Positions 1-64,000 of a DNA stretch of 64,000 nucleotides are shown piece after piece. The stretch spans positions 1 to 64,000 of the forward strand of contig VFZU01000001.1 in the NCBI GenBank assembly GCA_016870995.1, written 5' to 3'. This DNA comes from Acidobacteriota bacterium. GTDB lineage: Bacteria; Acidobacteriota; Terriglobia; Bryobacterales; Bryobacteraceae. Numbering within the stretch: the stretch's first letter is position 1; the number at the start of each line of letters is the position of its first letter. The position numbers and the translations under genes are program-made. Below the pieces are notes generated by a model. It saw nothing but the letters and a program-made list of their open reading frames with translations. It was not told the origin of the DNA and ran no database searches.

Positions 1-424
1 CCTCGATGGGAAACTCGCCCAGGCGCAACCCATGGCAGCATGAAGTAACCACTTCTTCACCCGAGGCCCGCAACCCTCGCTGTCCAGAGATCATCCGCTA
101 AATACACCTCATCAATGGTGAATGGGTCTGTCGCGCAAGATGTTTCACCTTCGCACGCTGCGGCGAAAGAGGTTGAAGCGTTATGGAGTGAGCTTCGTTT
201 GCGCGCGTGAGAAATAAAAGAAGTTAGCATAGAGTGATAGTGATTTTTAACACTAAAATTAAAACATTCTAGTGCGAAAGGAAGGCGACGATGCCGGAGG
301 TCTGGCGAACCGCGTTGGCTGCGTGATCGGGGTCGGGTTCGATCGAGACGGCCGTTACCGAATTTGGTTTGACTCAGAAATTGCATCAGAGCCCAATTTG
401 CTATAGTCTTAATAAAAAGTTGCG

Positions 425-2344
425 ATGTTAAAAACGCTCCTCCTTTTCTCCGCCACGGCGATCGCACAGCCGATCCCTGGCCGTTACATCGTTGAACTAT
501 CCGGTGAACCCGCCGTTACCGTGCGAACGTCCGAAAGGCAATCGCGCCGCGCGGCGATTCAGACCGAGCAACGCGCCGCTGAGCGCGCCGTCACCTTGCG
601 AGGCGGCAGTGTTCTGATCACAATGGACACGACGCTCAACGCACTCGTGGTCCTGATCCCCGACTCGCGCGCCGCCGAGCTTCGCAACATCCCCGGTGTC
701 ACGCGAGTAGAGCAGGATCGCATGTACTGGGCCAAGCTCGATCGCGTATTGACCCTTAGCAACGTGCCTCAAGCTTGGGAAAAACTGGGCGGCGTCTCAA
801 AAGCCGGCCTCGGCGTTGGCGTTGCGATCCTCGACACCGGTATCGATACCGGCCACCCTGGTTTCAAGGATGATTCCTTGATCGAGCTTGCCGGCTACCC
901 CCGTGCTAGCAGTGCCGCAAACGAAAAATTGGTCACCAGAAAGGTGATCGTGGTCCGGTCCTACGAAGACTTGGCCAAGGACGAGGGCTACGGAACCGAC
1001 GCTGCCGACAACAACGGCCATGGCACCAATGCGGCCTGCGCATCGGCATGTATCGTTCACGAAACCAACATCGGAGTAATCGCGGGCGCGGCACCCAAGG
1101 CCTATCTTGGCGCCTACAAAGTACTCGGCGACAACGGCGGCGGTCCGAACTCGGTGATCTTAAAGGGCATCGACGACGCCGTGAAAGATGGCTTTGACGT
1201 ACTCAATCTCAGCCTCGGCGAGGATATCGCAGGCGACCCCGTCCACGATGCCCAAGTGCGCGCACTGAACCTTGCCGCCGATGCCGGTATCATTATTGTT
1301 GTCGCTGCCGGAAACGCCGGTCCCGACGAGAACACAATGAACTCCCCTGGCACTGCCGAAAAGGTTATCACCGTTGGTTCGTCGTCCAGCGATCGGTCTC
1401 TGGAATCCGGCAAACCCGAGCCGATCGACCCCGCTCGTCTCTCCGGATTCTCCAGCCGCGGCCCGAACCCGGGTAACGCTCTGAAGCCCGATATGACCGC
1501 GGTTGGTGACAACTTCTTCACCGCCACCACCCGCCGCAAGGACCCGGAGAAGTTCTACACACTTACCCAGGGCACCAGCTTCGCGACACCCACCGTCGCC
1601 GGTGCCGCAGCAACGCTGAAAGCCGCTCGACCCGGTCTTACGTCGGCAACTTACAGGAGCCTGCTGATCAACAGCTCCAGCGACATCAAGCAGGCTCCGA
1701 TCCGCCATCAAGGTGCTGGCCGGCTCGATTTGTCCGCCGCTCTTGATACCCCAATTGCCTTCGCACCCACCTCGGTTAAATTCGGCACTGGTGGCGCAGA
1801 GGCTACGTACATCCGTGAAATCACGGTTTCTAATTTGCTGAAGGAACCGGTCACCGTCGATCTCTCGATTCGCGGCTATGAGGGCAAGACATCGCCCACG
1901 CTCGATGCCCCCGCCAAACTGGAACTGCCCGCCGAGGGCTCCGCCAAGGTCACGCTCAAGTTCTCAGGCGAAGGTCTGGCTGGTGAGTATCAAGGCTACC
2001 TCATCGCCAAGAACAGCAAGAACGGACTCGAATCGCGGGTGCCCTACTGGTATGGCGCGCGGTCCAGTGTGGCAAAGGCGATTACGCTGCTCGATTTCAA
2101 GAGCGAAGGAGAAGAGGGTAAGGCGATGACTTTCGGCTGCCGCGTGGTCGACGCCTCGGGCATTGAAATTGTCGATGCGCGACTGACCGTCACCTCAATG
2201 TCGGGCGGCAAAGTTGTTGGCGTCGAAGCGCAGACCGGCAATCCCGGCGTGTTCCTGGTCGAACTCACACCCGCCAAAGGCGACAATGTATTTCAGTTTT
2301 CCGCGGGTGGAATTACCAGAACCGTCGAAATCACCGGCAAATGA
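425..2344 (+). CDS. S8 family serine peptidase (subtilase), secreted
   Basis: ORF 639 aa; N-terminal signal-like MLKTLLLFSATAIAQ; catalytic motifs AILDTGIDTGHPGF (Asp), NNGHGTN (His), AGNAGPDENT (Asn), GTSFATPTVAGAA (Ser). Confidence 0.95.
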   Translation: MLKTLLLFSATAIAQPIPGRYIVELSGEPAVTVRTSERQSRRAAIQTEQRAAERAVTLRGGSVLITMDTTLNALVVLIPDSRAAELRNIPGVTRVEQDRMYWAKLDRVLTLSNVPQAWEKLGGVSKAGLGVGVAILDTGIDTGHPGFKDDSLIELAGYPRASSAANEKLVTRKVIVVRSYEDLAKDEGYGTDAADNNGHGTNAACASACIVHETNIGVIAGAAPKAYLGAYKVLGDNGGGPNSVILKGIDDAVKDGFDVLNLSLGEDIAGDPVHDAQVRALNLAADAGIIIVVAAGNAGPDENTMNSPGTAEKVITVGSSSSDRSLESGKPEPIDPARLSGFSSRGPNPGNALKPDMTAVGDNFFTATTRRKDPEKFYTLTQGTSFATPTVAGAAATLKAARPGLTSATYRSLLINSSSDIKQAPIRHQGAGRLDLSAALDTPIAFAPTSVKFGTGGAEATYIREITVSNLLKEPVTVDLSIRGYEGKTSPTLDAPAKLELPAEGSAKVTLKFSGEGLAGEYQGYLIAKNSKNGLESRVPYWYGARSSVAKAITLLDFKSEGEEGKAMTFGCRVVDASGIEIVDARLTVTSMSGGKVVGVEAQTGNPGVFLVELTPAKGDNVFQFSAGGITRTVEITGK

Positions 2345-2789
2345 TCACTCTGCGGGCGGCTGAGGCTTGTAACCATTCGCCGAAAGAAACGCACGGGCCT
2401 CTTCCGCCTTTTCGATCAGCACATAAAAAAACGCCCCAGTACGCGTCGTCCGGAACAGGAAACCGCCCTAACACTCGTCGGCTTTGACGTAGTAATCCCA
2501 GCCGGCTTCGGTCAATAGCGTCTCCAGACTCTGCGCGTCGGCCAACCGTTTGCCGACATAGATCAAATCTAGTTCGCGCTCTCCGAAAAACTCGTCGTCA
2601 CGCCGCATCGGCTTCTTCTTGCCGAGCATCGTCAGCATCCGCGCGCGGAACGCCGTCCCCGCTTCCGGGTCATTGCGATTGATGTAAGCTTCGTACCTTT
2701 TCGCCACCGCTTCGAGGTTTCGATACAACCCCGGATTCTTGAACGCCGCGCGGTACTCAGCCAAAATCGGCTCCAGCCGGCAGTAGACC
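2345..2789 (-). pseudogene. Small conserved protein remnant; in-frame TAG and 5' end truncated by the IS3 element
   Basis: ORF 2468..2764 ends YYVKADEC-TAG. The same frame continues for 40 codons, GGFLFRTTRTGAFFYVLIEKAEEARAFLSANGYKPQPPAE, to TGA at 2345. The frame is also open upstream (VYCRLEPILAEYR) up to the IS inverted repeat at 2790. Confidence 0.7.
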
Positions 2790-2850
2790 TGACCTGCTTC
2801 CCGAAAACTATACTAGCCTAAACTGAAAAGGCAGGAAAGGAGGAGGAGCG

Positions 2851-3144
2851 ATGAGAAAGAGCCAATACACGGAAGAGCAAATTCATGGAGCAGTGAAGCA
2901 GCTTGAAGCGGGACGAACAGCACAGGAGGTTGGGAGGGAGATGGGGGTGTCCGTTGGGACGCTTTACAACTGGAAGGCGAAAGACGGAGGGCTAGAAATC
3001 GGCGAGGCAAAGCGACTGAATGAGCTGGCGGATGAGAACAGCCGGCTCAAACGGCTGGTGGCCGATTTGAGCCTGGACCGGGAAGCACTGAAGTGGGTGA
3101 TTGAAAAAAACGGATGGAGCTCACAGCTGAGCGCGAAGAAGTAA
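2851..3144 (+). CDS. IS3-family transposase OrfA (HTH)
   Basis: 97 aa, RKSQYTEEQIHGAVKQLEAG...GVSVGTLYNWKAKDGG...ENSRLKRLVADLSLDREALK; typical IS3/IS911 HTH plus leucine-zipper OrfA. Confidence 0.93.
   Translation: MRKSQYTEEQIHGAVKQLEAGRTAQEVGREMGVSVGTLYNWKAKDGGLEIGEAKRLNELADENSRLKRLVADLSLDREALKWVIEKNGWSSQLSAKK
3105..3111 (+). promoter_or_regulatory. Programmed -1 ribosomal frameshift slippery heptamer A_AAA_AAC
   Basis: orfA codons GAA AAA AAC (3103-3111); the -1 frame has TGA at 3102-3104 and then stays open through orfB. Confidence 0.8.
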
Positions 3145-3983
3145 AGGCGCTACGGGAGCGATTCACGGAGATGAGTGAACGCAGGGCATGTGAGTTGATT
3201 GGAATCCGACGGAGCAGCTACCGATATCAAAGCCGCAAGCGAGCAAGCGATGAGGAGCTGAGTGGGAAGCTTAAGGAACTGGCAAAGGAGCGGCTAAGAT
3301 TTGGCTATCGCAGGTTGGCGGTGCTGATGCAGCGAGAAAGCGATCAACCGATCAACATCAAGCGAGTGAGACGGCTTTACACAGCGGCAGGCTTGAAGCT
3401 GCGGCCAGTGCGGCGCAAGAAGTTGAGGCGTGAGGCGATACCGCTGATTCGACTCAGCAAGGCGAATCAAGAGTGGGCCATGGATTTTGTTCACGACGCG
3501 GCGGGCAATGGGCAACAACTGCGGTTCTTTACGTTGGTGGATCAATATACGCGGGAGTGTTTGGCGCTGGCGGTTGACACTTCGATGCCAAGCCAGCGTG
3601 TGATCCGCGAGCTATCGGCGGTGATCGAAAGGCGCGGAAAGCCACAAAGAATCCGCATGGGCAATGGAAGCGAATTCACCAGCCGGAGCTTTATGGCCTG
3701 GTGCATCGAACAGAAGATTGAGATGGTTCACATCCGGCCGGGAAAGCCCATCAAGAATGGACATTGCGAGAGCTTTAACGGCAGGCTGCGCGAAGAGTTC
3801 TTGAACGTGAATCAATTTGTGAACTTATGGGAGGCTCGGCGTATGGCGCAGGCATGGATGTTGGATTACAACGAGCAACGGCCGCATAGCAGTTTGGACT
3901 ACAGGACTCCAAAGGAGTTTGCAGCTGTCCTTGCAGCCTCTCTCATGTCTGCCACAGGGCAAGCTTGCCCCGCGGCCACCTAG
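3114..3983 (+). CDS. IS3-family transposase OrfB (rve integrase core), probably made by -1 frameshift as OrfAB; catalytic Asp2 substituted
   Basis: WAMDFVHDAAGN...RIRMGNGSEFTS...RPGKPIKNGHCESFNGRLREEFLN; overlaps orfA in the -1 frame with A_AAA_AAC at 3105-3111. Confidence 0.92.
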   Translation: MELTAEREEVKALRERFTEMSERRACELIGIRRSSYRYQSRKRASDEELSGKLKELAKERLRFGYRRLAVLMQRESDQPINIKRVRRLYTAAGLKLRPVRRKKLRREAIPLIRLSKANQEWAMDFVHDAAGNGQQLRFFTLVDQYTRECLALAVDTSMPSQRVIRELSAVIERRGKPQRIRMGNGSEFTSRSFMAWCIEQKIEMVHIRPGKPIKNGHCESFNGRLREEFLNVNQFVNLWEARRMAQAWMLDYNEQRPHSSLDYRTPKEFAAVLAASLMSATGQACPAAT

Positions 3984-4338
3984 GGAAAACTCTGGAATGT
4001 TAACTTAACAATAATCGTTGGTACAAAATTTGGGAGCAGGTCACTTGGAATTATTCAATTCAGCCAGTTCGTACAATTTGCTTATTTGCAGGTTCTCGAC
4101 CTGCTGAGTAGAGTCGCCTTCATGCTGCATGGCGTTGGCGAAGCGAACTCGTTTGTGAAGTGGTCATTCAGAGTTGCACCCAACCCCCTGCCGGTCTTTT
4201 CGCAGTGAAATGTAAGGCAGTTGCACTGGCGTCATACTGCGTGTTTAGCAATCGGGATCGATTGTTGTCCCGCATGAACCTGTTTTATGTAGGCCTGATC
4301 GCGTGGAATCTGGTTTGTCTGGTGCTTTCGCGCAATCT

Positions 4339-4971
4339 TTAACACTTGCGCAAGACTGCGAGCACGCGGCCCTGTACGCTGACAATGTTTTGCGGGACCC
4401 GAATCGGCTCCATTGAGGAGTTGGCGGGCTGCAAGCGGACGATCTCGCCCGCTTCCCGATAGAAACGCTTCAGTGTGGTATCCATGCCATCCACCAGTGC
4501 CACGACGATATCGCCGTCCCGTACGGAGTGCACCTTCTCCACCAGCACAAAATCGCCGCTGCAGATGTGGTCTTCAATCATGGAATCACCACGAACCTGT
4601 AGGGCGTAGGTGCTCTCGTCACCGATGAAATCCCGGAAGGCAAGAGTTTCCTGATTGGCGACGCTTTCTACTGGCATGCCTGCGGCGATGCGACCGAGCA
4701 GCGGCACTTCGAGATCGGTCGCGACGGGTGCAGCGGAGTAGCTGCGGCGTTCGTCGAGATACTTCGGCGAAATCTCGAGAGACCGGCTCTGGTTGAAGCC
4801 GCGCTTCAAGTAGCCTTTGGTTTCAAGAGAGTGGATGTGCTTGTGCACCGTGGCCAGCGACGTGAGTTTCATCCCAGAGGCAATTTCTTCGTAGCTTGGC
4901 GAGTAGCCGTGCTTTTCAATGAAGGTTGCCAAGAAATCGAGTAGGTCTTTTTGACGCCGCGTGAGTGCCAT
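4339..4971 (-). CDS. lexA: LexA repressor
   Basis: N-terminal wHTH MALTRRQKDLLDFLATFIEKHGYSPSYEEIASGMKLTSLATVHKHIHSLETKGYL; cleavage site LGRIAAGMPV; GDSMIEDHICSGDFVLV (Ser) and DTTLKRFYRE (Lys). Confidence 0.97.
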   Translation of the reverse strand: MALTRRQKDLLDFLATFIEKHGYSPSYEEIASGMKLTSLATVHKHIHSLETKGYLKRGFNQSRSLEISPKYLDERRSYSAAPVATDLEVPLLGRIAAGMPVESVANQETLAFRDFIGDESTYALQVRGDSMIEDHICSGDFVLVEKVHSVRDGDIVVALVDGMDTTLKRFYREAGEIVRLQPANSSMEPIRVPQNIVSVQGRVLAVLRKC

Positions 4972-4984
4972 GCCGATATCTTAG

Positions 4985-5019
4985 GCGAAGAAAGAACGAA
5001 TTTCAAGTGAAATCTTCGC
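4985..5019. promoter_or_regulatory. Nested inverted repeat upstream of lexA (candidate operator)
   Basis: gcgaag...ATTTCA-AG-TGAAAT...cttcgc; the inner palindrome 5000-5013 lies about 30 bp 5' of the lexA ATG. Confidence 0.35.
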
Positions 5020-5021
5020 TT

Positions 5022-6146
5022 TTAATTCGCCGCGCCGGAGGCCATAGCGATGAAATTCGCTTTTGCTTCAGCGTTGCCTGAGCCGCCTTGCACCATGAAA
5101 ACGCCGATCAGTTGCTTGTCGGAGTTAATCCAGCCGTGAGTGCCAAAGGCTCCGCCATGGCCGAAGGTGCCGATGGACCAGAGCATGGCGGCTGCGGCGG
5201 GGTCCTTGGCGACTTCCCAGGTGAGGCCGAAAGCAGCTCCCGTGCTGTGGCCGGCCTTCAGATCGCCCGTCTGAATCATGGTCATGGCCTTGACGCTGGC
5301 CGCAGACAGATAGCGCTTGCCGCTAGCGGTGCCGCGGTTCAACATCATTTGGTAAAACTTCGAAAGGTCTTCGGCGGTGGAATACAAGCCGAACTCTGGG
5401 GCGGGATAAATCGCGCCGGCGCGCAGATTGCGTGAATCCCCACCGAGGGTGGTGTGCGGGCAGGGCGAGAGTTTGCCTTCTTTCGTGCAGTAGTTCACAA
5501 CAATGCGGTCCTTCTTGCTTGCTGGCGGGAAGAAGAAGGTATCCTGCATGCCAAGCGGCTCGAGGATTCGTTTCGCGATGAAGTTTTCATACTTCATTCC
5601 GCTGGTGACCTCGATCAGCCGCCCGAGTGTGGCGATGCCCATGTTTGAGTAGACCCACTTCTGGCCGGGCTCCTGCAGCAAAGGCACTGTGGCGTAGGTC
5701 TTGACCGCGTCCTCGAGGCTGATTTTCATTGAGAAATACCATTCCATTTTTTCGCCGGGCGGATTGGCCGCCATCCCCGAGGTGTGCGTCATTAACTGCC
5801 GAACCAGGACGATGGGCTTGTCTTTGAACTCGGGCAAGTATTTGGCTACGGGGTCATGCAGGTTGAGCTTGCCCTCTTCGACCATCATCATGATGCCAAC
5901 GCCGGTGAAGGGCTTGGTCATGGACATGATCTGAAAGATCGAATCCTTGTGCGTGGGCTTGTTGTTTTCCTTGTCGGCCCATCCCGTCACTGCGAAATGA
6001 ACCAACTGGCCGCGCTCGACGATGAGCGAGACGGTGCCGTTGATGTGACCACGATCGACGTGGGCCTGGAGGCGGGGTTGGATGCGGGCGAGGGCTTCCG
6101 GGTCTGCGGCATGCAGGGCTGCGGCAAGAACGATAAAAGGAATCAT
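5022..6146 (-). CDS. Serine hydrolase / class C beta-lactamase family protein, secreted
   Basis: 374 aa; SxxK motif SMTKPF, YSNMG motif, GHGGAFGTHGW near the C-terminus; signal-like N-terminus. Confidence 0.92.
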   Translation of the reverse strand: MIPFIVLAAALHAADPEALARIQPRLQAHVDRGHINGTVSLIVERGQLVHFAVTGWADKENNKPTHKDSIFQIMSMTKPFTGVGIMMMVEEGKLNLHDPVAKYLPEFKDKPIVLVRQLMTHTSGMAANPPGEKMEWYFSMKISLEDAVKTYATVPLLQEPGQKWVYSNMGIATLGRLIEVTSGMKYENFIAKRILEPLGMQDTFFFPPASKKDRIVVNYCTKEGKLSPCPHTTLGGDSRNLRAGAIYPAPEFGLYSTAEDLSKFYQMMLNRGTASGKRYLSAASVKAMTMIQTGDLKAGHSTGAAFGLTWEVAKDPAAAAMLWSIGTFGHGGAFGTHGWINSDKQLIGVFMVQGGSGNAEAKANFIAMASGAAN

Positions 6147-6200
6147 TGGATTTTCCTCATCTTATACCGCCCTGCGTTGTAGTCTGAAAGAGAATTAACC

Positions 6201-7853
6201 ATGACTCGTCGTACGGCTTTGGCCGGTCTCACCGCTGCACCCGCGCTTGCTCAACAGCGAACATCCGATCCGCTTCAGATCGCCATTGGGCATAGCAACC
6301 GGGGCGTGGAATCGCTGCTGAAAGCACAGGTGATGGACCCGGCCAGCCGCTGGTACGGAATGCTGATCAATGGTTTCGGGATCCCGGTGCCCGCGTCGAT
6401 GGCGGGGATGTTCGATACCTACGGCGTGGCATTGATGCATCCGCAGTCGAAGTATTACCGGAACGCGGAAGTTTTTATCCGTCTCAAGATCACTGCCGCG
6501 CAGCTGCTGAAGAATCTGAGCTCTGGCGGATTCTATTCGAACCTCGATACGAACTTTAACTCGCCGCCTGATACTGCTTTTGGTGTTCGGGCTGCTGCGC
6601 AAGCGCTCTTGATCGCGAAACAGACGGGGAGCCGGGAAATCCTGGAAGTGATGAGCCCGTTTCTGAAGACGGCTGCGGATGGTTTGGCCGTCGGTGGGAT
6701 TCACACCCCCAACCATCGCTGGGTGTTGTGCGCGGCGCTGGCTCAAGTGAACGAAGTGCTGCCGAACCCTGCCTACGGCAGACGGATTGACCAGTGGCTT
6801 GCTGAAGGTATCGACATTGATGAGGATGGGCAGTTCACGGAGCGCTCGACTGGAGGCTACAACCCGATCATCGACAGTGCGCTGATTGCGATTGCAGAAA
6901 AACATAACCGACCGGAATTGTTTGACGATGTGCGGGCGAATTTGAACTCGTTGCTGTACCTGATTCAACCGAATGGGGAAGTGGTGACCGACTTTTCCCG
7001 TCGTCAGGATCAATTCACGATCGCTACGCCGATCAATTATTACTTCTCGCTGCACTATATGGCCCTGAAAGATAAGAACAAGGCTTGGGGTAATCTGGCG
7101 GCAAAGTATCGCGCCGATGCGATGGGACTTTCGACGGCGATGTTGTATCCGGATTTCCTGAAGCCGATCGAAACGGGTCCGCTGCCGACGAGTTATCGAC
7201 AGGATTTCAATCACAACAAGGTGACGCGCATCCGGCGCGGAGATCACTCGGCGACCGTGTTCTACAACGGATCCAACAGGGTGATGAATCTCTCGAAGGG
7301 CAAGGCTGTGGTTACCACGGTGCGTTTTATTAGCGCGTTCTTTGGCAAGGCTCAGTTCAAGAGTGTTGAGCACAAGCTGGATGGCGGGATGATCCAGATG
7401 AGCCAACGTCTTGATGGCCCTTACTATCAGCCCTTCATGCCCACGCGCAAGATCGATAGCGAGATGTGGGATTCCACGCAGAAATCGCGGCCGCGGACGG
7501 ATGTTTCGAAATACGAGCAGAGCGCGACTTTTGTTGAAGCAGAGGGTGGCTACGATCTGCGCATTCGTGCGAGCGGCACCGAGTGGGTGCCTGTGACCAT
7601 TGAGATTTCCTTCCGGGCTGGTGGGGCGCTGACCGGCGTGAAGCCAGTGCCCAATACTCCGGATTCTTACTTGATTGATGGCAAGGAAGCCCGCTATCGT
7701 GTGGGCAACGATGTGATTCGTGTGAGCCCTGGGTTGTCGGATCACCATTGGACTCGCGACATGCGATACATTGAGCCGAAGCTGCCTGGGCCGACGCTTT
7801 ATCTGTGCGGCTTTGCGCCGCTCGATCACACCATCCGATTCCGCTTTGCCTAA
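6201..7853 (+). CDS. Hypothetical secreted protein, possibly alpha/alpha-toroid (heparinase/lyase-like) architecture
   Basis: 550 aa ORF with Tat-like leader MTRRTALAGLTAAPALAQQ; helical N-terminal half, beta-rich C-terminal half. Family assignment is by impression only. Confidence 0.7.
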   Translation: MTRRTALAGLTAAPALAQQRTSDPLQIAIGHSNRGVESLLKAQVMDPASRWYGMLINGFGIPVPASMAGMFDTYGVALMHPQSKYYRNAEVFIRLKITAAQLLKNLSSGGFYSNLDTNFNSPPDTAFGVRAAAQALLIAKQTGSREILEVMSPFLKTAADGLAVGGIHTPNHRWVLCAALAQVNEVLPNPAYGRRIDQWLAEGIDIDEDGQFTERSTGGYNPIIDSALIAIAEKHNRPELFDDVRANLNSLLYLIQPNGEVVTDFSRRQDQFTIATPINYYFSLHYMALKDKNKAWGNLAAKYRADAMGLSTAMLYPDFLKPIETGPLPTSYRQDFNHNKVTRIRRGDHSATVFYNGSNRVMNLSKGKAVVTTVRFISAFFGKAQFKSVEHKLDGGMIQMSQRLDGPYYQPFMPTRKIDSEMWDSTQKSRPRTDVSKYEQSATFVEAEGGYDLRIRASGTEWVPVTIEISFRAGGALTGVKPVPNTPDSYLIDGKEARYRVGNDVIRVSPGLSDHHWTRDMRYIEPKLPGPTLYLCGFAPLDHTIRFRFA

Positions 7854-7862
7854 GGAGGCTCT

Positions 7863-9176
7863 ATGAACCGCAGAGGCTTTCTGTTTGCTCCGCTTCTGGC
7901 TCGTGCCGCGAAACGGAATCCGAACATCCTGCTGCGGAGTTCCTGGCAAAGCGTCAACATTGGCGATATTGGGCATACTCCGGGTGCGCTGAGCCTAATC
8001 GAGAAGTATTTGCCTGAAGCGCAAGTTACGCTCTGGCCGGGTGAGCTGGGACATGGAGCGCGTGAGCTGCTGACCCGTGGTTATCCGAAGCTGAAGATCG
8101 TTGAGGGGAAGCTGGACGCGCAGGGTAAGCCTGTAGAGGCGGAGCTGGCGAAAGTCTGGGAGCAGACGGATTTGTACTTGAGCGGGTCGGGCTCTGGGTT
8201 TCCGGCAAGCCAGCAGGCTGTTGCGTTTCTGAAGGCGACGGGCAAGCCGGTGGGGGTGTTTGGTGTTTCGAATGATCCGATCTCTGGACTGGGGCCGGGG
8301 AACGACCCCGAAGGTGGAACGCTGAAGAGTCTTCGTGAGCGGGCGCTTCAGTTGCCTGCCACGCATTTGAAGGACGATCTCCGCTACGTCATTGACCGGG
8401 CTCGGTTCTTCTTTTGCCGCGATACGATTACGCGCGACTATCTGAAGGCCCAGAAGGTGAAGACTCCCGTGCTTGAGTTTGGCCCGGATGCGCAGCTCGG
8501 GATGCATTTGCGGGATGCAGAGCGGGGGCTGGCGTGGTTGAAGGCCAACGGGCTTGAGCCACAAAAATTTATCGCTGTGATTCCCCGGCTGCGGTACACG
8601 CCGTATTACCTGATCCGCAAGGTGGCGCGGGTACCTGCGGACGATGTTCGGGATGCGATCAACGGGCGCACTGTTGAAGGAGACCACGCGAAGCTACGAG
8701 AGATGATGATCGCCTATGTGCGGCAAACCGGGCAGCGCGTGATGGTTTGCGCGGAGATGACGTATCAGGTGGAGCTCGGCAAGCGCGTACTGGTGGATCC
8801 GTTGCCGGAAGACGTTCGCAAGAATGTGGTGTGGCGCGACACGTACTGGCTGCCGGACGAAGCTGCCTCGATTTATGCGCGGGCGCAGGCTGTGGTGAGC
8901 GCTGAGTGTCATTCGCCGCTGATTGCGCTGCGTGCGGGCACTCCGACTTTTTATGTGCGCCAGCCTACGGACACCTGCAAGGGGCAGATGTATCGCGATA
9001 TCGGAGCGGACGACTGGTTTTTTGAAGTGGATGAAACCAGCGGAAGCGAGCTTTGGCAGCGCCTCGAAGGCATTGTGCGAAAGCCTGCGGCTGCCCGGGC
9101 GAAAGTGCAATCAATCATGAGAGGCGTCGAAGCCCGCCAGAAGCGCATGGTGGATGCGATTCGGGCGGCGGTCTAA
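7863..9176 (+). CDS. Polysaccharide pyruvyl transferase family protein
   Basis: 437 aa; SSWQSVNIGDIGHTPGALSLIEKYLPEAQVTLWPG N-terminus and late SAECHSPLIALRAGTPTFYVRQPTDTCKGQMYRDIG, typical of the PS_pyruv_trans fold; leader MNRRGFLFAPLLARAA. Confidence 0.85.
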   Translation: MNRRGFLFAPLLARAAKRNPNILLRSSWQSVNIGDIGHTPGALSLIEKYLPEAQVTLWPGELGHGARELLTRGYPKLKIVEGKLDAQGKPVEAELAKVWEQTDLYLSGSGSGFPASQQAVAFLKATGKPVGVFGVSNDPISGLGPGNDPEGGTLKSLRERALQLPATHLKDDLRYVIDRARFFFCRDTITRDYLKAQKVKTPVLEFGPDAQLGMHLRDAERGLAWLKANGLEPQKFIAVIPRLRYTPYYLIRKVARVPADDVRDAINGRTVEGDHAKLREMMIAYVRQTGQRVMVCAEMTYQVELGKRVLVDPLPEDVRKNVVWRDTYWLPDEAASIYARAQAVVSAECHSPLIALRAGTPTFYVRQPTDTCKGQMYRDIGADDWFFEVDETSGSELWQRLEGIVRKPAAARAKVQSIMRGVEARQKRMVDAIRAAV

Positions 9177-9191
9177 CCCTATACTTGTGGA

Positions 9192-10190
9192 ATGTCTCCC
9201 AGCCTGCTTCTTGCCGTTTCATTGATTGCACAGGCCCCGCTGGTTCCGCCGACTACACCCACCCGGGATCACAACGCCGACATTTTGATGAAGGCGCTCA
9301 GCATCCAAAAGGCCTATGCGCAACTTGGCGATATCGCTGAAGTGGGTGAGATTCGCTACACGAGCGCTCCGCCACACAAGCCGCAGAACCCGACTGCTCC
9401 TGGTGCCAAGAACCCGCTGATCATCCGTGCGCTTACTTTTGTGCCGAAGAATCTGGACCGGACCAAGAAGCAGCCGTTGATCGTGTTTGCGCATCAGGGC
9501 ATCCACAGCGACTTTGGGCGCGACTACGAATACAACGCTGTTCGCGATCTGGTTCTGCAAGGCTACACGGTGATTGGCCCGGATTATCGGGGCAGCACTG
9601 GGTATGGTGCCGGGTTTTATAACGAGATTGACTATGGCGGCTTAGAGGTGGAAGACGTGTTTCAGGTACGCGAGTGGATGCTCGAGAACTACAGCTTTCT
9701 TGACCCCAAGCGAGTTGGCATCATCGGCTGGAGCCACGGCGGCATGATCACACTGCTGAACATCCTGCAGCACCCGGGATCGTTTGCGGCCGCTTACGCT
9801 GGTGTCCCGGTGACGGATATCGTGCTGCGTCTTGGCTATAAGCCAGCGAACTACGATGCCATCTTCACGGACCCACGCCACATCGGCAAGCCGGTGAGCG
9901 GCGACATCCAGGAGTATTTGCGCCGATCGCCGATTACGTATGCCGACAAGCTGGCGACGCCGTTGCTGATCCACGGCAACACCAATGATGAAGATGTGAA
10001 CGTCATCGAGGTGCAGCGCTTCATTGATGCACTAAAAGCGAACGGCAAGAAGTTTGAATCAAAGATTTATGAGAATGCCCCGGGAGGGCATGAGTTTGGC
10101 CGGCTGGATACGAAGCTGGCGAAAGAATCACGGCTTGAGATTTATCGGTTTCTGGCCGAACACCTTAAGCCGGCACGGCCTCTGAAGTAG
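9192..10190 (+). CDS. Alpha/beta hydrolase, S9 prolyl oligopeptidase-like
   Basis: 332 aa; GWSHGG nucleophile elbow, DYRGSTGYG oxyanion region, GNTNDEDVNVIEVQRFIDAL (Asp), GGHEFGR (His). Confidence 0.9.
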   Translation: MSPSLLLAVSLIAQAPLVPPTTPTRDHNADILMKALSIQKAYAQLGDIAEVGEIRYTSAPPHKPQNPTAPGAKNPLIIRALTFVPKNLDRTKKQPLIVFAHQGIHSDFGRDYEYNAVRDLVLQGYTVIGPDYRGSTGYGAGFYNEIDYGGLEVEDVFQVREWMLENYSFLDPKRVGIIGWSHGGMITLLNILQHPGSFAAAYAGVPVTDIVLRLGYKPANYDAIFTDPRHIGKPVSGDIQEYLRRSPITYADKLATPLLIHGNTNDEDVNVIEVQRFIDALKANGKKFESKIYENAPGGHEFGRLDTKLAKESRLEIYRFLAEHLKPARPLK

Positions 10191-11289
10191 GCTTTCGCTT
10201 GCGCCAGGCTGTGAAGCGGCGCAGCGCGAGTGCGATACCGGTCCATACCAGAACGACGCCACCGAGGGATGCGATTCCTGCGACTGTTTGCCCGACCAAG
10301 CCGAGGGACTCGCCCGTGTGCAGGAAGCGTGAGAAGAGGCGGATTCTGCGGCCTGCGTTGAACGACTCGAAGTCTTCCTCTTTGAGCACGGTGCCGGTAG
10401 ATCGATCGATGGTCAGAGTTGACTTTAGTTGCGGCTGCCCGCCATCGCCGCGATCCACGGTTACGGCGATGGGAGAGGCATCCGGGCCCAGGCGGAAGCT
10501 GATGCTTTGCCAGCCGGCGCGGGTTTTGGCTGTTTCCACGACGGCATTGATTCCATCCTGCATCCATTCGCCTTTGGGTGCGGGAGTGTTGTCGGCCTTG
10601 GGCATTTCTGTGCCGGTGACGTCGTAGATCAAGCGGTTCGCCCAAGGGTAGGAAATTGGTAGCGCTGAGATTGCGATGAAGAATAGCGGCACCGCACTCC
10701 AAAGACCGATTGCGTTATGCCAGTTGAAATCGCGAGCCTTGCCGGTAAGACCGCTGCGGAACCAGACCACCGGGCGCAATTGACGCCAACTCCAGCCGCG
10801 AGGTACCCAGAGATACAAGCCCGAGAGGGCAATGAAGGCGAAGGCGAGAGTAGAAGCCCCGGTGATTGCTTTGCCTGTTGCGCGCTTGTCTGCTTCGAGC
10901 GCCAGCCAACGATGCCAGCCGCGGAGGCTTTGGAAGAACTCGCGCGTGGATTTGTCAGGCTGGCCGAGAGTGCCCCCCGTGAAGGGATTCAAGTAGACGA
11001 TGCCCTTGGAGCCGAGATTGAGCTCGATCGGTTCGTCTGGCTGCTGGCGGATTGTGACCGTGGGTGTACCCTTGACTCCCGCTTGCAACAAGACGTCCTG
11101 AATGGGCAAGCGGCCCGGGCTGGCGGTTTGGCTCTGGATCCGGTACGGGCCGCGCTCTTTCCAGGCGAGAATCTGGCGTTCATACATCAACAAAACGCCT
11201 GTGATCGACATCAAGAGAATGGCGAGGCCTGCGACGCAACCAGCAATCAGGTGGGTCCAGAAAAGAAGGTTCCGGAAGAATTTCAGCAT
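10165..11289 (-). CDS. PepSY-associated TM domain protein
   Basis: Start reassigned to the Met of MLKFFRNLLFWTHLIAGCVAGLAILLMSITGVLLMYERQ; W-x-H helix pattern and C-terminal TM helices. Overlaps 9192..10190 convergently by 26 nt. Confidence 0.85.
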   Translation of the reverse strand: MLKFFRNLLFWTHLIAGCVAGLAILLMSITGVLLMYERQILAWKERGPYRIQSQTASPGRLPIQDVLLQAGVKGTPTVTIRQQPDEPIELNLGSKGIVYLNPFTGGTLGQPDKSTREFFQSLRGWHRWLALEADKRATGKAITGASTLAFAFIALSGLYLWVPRGWSWRQLRPVVWFRSGLTGKARDFNWHNAIGLWSAVPLFFIAISALPISYPWANRLIYDVTGTEMPKADNTPAPKGEWMQDGINAVVETAKTRAGWQSISFRLGPDASPIAVTVDRGDGGQPQLKSTLTIDRSTGTVLKEEDFESFNAGRRIRLFSRFLHTGESLGLVGQTVAGIASLGGVVLVWTGIALALRRFTAWRKRKPTSEAVPA

Positions 11290-11331
11290 GTTGTTTCGCA
11301 AATGATTTGCAGCGAATTTCCCAATATACAA

Positions 11332-11358
11332 CAGGCCCCATCCTGCGGATGGGGCCTG
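11332..11358 (-). terminator. Stem-loop downstream of the 11380..15162 receptor gene
   Basis: CAGGCCCCATCC-TGC-GGATGGGGCCTG, 12-bp stem, weakly T-rich after the stem on the minus strand. Confidence 0.6.
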
Positions 11359-11379
11359 CGATTGTCGGCTTTAGTTTAA

Positions 11380-14300
11380 CTAGAAGCTCAGCTTGAGCGC
11401 CAATTGGATGACGCGCCAGCTTTCGCCGTTCTGGTTGGTGGTGGAAGAGCTGGCGGTCGAAAGGGAGACGCAGCAGGTTTGGCCAAAGACCGGCGAGATG
11501 ATCGAGGGGTTGCCGCTTGAGGCATCACGCGGATTGCGGAAGTTGGCGTGGTTCAAGGCGTTGAACATCTCGGTGCGGAAGGTCAGCTTGACCCGCTCGG
11601 TGATCTGGAAGCCTTTTGAGATTCCCATGTCGAGATTCCAGTAGATTGGTCCCTGGAAGACGTTGCGGCCGATGCCGAGTTGTCCCGGAGCGGGGATCGC
11701 AAACTGCGAAGCGTCCTGGAACATGACTGGCCCAAGAACGCCAGCCTTATCCTGAAGTTTGGCCTGCGGATACTTGTTGACGCCAGGGGCCAGGGCGGCG
11801 CGGCTTTGAGCTGTGCCATTCGCGGTGAGGACACCGGAACGGACCGTAAACGGCTCACCGGATTGATAGGTGAAGATGCCGTTCAGGCTCCATCCGCCGA
11901 TGATCGTGTTGAGGGCGGGGTTGACGTTGCCAAACAGCTTCTTACCTTTGCCGAAGGGCAGTTCGTAAATGCTGCTCATGTTGATGACGTGGCGTTGATC
12001 GAAGTCTGACCGGGCCCGTTCGTTGTCGTAGTTGCGGCTATCAACTGGAGTGCGAGCGTTGGTCGCCGTGAGGCCGCCGCCGGAAGTTGCGGCCACGGGA
12101 TCGACGGAGAGATTGTCGATCGACTTGCCCAACGTATAGGAGCCACCGAAAAGCACGCCCGCCGCATCGAAGCGCTTGCGGAAGGTCGCCTGCAGCGAGT
12201 GATAGATCGAATCCGCGCCGTTGTCGAGATACAGGATCTGAGCGAACTGTGGGTTTGGCCGCAGGCCTGCACGTGTGGTGGTTTGTTCGATGCGTACGGC
12301 CATGTTGCCGGCTGCATTCTGATTGAGGTCGGTGACGCTGGCCGCCGAGTTGGCGAAGGCGCTGTTGATGATCCCCTGTTGAATCAGCGGAACTCCGACG
12401 GCCCCAATGCAGGGGCTGCCATTGGCCAGAGTGCCATCGGCGCGGCATCCGCCGCCCAGGCCAACGTTGCGTTGCATGGCGAGGAAGCTCGGCAGCATCG
12501 GGCCAGACTCCACCTGATTGGCGTCCCAGGACCGGTACAAGCGGGTTCCGCGGCGACCGACGTAACCGAGGCTGCCGACATAGCCCTTGCCAAACTCGCG
12601 CTGCATCGTGAAATTCCACATGTGCACGGCCGGCATCTTCAGGTTCTGATCGAACACACGCGCCGGAGGAGCTGTATTGTACGTGGCGGCCTGTGGTGTC
12701 AACTGAGTGGAGGGCTTGGCCGAGGGCGGGGCCAGTTCATTCGGGAAGGCTCCCAGGAGCGTGTCCGGCACGCCGGCGCAACCTGCAGTAGGAGTGCCTC
12801 CCACCGGTGAGGTGCAACGGTAAATTTGTCCCGGTACCGCGGATGCGATCGATGTGACCTGAAAGGTGCTGATCGGATCGAAGGCCATCGTGTAGCCGGT
12901 GCGGATCACGAACCGGTTTGAGTTGCCGGGCGACCATGTGAGGCCGATTCTCGGTGCGATCGCGCCCCAATTGAAGTTCTGATACCAGCGCGAAGCGGGG
13001 GTGAATGTAACTGGGCCCTGGCTGCCGTCGATGTTGCGATTGGGTACGTAAACACGGTTGCCTGCCTCGGTGGGCGGCGCGTTGATTTCCCAACGCACAC
13101 CGTAGCTAATGCTGACGTTGCGGCGAGCGCGCCATTCGTCCTGAGCGAAGAAGTTGTACTGCTTGGTGCGTTGGCCTTGCGCCCAGAGGGTCACCGTCTT
13201 CTCGCCGGTCTGGAAGGGCAAGAATGTATCGCTTCTGAGGTTGCCAATAAAGTTGTGCGAGATCTGAGCCGGGATGCCGATCAGGTCGTTGATCATGCCT
13301 TGCAGGCGGTTGAGATCCGCTGCGGCGATGCCAGGTGTTGTCGCCGTGCTGACGGCGGGCAAGGTGAAGCCCGCTGGCGGACGAATCGTTCTTGAGAGCG
13401 AAATCGAAGGTGTCAGCGTTGTTCCGCCCACATCACCACGCTGGTCATTGTGCTGGTAGAAGCGGACGTTCCCGCCGAACTTGAACACGTGAGAACCAGC
13501 GATGAAGGTCAAATTGTTGATGTATTGGATCGTGTTGACCGCCCGCGATGTGCGAGGCGACGCGGTGTAATCCACGTCCACGTTATTGAACGTGAACCGT
13601 GGGGTGTTGGGGAACAGCGGGTTCGCTTCGCCCTGAGTGAACAGGAAGGTAAAGCGCGAGTAGCCCATCGTGAATTCATTCACGAGCCGTGGGCTCAAGG
13701 TGCTGCGCACGCCGAGGGCGATGTTCTTGGCCGGGCGGAATACTTCGCCGCGTGGCGGGAAGCCTGGAAATACTTGCGGGCGGCGATTCAGCGGGTCGCC
13801 GCCAAGAGTGTTCTGCTCGGCGCCCAGGTAGCGGAAGAACAAATTGTGATTGTCGTTAATGACGTGGTCGACGCGCGCCAGGTATTGCGGACCACGAATG
13901 CGGAACGGCGAGTTCCATGAATAGATACCCGTGTTCAAACCATCGCCTGCGGCAAAGGAGTTCGGTGCCGGGTAGCCGCCGATCACGCTGCGCACGGCTG
14001 AGTTGAGGGAGCGCCGCTGCGGGTCGTTTGTGAAGATGTTGTAGGACGCGATGCAGTTGACGTCCCCGGGGGCGGCGCAAGTGCGCACGCCGCTGTTCAA
14101 CTGGCCGGTTCTCTGATCGACCAGCGCCGAAGAATTCTGAGTAATGCGCTGCCCGTTCACGGTGAACGGATTGCGCGGGTCTACCACGAAGTACCGAAAG
14201 GCGCCAGTCAAGGCGCTGCTGGTGTAGAGGTCTACCGTTTCGCCGAAAGTTTTGTCGATCGGGTCGGCGAAGTTTACCTTCTGTCCTTGCCAAGAACCGA

Positions 14301-15162
14301 AGAAAAAAGTTTTGTTCTTGCGAATCGGCCCGCCCAATTCGAAGCCGTACTGGTTCAACTTGATGATCGGCTTTGTGAGGCCTTGCGCGCGGGCGAAGAA
14401 TTCGTTGGAGTTGAGCGCTGTGTTGCGGAAGAACTCGAAGGCAGTGCCATGAAACTGATTCGTGCCGCTGCGAGTTGCCACCGAAATGTTCGCGCCCGAG
14501 TTGCGGCCTTCTTCAGCCGAGGGGTTTGAGGTGGTGACTTTGAACTCCTGGACGTTGTCGGGGTTGACGCGGAAAATGTTGTTGACCGGGTTGGGGTTGG
14601 TGTTCTCGTTTGCTTCGATGCCGTCGATCGTGACGTTGACCGCGCCGCTGCGCGCGCCGTTGACGCTGGTTGTACCGCCGGAGCGTTGCACCACGCCGGG
14701 TTCGTAGATCAGCAGGTTAAGAGGATTGCGACCGTTGAGGGGCAGGGCTTCGATTGCCTTGCGCTCGACGACATTGCCAATGGTTGCGTTATTGGTCTGG
14801 ATCGTTTCGGCGTTTGCCTCGACTTGCACCGTCTCGCTGGCTGCGCCCACTTCGAGGTTCGCGTTGACCGTAGCGGGAGTGTTGATCTGCAGAACGATTT
14901 TGGTGAGTTGGAATTTCTTGAAGCCCGTGCCGTCGACGTTGAGGGTGTAGCTGCCGACTGGGATGGACGGGAAGGCATACAGCCCGGCCGCCGTTGTGGT
15001 TTGCGTGTAGCGAAGGCCTGTCGATTCGTTAGTTGCTGTAACCGTTGCATTGGGAACTGATGCGCCAGAAGAATCGGTGACCGTGCCACCGAGTTGGGTC
15101 GTGGCCGTTTGGCAGAAGAGCGAAAGGCTTAAAGCCAGAAAGAACACAAGCCGTTGGGTCAT
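11380..15162 (-). CDS. TonB-dependent receptor-like (Oar-like) protein with N-terminal carboxypeptidase-regulatory domain
   Basis: MTQRLVFFLALSLSLFCQTATTQLGGTVTDSSGASVPNATVTATNESTGL...; VERKAIEALPLNGRNPLNLL plug motif; C-terminal WRVIQLALKLSF. Start moved to 15162. Confidence 0.93.
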   Translation of the reverse strand: MTQRLVFFLALSLSLFCQTATTQLGGTVTDSSGASVPNATVTATNESTGLRYTQTTTAAGLYAFPSIPVGSYTLNVDGTGFKKFQLTKIVLQINTPATVNANLEVGAASETVQVEANAETIQTNNATIGNVVERKAIEALPLNGRNPLNLLIYEPGVVQRSGGTTSVNGARSGAVNVTIDGIEANENTNPNPVNNIFRVNPDNVQEFKVTTSNPSAEEGRNSGANISVATRSGTNQFHGTAFEFFRNTALNSNEFFARAQGLTKPIIKLNQYGFELGGPIRKNKTFFFGSWQGQKVNFADPIDKTFGETVDLYTSSALTGAFRYFVVDPRNPFTVNGQRITQNSSALVDQRTGQLNSGVRTCAAPGDVNCIASYNIFTNDPQRRSLNSAVRSVIGGYPAPNSFAAGDGLNTGIYSWNSPFRIRGPQYLARVDHVINDNHNLFFRYLGAEQNTLGGDPLNRRPQVFPGFPPRGEVFRPAKNIALGVRSTLSPRLVNEFTMGYSRFTFLFTQGEANPLFPNTPRFTFNNVDVDYTASPRTSRAVNTIQYINNLTFIAGSHVFKFGGNVRFYQHNDQRGDVGGTTLTPSISLSRTIRPPAGFTLPAVSTATTPGIAAADLNRLQGMINDLIGIPAQISHNFIGNLRSDTFLPFQTGEKTVTLWAQGQRTKQYNFFAQDEWRARRNVSISYGVRWEINAPPTEAGNRVYVPNRNIDGSQGPVTFTPASRWYQNFNWGAIAPRIGLTWSPGNSNRFVIRTGYTMAFDPISTFQVTSIASAVPGQIYRCTSPVGGTPTAGCAGVPDTLLGAFPNELAPPSAKPSTQLTPQAATYNTAPPARVFDQNLKMPAVHMWNFTMQREFGKGYVGSLGYVGRRGTRLYRSWDANQVESGPMLPSFLAMQRNVGLGGGCRADGTLANGSPCIGAVGVPLIQQGIINSAFANSAASVTDLNQNAAGNMAVRIEQTTTRAGLRPNPQFAQILYLDNGADSIYHSLQATFRKRFDAAGVLFGGSYTLGKSIDNLSVDPVAATSGGGLTATNARTPVDSRNYDNERARSDFDQRHVINMSSIYELPFGKGKKLFGNVNPALNTIIGGWSLNGIFTYQSGEPFTVRSGVLTANGTAQSRAALAPGVNKYPQAKLQDKAGVLGPVMFQDASQFAIPAPGQLGIGRNVFQGPIYWNLDMGISKGFQITERVKLTFRTEMFNALNHANFRNPRDASSGNPSIISPVFGQTCCVSLSTASSSTTNQNGESWRVIQLALKLSF

Positions 15163-15229
15163 GTGAGGAAGTTCCCTGAGAATATTGAATTTGTTATATG
15201 ATAGCGTCCCTGAAGAATACAATGTGGGG

Positions 15230-16003
15230 ATGAGTGCTGAAACGGCGCAAGTGGCTCTTGTTACGGGAGCGAGCAAGGGGATTGGGAAGTGCATCGCGAT
15301 CGAGCTCGGCCGGGCTGGATTCGATGTGGCAGTGAATTACAACAGTGACCTTGCGGGAGCTCAGGATACCGTCGCGCAGATTGAGGCTTTGGGGCGCAAG
15401 GCCGTCCCGATGCGGGGAAATGTTGGCGATGTCGAGAGTACTCGACGGCTGTTCGATCAGGTTGACACTCACTTCGGGGATATCCATGTGCTGGTGGCGA
15501 ATGCCGCAGTGCAAACCTGGAAGGCGCTTCTCGACCTGACGGTGGAAGAGTGGGACAAGGTGCACAACACCAACCTGCGCGGGACTTTTGTATGCACGCA
15601 GGAAGCCGCGAAGCGGATGGTGGCGAAGGGGCACGGGGGAAGCATCATTACACTTGGGTCCGGTTGTAACAAGCTCGCGTTTCCGCGGCTGGTGGATTAC
15701 ACGGCCGCCAAGGGTGGCATTGAGATGTTTACCAAGGTTGCGGCTGTTGAGCTGGGTAAGTATCAGATTCGCGTTAATTGTGTTGCCCCGGGTGCGACCG
15801 AAGTGGAGCGAACCAAGGGAGAGACGGGCGATTATGCCGGCACGTGGGCTCCGGTAACACCACTGCGACGGATTGGGCTGCCGATCGATATTGCACGTGC
15901 TGTGCTGTTTTTTGCCGGTGACCAGAGCGATTTTGTCACTGGACAAACATTGTTTGTCGACGGCGGCGTTGGCGCCAAGCCGCAGTGGCCTTATGAATTT
16001 TGA
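15230..16003 (+). CDS. SDR family oxidoreductase
   Basis: VALVTGASKGIGKC, NAAVQ, YTAAKGG (YxxxK), CVAPGATEVERT; start at ATG 15230. Confidence 0.95.
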   Translation: MSAETAQVALVTGASKGIGKCIAIELGRAGFDVAVNYNSDLAGAQDTVAQIEALGRKAVPMRGNVGDVESTRRLFDQVDTHFGDIHVLVANAAVQTWKALLDLTVEEWDKVHNTNLRGTFVCTQEAAKRMVAKGHGGSIITLGSGCNKLAFPRLVDYTAAKGGIEMFTKVAAVELGKYQIRVNCVAPGATEVERTKGETGDYAGTWAPVTPLRRIGLPIDIARAVLFFAGDQSDFVTGQTLFVDGGVGAKPQWPYEF

Positions 16004-16886
16004 TGGTGAGCCCCAACGGCTCGATATCTATCTTCAGGAGCTTTATCCGAAGTACAGCCGGAGCCGTTTGCAAGAGTGGATCAAGAAGGGCCGCGTACTG
16101 GTCGATGGCAAGGTCCAGAAGGCTTCGCACATTCTGAGGGGTGGAGAAGCGATTGAAGTTGAACCGCTGGAACTGAAGGCTCTGAAGGCTAGGCCCGAGG
16201 ATTTGCCGCTTGAGGCCCTGTATGAGGACGATGATGTGGTTGCGATTCACAAGCCCGCTGGGATGACGGTGCATGCGGGGGCTGGGACGACAGATGGCAC
16301 GCTCGTGAACGCGCTGCTGCATCGTTTTGAGAAGCTTTCGCAACTGGGTGGTGACCTGCGACCGGGGATCGTTCATCGTCTGGATAAGTACACGAGTGGT
16401 GTAATTCTGGTCGCCAAGAATGATGTTTCGCATCGGAAGCTGCAGGATCAATTTGCTGGTCGCGAAGTTGAGAAGACCTATATTGCGCTTGTTGAGAATG
16501 TGATGTCTCACGATGCGGGCACTGTGAATCGGCCTATTTCGCGAGATCCGTGGAAGCCGGTCCGTATGGCGGCTGTGGTGAAGGATGACCCTGAGTTGGG
16601 CCGGGATGCGATTACGCACTGGAAGGTGCTGAAGCGGTATCAGAAGTATACGCTGGTGGAAGTGAAGATCGGGACTGGGCGCACGCACCAGATCCGTGTG
16701 CATCTGGGCCATCTTGGCCATAAGGTGGCGGGGGATACGCTTTATGGGGCGCGCCCTCATGAGAGTGGGCGATTCTTTTTGCATGCGTGGCGAATCCGAT
16801 TCACGCAGCCGACTACGGGGGAGCGGATTGAGATTGAAGCCGAATTGGCCCCGGAACTCAAAGAGTGGCTGCGCGGCCTACAATAG
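15993..16886 (+). CDS. RluA family pseudouridine synthase
   Basis: S4-like N-terminus RLDIYLQELYPKYSRSRLQEWIKKGRVLVDGK; PGIVHRLDKYTSGVILVAKND catalytic motif; GRTHQIRVHLGHLGHKVAGDTLYG. Confidence 0.95.
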   Translation: MNFDGEPQRLDIYLQELYPKYSRSRLQEWIKKGRVLVDGKVQKASHILRGGEAIEVEPLELKALKARPEDLPLEALYEDDDVVAIHKPAGMTVHAGAGTTDGTLVNALLHRFEKLSQLGGDLRPGIVHRLDKYTSGVILVAKNDVSHRKLQDQFAGREVEKTYIALVENVMSHDAGTVNRPISRDPWKPVRMAAVVKDDPELGRDAITHWKVLKRYQKYTLVEVKIGTGRTHQIRVHLGHLGHKVAGDTLYGARPHESGRFFLHAWRIRFTQPTTGERIEIEAELAPELKEWLRGLQ

Positions 16887-16895
16887 GAAGCAGTA

Positions 16896-17789
16896 ATGTT
16901 CCGTCGACAGTTTCTCGCTACGCCTCTGGCTGCTCTTGCCCAGAACACTGACCCAAACCGCATTATTCTGGACGTGTTCCGCGTCAACTTCTTATTCACG
17001 GTGTCGGATAAGAAGGGCCGCTTCGTCATCAATCTCAATAAGGATGACTTTGAGGTTTTCGAAGAAAAGAAGCAGCAGAACATTTTGGAGTTCATTGCGG
17101 AATCCAATTTGCCGCTGAGGCTGGGGATTTTGATCGATGCTTCGAATTCGGTGCGTGACCGCTTAAAGTTCCAGCAGGAAGCTGCCGTTGAGTTCATCAA
17201 TTCGGTGATCCGGCCCAAAGAGGATCGAGCGATTATTGTTTCGTTCGATAATCAGGTGGAGCTTCGTGCGGATTTGACGGGGGATGTTGACAAGCTCGCG
17301 AATACGATTCGCGAAATGCGTGCTGGGGGCGGCACGGCGCTGTTTGATGCGATTTACTATGCCTGCAAAGATAAGCTGATGCAGGATCAGCCGTTGTTCA
17401 AGTTTCGCCGCGCGATGGTGATTTTGTCGGATGGTGATGATACGCAGTCGCTGATGACTCGCGAGCAGGCGATCGAGATGGCTCTGAAGGCCGACGTCGT
17501 GATTTATACGATTTCGACCAACATTACGCGTATTGAGAGCGAAGGCGACAAGATCCTGAAGCACATGAGCGAACGCACGGGCGGCATGACGTTCTTCCCG
17601 TTCAAGGCTTCGGACCTGAGCCAGAGCTTTGAGAATATTGCGAACGAACTGCGCAGCCAGTACAACATTCTGTATCGCCCGGAGCCGATCAAGACGGATG
17701 GCCAGTGGCACCCGGTTCAGATCCGCGTGAAGGGCCGCAAGGACCTGATTGTGCGCGCTCGCCCTGGATACTACGCGCCCAAGGCCTAG
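16896..17789 (+). CDS. VWA domain-containing (VWFA-related) protein
   Basis: LGILIDASNSVRDRLKFQQEAAVEFINSVIRPKEDRAIIVSFDNQVEL (MIDAS DxSxS-like), MVILSDGDDTQS. Confidence 0.9.
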   Translation: MFRRQFLATPLAALAQNTDPNRIILDVFRVNFLFTVSDKKGRFVINLNKDDFEVFEEKKQQNILEFIAESNLPLRLGILIDASNSVRDRLKFQQEAAVEFINSVIRPKEDRAIIVSFDNQVELRADLTGDVDKLANTIREMRAGGGTALFDAIYYACKDKLMQDQPLFKFRRAMVILSDGDDTQSLMTREQAIEMALKADVVIYTISTNITRIESEGDKILKHMSERTGGMTFFPFKASDLSQSFENIANELRSQYNILYRPEPIKTDGQWHPVQIRVKGRKDLIVRARPGYYAPKA

Positions 17790-17836
17790 CGCTTGCGAAA
17801 AGGGATAAGATACCTGAGGAGGTGTCTGCTCCCAAA

Positions 17837-19357
17837 ATGTCCTCGCAGATCAATCGAAGATTCTTCTTTTATGGCCCGCTGCTTGCCGGTGCCGTTCCCG
17901 CCGCCGGTTTTGGCAGCGCCGCATCCCTGAAGATGCTGGGCTACAAGAGCCCTAACGAGAAATTGAACGTTGCTGCGATTGGTTCGGGTGGCAAGGGTCA
18001 TAGCGACATTCAAGGTTGTATCAGCGAAAACATCGTCGCGCTGTGCGACGTGGATGAAAAGCGCGCCGAGCGTGCTTTCAAGCAATTTGATAAGGCCTCC
18101 AAGTATAAGGACTATCGGAAGATGCTCGACGAGCAGGGCAAGAACATTGATGCCGTCATCGTCGCGACTCCTGATCACATGCACGCGGTTGCTTCAATCG
18201 CTGCCATGGAACGCGGCAAGCACGTGTATTGTCAGAAGCCTCTGACGCGCACTGTGTGGGAAGCCCGTCAAATGATGGATGCGGCGAATAAGTACAAGGT
18301 CGCCACGCAGATGGGCAACCAGGGTTATTCGAATGAAGGTACCCGCCAGGTTGCTGAGATTGTTTGGAACGGTGAACTCGGGCAGGTAAAGGAAGTTCAT
18401 GCGTGGACGGATCGACCGTGGTGGCCGCAAGGTACGACTGAGGTTCCGGCTCCGACGGATGTGCCGAATACGCTCGAATGGGATCTGTGGCTGGGCGGGG
18501 CTGAGAAGCGTCCTTTCACGGATGGTGGCAAGGATTTCAAGAGCCCGTATGGCGGGTTCTATCAGCCCTTTAACTGGCGCGGCTTCTTTGATTTTGGGTG
18601 CGGCGCGCTGGGCGATATGGCTTGCCATATTCTGGGTGCTCCGAACATGGCGCTGAAGCTTGGATCGCCGACGAGTGTGGAATGCATCATGAAGGAAGGT
18701 GTGTCGAGCTTCCAGTTCCCGCGGAAGTCGATCACCAAGTTCAACTTCCCGGCGCGTGGGAATATGGGCCCGGTTTCTGTGTTCTGGTACGACGGCATGA
18801 AGGAGAGCCCCAAGATTGAGGGTGTTCCCGGTGGTGAATGGCTGGGTGATCTGCCGAATCGCATGCGGCCTCAGGGTGCGCAACAAGGCCAGGGTCGTCC
18901 GCAGCAGATGCGTGAGCCCGCCTTTAACGGCATGATCGGCCGGGTCTTCAATTGGGATGCCTACAAGGAACTGAAGTCCTCGCCGGATGTGCGTCCGGCT
19001 GGGATGAATGGCAGCGTCTTTATCGGCGATAAGGGCTCGTTGACGACGGGCACTTATGGCGAAGGCACGCGCCTGTTGCCGACCGAGAAGATGGCTGAAT
19101 ATCGGATGCCTGAGCCGCTGTTGACCCGTTCGCCTGGCCACTACCGTGACTGGATTCGGGCCTGCAAGGGCGGGGAAGCGTCGTGCTCGAATTTCAATGT
19201 GGCGGCGCCGTTCGTGGAATGGATGCTGCTGGGCGTGATTGCGCTGCGCGTGGAAGGCAAGCTCGAATGGGATGCCGCCAAGATGCGCTTCACGAATAAC
19301 AACGAAGCGAATCAGTATCTGAAGCCGAAGTTCCGCAAGGGCTTCGGGATCGCTTAG
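17837..19357 (+). CDS. Gfo/Idh/MocA family oxidoreductase
   Basis: Tat-like MSSQINRRFFFYGPLLAGAVPAAGFG; Rossmann LNVAAIGSGGKGHSDIQG; VATPDHMHAVASIAAMERGKHVYCQKPLTRTVWEAR. Confidence 0.95.
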   Translation: MSSQINRRFFFYGPLLAGAVPAAGFGSAASLKMLGYKSPNEKLNVAAIGSGGKGHSDIQGCISENIVALCDVDEKRAERAFKQFDKASKYKDYRKMLDEQGKNIDAVIVATPDHMHAVASIAAMERGKHVYCQKPLTRTVWEARQMMDAANKYKVATQMGNQGYSNEGTRQVAEIVWNGELGQVKEVHAWTDRPWWPQGTTEVPAPTDVPNTLEWDLWLGGAEKRPFTDGGKDFKSPYGGFYQPFNWRGFFDFGCGALGDMACHILGAPNMALKLGSPTSVECIMKEGVSSFQFPRKSITKFNFPARGNMGPVSVFWYDGMKESPKIEGVPGGEWLGDLPNRMRPQGAQQGQGRPQQMREPAFNGMIGRVFNWDAYKELKSSPDVRPAGMNGSVFIGDKGSLTTGTYGEGTRLLPTEKMAEYRMPEPLLTRSPGHYRDWIRACKGGEASCSNFNVAAPFVEWMLLGVIALRVEGKLEWDAAKMRFTNNNEANQYLKPKFRKGFGIA

Positions 19358-19382
19358 TCAGGCTTAAGTTATTGAACTCAAA

Positions 19383-19411
19383 CGGGCTGGCTGAGTGACT
19401 CAGCCAGCCCG
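19383..19411. terminator. Perfect 13-bp stem-loop between the Gfo/Idh/MocA gene and secA
   Basis: CGGGCTGGCTGAG-TGA-CTCAGCCAGCCCG; no long T tract. Confidence 0.55.
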
Positions 19412-19503
19412 AAGCTTTGATCGGGCCCTCAACCATCGTCTAGTACGTTCTGGCTGTGGGATTTTCGCCCCCACTGCTAAACTAAAGAGGAAAACGACAA
19501 TTT

Positions 19504-22311
<2,808 letters not shown>

Positions 22312-22314
22312 CCG

Positions 22315-23214
22315 ATGATCGCGCCGTTGCTGTGTCTGGTTGCCGCCATTCTTCCGCCGTCGATTGACGATTGGAAGCGCATCGCCGAGGACAAAGCGGA
22401 ACTGCCGTTGCTGAATGTGGCCCGCGAGTATGGGCTGCTCGAAAGCGACGCTGCTACTTACGAAAACGGCGCGAAGAAATTCAAGGTCGCGGTTCATCGT
22501 GTGCGCGACATTACTGGGGCGATGGCTCTGGAGCAATCGCTTCAGGGGCCGGAAAAGAAGATTTTCCGCCACCAGAATTTCGTCTTTGAGACCCTGGAAG
22601 GTACGGCGCCGCGCGGTGCGATGGATGCCTTTTTCTTCCCGACTTTGAAAGTGGACCGTTCCGCGCCGCCGATGATCGTTGGCTACTTGCCGCGAAAGGG
22701 CCGGGTCCAGGGCAGTGAACGTTTGCTTCTTGGTCCAGAATCGTTGCGTGCTTTTGAGCCACGGATTCCGGTTGCCGCCGCCGGTTTTGATTTTGCTGCG
22801 GAAGTGCAGATTGCGCGCTATGGGAATGCGGTGCTCGCGGTGTTCCACTACCCGAATCACGCAATTGCCCGCCAGCAGTTCGCCGCCATCGAGAAGATAC
22901 CGAACAGTGCCATTTCCCGAAGCGGCCCCGTGGTGGCTCTTGTATTGCCCGCGGAAGCCAGCCAGCCGGTGAACCCGGAGGCGGCTCAGGCCCTCGCCGG
23001 CCAGATCCAGTTTAAAGCCGATATCGTCATGGATAAGGCGCCAGACAAACCCGAGCCGAACCCCGGCGAGTTCCTGATCGGGGTCTTCAGCCTGAGCGCG
23101 ATCCTTGTCGGCATGTGCCTGGTACTGGGACTTGTTTTTGCACTTTTTCGTGCCTACGGTCGCCACTGGTCTGGCAAGAAGCCCGATGATGAGATGACCA
23201 GCCTAGGCATCTAA
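22315..23214 (+). CDS. Hypothetical protein with C-terminal TM helix
   Basis: 299 aa ORF starting 3 nt after the secA stop codon; C-terminal FLIGVFSLSAILVGMCLVLGLVFALF. Confidence 0.8.
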   Translation: MIAPLLCLVAAILPPSIDDWKRIAEDKAELPLLNVAREYGLLESDAATYENGAKKFKVAVHRVRDITGAMALEQSLQGPEKKIFRHQNFVFETLEGTAPRGAMDAFFFPTLKVDRSAPPMIVGYLPRKGRVQGSERLLLGPESLRAFEPRIPVAAAGFDFAAEVQIARYGNAVLAVFHYPNHAIARQQFAAIEKIPNSAISRSGPVVALVLPAEASQPVNPEAAQALAGQIQFKADIVMDKAPDKPEPNPGEFLIGVFSLSAILVGMCLVLGLVFALFRAYGRHWSGKKPDDEMTSLGI

Positions 23215-23443
23215 ATAACCCCTTCACAACCATCACCTTAGAGCATTTGACCTTGCGCTTCCCACAGCATTTCTACAGGTTATAAGCCTGGCAAATAGTT
23301 TCTATATCATTGAAAGCAAGGAAGTTAAATCCCGCTCGAAAACCTGTTGACTTCAGATTCTGTAGGCCATAAACTCCAATCACTGAGATTCTGACGGTTG
23401 ATCGCCGTTCGAATCGATCCTCCCATCGAACATCAACAAGAGA

Positions 23444-23467
23444 GCTCGCCAAATGGCGGGCTTTTTT
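23444..23467 (+). terminator. Rho-independent terminator
   Basis: GCTCGCC-AAAT-GGCGGGC followed by TTTTTT. Confidence 0.75.
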
Positions 23468-23493
23468 GTTTTGGATCAACTAGTTACACTGGG

Positions 23494-25308
23494 ATGATGC
23501 GAGCCGCCAAGCCCTCGGAAGAGCTGAAAACCTGGCGGGACCGCGCTGAGGCGCTACGCCATCTGCCGCCGCTTCTCGCGGAAGTCTGGAACACCCGACC
23601 GCTGTTTGCCGCCACCTCGCTGGTATGCCGGCTGGTACTTGCCGGACTGCCTGTGGCGACTCTTTACGTTTCAAAGCTGCTGGTGGACGAGGTGGTGGCT
23701 GGTGCGAATTCGCCGCTGGTTTGGCGCTATCTGGCGATCGAGGTAGCCCTGGTGCTGGCGACGGATCTGCTTGGACGTCTGATGGGCCTTTGTGACTCAC
23801 TGCTGGCCGATCTGTTCACCAACCAGATCACGCTGAAGCTGATGCGCCATGCCGCCTCGCTCGACCTGGTGACGTTTGAAGATCCGAAGTTCCAGGACAA
23901 GCTCGAGCGTGCCCGCCGGCAGACCACCGACCGGCTTTCGATGCTTTTCCTTGTGGCGAGCCTGGGTCAACAGGCACTTTCGCTGGTTGCCATGTCGGCA
24001 TCGGTGATTGTCTACTCCCCCCTGTTTTTTGCCTGCCTGGTGATCAGCTTGATCCCGGTTTTCTGGTCGGAATCTCACTTTGCCGCGATGGCGTACTCGC
24101 TGCTTTACCGTTGGACGCCCGAACGGCGGCAAATTGACTACCTGCGGTTGCTGGGTGCCAGCCACACGACAGCCAAAGAGGTGAAGCTGTTTGGCCTTTC
24201 CGGCTATCTGATCGATCGCGCCGACCAGCTCTTTCAGCGCTTCTACAAGGAGAATCGCGCGTTGGCGATTCGTCGCGCGACGGTGAACTACCTTTGGAGC
24301 CTGTTGCCGAACTCCGCCTATTATGCAAGCTTTGCTTACATCCTGCAGCAGGCGCTGACGCGCGTCATTTCGGTTGGCGACCTGATCTTTCTGACGCGCG
24401 CGTTTTCCAATTGCCGGGCTCTGCTGGCGCAGATTTTCCAGAACCTGAGCCGCGTCGCCGAACAGGCGCTTTACGTGCGCGATCTGTTCGATTTCTTTGA
24501 GACGAAGCCCGCTCTGCCTATTGCGGCGAATCCTCTGCCGGTGCCGAAGCCGATGCGGGAGGGATTCCGATTTGAGAACGTTGTGTTTGCCTATCCTGGG
24601 GCCGCCAAGAATGTTTTGGACGGGATCAGTTTTCAGCTTGCTCCCGGCCAGAAGATTGCCCTGCTTGGGGAGAATGGCGCGGGGAAGACGACGCTGGTTA
24701 AGCTGCTCTGCCGTCTTTACGATCCGACTGCAGGCCGCATCACGCTCGATGGTCGCGACCTGCGGGATTATGATCTGGAATCACTTCGGCGCGAGATCGG
24801 GGTTATCTTTCAGGACTTTCTCAAGTATGATGCCACTGCTGGTGACAACATCGGCTTTGGGAGCATTGAGGCACTTGCGAATGAGCAGCAAATGGGGGTT
24901 GCCAGCGAGAAGAGCTACGCCAATTCTGTGATTGGAAGCCTCCCGGATGGTTATGCGACGATGCTCGGCCGACGGTTTGAAGGCGGTATCGAACTCTCTC
25001 AAGGCCAATGGCAGAAGATCGCTCTTGCCCGGGCCTATATGCGCGATGCGCAGTTGCTGATTCTTGATGAACCCACGGCGTCACTGGATGCGCGGGCAGA
25101 GTATGAGGTGTTTGAACGGTTCGCGAATCTTACCGCTGGTAAGAGCGCGGTGTTGATCAGTCATCGTTTTTCAACCGTGCGTATGGCCGATCAAATCCTT
25201 GTGCTGGAACATGGAAAGATTCTGGAGCAGGGGAGTCATGAGCAACTGGTGGCACGGGGCACGCGCTACGCTGAGCTGTTTGAACTGCAGGCTGCCGGGT
25301 ATCGATAG
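23494..25308 (+). CDS. ABC transporter ATP-binding protein/permease (exporter type)
   Basis: Walker A LLGENGAGKTTLVKLL, signature ELSQGQWQKIALARA, Walker B LLILDEPTASLD, H-loop SHRFSTVR. Confidence 0.95.
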   Translation: MMRAAKPSEELKTWRDRAEALRHLPPLLAEVWNTRPLFAATSLVCRLVLAGLPVATLYVSKLLVDEVVAGANSPLVWRYLAIEVALVLATDLLGRLMGLCDSLLADLFTNQITLKLMRHAASLDLVTFEDPKFQDKLERARRQTTDRLSMLFLVASLGQQALSLVAMSASVIVYSPLFFACLVISLIPVFWSESHFAAMAYSLLYRWTPERRQIDYLRLLGASHTTAKEVKLFGLSGYLIDRADQLFQRFYKENRALAIRRATVNYLWSLLPNSAYYASFAYILQQALTRVISVGDLIFLTRAFSNCRALLAQIFQNLSRVAEQALYVRDLFDFFETKPALPIAANPLPVPKPMREGFRFENVVFAYPGAAKNVLDGISFQLAPGQKIALLGENGAGKTTLVKLLCRLYDPTAGRITLDGRDLRDYDLESLRREIGVIFQDFLKYDATAGDNIGFGSIEALANEQQMGVASEKSYANSVIGSLPDGYATMLGRRFEGGIELSQGQWQKIALARAYMRDAQLLILDEPTASLDARAEYEVFERFANLTAGKSAVLISHRFSTVRMADQILVLEHGKILEQGSHEQLVARGTRYAELFELQAAGYR

Positions 25309-25312
25309 TGGA

Positions 25313-26647
25313 TCAAGGCAATCGGAGCGAGGTGGATGCTTCGCCGATCTCCAGGCGGATGGACGTGGACAGTTGCGGTGTCTCTGGGCGACGTACATTG
25401 ACCTGATAGAGCCCGGCAAAGCCAGGAGAGATCCCTGAATAAAGGACTTCGACTCCGACGCCGTTGTAGGTGACGACGGGTCTGAGGCGAGTGTTGCCGT
25501 TCGCGTCCAATTCTCCCAGGCCGGTGCACCAGAGTGTCGCTGCCCCAGGAGAAGTTGTCATTGCGAATATGCCCGGAGTGACTGCGACCGCTTTACCTTC
25601 TCGCGTTGCGCTGTTGATGATTCCCGAGCGCACAGTTAGAGTCGGCTGCGCGGGGAGTTGATTGGGCATCAGAACATTCACTTGACCTGGCGAGGCGTAG
25701 ATCAGATCGAGCGGTGTGCCGTTGAGCAGGACGCTTGTCCCCACGAGCCTGCTGGTTCCTAGGGGCGCCGTCCAAGTTGAGCCCGAGGTGAGGCCGCGGC
25801 CAAACAACGTTACCCAGGATCCGGGAGCGAGCAGACCCTGCTGGCTGAACTGCGCCGCCTCAGTGACTGAAGTGATTTCGGGTACCGATTCGCCGCCTCG
25901 CGGAGTGGAGTCTCCGTCGGTCATGCCGGTGATCCATTCAAGGCCCTGGCGCAACATGCGCTGCACGTGTGTGTCCCGAAACACTTCATCGAAATGGCCG
26001 AGAGCAGTATAGAAGACACGCCCGCGGCCATAGCGATGTACCCAGGCCAGGGCGAAATCTCCGTCGCTGCGGTTTACGCCGTCCGCACGAAGGTTTACGG
26101 TGCGGGTATCCAGAGTTAAGAGCACCCGTGTCTTGCGCCGGTCAAAGGCGCGAAACTGATAGACCTCTTCGCGGAGTGGAAAGGACGAAGGCAGGCCGCG
26201 AGTGATCGGATGATCGGGGTCCTCGACGTCGATGCGGACATTTTGCGTCCAGGGATGGCCATTGAAGTAGCCTCCGATCAACTCGCCATATTCAGGCCAA
26301 CTGTAGAGTGTGTCGGTGGCGCTGTGCGTGCCAGCGAAGCCACCGCCATTGCGGACATAGTCGAGTAAGTCTTGCTTCTGTTGAGTGCTCAAGGCGAGCT
26401 CGCCGCTGGTGTAGAAGAAAACAGCGTCGAAACTTCTTAGCTGTTCCGTGGTGATGATCGAAAGGTCTTCGCTTGCAGTGATGGCAAGGCGGGCAGGATC
26501 GAGGCCGCGTAGCACGTCGCGCGCTGCGTTGATGCTGCCATGACGGAATGCCGCTGTATGAGAAAAGTACAGGATGCGCTTTGGGGGCTGCGCAATGCTC
26601 AGGCTTGCCGATGCCAGCAATCCAACCAACAGAACGAGGAACCGCAT
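25313..26647 (-). CDS. ThuA domain-containing protein with C-terminal TIGR03437-like (Solibacter-type) domain
   Basis: N-terminal KRILYFSHTAAFRHGSINAARDVL...GGGFAGTHSATDTLYSWPEYGELIGGYFNGHPW (ThuA); C-terminal SVTEAAQFSQQGLLAPGSWVTLFGRGL...PLDLIYASPGQVNVLMP. Confidence 0.88.
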   Translation of the reverse strand: MRFLVLLVGLLASASLSIAQPPKRILYFSHTAAFRHGSINAARDVLRGLDPARLAITASEDLSIITTEQLRSFDAVFFYTSGELALSTQQKQDLLDYVRNGGGFAGTHSATDTLYSWPEYGELIGGYFNGHPWTQNVRIDVEDPDHPITRGLPSSFPLREEVYQFRAFDRRKTRVLLTLDTRTVNLRADGVNRSDGDFALAWVHRYGRGRVFYTALGHFDEVFRDTHVQRMLRQGLEWITGMTDGDSTPRGGESVPEITSVTEAAQFSQQGLLAPGSWVTLFGRGLTSGSTWTAPLGTSRLVGTSVLLNGTPLDLIYASPGQVNVLMPNQLPAQPTLTVRSGIINSATREGKAVAVTPGIFAMTTSPGAATLWCTGLGELDANGNTRLRPVVTYNGVGVEVLYSGISPGFAGLYQVNVRRPETPQLSTSIRLEIGEASTSLRLP

Positions 26648-26652
26648 TACTT

Positions 26653-28089
26653 CTAACCTCTCTGAATTTTTGGTCGACCCGACTCCACTACGAATTTAGC
26701 GCGTGTTTCCATTGGGCCGCCTGGCGTTGTCACCACGGGGACGATGCGGTAGTTGCTCTCGTATCGTTTTTGATCTACCAGGCAGGAGACGTAGCCGCGT
26801 TTGGCAAGGAAGAAATGCAGCCCGGGGTTTTCCTTCTTGAAGTTTGCTTCGGCGAAGGGGAGTTCGACGCCGTCTCCGCCTGAGGTGATGGATGTGCCGA
26901 CGAACTCGACTGCCACATCCTCGACCTCGCTGACCCAGTTGGAATGGATATCGCCGGTGAGGATGACCGGGTTGTTGGGCTTGGCCTCGCGCCAATTGCG
27001 GATGAGTCGTTGGCGGGCTGCTTCATAGCCGCTCCACTGGTCCATCGAATACTCTTGACCGTCGCCAGGCTTGACGTCGGTCTTGGCGAACATCACCTGG
27101 TTGGCGAGGACGTTCCAGGTCTGCCGTGCTTCCTTCATGCCGTTCATCAACCACCGCTCCTGGGTTTCGCCGAGCATAGTTTGCGAGGGGTCGAGGGCCG
27201 CGGGGCATTGTGGCTTGCGACCGTCGCCGCATGGCTGGTCGCTGCGGTATTGGCGCGTGTCGAGGACGTGGATTCTCGCTGTTTTGCCGAAATCGAAGCG
27301 ACGGTAGAGATCGAGCTTTGATCCGCGCGGCAGGGAAGATTTTCTTAGAGGCATGTGCTCGTAGTAGGCCTGGTAGGCGTTTGCCCGCCGTTCGAGGAAA
27401 CTCTCCCGGCTGGCTCCTCGTTCTTCTTTGTCGTCGGCATAGTTGTTGTCGACTTCGTGGTCATCCCAGGTGACGATCCATGGGAATAGCTGGTGCACCT
27501 TTCTCAGATGCGCATCGCTGCGATAGAGAGAGTAACGGTTGCGGTAGTCGTTGAGAGTTACGATTTCTGGCGAGTTGTGTTTGCGTGGGCGGTTTGCTGA
27601 TATGCCGCCTTCGTAGATGTAGTCTCCGAGGTGGACTACTAACTGCAGGTCTTCTTTGGCCATGTGCTCGTAGGCTGTGTAGTAGCCCTGCTCGTAGTGT
27701 TGGCAGGAGGCGAAGGCGAACCGGAGTGTGTCCTGGCTGCCGGGTGCTGGGGCTGTGCGCGTGCGTCCGATCTCTGATTCCACGCCGCCGCAGCGGAACT
27801 GATACCAATACCAGCGGGCGGGCTTGAGGCCTTTTACATCGGCATGGACGGAATAGCCGAGATCGTCGCTGGCGATTTCTTTGCCGCGCTTGACGATCTT
27901 CTTGAGGCCTTCGTCTTCGGCGAGGATCCACTCTACTTCGAGGCCGCTTGAGAGCTGTGGTGACTCGAGTCTTGTCCACAGGACGATGCTATCGGGTAAC
28001 GGATCGCCGGAGGCAATACCCTGGATGAATGGATTGGACTTGAAGAGGGGAGCGGCGGCCAAGCTCAGCAGAAACTCGCGGCGGTGCAT
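26653..28089 (-). CDS. phoD: Alkaline phosphatase D (PhoD-like) family protein
   Basis: Tat-like MHRREFLLSLAAAP; FIQGIASGDPLPDSIVLWTRL; VHLGDYIYEGG; TWDDHEVDNNYADD; LTGDIHSNWV. Confidence 0.93.
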   Translation of the reverse strand: MHRREFLLSLAAAPLFKSNPFIQGIASGDPLPDSIVLWTRLESPQLSSGLEVEWILAEDEGLKKIVKRGKEIASDDLGYSVHADVKGLKPARWYWYQFRCGGVESEIGRTRTAPAPGSQDTLRFAFASCQHYEQGYYTAYEHMAKEDLQLVVHLGDYIYEGGISANRPRKHNSPEIVTLNDYRNRYSLYRSDAHLRKVHQLFPWIVTWDDHEVDNNYADDKEERGASRESFLERRANAYQAYYEHMPLRKSSLPRGSKLDLYRRFDFGKTARIHVLDTRQYRSDQPCGDGRKPQCPAALDPSQTMLGETQERWLMNGMKEARQTWNVLANQVMFAKTDVKPGDGQEYSMDQWSGYEAARQRLIRNWREAKPNNPVILTGDIHSNWVSEVEDVAVEFVGTSITSGGDGVELPFAEANFKKENPGLHFFLAKRGYVSCLVDQKRYESNYRIVPVVTTPGGPMETRAKFVVESGRPKIQRG

Positions 28090-28119
28090 GCCGTCATTAT
28101 CCTACCAAGCTAGATTGCG

Positions 28120-28908
28120 TTGTCTTATCCTAGGCGCAAGATGAGGAAGTTCCAATCAGTCGTGCACAAAATATTGCTTTTGATTTTTTGTAGCTCGATT
28201 CCGGCATGGGCTTGTGTTTGTCCGGGATGGCCATCCGCAAAGCAAGCGTGGCATGATTCGCCAGTCGTGTTCGTGGGAACTGTTGAATTCACGGATCCGA
28301 TCTTTAGCTCTCATGTTCGATATGAAGAACAAATTTCTCATGTAACCGTTGAAGAGCCATTCAAGAATTCCAGAAAAGGACAGAAGTTTGATCTGAAACA
28401 GTCCAGCGGAAACTGCTCCACCAAATTCAAGAGAGGGGAACGATTTCTCTTCTACCTCCATAAGGACGGAAGCCCGTATATGTGGACAGCTCGCGGGTGC
28501 CATCGAACAAGGAGAGTCGAGGATGCTCACGATGACTTCTTGTTCCTTCGCGGCCTCCCGGGCACGGATCGTGGGAATCGTCTGTCTGGCACTGTCAAGC
28601 ATTACGATACTAAGCCAAATCGATTCCGAAAGATAAGGTCGTTGCCTGGGGTCAAGGTCATTGCAACTTCCATGAAAGGCAAAGCCGTTTCGACGCTAAC
28701 GGATGCGAACGGCGTTTACCAGTGGTATGGACTTCCAGAGGCCGAATATCAGCTCTCGATCGAAGTGCCTAAGGGCATGCGCGTTCACACCTCAGTCCTT
28801 TACGGTGTTAGGCTCTCTGGGCTTGCTTTGCTAAGTCAGGGGGACGTTGTCCAACTCGCCAAGGAATCCGGAGTGGGTGTTGACTTCTACCTTGAAGCAA
28901 CGCGATAA
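28120..28908 (+). CDS. Secreted protein with TIMP/NTR-like N-terminal part and carboxypeptidase-regulatory-like C-terminal part
   Basis: Signal plus CVCPGWPSAKQAWHDSPVVFVGTV, then paired Cys blocks; GVKVIATSMKGKAVSTLTDANGVYQWYGLPEAEYQLSIEVP. Confidence 0.65.
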   Translation: MSYPRRKMRKFQSVVHKILLLIFCSSIPAWACVCPGWPSAKQAWHDSPVVFVGTVEFTDPIFSSHVRYEEQISHVTVEEPFKNSRKGQKFDLKQSSGNCSTKFKRGERFLFYLHKDGSPYMWTARGCHRTRRVEDAHDDFLFLRGLPGTDRGNRLSGTVKHYDTKPNRFRKIRSLPGVKVIATSMKGKAVSTLTDANGVYQWYGLPEAEYQLSIEVPKGMRVHTSVLYGVRLSGLALLSQGDVVQLAKESGVGVDFYLEATR

Positions 28909-28987
28909 GCGTAATTGGGAAGAACGCCCTGTTTCCGTTCAGCCAATAGACCGAGAGGAAACCCGAGTTACGAGTTAGTTCGAAGAC

Positions 28988-30154
28988 TCAAGCCTGTTTC
29001 GGGGTTCGAGCCACAATGGCGGCACCGGCGATGGCGAGAATTGCGCCGGTCCAGTAGGGTGCGCCGCTGCCGAGGGCGTCGAAGACGAAGCCCGCAAATA
29101 GTGGGCCGACGATGCGGGTGGAGCTGAGGATTGCTTGAGAAGAGCCGAGGACGGTGCCTTGCTCGCGGTCGCCGACGCGCCTTGAGATCAGGCCGGTGAG
29201 CATAGGTGCGGCGATGCCGTTGCCGAAGGCCATGATGGCGATGGCCGGGTAGAGGTGCCAGCGTTCGGTGGCCATGCTGATGCCGAGAAAGCCGGCGGAC
29301 ATGGCGGCGAGGCCGGTGATGCAGGTGGTGACGGGATTGAGAGTCTTCGGCATTCTTCTGACGACGAAGCCTTGCATGAAGATGCTGAGGCAGCCGATGT
29401 AGACGAAGATCCAGGCGTTGTCCTGCGGGCCCATCTGGAAGCGCTTCAGAGTGAAGACAGCGAAGTTCGATTGGAGGCCGCTAAATGCGACGTTGACGAC
29501 GAAGATGGCGAGCAGGATGGCGCGGATGGAATCGCGAGATAGGGCCTCAGCAATTTTGCCGAAGGGGTTTGCGTCGCTCAGGGTCAAGCTTCCGGTGGCG
29601 CGCTTTTCGAGCGGCAAGCTTTCGGGAAGCATGAAGTAGCCGAAGATGGAGGCGATCAGGCAGAGCGCTCCGGCGGCGAAGGCGGGCATGGAGAGGCCGT
29701 AAGTACTCAAGAAGCCGCCGAACGCGGGGCCGATGATGAAGCCGAGACCGAAGACGGCACCAATTAGGCCAAAGCTCTTCATGCGGTCTTCGGGCGGGGT
29801 GACGTCGGCGATGTAGGCCTGAGCGGTTGAGATGCTACCGCCGGTAATGCCTTCAAGGACGCGGGCGAGCATCAGCAACCAGAGCGTGTTGGCGAGGCCG
29901 AAGAGGAAGTAGGCAATCGAAGAGCCGAGGATGTTGACGAGGATGACCGGGCGGCGGCCGATGCGGTCGCTGAGAGCGCCGAGAAAGGGACTGGCGCAGA
30001 ATTGGGCGATAGAGAAGGCTGCGCTTAAGAACCCGACGGTGAGGGCGTCGGCGCTGTATTGCTGAGCATAAAAAGGAAGGACCGGGATGAGAACGCCGAG
30101 GCCTAAGACGTCGAGGAAGATTGTGGTGTAGACGAGAGCCAGCGCGCGGTTCAT
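28988..30154 (-). CDS. MFS transporter (TetA-like drug efflux family)
   Basis: [33 protein letters not shown]...[15 protein letters not shown]; start reassigned to 30154, ATGA overlap with the upstream gene. Confidence 0.93.
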
Positions 30155-32049
30155 CGGGCTACCCACAGGATCTCGGCAGCGGACCAGGCTTGGGCGGGGC
30201 AGCCGCCTTCGCGTTGCGGTGAGTCGCCATCGTAGACTTCGGCCAATTGGCCGAGGCACCCTTGGTCGAGTTGAGACTCGACGAATTGAATGAGCATGTT
30301 TTTCAGTTCGGGCTGCTCGCCGCGCACCCGGTTGACGGCCCTTGCATAAGGACCGAACAACCACGGCCAGACGGTTCCCTGATGATAAGCCGAGTCGCGC
30401 TGCTCTGGGCCACCTTCAAAGCGGCCGCGGTATTTCGGGTCGCGCGGGCTGAGAGTTCTGAGGCCATTGGGAGTGAGCAGGTCGCGTTCGACGACGCTCA
30501 AGATCGACTCGCCTTTGCTGCGGATCACCAGCGGAAATGGCAGAGACAGAGCGAAGAGTTGATTGGGTCGAATGGAGGGATCGCCGAGGAGATCGAAGAG
30601 GCAGCCCTCTTGCGGATTCCAGAAAGAGCGAGTGAAACCATCGATCGCCTGATTGGCCATGCCGCCGAAGAGGTTCTCGGTTTGGTGTTCGCCACGCTCG
30701 CGAGCCCAATCGGTCATGAGTCGTAACGCGTTGTACCAGAGGGCGTTGATCTCGACGGCCTTGCCGGAGCGGGGTGTGATGGTGCGGCCGTTGACGCGGG
30801 CGTCCATCCAGGTGAGCTGGGTGTCGCAGAGGCCGGCGTTGAGGAGGCCGTCGGCTGGATCTCGATGGATGCCGTAGATTGTGCCGTGGGCAATGGTGCG
30901 GAGCATGTCGCGCATGGGGGCGAAGAAGCGGTCCTGAAAGCGCTCGTGGCTGCCGCCGGATTCGAGGCATTGCCAGACGGCGATGAAGAGCCAGAGCGTC
31001 GCGTCGATGGAGTTGTACTCAGGCGTAGAGCCGTCGTCGGTGATGCGGTTCGGGATGAGCCCATCGCGGCGGAGCGAGAGGAAGTTGTCGATGGTGCGTT
31101 CGGCTTCGTCGAGCTTCTTGCGGGCCAGAAACAGGCCGGGCATCGAGATGAAGGTATCGCGGCCCCAATCGGTGAACCAGGGGTAACCGGCGATGACGCT
31201 TTTGCGGCCGCGCTGCTCGAAGATGAAGTGTTCGGCTGCGTTGGAGAGGCGGTCCCAGAGGTTGCGTGGGGCGGGGAAGCGGCGCTCTTTGGCTTCGATG
31301 GCTTTCAGCAGATCGAGAGGGTTGAGAGGGCCCGGATCCTGATCGAGAGCACAGACGAGGTAGGCCCAGGTGTCGGCTTTGAGTTCGAACTGGAGGAGGC
31401 CGGGAGTCCAGAGGTCTTCTTCGAAGTCGAGGCCGCGGCTACGGTCGACGGCGTATTGGAATTTGAGGTACCAGTCGGGATGTTCGACAAAGCGGGCGGC
31501 ATCGCTGCGGATATGCAGGTGGGTGCCGTGGCGATGGAGATGCAGGTGGCCGGGTTCACTGCGATGTTGCCATTCGAGGTTGGGGTTGGCTCTGAGGAGA
31601 TTGTGTTGGGGGCGGCCAGCGAGGAAGGGGCGCAGATCGAGGACGGCATCCTCTGAGCAGCAATAGCGGACGAGTACGGCGGGGGCACCGTCGATGAGCA
31701 TGACTTCTTTGATGAGCGTGGCTTCGTCGATGCGATAGAGCCAGCTTGGGTATGGCGCGAGACGGAACTCGCCGAGTAGCTGATAGCCGCGGGGAGTGAC
31801 TGTGCCGGGGTATCGATGAGTGGCGAGCTCATAGGCTTCGCCGCCGAGGTGGAGGATGTCTTCGAGGGCATTGAGCCAAACGTGTGTCGGTTGGCCTGCG
31901 TTGAGAAGGCTGTGATAGCGGCGAGTGCGGACACCGGCGACGGTGCCCATCGCGTAGGCTCCTGATCCGTTGGTGTCGAGCCACTCGAGCGCGCTTGATT
32001 GAGCGAAGTCGCGACAGCGGGCGGCGTCGATATAGGCGTCGGAGCGCAA
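30151..32049 (-). CDS. Amylo-alpha-1,6-glucosidase / glycogen debranching enzyme
   Basis: EWLDTNGSGAYAMGTVAGVRTRRYHSLL; GYPWFTDWGRDTFISMPGL; QGTVWPWLFGPY. Confidence 0.95.
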   Translation of the reverse strand: MRSDAYIDAARCRDFAQSSALEWLDTNGSGAYAMGTVAGVRTRRYHSLLNAGQPTHVWLNALEDILHLGGEAYELATHRYPGTVTPRGYQLLGEFRLAPYPSWLYRIDEATLIKEVMLIDGAPAVLVRYCCSEDAVLDLRPFLAGRPQHNLLRANPNLEWQHRSEPGHLHLHRHGTHLHIRSDAARFVEHPDWYLKFQYAVDRSRGLDFEEDLWTPGLLQFELKADTWAYLVCALDQDPGPLNPLDLLKAIEAKERRFPAPRNLWDRLSNAAEHFIFEQRGRKSVIAGYPWFTDWGRDTFISMPGLFLARKKLDEAERTIDNFLSLRRDGLIPNRITDDGSTPEYNSIDATLWLFIAVWQCLESGGSHERFQDRFFAPMRDMLRTIAHGTIYGIHRDPADGLLNAGLCDTQLTWMDARVNGRTITPRSGKAVEINALWYNALRLMTDWARERGEHQTENLFGGMANQAIDGFTRSFWNPQEGCLFDLLGDPSIRPNQLFALSLPFPLVIRSKGESILSVVERDLLTPNGLRTLSPRDPKYRGRFEGGPEQRDSAYHQGTVWPWLFGPYARAVNRVRGEQPELKNMLIQFVESQLDQGCLGQLAEVYDGDSPQREGGCPAQAWSAAEILWVAR

Positions 32050-32058
32050 GCGAGTCTT

Positions 32059-32559
32059 TTAGTGGCCGGCGCTGGGGGCTTCTTGTTTGACGACGAGCGG
32101 TTTGAAATCCGCTGGCAGAGGGGTGAGCATCTGCTCCTTGCGGTAGACCAGCGTGGAGGTGTTGTAGCTGGCGATCTCGAATTTGTGGCCGTGTGTGATG
32201 GCGTCGGTGGGGCAGGCCTCGACACAGAAGCCGCAGAAGATGCAGCGAGAGTAGTCGATGTTGTAAACGCTGGCGTAGCGTTCGCCGCCGCTGATGCGGC
32301 CTTCCTCAGTGTTCTCAGCTGCTTCGATGTAGATGCAGTTGGACGGGCAGGCGGCGGCGCACAGGAAGCAGCCGACGCATTTCTCAAGGCCATTCTCATC
32401 ACGCTGGAGCACATGGACTCCGCGGTACCGTTCTTCCAGTTTCGCGGGGCCCTCGGGGTAAGCGTCGGTGATGGTGGGCTGGAGCATCTCAACCAGAGTG
32501 ACGCTCATCCCTTTGGCGACAGCAGCCGCGTTGTTGAGGATGTTGGTGATCAGTGCCAT
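32059..32559 (-). CDS. nuoI: NADH-quinone oxidoreductase subunit I (2x[4Fe-4S])
   Basis: 166 aa; CVGCFLCAAACPSNCIYIEAAENTEEGRISGGERYASVYNIDYSRCIFCGFCVEACPTDAITHGHKFE. Confidence 0.95.
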   Translation of the reverse strand: MALITNILNNAAAVAKGMSVTLVEMLQPTITDAYPEGPAKLEERYRGVHVLQRDENGLEKCVGCFLCAAACPSNCIYIEAAENTEEGRISGGERYASVYNIDYSRCIFCGFCVEACPTDAITHGHKFEIASYNTSTLVYRKEQMLTPLPADFKPLVVKQEAPSAGH

Positions 32560-32577
32560 GAACTACCTACTAGTTTA

Positions 32578-33988
32578 CTAGTTTGGCAGCAGCGATGAAC
32601 CCATCAGCCTTTCATCGATGGCGCGAGCGACTTTGCGGCCCTCGGCGATGGCCCAGACGATGAGGGAAGCGCCACGGCGCGCGTCGCCGGCGGCGAAGAC
32701 GCCCTCTAGGCTGGTTTCGTAGTTTTCGCCGGTGACGATATTGCCACGGGCGTCGAGGCGAGCGCCGGTCTTTTCGATGAGGCCGGGGCGGTGGACGCCA
32801 GCAAAACCGATGGCAATCAGCACGAGATCGGCGTCCATTTCGAATTCGCTGCCCGGGACGGGCTCGAAGCGAGGTGATGGGCCAACGCGAACGCCGTGCA
32901 ATTTACGGACGTGATCGCTGTCATCGCCGCTGAAGGAGGTGGTGGCGACGGCGAATTCGCGTTTGCCGTTTTCTTCGTGAGCAGGTTCCTCACGATACAT
33001 CACGGGCCAGAGAGGCCAGGGGGTAGATTCCGCGCGCTCATCTGGCGGGCGCCGGTGAATCATGAACTGATGGATGGACTTGGCTCCCTGACGGGTGGCA
33101 GTGCCAAGGCAATCCGCGCCGGTATCGCCACCGCCGATGATGATGACGTTTTTGCCCGTGGCCATGATCTGGTTCTCGACCTGGTCGCCGGCGACGGCAC
33201 GATTGGATTGAGGCAGATATTCCATCGCGTAGTGAATGCCCTTGAGGTGGCGGCCGGGGACTTTCACGTCGCGGTGTTGTTCGGCACCGATGGCGAGCAG
33301 GACGGCGTCGAACTCTTTGCGCAGATCGCTGAATTCAACGTCAACGCCGATATTCGTGTTGAGGGAGAAGTCGATGCCTTCGGCGACGAGCTGCTCGATG
33401 CGGCGGTCGATGTGGTGCTTCTCCATCTTGAAATCGGGGATGCCGTAGCGGAGAAGCCCGCCAAGGCGGTTGTCACGTTCGATGACGGTGACGTTGTGGC
33501 CAGCACGGTTGAGCTGCTGGGCGGCGGCGAGGCCTGTGGGGCCCGAGCCGATGACAGCGACGCGCTTGCCGCTGCGGAAGGTGGGGCGCTCGGGCTGGAT
33601 CCAACCTTCAGCAAAGGCGTGGTCGATGATTGACTTCTCCACCTGCTTGATCGAAACCGCCCTGGCATTGATGCCGAGCACGCAAGCGGATTCGCAGGGT
33701 GCAGGGCAGAGGCGACCGGTGAACTCGGGGAAGTTGTTGGTGGCGTGGAGCTGGCGGATTGCGTCCTGCCATCGGTCACGGTAGACGAGGTCGTTCCAAT
33801 CGGGGATGAGGTTGTGGAGAGGGCAGCCGGTGTGGCAGAAGGGCACGCCGCAATCCATACAGCGAGCGCCCTGCTCGCGAACCTTGGCCGCAGGGAAGGG
33901 TTGATAGACCTCGAACCAGTCATTGACACGTTCCGCGACGGGACGCTTGTGCGCGATCTCGCGCTCGATCTCGAGAAAGCCGGTGTGC

Positions 33989-33996
<8 letters not shown>
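32578..33996 (-). CDS. gltD: Glutamate synthase small subunit
   Basis: [80 protein letters not shown]. Confidence 0.97.
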
Positions 33997-38536
<4,540 letters not shown>

Positions 38537-38641
38537 AGAAACACCTCGAATTTCATTGCAGTATAGCGACAAGGTCAGCCATTAGGCAAGATGAAACTAG
38601 CAGCTTGTACTATTAGGTTTGGTTATGGTATTGTTTGATTC

Positions 38642-39532
38642 GTGCAATTGGAACATATGCGGTTATTTCGAGATATCGCGCAGAGCCGAAGCGTGAGTCG
38701 AGGAGCGCAGCTGAACAAGGTGAGTCAGAGTGCGGCGAGCCAGCATTTACAAGAACTTGAGAGGTCTTTTGGGATTGAGTTGGTGGATCGGAGCACGAGG
38801 CCGATCCGGGTGACGCCGGCGGGCCAGGCGTATCTGGAATTTTGTCGAGAGGTGTTGCGGAAGAAAATTGAGTTTGAAACAGAGCTGGATGAATTGAAGC
38901 GGTCCACAAGTGGGGAAGTGCGAGTGGCTTCGATTTACTCGGTTGGGTTGTCGAAAATGCACCGGTTGGAGGATGCGTTTCGGGGGCGGTATCGGGATGC
39001 GCACTTGAAGGTGGAATATCTGCGGCCGGAGAAGGTCTATGAAGCGGTTCGCCAGGAACGGGCCGATATTGGGTTGGTGAGCTATCCGTTGTCGAACCGC
39101 GAGATTACCGCGTTGCTGTGGCGGAAGGAGCGGATGGTTTTGGCCATGCCGCCTTCGCATGCGCTGGCGGGAATGAAGCGGGTGACCCCGGCGAGGTTGG
39201 ATGGGGCTGAGTTTGTTGCATTTGATGAGGATCTGCCGATTCGCAAGGACATCGACGCGTATCTGAAGGAGAATGGCGCGGAAGTGGATGTCGTGATGCA
39301 CTTCGACAATCTGCAGATGATCAAAGAGGCAGTGATGCTGGGGAGTGGGGTGAGTGTTGTGCCGCATCCAGTGATCGAAAAAGAGGCGCAGGAGGGTAGA
39401 CTTCGGGTGGCGGAACTGAGCCCGAGTCTGGTGCGGCCACTGGGGATTATTCACCGCAGGCATGCAAAGATGAGCCGGGCGGTGAAGGCGTTTCTGGCGA
39501 TGCTGGAAGATGATCGGGCCAGCCACGGTTGA
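38642..39532 (+). CDS. LysR family transcriptional regulator, divergent from gltB
   Basis: HTH MQLEHMRLFRDIAQSRSVSRGAQLNKVSQSAASQHLQELERSFGIELVDRSTRPIRVTPAG; GTG start. Confidence 0.95.
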   Translation: MQLEHMRLFRDIAQSRSVSRGAQLNKVSQSAASQHLQELERSFGIELVDRSTRPIRVTPAGQAYLEFCREVLRKKIEFETELDELKRSTSGEVRVASIYSVGLSKMHRLEDAFRGRYRDAHLKVEYLRPEKVYEAVRQERADIGLVSYPLSNREITALLWRKERMVLAMPPSHALAGMKRVTPARLDGAEFVAFDEDLPIRKDIDAYLKENGAEVDVVMHFDNLQMIKEAVMLGSGVSVVPHPVIEKEAQEGRLRVAELSPSLVRPLGIIHRRHAKMSRAVKAFLAMLEDDRASHG

Positions 39533-39631
39533 TTGGGGATTTGTTCTCGGTGGAAAGCTTTGGCGATCGCGAGCGAATCTTTGCCGCATCAACCCTTCCG
39601 AAAAGCCGTCTGAACTAAAAGAAATTCTTGC

Positions 39632-40021
39632 CTATTCGTGTTTGGCGCTGACCTGGCGCTGGTAATCGGCGGCGTCGAAGTGGCCGAGGGAAGTTTGGAT
39701 GAAGCCTTCTGCATTGAGTAGCCAGAGCGCGAAGCCTGAGATGTTGACTTTGTTGCCGTTGGTTGTGCCTTTTAGGGTCCAGTGATATTCGATGCGGTCG
39801 CCGTCAATGTGGAGGCGGTCCATGCTGACTTCTAGGTCGGGGAAGGCGGTCATGAAGGAGCGGGCGTCGGCTGTGATGGCGGTGCGGCCAATGGATGGTG
39901 GGCCGCCGTTGATGGCGAGAGAGCCATCGGGCGCAAAGAATGAGGCGACGGATTTGGGGTTCTGGCTGCACCAGGCGGCGGTGTAGCGGCGGGCGAAATC
40001 GTGGAGTTGATCGTGGTTCAT
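39632..40021 (-). CDS. NTF2/SnoaL-like domain protein
   Basis: MNHDQLHDFARRYTAAWCSQNPKSVASFFAPDGSLAINGGPPSIGRTAITADARSFMTAFPDLEV; start reassigned to 40021. Confidence 0.88.
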   Translation of the reverse strand: MNHDQLHDFARRYTAAWCSQNPKSVASFFAPDGSLAINGGPPSIGRTAITADARSFMTAFPDLEVSMDRLHIDGDRIEYHWTLKGTTNGNKVNISGFALWLLNAEGFIQTSLGHFDAADYQRQVSAKHE

Positions 40022-40025
40022 CGAG

Positions 40026-40891
40026 TTAGCTCTTGGCGGGGATGTTGATGCCGAAAGGCCACTTCCATTTTGAGCCTTGTTTGATGTAGGTCGACGTGCC
40101 CCAGATGGGGCCGATCTTCTGGCCAAAGCAAGTGCCGTCGGCTGAGCCGTGGAAGGTTAGGATGGCGACCTTGGGTGAAAGAAAGGTGGCTTGCGGGTGA
40201 TTGACTGCTGTGGATTTGACCTGGCAGCCATGACTGGTCCAATCCTGGAGGGCGTCGGCCTTGGTTAGGAAACGCGTACCGAAGATGTTGATGAAGGACA
40301 TGTTCTGAGTGGTGAGAGCTTGTAGGCGGCTGCGGTCCTGATTGCCCCAAGCTTGCCAGATCGCTTTTTCGGCGGAGAGGAGGAGTTGGGTCTCTGGGTC
40401 GAGGGTTTTCGTGTTCTGTTGTGGTTGAGGGTTGTCCTGTTGGGGGCGATGACCGCTGGAGCGACAATGGCTGATTCGGCGTAGAAGATGGATTGCCACT
40501 TCCTGGCTTTGCGGACAAAGACATTGGCGGACGAGGATTCGGCGGGCAGTGCCTCGGCGCCGCATGTGCCATTGAGCGATTTCTTGTAGGTGAGCAACGC
40601 GACGTCGGTGTCGAGTTGAGTGAGCTGCTCGGATGCAATGAAGTGGCTCTGGAGAGTGCAATTGTGGGAAGCGTATTGTTTGGAGGCGGTTGCCTTGTCG
40701 ATCTTGCCGGAGGCACCGTAGCCGATGAAAGTGTCGGCCAGGTAGGAGGTGGGGAAGTTGGTGTCTTTGGATTTGAAGGCTTCGATGTCTGCTCGCTCAA
40801 GCGCGAGGAGCGTCTGCCGGAGGGGCTCGCTCGCGCTCGAGAGTGCAACAGCTATCAGCAGAGCCAGCGGAATGCGATGGAACCTGGACAT
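40026..40891 (-). pseudogene. Tandem two-domain NTF2-like (DUF4440-like) secreted protein, frameshifted between domains
   Basis: Frame of 40265..40915 carries signal plus domain 1 (LRQTLLALERADIEAFKSKD...RKWQSIFYAESAIV); frame of 40026..40661 carries domain 2 (TQLLLSAEKAIWQAWGNQDRSRLQALTTQNMSFINIFGTRF...KWKWPFGINIP). Switch lies at or near the G5/C5 run at 40442-40446. Confidence 0.75.
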
Positions 40892-40934
40892 AGAACAGTG
40901 ATGAAGGTATCGCATCTTGCTGCGTAGGGTGGGG

Positions 40935-41778
40935 CTAGGGTTTGAGTGCGGATCTTGTTGTGCGGAGGAGATTGTCGAGTTCCTGCTTCTGGTCCAGAAC
41001 CTGTTGTGGATTCGGAATCTTGGATGAGACCGCTTTGGGTGCGTTCGCTAAAGTCTGACGCAGGCGTGGCATCTGATCCGGATTGCGCAGTGCTTGACGG
41101 TATTGCTCGAGCAAGTCTGAAAGTGAAGTGGAGGTGGCCTTTGAGTAGATTTCGAAATCTCTGACGAGGGCCATTTCCCAGTCGAGGCCGCCAGGGCCAA
41201 TTTCGGTGATTGCGGAGGAGATGATCTTCTCTTCGTCGGAGGAGAGCGGTTTCTCTACTTGTGCAAAGGCAACTAATCGCAGATGAGAAGTTAAGAGAGT
41301 TTTCGCTGCGACAGCGGCCATGAGAGGGCCACCCTTAGAAACATCATGGGAGAAGCGTATGCCAGCGGCAATCGATCGAATCCCAACAGTGCGGTTGCCC
41401 GTTTGCAGGAGGTGCATCGAGTAAAGGATGTTGATGCGGCTGAGCGCGAGTGCTTTGCGTACATGTTCGAGCGGTGCGTCGGCGCCGAGCTGGTATTCCA
41501 GGCCCCAGTTGCAATTTTTGGACTGAGTTCCTCGCTGGAGAGTCTCGACGGCGTGGCGGTTCTTTTGGGCCAAATCGCGGTACTTGAGGTCATGGTAGGG
41601 TGCGGTGCCTTGCGGAATAGCGCAGCTCTTTGGCCTGAGCCGCTGTAACCGGGGCATCCTGCATTTGAGCGAATGCTGACCAATAGCGGAGAGCTGCGTT
41701 ATCTGCCAATGGCTGGGCTGTGGCTGGCAAGGTGAGAGTTGCCGCAGAGATGAGAATGAGAGTTCTGGCGGAGTTCAT
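40935..41778 (-). pseudogene. Secreted hypothetical protein, frameshifted near the N-terminus
   Basis: N-terminus MNSARTLILISAATLTLPATAQPLADNAALRYWSAFAQMQDAPVTAAQAKEL is in one frame (41590..42072); the remainder CAIPQGTAPYHDLKYRDLAQKNRHAVETLQRGTQSKNCNWGLEYQLG is in ORF 40935..41657. Confidence 0.7.
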
Positions 41779-42431
41779 TGGTTGAGATGGTCCTGACTTA
41801 AGACTTCGATTGCATTTTGGGTTGAGGGTGGGTTGTTCGGCGTTGCGGATTGGAACGCGAAACCTTTGTCCTCCATGGCTTTTTGCCAAGAGGATTCGTT
41901 GATCAATGCGGTATTGGCAGAGCCGATTGTGAATGGCTGTGGACTTGGCGAGGGCGATGGCTGGTCGCGGAATCGGGGTGTCAGAAAGATGCCGATCCAG
42001 AGTGCCGCGGCGGCGGTGTTTGGATTGATGCTGAGGACTTTGGCAGCTTCTGCGAACGTGAGGCCAGCCCAAATATGAATTACCATCACTTCGCGTTGAT
42101 CTTGAGGTAACTCTTAGAGGGCTTGGCGGAGGTGGAGCTCTTCCGCAGCGCTTGGGGTTGAAGGTTCGAACCAGGGCTCCATGGCAGCCTCGCGTGCCTG
42201 GAGGCGAGCGTCGCTTACGATCGCGTTGCGCATGGCAGTAAAAAGATAGGTGCGGACGACTTCAACGCGGCTGAGATCTTTGAAGGCCAGGAGTTTTAGA
42301 AAGACATTGTGGAGTGCATCTTGAGCACGACTCTTGTCACCGCAGAGGGCAATTCCAGAGAGGAGCATGGCTGCGCTGTGTTGGGTGTACCATTCGTTCA
42401 CTCTCTCTCGAAGCTGCGATTTCGTTTCCAA
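41775..42431 (-). pseudogene. ECF sigma-70 factor with internal in-frame TAA, apparently fused to the tail of a second small protein
   Basis: Region 2-like METKSQLRERVNEWYTQHSAAMLLSGIALCGDKSRAQDALHNVFLKLL...VRTYLFTAMRNAIVSDARLQ...LRQAL-TAA-ELPQDQREVMVIHIWAGLTFAEAAKVLSINPNTAA (region 4), then AALWIGIFLTPRFRDQPSPSPSPQPF. Confidence 0.72.
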
Positions 42432-42496
42432 GGCTTTCGGTCTTAGGACGTGGATGGAGCGAGATTTTGTGCAAGGGCGTGAGGATTTTCATTTGC

Positions 42497-43291
42497 TTAG
42501 CGCAAGCCAGGGAGGTAGCGCCAGCGGGTTTGCTTGCAGTATTGCGGGTAGGCGGTGGGGAAGCGGGCCGTGAGTTCGGATTCTTCGAGAGCGATGCGGA
42601 GTTCGGAGCCGAAGAGGTAGAGGGCAGTGGAAAGGATCAGGTTGGTGCCTGCAGAGATCAGGAGGCCTGAGGCGAGGAGGAGAAGGAGGAAGGCGAGGTA
42701 GATTGGGTGTCGGAGCCAGCGATAGGCTCCGGTGGTGATCAGCTGGTCGGGGTCTGCGTTTTTGGGGACAGAACGTAGGGCCCAGACGAAGAGGGCGGCG
42801 CTGAGGGGGGAGAGAAAAAGTGTGGCGAGTAGTTCTGAGTTTGTGGGTTGGAGATTGCCTTTGGGTAGGGAGTTGGTGATGGTGAAGGCGGCCAAGATTT
42901 GGAGGATGGTGCCGATGATTGTGGGGGCAGAGATGGTGGTGGGCTTGGGGTCTTCAGAAGGTTTGAGGAAGCGTGGGAGTGCGCCAGCGACGGCGGCGAT
43001 GGTGACGATGAGCCAGGAGGTGAGGTAGGCGGAGTAGGTGGCTAACTTGAGGGTTTGGATGGGGTGCCTGCCTGGAGTGGTATTTTCAATCCTCGTTCCT
43101 ATAGAGAAGCGAGGATTCCATCGCGCTTCGTGCCTTTGTGATTTGAAACATTTCTCAGAATCGAGTGCAGAGTCCCAAGCCGCAAAGAATGATGGGCTGG
43201 AATCGCAATTCGCTGGTGGCTCGGAGTTTCGGTTTGGAGGATGATGTGGCTGCCCGTCTGGTGGACCATTTGATAGCCCCAAAGTCGACAA
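42497..43291 (-). CDS. Isoprenylcysteine carboxyl methyltransferase-like (PEMT/ICMT) membrane protein
   Basis: C-terminal LITTGAYRWLRHPIYLAFLLLLLASGLL...FGSELRIALEESELTARFPTAYPQYCKQTRWRYLPGLR. True start is probably downstream of 43099, because the N-terminal part overlaps hicA. Confidence 0.8.
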   Translation of the reverse strand: MSTLGLSNGPPDGQPHHPPNRNSEPPANCDSSPSFFAAWDSALDSEKCFKSQRHEARWNPRFSIGTRIENTTPGRHPIQTLKLATYSAYLTSWLIVTIAAVAGALPRFLKPSEDPKPTTISAPTIIGTILQILAAFTITNSLPKGNLQPTNSELLATLFLSPLSAALFVWALRSVPKNADPDQLITTGAYRWLRHPIYLAFLLLLLASGLLISAGTNLILSTALYLFGSELRIALEESELTARFPTAYPQYCKQTRWRYLPGLR

Positions 43292-43338
43292 AGGACGTCG
43301 GCGAGGTGCTGGCCCGAAAGATCACGGGGGATTTTCAC
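43099..43338 (-). CDS. HicA-like toxin
   Basis: 79 aa; MKIPRDLSGQHLADVLCRLWGYQMVHQTGSHIILQTETPSHQRIAIPAHHSLRLGTLHSILRNV, a dsRBD-like HicA pattern. Confidence 0.85.
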   Translation of the reverse strand: MKIPRDLSGQHLADVLCRLWGYQMVHQTGSHIILQTETPSHQRIAIPAHHSLRLGTLHSILRNVSNHKGTKRDGILASL

Positions 43339-43547
43339 GCGACCGACAGAACCTCGTCACGAACGAGATGGAGTCGAATTCGCGAAGGAGGAGTTTGATC
43401 GAAGTAGAAGCCGGTCACTGCATCGAGGACGTTTGTTCGCAAATCATCCCAAGTATCGGCTTGAGTGAAGATGGCCTCAGTTAAGCACTCGGCTGTGTAC
43501 CCGCCGTCGAGATCCTGTGAGACCTCAAATATGAGTTCGTCCATCAT
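43335..43547 (-). CDS. HicB-like antitoxin
   Basis: MMDELIFEVSQDLDGGYTAECLTEAIFTQADTWDDLRTNVLDAVTGFYFDQTPPSRIRLHLVRDEVLSVA; ATGA overlap with the HicA-like gene. Confidence 0.8.
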   Translation of the reverse strand: MMDELIFEVSQDLDGGYTAECLTEAIFTQADTWDDLRTNVLDAVTGFYFDQTPPSRIRLHLVRDEVLSVA

Positions 43548-43563
43548 CTACATGATAGCGGGC

Positions 43564-46500
43564 TCAGTCGTAGCGGAGGACGTCCAGGGGGTTGACGCGG
43601 GTGGCGCGGCGGGCGGGGAGCCATGCCGCGAGGAGGGCAATCAGGACGATGCCGGAGACGGCTGTGAGGATCGTTGCCGGGTCGGTTGGTTTGAGGCCGC
43701 AAAGCTGGCTTTCGATGTAGCGAGAGAGCAGGATGGCAGAGGGGATGCCGACGGCAATACCGCCCAGGATCAGGAAGGCGATTTCTCCAAGAACCAAACG
43801 AAGGATGGATGTGGATTCCGCGCCGAGGGCGAGGCGGATGCCGATCTCTTTGAGGCGGCGGGCGACGGCTAGGGACAGTACGCCGTAGAGGCCGATGGAG
43901 GCGAGGATCGTGGCGATCAGGCCGAAGGCCGACGCGAGGAAAGAGACGAGACGCTCCGTCGAGAGGATCTGGTCCATCTGGTCGGAGAAGCTGCGCATTT
44001 CGTAGATGGAGAGAGTGGGGTCGAGCTGGCGGACCAAGGCTCTGGATTGAGCGAAGAGGGAGGATTCGTCGGCTGTGGCTCTTGCATAGACGACAAAAGA
44101 GAAAGGAACGGGCGCAGTGTAGAGCGGGATGAGGGCCTGGATGGGCACTTCGTCGCGAACGTTTTCGTAGCGGGCGTCGGAGAAGACGCCGACGATTTCG
44201 ATCTCGGTTTTGGTTCCAGGGTCGCCGCCGAAGCCGAAGTGTTTACCGAGGGGACGGCCGTTGAAATACTTGTCAGCGAACTTCTTGTTGATGAGGGCGA
44301 CATTCTTGGTGTCGTTGTCGCGGAAGTCGCGGCCCTCGAGGATGCGCATGCCCATCGTCTGGACGTAGCCGGGGGAGACGGCGTCCATGAAGGGGCCGAT
44401 GTTCTCGGATTGTTTGGCCTGGTAGCCTTCGACGGTGACGGTTGAATCCCACTCGAAGCCTTGCATCTTGGGGACGGAGCTGAGACCGACGGATTCGACG
44501 CCGGGAAGAGCTTTCATGCGAGCGACGAATTCGCGTTGGAAGTTGGTTATGCGTTCGAGCGAGTAACCGTTCAGGCTGGGGTCGATGCTGAAGGTGATGA
44601 GTCGCGAAGGTTTGAGGCCGGTGTCTACGTTGCGGAGGTTTTCGAGGCTGCGGACGAAGAGGCCAGCGGCGATCAGCAGGAGGATCGATAGCGAGACCTG
44701 GACGCCGACGAGGGCTTTGCGGAGGATGCCGCTGCCGCCCGCGATGCCGCGACCTTCGGCTTTGAGCGCTGGGGCGGTGTCGGCTCGTGAGGCTGTGAGG
44801 GCCGGGAAGAGGCCGAAGAGCAGGCCTGTCGTTGAAGCGATGAGGAAGGTGAAGGCGAAGATGCGAAAGTCGGGTTTGGGGTCGAGCATGAGCGGCGAGT
44901 TGCCGGTGGGGAGGAAGCTGAGCAGGAGGGCGTCGATTGCATAGGCCAGGGCCAGGCCCACGACGCCGCCTGCGATGAGGAAGAGGATCTCTCGCAGGAC
45001 AAGCATGGTCACAGCATAGGATTCTGCGCCGAGTGCGATGCGGATGCCGATTTCGCGGAGCCGGCGCGAGACGGCGAGGGAGAGGACTCCGTAGAGGCCG
45101 ATTGCAGCGAGCACGGTGGCCACAATGCCGAAGGCGCTGGCGAGGAAGCTCATGAGGCGCTCGGTGGAAAGGGCGAGATCGATCTGATCTTCGAAGCTAC
45201 GCATGGCGTAGATGGGGAGGTTGGGGTCTAACTGGCGCATGAGACCGCGGAGTTGTGAGAAGACGGCTTGTTCGTCGCTGGAAGTGCGGACGTAGGCGAC
45301 CATCGAGGCGGGGTAGCCGGTTTGGTAGAGGGGAACCAGGACCTGGAGTTGCACTTCTTCGCGGAGGTCCATGTATTTGGCGTCGGAGAAGACGCCGACG
45401 ATTTCGATGTTGGTTTGTGTGCCGGGGTCGCCGCCCATGCCGAGGTGGTAGCCGATGGGGTTGCGGCCTTTGAAATAGGTGTCGGCGAATTTCTTGTTGA
45501 TGAGGCAGGCGCGCCAAGTTGGGGCTGCAGCGGCGGGCGTATCGGAGTTCATGTCGGAGTCGAGGAAGTCGCGGCCCTCGAGGATTTTCATGCCCATGGA
45601 TTCCACGTAGCCAGGAGTGACGGCGTCGAAGTAGGGGCCGGGCATGCGGGAGTAGTCGTGTTTGAAGCCCTCGACGGTGACGTTGGAATCCCACTCGAAG
45701 CCGGACATCTTTGCGATGGTGGCGACGCTTGCTCTGGTGACGCCGGGGAGTGCCTCCGCGCGCTGGCGGAACTCGCGCATCATCTGCTTGATCTGCTCGA
45801 CAGAATAGCCGGAGAGGGAGGGTTCTGCCTGGAAGGTGATGAGGCGGGTTGCCTGGAGGCCGGTGTTGGTGAGTTTGAGATTTTGAAGGGTCTTGACGAA
45901 GAGGCCCGCGGCGATGAGCAGGAGGATCGAGAGGGCGACCTGGACGCCGACGAGAGTCTTGCGGATGAGGCCAGAGGAGCCAGTGGACATGCCGCGGCCT
46001 TCTTCTTTGAGGGCTGGGGCGGCATCCGCACGGTCGGCGCTGATGGCGGGGAAGAGGCCGAACACGATGTCGGTAATGAAGGCGACGGCAAAGGTGAAGG
46101 CGAGGATGCGCCAATCGGGAGCAGCCGCAAGGCGGAGTGGAGATGAGCCGGGTGGAAGGAAGGAGATGAGAAGCGAATTGAGGGAGAAGGCGAGGATGAG
46201 GCCGGTGCCGCCGCCGAGGAGGCTGAGGAGAGTGCTCTCGACCAGGAGCGGGCGCATCAGTCGCCAGCGGCTGGCGCCGAGGGCAGCGCGGACGGCGAAC
46301 TCTCTGCGGCGGCTCATGGAGCGAGCAATTAAGAGGTTGGCGACATTGGTGCAGGCGATGAGGAGCACGAGGCCGACAATGCCCATGAGAATCCAGAGGG
46401 GTTGCGCCACCTGGCGGCGCATGCCGGAGTAGCCGTTGGCGGCGGGTTCGAGATCGAGACGGCCTTTAAGGAAAGCGCTTTTCGCTTCTGGGGCGGCGGT

Positions 46501-47298
46501 GGCGAAGGCCTCGGCGGTGACTTCGGTCTGGCGCATGGTGGAGAACTGAGTCTGGAGTTGCGCTTTAGCCTGGTCTGGGGAGAAGCCTGGTTTGAGGCGG
46601 GCGAAGATTTGGACCCAGCGGTTTCGGCGGTTCTCCATCAGGCCGGGACCCCAGGAGGGCATCATCTCGCGATGCATTGCGACCGGCATGCGGAGGCTGA
46701 TTGCGCGCGTGGGGTCGAGGCCGAAATAGTCGGGGGCGCTGACGCCGATGATGGTGAGCTTGATGTTGTTGACGAGGAGGTCTTTGCCGAGGATGGAGGG
46801 GTCGGCGGAGAATCGGGTTTTCCAGTAGTCGTAGCCGAGGACTGCGACGGGGTGGCCGCCGAGCGTCTTATCGTCATCGGGGGTGATGAGGCGGCCGAGA
46901 TGGGGCTTGACGCCGAGGACGTCGAAGTAGTTGCCGGAGATGATCTCGCCGCCGGTGCGCTCTGAGGTGCCTTCGAAGGTGACGCTGAGAGAGATTTCAC
47001 GGCGGCAAAGCAGACCGGCGTGTACGGGGGATTGGTCACGGAAGTCCCTGTACCTCGGGTAGGAATGCATGCGGGGACCGGAGTTGGAGCCGTAGTGCGA
47101 GCCGGTTTGGAACAGTTGGACGAGTTCGCCGGGGCGCTCGACTGGGAGTGTCTTGAGGATGACCTGATCGATGAGGCTGAAGATTGCGGAGTTGGCGCCG
47201 ATGCCGAGGGCTAGCGAGGCCACGGCGACGAAGGTGAAGAGAGGAGCTTGGAGGAGGCCACGGAGGGCGCTACGGATTTCGTCGATGAGGCCGTGCAT
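43564..47298 (-). CDS. ABC transporter permease, ADOP/MacB-FtsX family, with an extra internal FtsX-PCD module
   Basis: MHGLIDEIRSALRGLLQAPLFTFVAVASLALGIGANSAIFSLIDQVIL; three GL(Q/K)(A/P)xRLITF/IxLYGVLSLAV-type segments; C-terminal LLAAWLPARRATRVNPLDVLRYD. Confidence 0.93.
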   Translation of the reverse strand: MHGLIDEIRSALRGLLQAPLFTFVAVASLALGIGANSAIFSLIDQVILKTLPVERPGELVQLFQTGSHYGSNSGPRMHSYPRYRDFRDQSPVHAGLLCRREISLSVTFEGTSERTGGEIISGNYFDVLGVKPHLGRLITPDDDKTLGGHPVAVLGYDYWKTRFSADPSILGKDLLVNNIKLTIIGVSAPDYFGLDPTRAISLRMPVAMHREMMPSWGPGLMENRRNRWVQIFARLKPGFSPDQAKAQLQTQFSTMRQTEVTAEAFATAAPEAKSAFLKGRLDLEPAANGYSGMRRQVAQPLWILMGIVGLVLLIACTNVANLLIARSMSRRREFAVRAALGASRWRLMRPLLVESTLLSLLGGGTGLILAFSLNSLLISFLPPGSSPLRLAAAPDWRILAFTFAVAFITDIVFGLFPAISADRADAAPALKEEGRGMSTGSSGLIRKTLVGVQVALSILLLIAAGLFVKTLQNLKLTNTGLQATRLITFQAEPSLSGYSVEQIKQMMREFRQRAEALPGVTRASVATIAKMSGFEWDSNVTVEGFKHDYSRMPGPYFDAVTPGYVESMGMKILEGRDFLDSDMNSDTPAAAAPTWRACLINKKFADTYFKGRNPIGYHLGMGGDPGTQTNIEIVGVFSDAKYMDLREEVQLQVLVPLYQTGYPASMVAYVRTSSDEQAVFSQLRGLMRQLDPNLPIYAMRSFEDQIDLALSTERLMSFLASAFGIVATVLAAIGLYGVLSLAVSRRLREIGIRIALGAESYAVTMLVLREILFLIAGGVVGLALAYAIDALLLSFLPTGNSPLMLDPKPDFRIFAFTFLIASTTGLLFGLFPALTASRADTAPALKAEGRGIAGGSGILRKALVGVQVSLSILLLIAAGLFVRSLENLRNVDTGLKPSRLITFSIDPSLNGYSLERITNFQREFVARMKALPGVESVGLSSVPKMQGFEWDSTVTVEGYQAKQSENIGPFMDAVSPGYVQTMGMRILEGRDFRDNDTKNVALINKKFADKYFNGRPLGKHFGFGGDPGTKTEIEIVGVFSDARYENVRDEVPIQALIPLYTAPVPFSFVVYARATADESSLFAQSRALVRQLDPTLSIYEMRSFSDQMDQILSTERLVSFLASAFGLIATILASIGLYGVLSLAVARRLKEIGIRLALGAESTSILRLVLGEIAFLILGGIAVGIPSAILLSRYIESQLCGLKPTDPATILTAVSGIVLIALLAAWLPARRATRVNPLDVLRYD
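43680..46150 (-). repeat. In-frame tandem internal duplication (two diverged units of about 1.2 kb) within the ADOP permease
   Basis: Homologous points GAAGCTGCGCAT (43987) and GAAGCTACGCAT (45193) are 1206 bp (402 codons) apart; protein units SPLRLAAAPDWRILAFTF...MRSFEDQIDLALSTERLMSFLASAFGIVATVLAAIGLYGVLSLAV and SPLMLDPKPDFRIFAFTF...MRSFSDQMDQILSTERLVSFLASAFGLIATILASIGLYGVLSLAV. Outer limits approximate. Confidence 0.85.
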
Positions 47299-47577
47299 GA
47301 TGGGAGTACGCGCGAGGTGGAGGAGTGTTGCCGCAATTTCCTGGGACGAATGGGCGGGTGACTTGCGCGACAACACCAGCTTAGTGCAACCACCAATGCG
47401 AGTGCCCGCGCTGCGTCACATGAATCTGTAGTGTAACTTTCACATTAAAGCTATTGATTCGGAAAAAAATGGAATTAATCTCATCTCATTAATGCACTAA
47501 GGTTTATTGTTTTGTCCATGATATTGGCTTATTAATCTACTTCTCTTTACGGTCAGAGTTGCTCGGGAAACTGTCAA

Positions 47578-48039
47578 TTGGCATTTGGTCTCGATCTTCA
47601 ACAAGCACGAAATGCAAGAACAGCGTGCTCAATCAATGCAGGTAATTGGTACAACGAATGCCAGCGGCAGGCGAGCGACCTTTATACAAATTGCCAAGCG
47701 TGGCTCTCAGATGGTTCTGGCATTTACTGGTCGTGTATGTCCTTTTACTATCAATTTGCCGAATCCTGTGAACTTGGCTGGAGTCAAATGAGCGCAGAGT
47801 GTGCTTCGATGGATTGGGGAATTCAATTGTTGGAGCAAGACTTGGCAAGGTGTCTTGAATGTTGTGCAAACCCTGCGTGTTCGGGGGGAGAGGAAGATTA
47901 CTTAGCTTTTGGATTCTTGCGCATCCAAATGCCTTGTGGTTTTCAAATGCAGATAAAGCGCTTTGGAATTGGGATTTATCCTGAGTTAAATCGATTCAGC
48001 GTCCAACTGTTTTCGCTGAGCGAACGAAAAGAAAAATAG
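47578..48039 (+). CDS. Cys-rich hypothetical protein with CX10C repeats
   Basis: No ATG; ORF open from 47536 after TAA at 47533; TTG is the tracked start. Regular Cys spacing through CSINAGNWYNEC QRQASDLYTNC ... WSC MSFYYQFAESC ELGWSQMSAEC. Confidence 0.55.
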   Translation: MAFGLDLQQARNARTACSINAGNWYNECQRQASDLYTNCQAWLSDGSGIYWSCMSFYYQFAESCELGWSQMSAECASMDWGIQLLEQDLARCLECCANPACSGGEEDYLAFGFLRIQMPCGFQMQIKRFGIGIYPELNRFSVQLFSLSERKEK

Positions 48040-48048
48040 GAGCCAAAA

Positions 48049-48930
48049 ATGAAAATCTTTCGTAGGTCGATACTTTTTTCCTTCACTGTTGTTTTCTTTG
48101 ATGCTTATCGATTAGACGCTCAGTCGATCTTCAAGCAAGAATGGGACTCGAAAATCGATCAAATTGCCTCTGAGGTTAGCGCCAAAAACTACAAGGGGGC
48201 AGCAGGTCTGTTGAATCCGATTGTTCTTGAGCTAATGAAGGCACGGAATGGGAGGCCGATGCCGGGGCCGAAGGAAGTGGGGGAGCTGTTGCGGACGGAT
48301 GCAGCGATTGTGGAGAGCATGAGGGGGCTGAAGATCGAATTGAGGCGGAGTGATTTGGCTCCTGCGCTGCTGAGTGCGTATCGGTTGGGGATGTCGCTGA
48401 GTTATATGGATTCGATGCTTGCGCCGGAATTGAGGTTGAGGCAGGAGCGGCTGGCGATGCCACAAGGGCAGAAAGGGCGGGCCCTAGTTGTTGTCTCGAA
48501 CCCGACGATGCTGGCGGCGTTTCGCGGGAACGAGTTTGGTGAGGCGGAGCGTTTGGCGCAGACGATCCTGAGTACGGAAGTGAAGGAAGAGGCTGGTGTG
48601 CCGGGGGTGGCGCGGTTCCGGCATAACGCGTATACGGTTCTGGGGCTGGTTGCGTTGAACCGGAAGGATGTGGAGGCGGCGAAGCGGCATCTTGTGGCGT
48701 CCGTGTCGGGGTTGAAGGCGGATGAGACGGTGGCGGGAGGGCAGCCGAATCTGGCGTTAGCGGAGGGATTGTTGAAGGCTGGTGAGAAGTCGGCCGTGCA
48801 GGAGTACGTGCGGATGTGTACTGAATTTGCAGGATGGGAGCAATCGAAGGCGAAGTTGCGGCGTTACCTGTCAGAGGTTGAGGCCGGAACGCGGACTACG
48901 TTTGCTCCCGAACATTTGCTGATGTTTTAG
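48049..48930 (+). CDS. Hypothetical secreted protein, helical-repeat-like
   Basis: 293 aa; preceded by AGGAG; signal-like MKIFRRSILFSFTVVFFDAYRLDAQS; ARFRHNAYTVLGLVALNRKDVEAAKRHLVAS TPR-like segment. Confidence 0.75.
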   Translation: MKIFRRSILFSFTVVFFDAYRLDAQSIFKQEWDSKIDQIASEVSAKNYKGAAGLLNPIVLELMKARNGRPMPGPKEVGELLRTDAAIVESMRGLKIELRRSDLAPALLSAYRLGMSLSYMDSMLAPELRLRQERLAMPQGQKGRALVVVSNPTMLAAFRGNEFGEAERLAQTILSTEVKEEAGVPGVARFRHNAYTVLGLVALNRKDVEAAKRHLVASVSGLKADETVAGGQPNLALAEGLLKAGEKSAVQEYVRMCTEFAGWEQSKAKLRRYLSEVEAGTRTTFAPEHLLMF

Positions 48931-51809
48931 AAGCTGAAGCGGAGTGAGAGGTCGATGCGGCGGTTGGCGGCTGCGCCACCGCCACCTCCTCCTCCGGGAC
49001 CGAAGCCTGCGCCGCTGGCAGTGGATGTTGAGATACCGAAGAAGGGGCTGCCGAGGTTGCCTTGGGGTGTTGCGAGGTTGACGGTGTTGAGGACGTTGCG
49101 GGCATTGATGGAGAAATTCAGGGTGTACTTACGGGAAGTTGCGGAGCCACCGTCCATGCCGGCCATTCCACCGCCGCCGCCACGCTTGCCGCCCATGGCG
49201 CGCTTGTCGCTTTTGCCCCCACCACCCTTACCGCCGCCACCGCCACCGCCGCGCATGCCGCGGGCGGGTCGTTCGGTTGCTGGGCCGAAGCCCCAGCTCT
49301 TGGAGAGGCGGAGGTTGAGCGAGTAGTTCGAGGGCCCACGGCCAAAGTTGCGAGGGATGATCTTGTCGCCGGGACCGGGGTTGAGAATGAAACTGCCCCA
49401 CTGCGTTTTGACGACGCCGGGGGCGTTCGGATTCGAGGCAAAAGCGGGGCGCTCGGTGAACAGGGTGTCGCCGTTGGTGTCGCGGCCTGTCGTGATGTTG
49501 AATGGCGCGCCGGAGTTGAACTGGAAGAAGGGGCTGAGGCTGATGCCCCATTTGGCGGTGAGCGAGCCGGCGATCATAAAGCGATTCCGGATGTCGTTGC
49601 GGCCTGGGCCATATTCGTTACGGAGGTCGTAGGGGTTAGCGGGGCCGCCGCCGTCGGTATCGGCGCGCGCGAAGTTGAGCGAGTAGTAACCGAAGAGGCT
49701 GACGCTGTTGAGGAGGCGAGTGGAAAAGTTCGTCATCAACTGGTTCTGGCGCGAGAAGCCGGTGGACTCATTGAGAAACAGGTTGCCGGTGTCGCCGAAG
49801 GGGCGGACGCCGTTGTCGAACGGAGTGTTGATGTTGCGCTGACGAAGGAGGTGAACGCCGCGGGAGATGATGTAGTTGACGCTTACGTTCGAGTTGCGAG
49901 GCAGGGAGCGTTCGAGGCCAACGGACGACTGGATGAGGTAGGGGGTGCGAATGTCATCGAAGAGCTTGCGGATGGTGAGAGAGTTGCGGAAGGGCGTGAG
50001 CGCGGAGGCGGCGGGGATGTTGGGGTAGAAGTCTGGGTTGCGGACGATGTAACTGATCTGATTGATGCCGTTGAAGCGGCGGGCGTTGAGAGTGAGGTTG
50101 TCGTCGACGCGATCGTAGAAGATGCCGGAGCCGACACGGAGGACGGTCTTGGTTGGCTTTCTGTTGCCGCCGTCGAGAGCGATGGCGAGACCGACGCGAG
50201 GCGCGAAGTTGTTGTGGTTCGAGATGTTGGTCTGGTCTTCCCAGCGGAGGCCGGCCGAGAGTGTGGCGCGAGTGTTGACTCGCCAGTCCCATGCGGCAAA
50301 GAGGCCGATGTCCATCTGGGTAACGCCGACTTCGGGGTTCCCGCCGTTAATGGTGAACTGGCTGGCACCGCCGCCGAGGGCGCGGATTTGAGTGGGTGAG
50401 AGGCCTTGAGACTGACCGAGGAGTGTGATGCGGTAACGGTCGAGTGAGGTAATGGGCTGGCCGTTGAAAGTGCCAGCGGCGAAGGTGAATGTGCCGCCGA
50501 AGTTGTTGGGAGACAAATTGTCTTGAGAGGTGCGACGCCAGCGGCCACCGACCTTGAGGGCATGAGCGCCGATAGCGTAGGTGGTCATGTTGGAGAGCTC
50601 AAGGCGGGTGTCGCGCGTAGTGGAGACGCCGTTTTGAGGGCCGCCGCCTTGGAATGCGTCCTGAACGTTGAGGGCGGGGAGTGTGTTGTCGCCAAGTTGC
50701 TCGGTGTGGGAACGAAGCCACTGGAAGCGAGTCTCATTGATGGACCGGGCATTGAGGACTGCGGTCTCGGTGAGTTGAACTGTGTGGTCGGTGTCGCGTG
50801 TGTCGAAGGCGCGTGTGGGAAGAGCGAAGTCGCCGACGCCGCGATTGCCGGCGCGGGTTGGGTTGAAGCTGTAGCGGGCGACGAGGGTGTTGTTCTTGTT
50901 GATGGCGAAGTCAATGCGGTTGCTGATGTTGAGACGAGTTTGGGGCGTGATGATGGTTTGGCGGAAGGGCGAGGGCAGGAGTTGAGAGTCGAGGATGGTG
51001 GCGTTGATGATGGCGTTTTCTTCGACGTTGCGGCCTTCGATGTCGATGGAGAAGGAGGCCCTTTTGCTGAGCGGACCGGAGAGGCGGCCGCCCCAGAGTT
51101 TGGAATTGAATGGTGCGCGAGTGGGTGCGAAGGGATTGCGGGAGTTGAAGGCGGAATCAGAAAAGCCGAAGTGGACTTCACCGCGGAATTTGTCGGTGCC
51201 GGGGCGAGTGAAGATTTCGATGCGGCCGAAGCCGATGCGATCGAATTCGGCGCTGTAAGGGTTGCGGTTGATGCGGACTTCGCGGATCGAAGACTTGGGC
51301 GGCAGGCGCCCGCCCGAGAAGCCATCGATGAAGAGCTGACCGCCGCTGGGGCCTGCGCCTGGGCCAGCGAGAGCCATCAATTCGTCCTGCAGAGCGTCGG
51401 GATCGTCGGAGAAGGCCTCGAGGTCTTCGGCGCTGAGAACGAGGGCGCTGGCATTGGAGAGCGGGTCTGTGGTGACGCCTTGGACTTCGCTTTGGACGGT
51501 GACGACCTGGGCTTGCGCGTCGAGAGACATCTGGATGTTGAAGACGGTTGTGCCACTGATCTGGAGGTCGTCGACGCGGTATTGGGCGAAGCCGGGCTTT
51601 TCGACGCGGACGGTGTATTTGCCAGCAGGGATGTTGCGGATTTCAAAGTTGCCAGTGTTGTCGGTGTTGCGACGTTGCTCGCGGCCGCCGGGTTGGGCGA
51701 TGCGAATCGTGGCGCCGGGGATGGCGGCACCTGAGGGATCGGTGACCTGGCCGCGGAATGGGTTGAGGCCAGCGGCCTGAGCAAGCAAGAGCAAGAAGAG
51801 TACTGGCAC
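48927..51809 (-). CDS. TonB-dependent receptor-like (Oar-like) protein with Gly-rich insertions
   Basis: FRGQVTDPSGAAIPGATIRIAQPGGREQRRNTDNTGNFEIRNIPAGKYTVRVEKPGF; C-terminal RRIDLSLRFSF. Probable GTG start at 51809 preceded by AGGAG; ORF extends to 51887. Confidence 0.9.
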   Translation of the reverse strand: MPVLFLLLLAQAAGLNPFRGQVTDPSGAAIPGATIRIAQPGGREQRRNTDNTGNFEIRNIPAGKYTVRVEKPGFAQYRVDDLQISGTTVFNIQMSLDAQAQVVTVQSEVQGVTTDPLSNASALVLSAEDLEAFSDDPDALQDELMALAGPGAGPSGGQLFIDGFSGGRLPPKSSIREVRINRNPYSAEFDRIGFGRIEIFTRPGTDKFRGEVHFGFSDSAFNSRNPFAPTRAPFNSKLWGGRLSGPLSKRASFSIDIEGRNVEENAIINATILDSQLLPSPFRQTIITPQTRLNISNRIDFAINKNNTLVARYSFNPTRAGNRGVGDFALPTRAFDTRDTDHTVQLTETAVLNARSINETRFQWLRSHTEQLGDNTLPALNVQDAFQGGGPQNGVSTTRDTRLELSNMTTYAIGAHALKVGGRWRRTSQDNLSPNNFGGTFTFAAGTFNGQPITSLDRYRITLLGQSQGLSPTQIRALGGGASQFTINGGNPEVGVTQMDIGLFAAWDWRVNTRATLSAGLRWEDQTNISNHNNFAPRVGLAIALDGGNRKPTKTVLRVGSGIFYDRVDDNLTLNARRFNGINQISYIVRNPDFYPNIPAASALTPFRNSLTIRKLFDDIRTPYLIQSSVGLERSLPRNSNVSVNYIISRGVHLLRQRNINTPFDNGVRPFGDTGNLFLNESTGFSRQNQLMTNFSTRLLNSVSLFGYYSLNFARADTDGGGPANPYDLRNEYGPGRNDIRNRFMIAGSLTAKWGISLSPFFQFNSGAPFNITTGRDTNGDTLFTERPAFASNPNAPGVVKTQWGSFILNPGPGDKIIPRNFGRGPSNYSLNLRLSKSWGFGPATERPARGMRGGGGGGGKGGGGKSDKRAMGGKRGGGGGMAGMDGGSATSRKYTLNFSINARNVLNTVNLATPQGNLGSPFFGISTSTASGAGFGPGGGGGGGAAANRRIDLSLRFSF

Positions 51810-51835
51810 TGAGATCGGACTCCTAATGAAAAACC

Positions 51836-51874
51836 GGAGACTGCCTCGTTTAGGGTAGCAACGAGGCAATCTCC
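51836..51874 (-). terminator. Stem-loop terminator downstream of the CpxP/Spy-like gene, in the 5' leader of the receptor gene
   Basis: Minus strand GGAGA-T-TGCCTCGTT...AACGAGGCA-G-TCTCC followed by GGTTTTTC. Confidence 0.6.
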
Positions 51875-51894
51875 GCATGGGGAACAATCTGTGT

Positions 51895-52299
51895 TCAGTA
51901 TTGGGGCGGAGGAGGCGGGGGGCCGCCGGGGCCTCCGGGACGGCGATTGCGCTGTTCGGCCTGGAACTTGTCGAACTTTTCGTGCTGGTCTTCCTTGAGG
52001 ACCTTCTTCATCTTGGCGTTGGTCTCGGTGCGGAGGGCCATCATCTTTTCACGCATGTCGTCGGACGGACCGGCTTCGAACATTTCGCGCTGCTTGACCA
52101 TCTGGGCTTCCATGATGGGCTTGATGGCTTTTTCCTGATCTTCGGTAAGACCGACGGCTTCTTTGAGAGCAGCCATCTGACGGGCCATCATCTGTTCGGG
52201 GTTTCCGCGCATGCCGCCACCGGGAGGCTGGGCGAGGGTTACTGCCGGCAGCAAGGTGATTGCGGCGGCGAAAACGAAAGGGGTAATTGTGTTTCGCAT
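51895..52299 (-). CDS. CpxP/Spy-like (LTXXQ) periplasmic protein
   Basis: MRNTITPFVFAAAITLLPAVTLAQPPGGGMRGNPEQMMARQMAALKEAVGLTEDQEKAIKPIMEAQ (LTEDQ)...; start reassigned to 52299. Confidence 0.8.
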   Translation of the reverse strand: MRNTITPFVFAAAITLLPAVTLAQPPGGGMRGNPEQMMARQMAALKEAVGLTEDQEKAIKPIMEAQMVKQREMFEAGPSDDMREKMMALRTETNAKMKKVLKEDQHEKFDKFQAEQRNRRPGGPGGPPPPPPQY

Positions 52300-52321
52300 G
52301 ATCTGATTGTCGGGCCAGGAA

Positions 52322-52369
52322 GTAAAGGCTTTATGTGGGGGAAGCACGAAAGTGTAAAGGTTGGGTAAA
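52322..52369 (+). promoter_or_regulatory. Candidate CpxR-type operator: GTAAA (52322), GTAAA-N6-GTAAA (52354-52369)
   Basis: gtaaaggctttatg...gtgtaaaggttgggtaaatg in the divergent intergenic region. Confidence 0.5.
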
Positions 52370-52418
52370 TGTGGGGAAATCGGGAATTTGAAGTGATTAA
52401 GCTTAGTGCAGGAAGTAT

Positions 52419-53135
52419 ATGAGCGAGACACCGCTGTTAATTATTGATGACGACATGAAACTGGCGCGGCTGCTGAAGGATTACCTGACGCCGCTGGGCT
52501 ATGAGGTGGATGTTGTGCACAATGGAGCGGCGGGTTTGAAGAAGGCGATGGAGCAGCCGTATGCGGCGGTGATTTTGGATGTGATGCTGCCGGGGATGAA
52601 TGGGATGGAAGTGCTGCGGGAGTTGCGGCGGGAATCGAATGTGCCGGTGTTGATGTTGACGGCGCTGGGGGATGAGCCGGACCGGATTGCCGGGCTGGAA
52701 GTGGGAGCGGATGATTATGTGCCGAAGGCTTTCTCGACGCGGGAATTGCTGGCGAGATTGAGGGCGGTGTTGCGGCGCAGTCAGATGAGCGCGCGGGTGC
52801 GGCTGGAGGCCGAGTCGGTTGTGACGGTTGGGGAGTTGCGGATTGATGTGGATGCGCGAACTGCGGAGCTGCAGGGGGAGATGCTGGTGTTGACGCCGAT
52901 CGAGTTCGACATGTTGTTGAGCCTGGGGCGGGCGGCGGGACGAGTGAAGTCACGAGAGCAATTGTTGCTCGAAGTCGCAGAGCGGGATTTCGAAGTGTTT
53001 GATCGCTCGATCGATGTGCATATCTCTTCGCTGCGGCGGAAGTTGAACGACGATGCGAAGAATCCGCAGTGGATCGAGACGGTACGCGGGGCTGGGTATC
53101 GGTTGAAGAAAGCTGGAGCGGAGGCTGCGCAGTGA
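52419..53135 (+). CDS. OmpR-family response regulator, CpxR-like
   Basis: LLIIDDDMKLARLLKDYL...VILDVMLPGMNGMEVLRELR...LTALGDEPDRIAGLEVGADDYVPKAF; C-terminal wHTH DRSIDVHISSLRRKL...VRGAGYRLKK. Confidence 0.95.
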   Translation: MSETPLLIIDDDMKLARLLKDYLTPLGYEVDVVHNGAAGLKKAMEQPYAAVILDVMLPGMNGMEVLRELRRESNVPVLMLTALGDEPDRIAGLEVGADDYVPKAFSTRELLARLRAVLRRSQMSARVRLEAESVVTVGELRIDVDARTAELQGEMLVLTPIEFDMLLSLGRAAGRVKSREQLLLEVAERDFEVFDRSIDVHISSLRRKLNDDAKNPQWIETVRGAGYRLKKAGAEAAQ

Positions 53136-54586
53136 CACCACGGTTCCGGTTGACGACTAAGATTTTGATGCTGGCGCTCGGGAACATTGCGGCGCTGGGG
53201 ATCTTGTTTCTGGCGTTTGTCAGGTGGCAGTTGGGGCAAGATTTTGAGAGCTTTTTGATGACGACGGCAAGAGAGAGGATTTTGTCGCAGTCGCGGAGTA
53301 TTGCGCTGGAGATGCGGGATAGCGAAGAAAAGAATTGGAATTCGATCCTGGCGGAGCACAGCGAAGCGCAGGGCGTCACGTTTGCGTTGTACCGGAGCAA
53401 TGGCGAGTTGGTGGCCGGGCCGAAATTGAATCTGCCGCAAGAGATAAGGGAGCGGATGATCGCTGTTCCGCCGGAGATTAGGGGCGGAAGGCCGCCGGAG
53501 TTTCCTCGCGAGTTGCCGCCGGCCAGAGTGATGGCGGCGATGGGTGGCGGACCTTTCCTGGTGAGTGCTTCTACCGAAGGTGGAAACAAGTATTGGGTGA
53601 CGATGCGTACGTTCATTCCTCAGTCGGAATCGAACCAGAGGCCAAGCCGGGGTATGTTGATCATCGCGTCGCCGAATTTGCTGACGAACCCGTTCTTCTT
53701 TCAGCTGGGGCCTTGGCTGTTGATCGGAGTCGTGGCGATGGGAGTGAGCCTGTTGTGCTGGATCCCGCTGGTGCGTGGGTTGACGGGATCGATTGAGCAG
53801 ATGACAGCGGCGACGGCGAAGATTGCCGAGGGGGATTTCGATACGCAGCTTCGTGTGAAGAGGCAGGATGAGTTGGGATTGCTGGGGGCGTCGATCAATC
53901 GCATGGCTGCCAGATTGGGAGCGTTTACGCATGGGCAGAAGCGGTTTCTGGGCGATGTGGCTCATGAGTTGCGGTCGCCGTTGGGCAGAATGCAGTTGGC
54001 GCTGGGGATTCTGGAGCGGAAGGTGGAGGAGGGAGATGCGGATTATGTGCGGGATCTGGCCGATGACGTGAAGGTGATGTCGGGCTTGACTGATGGGTTG
54101 CTTGAGTTTGCAAAGGCGGAGATGCGGCAGGATAGAGTGACGCTTGCGCCCGTGAATTTGGCGGATGTGGTGTGGCGCGCGGTGAAGGCAGAGTCGAGGC
54201 CTGGAGTGGAAGTGAAGGTGGATGTGGACCCGGTGTTGATGGTGAATGCTGAGACGGAGTGCTTGTTCCGGGCTGTGGCGAATGTGATCCGGAATGCGAC
54301 GCGGTATGCGGGTGAAGCTGGCCCGATCCAGGTGGCGGCGAATCGCGCGAAGGGCGAGGTGAGCGTAGTGATTGCGGATCAAGGGCCGGGGGTGCCGGAT
54401 GAGCATGTCGATCAGATCTTTGAACCGTTTTACCGGCTTGAGTATGCGCGGGATCGGGAGTCTGGCGGGGCGGGGCTTGGTCTGGCGATCGTGAAGAGCT
54501 GTGTTGAGGCATGCGGTGGCAGGGTGTTCTGCAAGAACCGCACGCCGCATGGGCTCGAGGTGAATCTCGTGTTGGCTAGCGCTTAG
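53132..54586 (+). CDS. Sensor histidine kinase (HAMP), CpxA-like
   Basis: GTG start overlapping the response-regulator stop (GTGA); HAMP PLVRGLTGSIEQMTAATAKIAEGDFDTQL; H-box FLGDVAHELRSPLGRMQ; N/G boxes VIRNATRY, DQGPGVP, GAGLGLAIV. Confidence 0.95.
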   Translation: MTPRFRLTTKILMLALGNIAALGILFLAFVRWQLGQDFESFLMTTARERILSQSRSIALEMRDSEEKNWNSILAEHSEAQGVTFALYRSNGELVAGPKLNLPQEIRERMIAVPPEIRGGRPPEFPRELPPARVMAAMGGGPFLVSASTEGGNKYWVTMRTFIPQSESNQRPSRGMLIIASPNLLTNPFFFQLGPWLLIGVVAMGVSLLCWIPLVRGLTGSIEQMTAATAKIAEGDFDTQLRVKRQDELGLLGASINRMAARLGAFTHGQKRFLGDVAHELRSPLGRMQLALGILERKVEEGDADYVRDLADDVKVMSGLTDGLLEFAKAEMRQDRVTLAPVNLADVVWRAVKAESRPGVEVKVDVDPVLMVNAETECLFRAVANVIRNATRYAGEAGPIQVAANRAKGEVSVVIADQGPGVPDEHVDQIFEPFYRLEYARDRESGGAGLGLAIVKSCVEACGGRVFCKNRTPHGLEVNLVLASA

Positions 54587-55956
54587 GTGCCGCAGAAGGT
54601 GCGATAAGGCGGGGCTGACCGCGGGGCGGGCTGGGTGTATTCGTCCCTGCCGGGTTGGTGTGTGAAGGGCTGCGTGATGACCTCGAGGAGAGTGTTGAAG
54701 GGGGCGAGGTCGTTGTTGGTGGCGGCTGTCAGGGCGGCTTCGACGAGGTGGTTGCGAGGGATGTAGATGGGGTTGGCTTGTTTCATCTCGTCGTGGTTGA
54801 TGCGGTGCTTTTGCCATTCGGTGGCGAAGGCGCCAAAGGTGCCGGGGTCGGTTTGAAGGGTGTGGAAGGCGTTGGTGTAGTCGAGCTGCAACTGGTGGAT
54901 GGTGCTGAGGAAGAGGTTGGCGAGTTGCATGTCACTGGGGTCTGTGGAGTGGGAGATGCCGAGCTTGCGGCGCATGGCGGTGAGCCAGTAGTGATCGTAT
55001 TGGTCGGTGAAGTTGTTGATGATGGTGGTGGCTTCTTCGACGGAGATGCCGAGGGGGAGAAGAGTTTCGGCAAAGCGGGTGAGATTCCAGCGGGCGATGA
55101 GGGGTTGCTGGCCGTAGGCGTAGCGGCCCTGGCGATCGATGGAGCTGAAGACGGTTTCGGGGTCGTAGTAATCCATGAAGGCGCAAGGACCGTAGTCGAT
55201 CGTTTCGCCGGAGATGGCCATGTTGTCGGTGTTCATGACTCCATGGATGAAGCCGACGTGCATCCACTGGGCGATGAGGGAGGCTTGACGGTCGCAGACA
55301 GCCTTGAGGAAGTCCTGGTAGGTGGTGATGTGCGGATAGTGGCGGGCGATTGTGTAGTCGGCCAGTTGCTTGATTTTGGCTGTGTCGCGGCGGGCGGCGA
55401 AGAATTGGAAAGTGCCGACGCGGATGTGGCTGGAGGCGACACGGGTGAGGATGGCGCCGGGGAGGATGTTATCGCGAAAGATTTTCTGACCTGTAGAGAC
55501 TGCTGCAAGGGCGCGGGTGGTGGGGATGCCGAGCGCGTGCATAGCTTCGCCGATGATGTACTCGCGGAGGACTGGGCCAACGGCGGCTTTACCGTCACCG
55601 CCGCGTGAGAAGGGGGTACGGCCGGAGCCTTTGAGCTGGATGTCGCGGCGGTTGCCGTGGATGTCGATGACTTCGCCGAGGAGGACGGCGCGGCCGTCGC
55701 CGAGTTGGGGGACGAAGTTGCCGAATTGATGGCCGGCGTAGGCCTGGGCGAGGACTTCAGCGTCGTCGGGGGGCTGGTTGCCGGAGAAAATCTGGGCGGC
55801 GGTTTCGGGGTCGAGTTGTTGGGGGTCGAGGCGGAGTTCTTCCGCGAGTTGGGTGTTGAGCTTGATGAGGGTGGGGGCGGGGGATTTCTCTGCCTCGCCT
55901 TTTGTGTAAAAACCGGGCAGGGATCGGGCGTAGGAGTTGTCGAATTGGAAGTTCAA
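54583..55956 (-). CDS. selO: SelO/YdiU family protein adenylyltransferase
   Basis: NFQFDNSYARSLPGFYT...AYAGHQFGNFVPQLGDGRAVLLGE...GSGRTPFSRGGDGKAAVGPVLREYI...GFIHGVMNTDNMAISGETIDYGPCAFMD; C-terminal PPYRTFCGT. Probable TTG start at 55956. Confidence 0.93.
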   Translation of the reverse strand: MNFQFDNSYARSLPGFYTKGEAEKSPAPTLIKLNTQLAEELRLDPQQLDPETAAQIFSGNQPPDDAEVLAQAYAGHQFGNFVPQLGDGRAVLLGEVIDIHGNRRDIQLKGSGRTPFSRGGDGKAAVGPVLREYIIGEAMHALGIPTTRALAAVSTGQKIFRDNILPGAILTRVASSHIRVGTFQFFAARRDTAKIKQLADYTIARHYPHITTYQDFLKAVCDRQASLIAQWMHVGFIHGVMNTDNMAISGETIDYGPCAFMDYYDPETVFSSIDRQGRYAYGQQPLIARWNLTRFAETLLPLGISVEEATTIINNFTDQYDHYWLTAMRRKLGISHSTDPSDMQLANLFLSTIHQLQLDYTNAFHTLQTDPGTFGAFATEWQKHRINHDEMKQANPIYIPRNHLVEAALTAATNNDLAPFNTLLEVITQPFTHQPGRDEYTQPAPRSAPPYRTFCGT

Positions 55957-56035
55957 ATTTGAGTATGACGTGATTTCTCTCTGTTTGGTGCTGTATGGGA
56001 TGAGTGCGAACTGCACCAGAAAGAGAAAACAAAAA

Positions 56036-56695
56036 ATGATTGCTGTAAATGAAAAACGTAGAGGTCGGGCGGGATTTACCTTGATTGAGCTGATCGTAGT
56101 GATTTCGACGACGGCGGTGATGATCGGACTGCTGTTGCCGGCCATCCAGAGGGGGAGAGAAGAGACGGGGCGGCTAAAGTGCAAGGCCAACATCAGAAAA
56201 ATTGGCTTGGCATTACACAATTACGAGACGCGCAACCAGAAGTATCCCGCGACGCTAGCGGATGCGATGGAAGCGTCAGGATTGCCGACCAATGGTGAGG
56301 TTGATGGCTATAAAGCATCGTCTTATGAGGTGACGCGGTCCGGCTGGAAGCTGGCAATGAATCCTCTGCCCGGTGTGACGGGTCACGAGGTGGGACATGT
56401 TATGTCTTTGCCGACAGGAACGACGCGTGTGGAATGGAAGCCGATGCCCGGGGCTGCAGCTGGTCGGGCGGCGATGTTCGCAGCTGTCAGGGCTGCGGCG
56501 GCAGTGGCTGTGGAGGAGCTATTTTCGTTGCCCCGGACCGAGGCGGAGCGGAAACAGGTTGGCGAGAAGGTAGGGCGTGAAGCGAACGATCGGTTGACGG
56601 TGCCGGAAGCCTTCAATGCACTTGCCGGAACGGATGGGAGAGTGAGCCTGGCATCGATCCGCAAGGTGGGTACGGGCACACTGTCGTTGATTTAG
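56036..56695 (+). CDS. Prepilin-like / pseudopilin protein (class III N-methylation motif); possibly the 5' part of a nonsense-interrupted gene
   Basis: MIAVNEKRRGRAGFTLIELIVVISTTAVMIGLLLPAIQRGREE; start ATG 56036. Confidence 0.85.
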   Translation: MIAVNEKRRGRAGFTLIELIVVISTTAVMIGLLLPAIQRGREETGRLKCKANIRKIGLALHNYETRNQKYPATLADAMEASGLPTNGEVDGYKASSYEVTRSGWKLAMNPLPGVTGHEVGHVMSLPTGTTRVEWKPMPGAAAGRAAMFAAVRAAAAVAVEELFSLPRTEAERKQVGEKVGREANDRLTVPEAFNALAGTDGRVSLASIRKVGTGTLSLI

Positions 56696-56710
56696 ACGAA
56701 TCAGACGGGC

Positions 56711-57001
56711 ATGATTGATAAGATTCTGGCGGCGATGCAGGTGGGTGCCTACGGTGAGAAGTGGGATTCGATTCCTGGCGTCTCATTGCGGCAGATTGAT
56801 GGCAAGGCGCCAGGCAGTTTGCAGCCGATGGGATTCGGGAGGATCCGTAGCTTGACCCAGTCGTTTTGTTCTGGCGCTACCGAGCAGAATCTGATCGATT
56901 TGTTGAATCGGGCCGAGGCTGCGAGCAAGCAAGGAGATACTGCTGAGATGAGGCGAATTCTCGGGGTTTACGTGGAGCGGGTGCGCCAAGCTGGGGCTTA
57001 G
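56711..57001 (+). CDS. Hypothetical protein, in the same frame as the upstream pseudopilin after a TAG
   Basis: 96 aa ORF, MIDKILAAMQVGAYGEKWDSIPG...; frame contiguous with 56036..56695 and with PLPLISPLGVETLGGWGTSMYQYAWSDSC after TAG 56999-57001. Confidence 0.45.
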   Translation: MIDKILAAMQVGAYGEKWDSIPGVSLRQIDGKAPGSLQPMGFGRIRSLTQSFCSGATEQNLIDLLNRAEAASKQGDTAEMRRILGVYVERVRQAGA

Positions 57002-57141
57002 CCGCTGCCGCTGATCAGCCCGCTGGGCGTGGAGACGCTCGGTGGATGGGGGACGTCGATGTATCAGTACGCCTGGTCGGACAGCTGCTAGGTTACGGTT
57101 CGCCGCCAGTTGTTCTTTCGGGGATGGCTGGCGGCGGTTGG

Positions 57142-57582
57142 TTAGTGTTTTGTTGGAAGGACGGCGATGGCTTCGACTTCGATGAGGACGTCGGGGAGGA
57201 AGAGCTCGGAGACGCCGGTGAGGGTGCTGGCGGGAGGGTTCGATTTGCTGAGGTATTTGGCGCGCACTTCGCGGATGATGGGGAGCTGGTCGGGCTTGAA
57301 GTTCTTGACGTACCAGTTGAGCTTGACGACGTGGGAAAAGTCGGCGCCGGCGGCGGCGAGGGCGGTTTTGAGGTTGTTGAGGGCTTGTTCGGTTTGCACG
57401 CGGAGGTCGCCAGCGCCGAGGACTCTACTCTGTTTGTCCATCGCTACCTGGCCCGAGATGAAGATCATCTTGCCGGGCATGGCTGTGACGACGTGGGAGT
57501 AGCCGTTTGAGGGTGGGAGGTCCTTGGAGGTGGGGAATTCGGTTTGGGCGAGGGCGAGGAGGAGTGGGAGGGTGAGGAACAT
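57142..57582 (-). CDS. RidA family protein, secreted variant
   Basis: MFLTLPLLLALAQTEFPTSKDLPPSNGYSHVVTAMPGKMIFISGQVAMDKQSRVLGAGDLRVQTEQALNNLKTALAAAGADFSHVVKLNWYV. Confidence 0.92.
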   Translation of the reverse strand: MFLTLPLLLALAQTEFPTSKDLPPSNGYSHVVTAMPGKMIFISGQVAMDKQSRVLGAGDLRVQTEQALNNLKTALAAAGADFSHVVKLNWYVKNFKPDQLPIIREVRAKYLSKSNPPASTLTGVSELFLPDVLIEVEAIAVLPTKH

Positions 57583-57631
57583 TCTAGGTTGATGATGGCA
57601 TGGGGTGCACAGGTGAATGCTGGAGAGCTAC

Positions 57632-57877
57632 CTATCTGTAGATCTCTGATCGATGTCCAATCGCGATGACTTCAAGTCCGTCTTCGATTCGACGAAAGAT
57701 GACTCGATAGTCGCCGCAACGCAGCCGATAGCAGCCCTGCCATTCTCCAGCCAAAGGAGAAACGTCCCCAGTGCCAGACTCTCCAAGTCGAGTCAAGGCT
57801 TCGAGAATGCGCAGAGCCGTTTGACGGTCAATCGCCCGCAATTGGCTTTTGGCTTCGGTCGTGAAGGGGAATCGCAA
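57632..57877 (-). CDS. RelE/ParE family toxin
   Basis: MRFPFTTEAKSQLRAIDRQTALRILEALTRLGESGTGDVSPLAGEWQGCYRLRCGDYRVIFRRIEDGLEVIAIGHRSEIYR. Confidence 0.92.
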   Translation of the reverse strand: MRFPFTTEAKSQLRAIDRQTALRILEALTRLGESGTGDVSPLAGEWQGCYRLRCGDYRVIFRRIEDGLEVIAIGHRSEIYR

Positions 57878-57886
57878 TGCCGCGAC

Positions 57887-58111
57887 CTAGTCGAGCAGCT
57901 TCTCGACCATTTCAGCAAAATCGCGACACACAACGGTGTCTCCGGCGTCAGCCTGGGCGAGGCCGCGACGAATGGAATCCGCAAACTCGGGGCCAATCGG
58001 TTCTTTTGAGATGATCGACAAGAATCGTTCCGCCAACGCTACCTCGGCTTCTGGCAGGGAATCGACGAGTTTGTGGAGATTTTCACGCGTTACTGTCGAC
58101 ATGGTATCCAC
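57887..58111 (-). CDS. Cognate antitoxin, 9 bp upstream of the toxin
   Basis: 74 aa, TRENLHKLVDSLPEAEVALAERFLSII...FADSIRRGLAQADAGDTVVCRDFAEMVEKLLD. Confidence 0.8.
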   Translation of the reverse strand: MDTMSTVTRENLHKLVDSLPEAEVALAERFLSIISKEPIGPEFADSIRRGLAQADAGDTVVCRDFAEMVEKLLD

Positions 58112-58123
58112 AGTCTACAACTT

Positions 58124-59500
58124 CTAAGGTTTGATGATGTCGTGGACGACGGAGCCGGCGACGTCGGTGAGGCGGAAGTCGCGGCCGGAGTAGTTGTAGG
58201 TGAGCTTGGTGTGGTCGATGCCCATGAGGTGGAGGATCGTGGCGTTGAGGTCGTGGTTGTAGCAGCGCTTGTCGACGGCGCGGAAGCCGAAGTCGTCGGT
58301 TGCGCCGTAGGTCGTGCCGCCTTTGATGCCGCCGCCGGCTAAGACTACGCTGAAGCCATAAGAGTTGTGGTCGCGGCCGTTTTGGACGTTGACCGTTGCT
58401 CCCGTTTCGACCGAAGGGGTGCGGCCGAATTCGGTGCCGAGGACGATGAGGGTGTCTTCAAAGAGACCTTTTGATTTGAGGTCTTCGATGAGCGAGGCGA
58501 CGCCGGGGTCTGTCTTGGTGGCGAGGCGCTTGTGGACGAGGATGTCGGCGTGGTTGTCCCAGGGTTGGCTGTTGCCGTAATAGATCTGGACCATGCGGAC
58601 TCCGCGTTCGACGAGGCGGCGGGCGAGGAGGCAGGAGCGGCCGAAGTCGTTGTCGCCGTAGCGTTCTCTTGTGGCTTCGCTTTCTTTGCGAACGTCGAAG
58701 GCGTCGGGGGCTTCGGTCTGCATGCGGAAGGCAGTCTCCATGGCGGAGATCGAAGCTTCGAGTTGGGTGTCGTTGGGCCGCGCTGCGAGGTGTTCTTTGT
58801 TGAGCTTGTCGAGGAGGGAGAGCTGGCGGCGTTGTGCGGCTTCGCTCGACTGGGGCTTGATGTGGCGGATGAGCTTGTAGGGGTCCTCGGATTCGTTCTT
58901 GAGGAAGGTGCCCTGGAAGACGGCGGGGAGGAATGCGCTCGACCAAAGAGGTGGGCCGACAACGGGGACGCCAGGGCAGAGGACAACGAAGCCGGGGAGG
59001 TTTTTGTTCTCAGTGCCGAGGCCGTACATGAGCCAACTGCCCAGGCTGGGGCGACCGGGTTGGATGGCGCCGCAGTTGATCATGAACAGGCTGGGCTCGT
59101 GGTTGGGGACGTCGGTGTGCATGGAGCGGATGACGCAGCAGTCGTCCATGAGTGTGGACAGGCGGGGGAAGATCTCGGAGACTTCGGTGCCGCACGATGA
59201 GTTGCGGACGAACTCGAAGGGGGATTTCATGAGAGTGCCGGTGACGCGCTCGGTTTTAGGAGGGCCGCCGGGCATGGGTTGGCCGTTGTACTTCGTGAGC
59301 ATGGGCTTGGGGTCGAAGGTGTCGACCTGGCTCATGCCGCCGTTGAGAACGATGTAGATGAGGCGCTTGGCTTTGGGCGTGTGGTGAGTGGTTGCGCCGT
59401 TTGCGATGGCGGTGAGGCCGAGGCCACCGGCGAGGCGCTGGAGTGCTTCACGGCGGGACCAGCGGGGGTGGATGTTGGCGGTACTAATCGACATAAGCAA
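58124..59500 (-). CDS. DUF1501 domain-containing protein
   Basis: WSRREALQRLAGGLGLTAIANGATTHHTPKAKRLIYIVLNGGMSQVDTFDPKP...TEFGRTPSVE...GRDHNSYGFSVVLAGGGIKGG. Confidence 0.95.
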   Translation of the reverse strand: MLMSISTANIHPRWSRREALQRLAGGLGLTAIANGATTHHTPKAKRLIYIVLNGGMSQVDTFDPKPMLTKYNGQPMPGGPPKTERVTGTLMKSPFEFVRNSSCGTEVSEIFPRLSTLMDDCCVIRSMHTDVPNHEPSLFMINCGAIQPGRPSLGSWLMYGLGTENKNLPGFVVLCPGVPVVGPPLWSSAFLPAVFQGTFLKNESEDPYKLIRHIKPQSSEAAQRRQLSLLDKLNKEHLAARPNDTQLEASISAMETAFRMQTEAPDAFDVRKESEATRERYGDNDFGRSCLLARRLVERGVRMVQIYYGNSQPWDNHADILVHKRLATKTDPGVASLIEDLKSKGLFEDTLIVLGTEFGRTPSVETGATVNVQNGRDHNSYGFSVVLAGGGIKGGTTYGATDDFGFRAVDKRCYNHDLNATILHLMGIDHTKLTYNYSGRDFRLTDVAGSVVHDIIKP

Positions 59501-61865
59501 ACTCGTTGGTGGAAAGGAGAACTTGAGCGTATTGCGGCCAGGTGCCGCCGTCTTTGAAGAACTGTTTGGCGGCTTGTTTTTCTGACGTTGTTGGGTTGCG
59601 TTGGAAGAGAAGTTGGTAGCCCTTATTGAGACCGAGCTTGCGGAGGCGTTGGCCGAGGGCTTCGGCTTCGGCGGCTATGATTTCGGAGTTGAGATAGAAG
59701 AGTTTTTGCAAGGGGACGTTGGTGGAGACGCGTTGCTCGCAGGTGACTGCTGCATTCGGAACGTCGAAAAGGGCGAGGGTTTCGTTGGCTTCGAAGCGGC
59801 CGGTTTTTGCGTAGACGGTGCGGCGGCGGAGCTTGTCGTTGAGCTCGGCGCTGGGTCCGCCGATGGTTGCATCGAGGCGGCCGGAGGCGGTGAGCATTGC
59901 GTCGCGGAGGGGCTCGGCGGAGAGGCGTTTTCTTAAGTTGGAGCGCTGGTAGGTCTCGCTCAGTAGGATCTCTTTGATGAGCGCTTTCTGATCGTAGTTG
60001 AGAGCGACGAAGCGGGCGGCGAGGTATTCGAGGAGTTGGGGGTTCGTTGGGCGATCGCCTGCGAGGCCGAAGTTTGAGGGGGTTTTGACGATGGCCTCGC
60101 CGAAGAGGTGGAGCCAGATACGATTGACGGCGACGCGAGCGGCAAGGGGATGATTAGTGACCGTTTCGGCGAGTTGCAGACGGCCGCTGCCCTGATTGAA
60201 GAGGAGCGGCTGGTTGTTGCTGAGGACGAGGGGAAAGCGGCGAGGGACGATTTCGCCGAGGTCTTCGGGGTTGCCGCGCTTGTCGATGTTGAGGTCCCAG
60301 GGTTCGAACTCGCCGATGCCGTCGATGTATGCGTATTTGGGCGGGAGTTGTTTCTTGAGTTGATCGCGGGTGGCTTTGAGGGAATCGTACTCGGCCTTGA
60401 GTGGACCGTTGAGGAATTTCGGGACGAGGTCAGCAGGGAAGCGCAAAGGGGCGCCGCCTTCGATGAAGGTGCGGTTGTAGGCGACGAATCGATCGCGTGG
60501 GAGAGACTTGATGGCGACGTCGGCGCCAGGGTTGAAGTCTTCTTCGCTGCGGTAGCCACCGGGGAGGACGATGGTGCGTTTGGGTTTGACGGCGACCTTT
60601 TCGGCGGCTTCGAGGATGAGCTTGTTGTCGGCGTCGAGTTGCTTCTTTTCAGCGGAGATTTCAATCATGAGCTTCTCGAAGGTGCGGGCCGTTTGCTCGC
60701 TGGGGTTGGCGAACCAGTCCTTGAGGTAAGGGTGAAATTCTTCGGGGCGGCTGAGGTAGTTGCACCAGCGGTTGAAGAGCTCGAGATTGAGGTCGACGGG
60801 ATCGGACTTGATGGTGGCGACCATGTAGCGCCACATGTCTTTGGCGTGCACTTCTCGCAGGCGGTTGGCTTGGTCGTCGAGGAATTTGTTGAGTTTCTTT
60901 TCTGCTTCGTCGAGGGCTTTCTTGTCGGCTTGCCACTTGGTGGCTTCGGCTTCGGGAACGAGCGGGTATTCCTTGTAGGCGGTGCTGGCGAAGACGCCGG
61001 AAAGGGCGTAGTAGTCCTTTTGTGTGAAGGGATCGTATTTGTGATCGTGGCAGCGAGCGCAGGCGAGAGTGACGCCGAGCATGCCGCGGGTAACCATGTC
61101 GACGCGATCATGACGCTCGTCGGCGCGGGCCTGGGGTGGCTGAGAGATGCCGTAATACCAGGGGCCCAGGCCGGTGAGGCCGAGGCCGCCGAGTTCAGTT
61201 TTGTTCGGTGTAAGGTCGGCGGCGAGTTGGGCGGTGAGGAACTGGTTGTAGGGTAGATTGCGGTTGGTCGCGTTGATGACCCAATCACGGTAGCGCCAGG
61301 CGTTGGGGTACGGCTGGACGGCGGTGCCGGAGAAGTCGTCTTCGCCGTAGCGAGCGACGTCGAGCCAGTGGCGGCCCCAGTGTTCGCCGTAATGGGGTGA
61401 GGCGAGCAGCTTGTCGATGAGACGGGTTTGCCAGCCGGGGGAGTTGTCCTTGTCGAGAGAGGTTGGAGGAAGGCCGGTGATGTCGAAGTGGAGGCGGCGC
61501 GTGAGTGTGCGGCGGTCGACCGGAGTACCGGAGGGCTTGGCGTATTCGTCGATCGAACCCACGGCCGGCTTGAGGGGTTGCCAAGACCAATGCGGAGTAG
61601 AGAGCTTTGCACCGCTATTGAACCAGGACTGAAGGGCGGATTGTTCCTGCGGTGTCAGCTTTTTGCCCGGGGGCATCGATTTGACGCCGTCACCGCCGCC
61701 GGAGATGGCCTTGAGGAAGACGGGTTTGATGTCGCGGCCGGAATCGAGTTTGAGCGTGGAAAGGGCATCCTGCCTGTGGCAGGCGCCGCAGCGGCTGGAA
61801 AGAACTTTGCGTGCTTCGTCTTCGGAGGCTGCGAGGAGCGAGAAGAGGGCGATGACGGGCAGCAT
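59484..61865 (-). CDS. PSD1/DUF1549-DUF1553 domain protein with N-terminal cytochrome c (CxxCH)
   Basis: MLPVIALFSLLAASEDEARKVLSSRCGACHRQDALSTLKLDSG...; DRRTLTRRLHFDITGLPP; GRHWLDVARYGED; start reassigned to 61865. Confidence 0.93.
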   Translation of the reverse strand: MLPVIALFSLLAASEDEARKVLSSRCGACHRQDALSTLKLDSGRDIKPVFLKAISGGGDGVKSMPPGKKLTPQEQSALQSWFNSGAKLSTPHWSWQPLKPAVGSIDEYAKPSGTPVDRRTLTRRLHFDITGLPPTSLDKDNSPGWQTRLIDKLLASPHYGEHWGRHWLDVARYGEDDFSGTAVQPYPNAWRYRDWVINATNRNLPYNQFLTAQLAADLTPNKTELGGLGLTGLGPWYYGISQPPQARADERHDRVDMVTRGMLGVTLACARCHDHKYDPFTQKDYYALSGVFASTAYKEYPLVPEAEATKWQADKKALDEAEKKLNKFLDDQANRLREVHAKDMWRYMVATIKSDPVDLNLELFNRWCNYLSRPEEFHPYLKDWFANPSEQTARTFEKLMIEISAEKKQLDADNKLILEAAEKVAVKPKRTIVLPGGYRSEEDFNPGADVAIKSLPRDRFVAYNRTFIEGGAPLRFPADLVPKFLNGPLKAEYDSLKATRDQLKKQLPPKYAYIDGIGEFEPWDLNIDKRGNPEDLGEIVPRRFPLVLSNNQPLLFNQGSGRLQLAETVTNHPLAARVAVNRIWLHLFGEAIVKTPSNFGLAGDRPTNPQLLEYLAARFVALNYDQKALIKEILLSETYQRSNLRKRLSAEPLRDAMLTASGRLDATIGGPSAELNDKLRRRTVYAKTGRFEANETLALFDVPNAAVTCEQRVSTNVPLQKLFYLNSEIIAAEAEALGQRLRKLGLNKGYQLLFQRNPTTSEKQAAKQFFKDGGTWPQYAQVLLSTNEFAYVD

Positions 61866-61931
61866 GCTTCCAAGTTTACTGAAGTTGTGCGAAGGAAGTG
61901 CCGATGACACAGGCATGAAAGGCGTGAATTT

Positions 61932-62462
61932 GTGGCGATTCTTCCTTTTGCGATGGCTGGAGCGGAGGGGAAGTATTTGGGGCGTTGGCGCAGTGTTGAG
62001 ACTTCGCGTGGGGGAATTGGAGGTGTGTTTAGATTCGACGCGGCCGGGAAAGTTCGCCATAGTTTGGCAGCGTTGGTGGCAGCGGCGTATCAATTGCAGG
62101 GGAGTGTGTTGACCTGGGGCGGAAATGCCGCGGGAATCGGGTGGCATCCGGATGGGAGGATGCAATTGAATTTTGGGAAGGGAGTGCTGGAGGATTACAC
62201 GCGCGTTGGGGCGAAGGCTGAGGGGATTGTGGGGGAGTGGAAGGGGATGCGGCAGATGAGTGGCCAGAGTGTGCCGACGACGTTCGTGTTTCGTGAGGAT
62301 GGAAAGTCGTTGATGGTGGTTTGGTTGAAGACATTGGTTGGGAAGCTGAATGGCAACCGTGCGGTATTGGCGGGGGGCAAGGGGTATGTCGTGCGTGAAG
62401 AGGGCGAGGCGTTGGTGATTCAGGCGGATGGGGGTGATCCGCACCGGTATGTGCGGATATGA
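61932..62462 (+). CDS. Hypothetical protein
   Basis: 176 aa ORF, GTG start; codon pattern consistent with the neighbouring + strand gene. Confidence 0.6.
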   Translation: MAILPFAMAGAEGKYLGRWRSVETSRGGIGGVFRFDAAGKVRHSLAALVAAAYQLQGSVLTWGGNAAGIGWHPDGRMQLNFGKGVLEDYTRVGAKAEGIVGEWKGMRQMSGQSVPTTFVFREDGKSLMVVWLKTLVGKLNGNRAVLAGGKGYVVREEGEALVIQADGGDPHRYVRI

Positions 62463-62469
62463 TCTTGGG

Positions 62470-63345
62470 ATGCTGAGACGATCGTTTTTGGCGCTGGCGG
62501 CGCAGTTAGCGAATTCACCAAGGGTGGATTCGCACATTCACTTGTTCGCTTCGGATGGGAGGCGCTTTCCTTTTCATCCGAAAGGGACGTATCAGCCGAA
62601 GCCTGAGCCGCTTGAGGATTATGCGAAGTTTGCAGTAGCGGCGGGGATTCAGCACGCGGTGATTGTGCATCCGGAGCCTTATCAGGATGATCATCGGTAT
62701 CTCGAGTATTGCTTTGAGAATGAGCCGAGGAAGGACTTCTTTAAAGGAACGTGTCTGTTTGATGCGTACCGCGAGGATACGCCGCAGCGGATCGATGCGT
62801 TGGTGAAGAAGTGGCCGGGAAGAGTGCGGGCGTTGCGGGTGCATCGAACCAATAAGGATGCTTCGGTGACGGGGCCGATTCGAGAGAGGCCGCTTGAATC
62901 TGCGGAGATGCGACGGTGTTGGAAAGCGGTGGCGGATCGGGGGTTGATGATTCAGATGCACTTCATCCCGATGCATGCCGTTGCGATTGGAAAACTGGCG
63001 CGGGAGTTTCGCGGGATGAAGGTGGTGCTGGATCATCTGGGCCGGAACAATCAGGGGACGGAGACGGAGTGGAAGGATGTGCTGGCGCTGGCCAAGCTAC
63101 CGAATACGGTGATGAAGTTCTCGGGGCTCGAATATTCTCCGGTGGGGTTGGCGGAGAGAGTGAAGCAAGTGTATGAGGCATTTGGGCCCTCGAGGATTGT
63201 TTGGGGTGGACTGGGGATGAACCCCACTGAGTTTCAAACGTCAAGAAACCGTTTGCATGAACTGTTCGCTTTTGCGAGCGAGCAGGAACGCAATGCGATT
63301 CGCGGTGAGAATGCGATGAAGCTGTATGGGTGGACGCTACCATGA
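62470..63345 (+). CDS. Amidohydrolase family (TIM-barrel) protein
   Basis: MLRRSFLALAAQLANSPRVDSHIHLFASDGRRFPF...VLDHLGRNNQGT...SRIVWGGLGMNPTEF. Confidence 0.88.
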   Translation: MLRRSFLALAAQLANSPRVDSHIHLFASDGRRFPFHPKGTYQPKPEPLEDYAKFAVAAGIQHAVIVHPEPYQDDHRYLEYCFENEPRKDFFKGTCLFDAYREDTPQRIDALVKKWPGRVRALRVHRTNKDASVTGPIRERPLESAEMRRCWKAVADRGLMIQMHFIPMHAVAIGKLAREFRGMKVVLDHLGRNNQGTETEWKDVLALAKLPNTVMKFSGLEYSPVGLAERVKQVYEAFGPSRIVWGGLGMNPTEFQTSRNRLHELFAFASEQERNAIRGENAMKLYGWTLP

Positions 63346-64000
63346 AGGATTGTCGAATCCATATTTGTTGTTAACGCTGACGGCGGCGATCTGGGGATCG
63401 TCCTGGATGGCTGGGAGCGTGTTGTCACGCGAGGGTGTGGCTCCGATTTATTCAAGTCTGGGACGGTTTGGTTTTGGGGCGCTGGGTTTATTGCTGATCA
63501 TGTGGGGCGTGAAGCCGTGGCCGCGACCGGAGAGAGCGGTTTGGATTCGGCTGGCGGCGATGGGTTTTCTGGGGGTGGCGCTTTACAACATCTGCTTCTT
63601 TAGCGGGCTGAAGACGGTGCCTTCGGGCAGAGCTTCGTTGATGGCTTCTCTGCAGCCTTCGTTGATCTTCATCTATTCGAGGATTGTCTGGGGTGAGAAA
63701 GTGACTTTGCGTAAGCTGGGCGGGTTGTTGTTGAGCTTGATTGGAGCTGGGTTGGTGTTAACGCAAGGAGAGCCGGGGAAATTGTTCGCGGCTGGTTTGG
63801 GGAGCGGAGACGTGTGGATTCTGACGGCGGTGCTGGCGTGGTTTGGCTATACGATTCTGGGGCGAGATCTGGCGAATCGATTGTCGCCGCTGGCGGTGAC
63901 GGCTTACTCGATCTGGATTGGGCTTGGGATGCTTTTGGCGTATGTGATGGTGGTGGGCGGGCCGGTGCCCGATTTGACGAGCGTGAAGTTCTGGGGAATC
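63326..64000 (+). CDS. DMT/EamA family transporter, truncated by the window end
   Basis: Absent from the ORF track because no stop lies in the window: MGGRYHEGLSNPYLLLTLTAAIWGSSWMAGSVLSREGVAPIYSSLGRFGFGALGLLLIMW...GLKTVPSGRASLMASLQPSLIFIYSRIVWGEKVTLRKLGGLLLSLIGAGLVLTQG. Confidence 0.9.
   Translation, partial: MGGRYHEGLSNPYLLLTLTAAIWGSSWMAGSVLSREGVAPIYSSLGRFGFGALGLLLIMWGVKPWPRPERAVWIRLAAMGFLGVALYNICFFSGLKTVPSGRASLMASLQPSLIFIYSRIVWGEKVTLRKLGGLLLSLIGAGLVLTQGEPGKLFAAGLGSGDVWILTAVLAWFGYTILGRDLANRLSPLAVTAYSIWIGLGMLLAYVMVVGGPVPDLTSVKFWGI

Follow-up and report, generated by a model that had tools for sequence, protein, structure and literature searches.

Does the cysteine-rich open frame at 47536-48039, which contains no ATG, encode a real protein, and what could such a protein do? 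The frame lies in the window, a stretch of 64,000 nucleotides from an Acidobacteriota contig (VFZU01000001.1), and the features of the locus are collected in Table 1. A preliminary description of this DNA gave the coordinates, the translation and the cysteine spacing C-x10-C-x10-C-x13-C-x10-C-x10-C, and all of them proved exact when re-read from the sequence. The 167-residue frame carries its 13 cysteines at positions 9, 13, 31, 42, 53, 67, 78, 89, 106, 109, 110, 115 and 134. Two disjoint C-x10-C-x10-C triads appeared in 111 of 200,000 residue shuffles (0.06%). The AT-richness pointed out earlier is also real: the GC content is 0.34-0.49 in the cysteine-rich region compared with about 0.62 on both sides, and the AT-rich composition runs on into the first ~180 bases of the downstream gene. 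As had been said, no ATG start is found in the frame. The GC content of its codon positions is flat (0.48/0.45/0.44), and the frame is present once in its own genome. The lack of a start codon, the stop just upstream and the flat codon-position GC are consistent with intergenic, AT-rich DNA that is open in this frame by chance. However, the spacing is rare in shuffles, and a chance frame is refuted by an intact gene in a congener (locus L003), which has conserved cysteines and the same place relative to the partner gene. Chance is thus an extremely improbable explanation.

Table 1. Features of the cysteine-rich locus in the window
Feature	Position	Strand	Evidence
Left flank, ADOP-type permease gene	43564-47376	-	Left homology to congeners ends at ~47319-47350
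Inserted two-gene module, ~1.58 kb	47351-48927	.	Empty sites in congener loci L073, L074, L075
Degenerate signal-peptide segment (NALRFIVLSMILAY, then stop)	47494-47535	+	Profile with intact homologue aligns across TAA
Cys-rich protein, open frame	47536-48039	+	167 codons, 13 Cys; homologues L003, L002
Predicted helix 1 (Cys 9, 13, 31, 42, 53)	47554-47697	+	Model residues 2-49, pLDDT ~73-90
Predicted turn, includes SDGSG	47698-47718	+	Model residues 50-56
Predicted helix 2 (Cys 67, 78, 89, 106, 109, 110)	47719-47868	+	Model residues 57-106, pLDDT ~80-89
C-terminal tail (Cys 115, 134), without confident structure	47869-48036	+	pLDDT <50, model residues 121-162
Partner gene, 293 aa, apparent signal peptide, alpha-alpha (TPR-like) repeats	48049-48930	+	ORF; intact
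Right flank, TonB-dependent receptor-like gene	48927-51887	-	Right homology to congeners begins at 48928

A search of 101 related genomes matched two genomes of the same genus (E 2e-5 and 6e-5). In one of them, G006, the homologue is a complete gene of 168 aa (L003, 1384-1890, minus strand). Its N-terminus, MLSFRVILLLGIMTFGATLKAQ, is a typical Sec signal peptide, and the mature part contains 13 cysteines, all of which correspond in order to those of the window protein at an identity of 29%. The inner spacing is C-x10-C-x10-C-x11-C-x10-C-x10-C, and the turn length is its sole difference from the window. At every codon position, the nucleotide identity of the N half is 35-43%; of the 13 cysteine codons, 6-7 differ, synonymously only. 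Because of these synonymous changes and the low identity at all codon positions, the cysteines appear to be kept at the protein level. The cysteine skeleton is shown to be conserved in the intact homologue, and the remaining sequence is not. The preliminary description had proposed to look for a homologue with an intact signal peptide and the 11-residue cysteine spacing, and L003 has both. A lack of homologues or a loss of the periodicity had been named as evidence against the claim; homologues exist, and the periodicity is kept. Since a congener has the intact 168-aa homologue, 47536-48039 is, on this comparison, a formerly real coding frame. The case illustrates how a frame without a start can be shown to be real through comparative genomics.

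The second homologue (L002, in G001) retains C-x3-C-x17-C-x10-C-x10-C in its N half, so that the spacing of the first three cysteines is kept there as well, and its frame is broken mid-gene. The broken G001 gene (L002, 1375-1961) has no canonical in-frame start, as in the window copy. Thus, three copies are known (window, L003 and L002) and two of them are damaged, which counts against the explanation that we favour below. The weaker matches of the 101-genome search were rejected as chance; the cysteine pattern was absent wherever their frames were read.

We examined the damage in the window copy with a profile made from two proteins, that of the window and its intact homologue L003. The match spans 47494-48033 with one internal TAA, at 47533-47535, which is in frame and lies inside the stretch aligning with the L003 signal peptide. 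The residues upstream of this TAA, NALRFIVLSMILAY, are the counterpart of that signal peptide. No ATG, GTG or TTG was found at the expected signal-peptide start of the window copy, and the nearest ATG, at 47492, is out of frame. It had been guessed that the gene may be 5'-truncated. The guess holds in that there is no usable in-frame start, but the signal-peptide region is present and interrupted by a stop, so the gene is damaged rather than cut off. By its sequence, the window copy looks inactivated. The remaining frame is open and all cysteines are kept, and we therefore read the inactivation as recent. Probably, the cysteine-rich protein of this genome is no longer exported, with the partner gene intact. 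An assembly error in the draft genome could also account for the damage. It is also conceivable that the gene is intact, either because the TAA is such an error or because translation starts at an internal TTG. This would agree with a draft genome of 215 contigs and with a frame that is fully open past the stop and keeps every cysteine. However, apart from the TAA, none of the three start codons is present at the expected signal-peptide start, and with an internal start the protein would begin past the signal peptide and also past the first C-x3-C; without the signal peptide, export would be lost. Therefore, we consider an intact gene quite improbable and retain the reading of a recently damaged one.

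The preliminary description suggested a disulfide-stapled alpha-hairpin with the pairing C1-C6, C2-C5 and C3-C4. This pairing is plausible, and the three pairs are probably the inner rungs of a five-rung ladder: the outer C-x3-C and C-x2-CC elements extend the same mirror-symmetric pattern, a continuation that had been overlooked. In L003, the mirror pairs are 23-123, 27-119, 45-101, 56-90 and 67-79, each with a sum of 146, and five exact rungs were reached by 0.00056 of gap shuffles. In the window protein, the sum is 120 for each of the three inner pairs and 119 for both outer ones; five rungs at a tolerance of one residue were reached by 0.007 of shuffles. Placed on an ideal helix, the cysteines of each half cluster on a single face (R 0.83-0.90, p 0.003-0.016). 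AlphaFold2 was run on the window sequence alone, without an alignment, using a construct that begins at frame residue 6. In the model, two helices of 48-50 residues each have a pLDDT of mostly 80-90, and the mirror centre of the cysteine pattern, at model residue 54.5-55, falls within the predicted turn. The mean pLDDT was 71 and the pTM 0.60, and the pLDDT of the five models went from 71 down to 28. Since these overall values are modest and none of the other four models is as strong, we take the model as support for the hairpin and not as proof. The spacing kept in L003, the mirror symmetry and the turn that a single-sequence prediction places at the mirror centre all strengthen the idea of a stapled hairpin, in which the mirrored cysteines are candidate disulfides. 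Thus, the protein is probably a disulfide-laddered alpha-hairpin of two long helices. The odd number of cysteines, 13, counts against this reading.

Alternatively, the cysteines could remain reduced, line a helical bundle and bind Cu(I) or Zn, as in Csp. Many cysteines do lie on one helical face, and the Csp family provides a precedent for a helical protein lined by cysteines. However, a protein with a Sec-type signal peptide is expected to reach an oxidising compartment. The mirrored cysteines of the two halves suit cross-helix pairing, whereas metal sites are more often CxxxC clusters. In addition, Pfam and NCBIfam gave no match, and no metal-handling neighbours were recognised. We regard metal binding as distinctly unlikely and keep the disulfide-laddered hairpin as our reading.

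In every copy, the cysteine gene is followed by a gene for an exported TPR-like protein, which starts ~10-20 bases after it in all three genomes. In the window, this intact second gene had been missed by the preliminary description. The full-length partner proteins, those of the window and the L003 locus, each have 293 aa and share 27% identity (E 1e-16). The model of the window partner is all-helical, with low confidence. Pfam had no match for the partner protein of the window or of L003, and the TPR_14 match of a relative in L060 (E 0.013) does not reach the curated cut-off. Of the 101 genomes, 25 contain relatives of the partner family (E <= 0.01), with as many as seven in one genome, mostly without a cysteine-rich neighbour. 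The window partner gene is split in composition, with the first ~180 bases AT-rich (GC3 0.48) and a GC3 of 0.72 in the remainder; the G006 partner gene is AT-rich over its entire length. In another family of the order, partner-related exported proteins of 350 aa form near-tandem arrays (L082, G065:C2, and L083, G065:C4), which have no cysteine-rich neighbours.

In G002, G005 and G007 (loci L073, L074 and L075), only 55-60 bp separate the same two flanking genes, with no gene in between; this comparison with three congeners shows the cysteine gene and its partner to be an insert. In the window, both genes are antisense to the flanks. The module occupies a different site in each of the three genomes, beside a DUF1684-like gene in G006 and a DUF418-like gene in G001 (both named by reading of the sequences). 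These neighbour genes exist in congeners as well, where no partner gene was found next to them. Repeats and promoter or terminator consensus sequences were looked for at the edges of the insert, and none were found. Between congeners, the flanking genes are ~62-80% identical and the module proteins 27-30%, which points to fast change or to separate acquisition.

Among the genomes searched, the module is present in only three, all of one genus. When 238 genomes of the family were searched with the profile, no match outside the genus was counted as real; we attributed four weak partial matches (E 0.015-0.07) to chance. Across 396 genomes drawn from the phylum it found nothing but the genus copies, and scans of GTDB contigs (two), IMG/VR proteins, plasmids and phages revealed no relative. 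At such high divergence, these searches may have missed distant relatives. The earlier remark that no described family was recognised agrees with our searches of Pfam, NCBIfam, PHROGs, PADLOC and PDB sequences, which gave no useful match (for either protein in the family libraries). PADLOC returned one match, at chance level (E 0.41), and hmmsearch matched no PDB chain up to E 10. Pfam and NCBIfam family models gave no match at E up to 1, and hence none to Csp. Foldseek returned nothing from the PDB at E <= 0.001, and the matches in the PDB and among viral models were only generic long helical hairpins. Literature searches on stapled bacterial hairpins and on cysteine-rich secreted proteins of the phylum brought up nothing relevant.

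We also searched for the cysteine architecture itself, using a DNA pattern of two C-x3-A-x3-Y-x2-C units. Within 258 genomes of the order, its sole occurrences were in the window and L002; within 396 genomes of the phylum, the window was the only one. In IMG/VR, 35 stretches contained it, and a ladder was seen only in L085 and L119, which encode one protein. This phage ORF, CVDACVAAWNTC...CDANWNAAYQTCVDNDGTCHYLC, has cysteine gaps of 4, 7, 11, 11, 19, 11, 11, 7 and 4, an exact mirror. L085 (3364-4221) is the IMG/VR contig IMGVR_UViG_3300013126_004103, and the same protein is found in L119/L121. The ORF lies among tail and internal-virion-type genes, and the ladder hairpin is apparently inserted into a larger virion-type protein. 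Like the window protein, it has a mirrored ladder on an 11-residue step; the likeness is in the cysteine spacing, and the phage ladder is probably convergent with the window hairpin. At another locus (L060, 1126-2324, G056:C602), the gene directly after a partner-gene relative encodes a different exported cysteine-rich protein. Its gaps, 11, 8, 6, 4, 12, 4, 6, 9 and 11, are nearly mirrored. In the family, a search for relatives of this G056 protein gave one doubtful match, without a cysteine-rich frame. The phage and G056 cases were chosen after inspection, which makes their p-values optimistic, and the resemblance of either to the window protein is one of cysteine pattern. Both cases suggest that the cysteine ladder is a solution reached more than once.

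Could the module serve in conflict or competition, as an effector/immunity-type pair in which a secreted hairpin antagonises or recognises a target and the TPR-like protein protects or presents it? An accessory insert at varying sites would be consistent with this, as would copies within a genus that are 27-30% identical between flanks of ~62-80%. An inactivated hairpin beside an intact partner, as in the window, is expected after the loss of the active half, and the hairpin has been lost in two of the three genomes. The G056 locus, too, pairs a partner relative with a different secreted protein of mirrored cysteines. However, neither PADLOC nor PHROGs gave a match, and the partner family is widespread without a cysteine-rich neighbour. 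On balance, we consider a conflict module unlikely.

With moderate confidence, we favour the explanation that the frame represents the main part of a gene which was damaged recently. This gene would have encoded a Sec-exported alpha-hairpin with a cysteine ladder, and it stands first in an accessory module of two genes. The protein would be exported through Sec and oxidised outside the cytoplasm, after export. Its two long helices would pack antiparallel and be locked by the cysteine pairs 53-67, 42-78, 31-89, 13-106 and 9-110. The product would be a stiff, protease-resistant rod, the shape of which would not depend on the other residues, and this would explain why conservation is limited to the cysteines and a few further positions. 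The fast-changing exposed residues may bind an extracytoplasmic target, the TPR-like partner encoded by the adjacent gene, or both. We infer that the protein functions as an exported rigid binding rod acting with this partner; their co-inheritance makes a binding test simple. A wider idea, which we offer tentatively and regard as rather doubtful, is that a mobile, fast-diversifying module exports the five-rung hairpin with a dedicated TPR-like partner, that constraint acts on the ladder alone and leaves the surface free to vary, and that the ladder has re-arisen in the phage virion protein and in the G056 pair.

The best-known helical hairpins with disulfide staples come from mitochondria and plants and have two rungs. 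Among bacterial proteins, the copper storage proteins (Csp) bind Cu(I) by reduced thiols inside a four-helix bundle. From general knowledge, Csp resemble the window protein in being helical, in having many cysteines toward one side and in the export of some members; the window protein differs in having no match to the family and in a mirrored spacing that points to disulfides. In the small Tim (twin CX3C) proteins and the plant alpha-hairpinins, cysteine pairs one helical turn apart close a helical hairpin. The outermost C-x3-C of the window protein is similar, again as compared from general knowledge, whereas small Tims and alpha-hairpinins have two rungs only, short helices and no sequence relation to it. 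The CHCH (twin-CX9C) proteins of the mitochondrial intermembrane space share with the window protein an antiparallel helix-turn-helix with inter-helix disulfides, which in the window protein are candidates. They differ in having two cysteines per helix in a short hairpin and in being imported without a bacterial signal peptide, whereas the window protein has five mirrored cysteines per helix and predicted helices of ~48 residues. CX10C spacing occurs in the CX9C-CX10C proteins COX6B1/Cox12, COA6 and COA5/Pet191 (PMC7909247, where small Tims are also mentioned). Because CX10C is found in real CHCH members, the 11-residue step is compatible with cross-helix pairing. The window protein departs from the CHCH motif definition by x10-x10 in both halves and an outer C-x3-C, and it has no match in Pfam and none to the sequence of any PDB chain. 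On these features it is not a CHCH member, although it would resemble CHCH hairpins in its working. If our reading is true, an exported bacterial hairpin with about five mirrored rungs and helices of ~50 residues would be a very stiff, small and sequence-tolerant scaffold.
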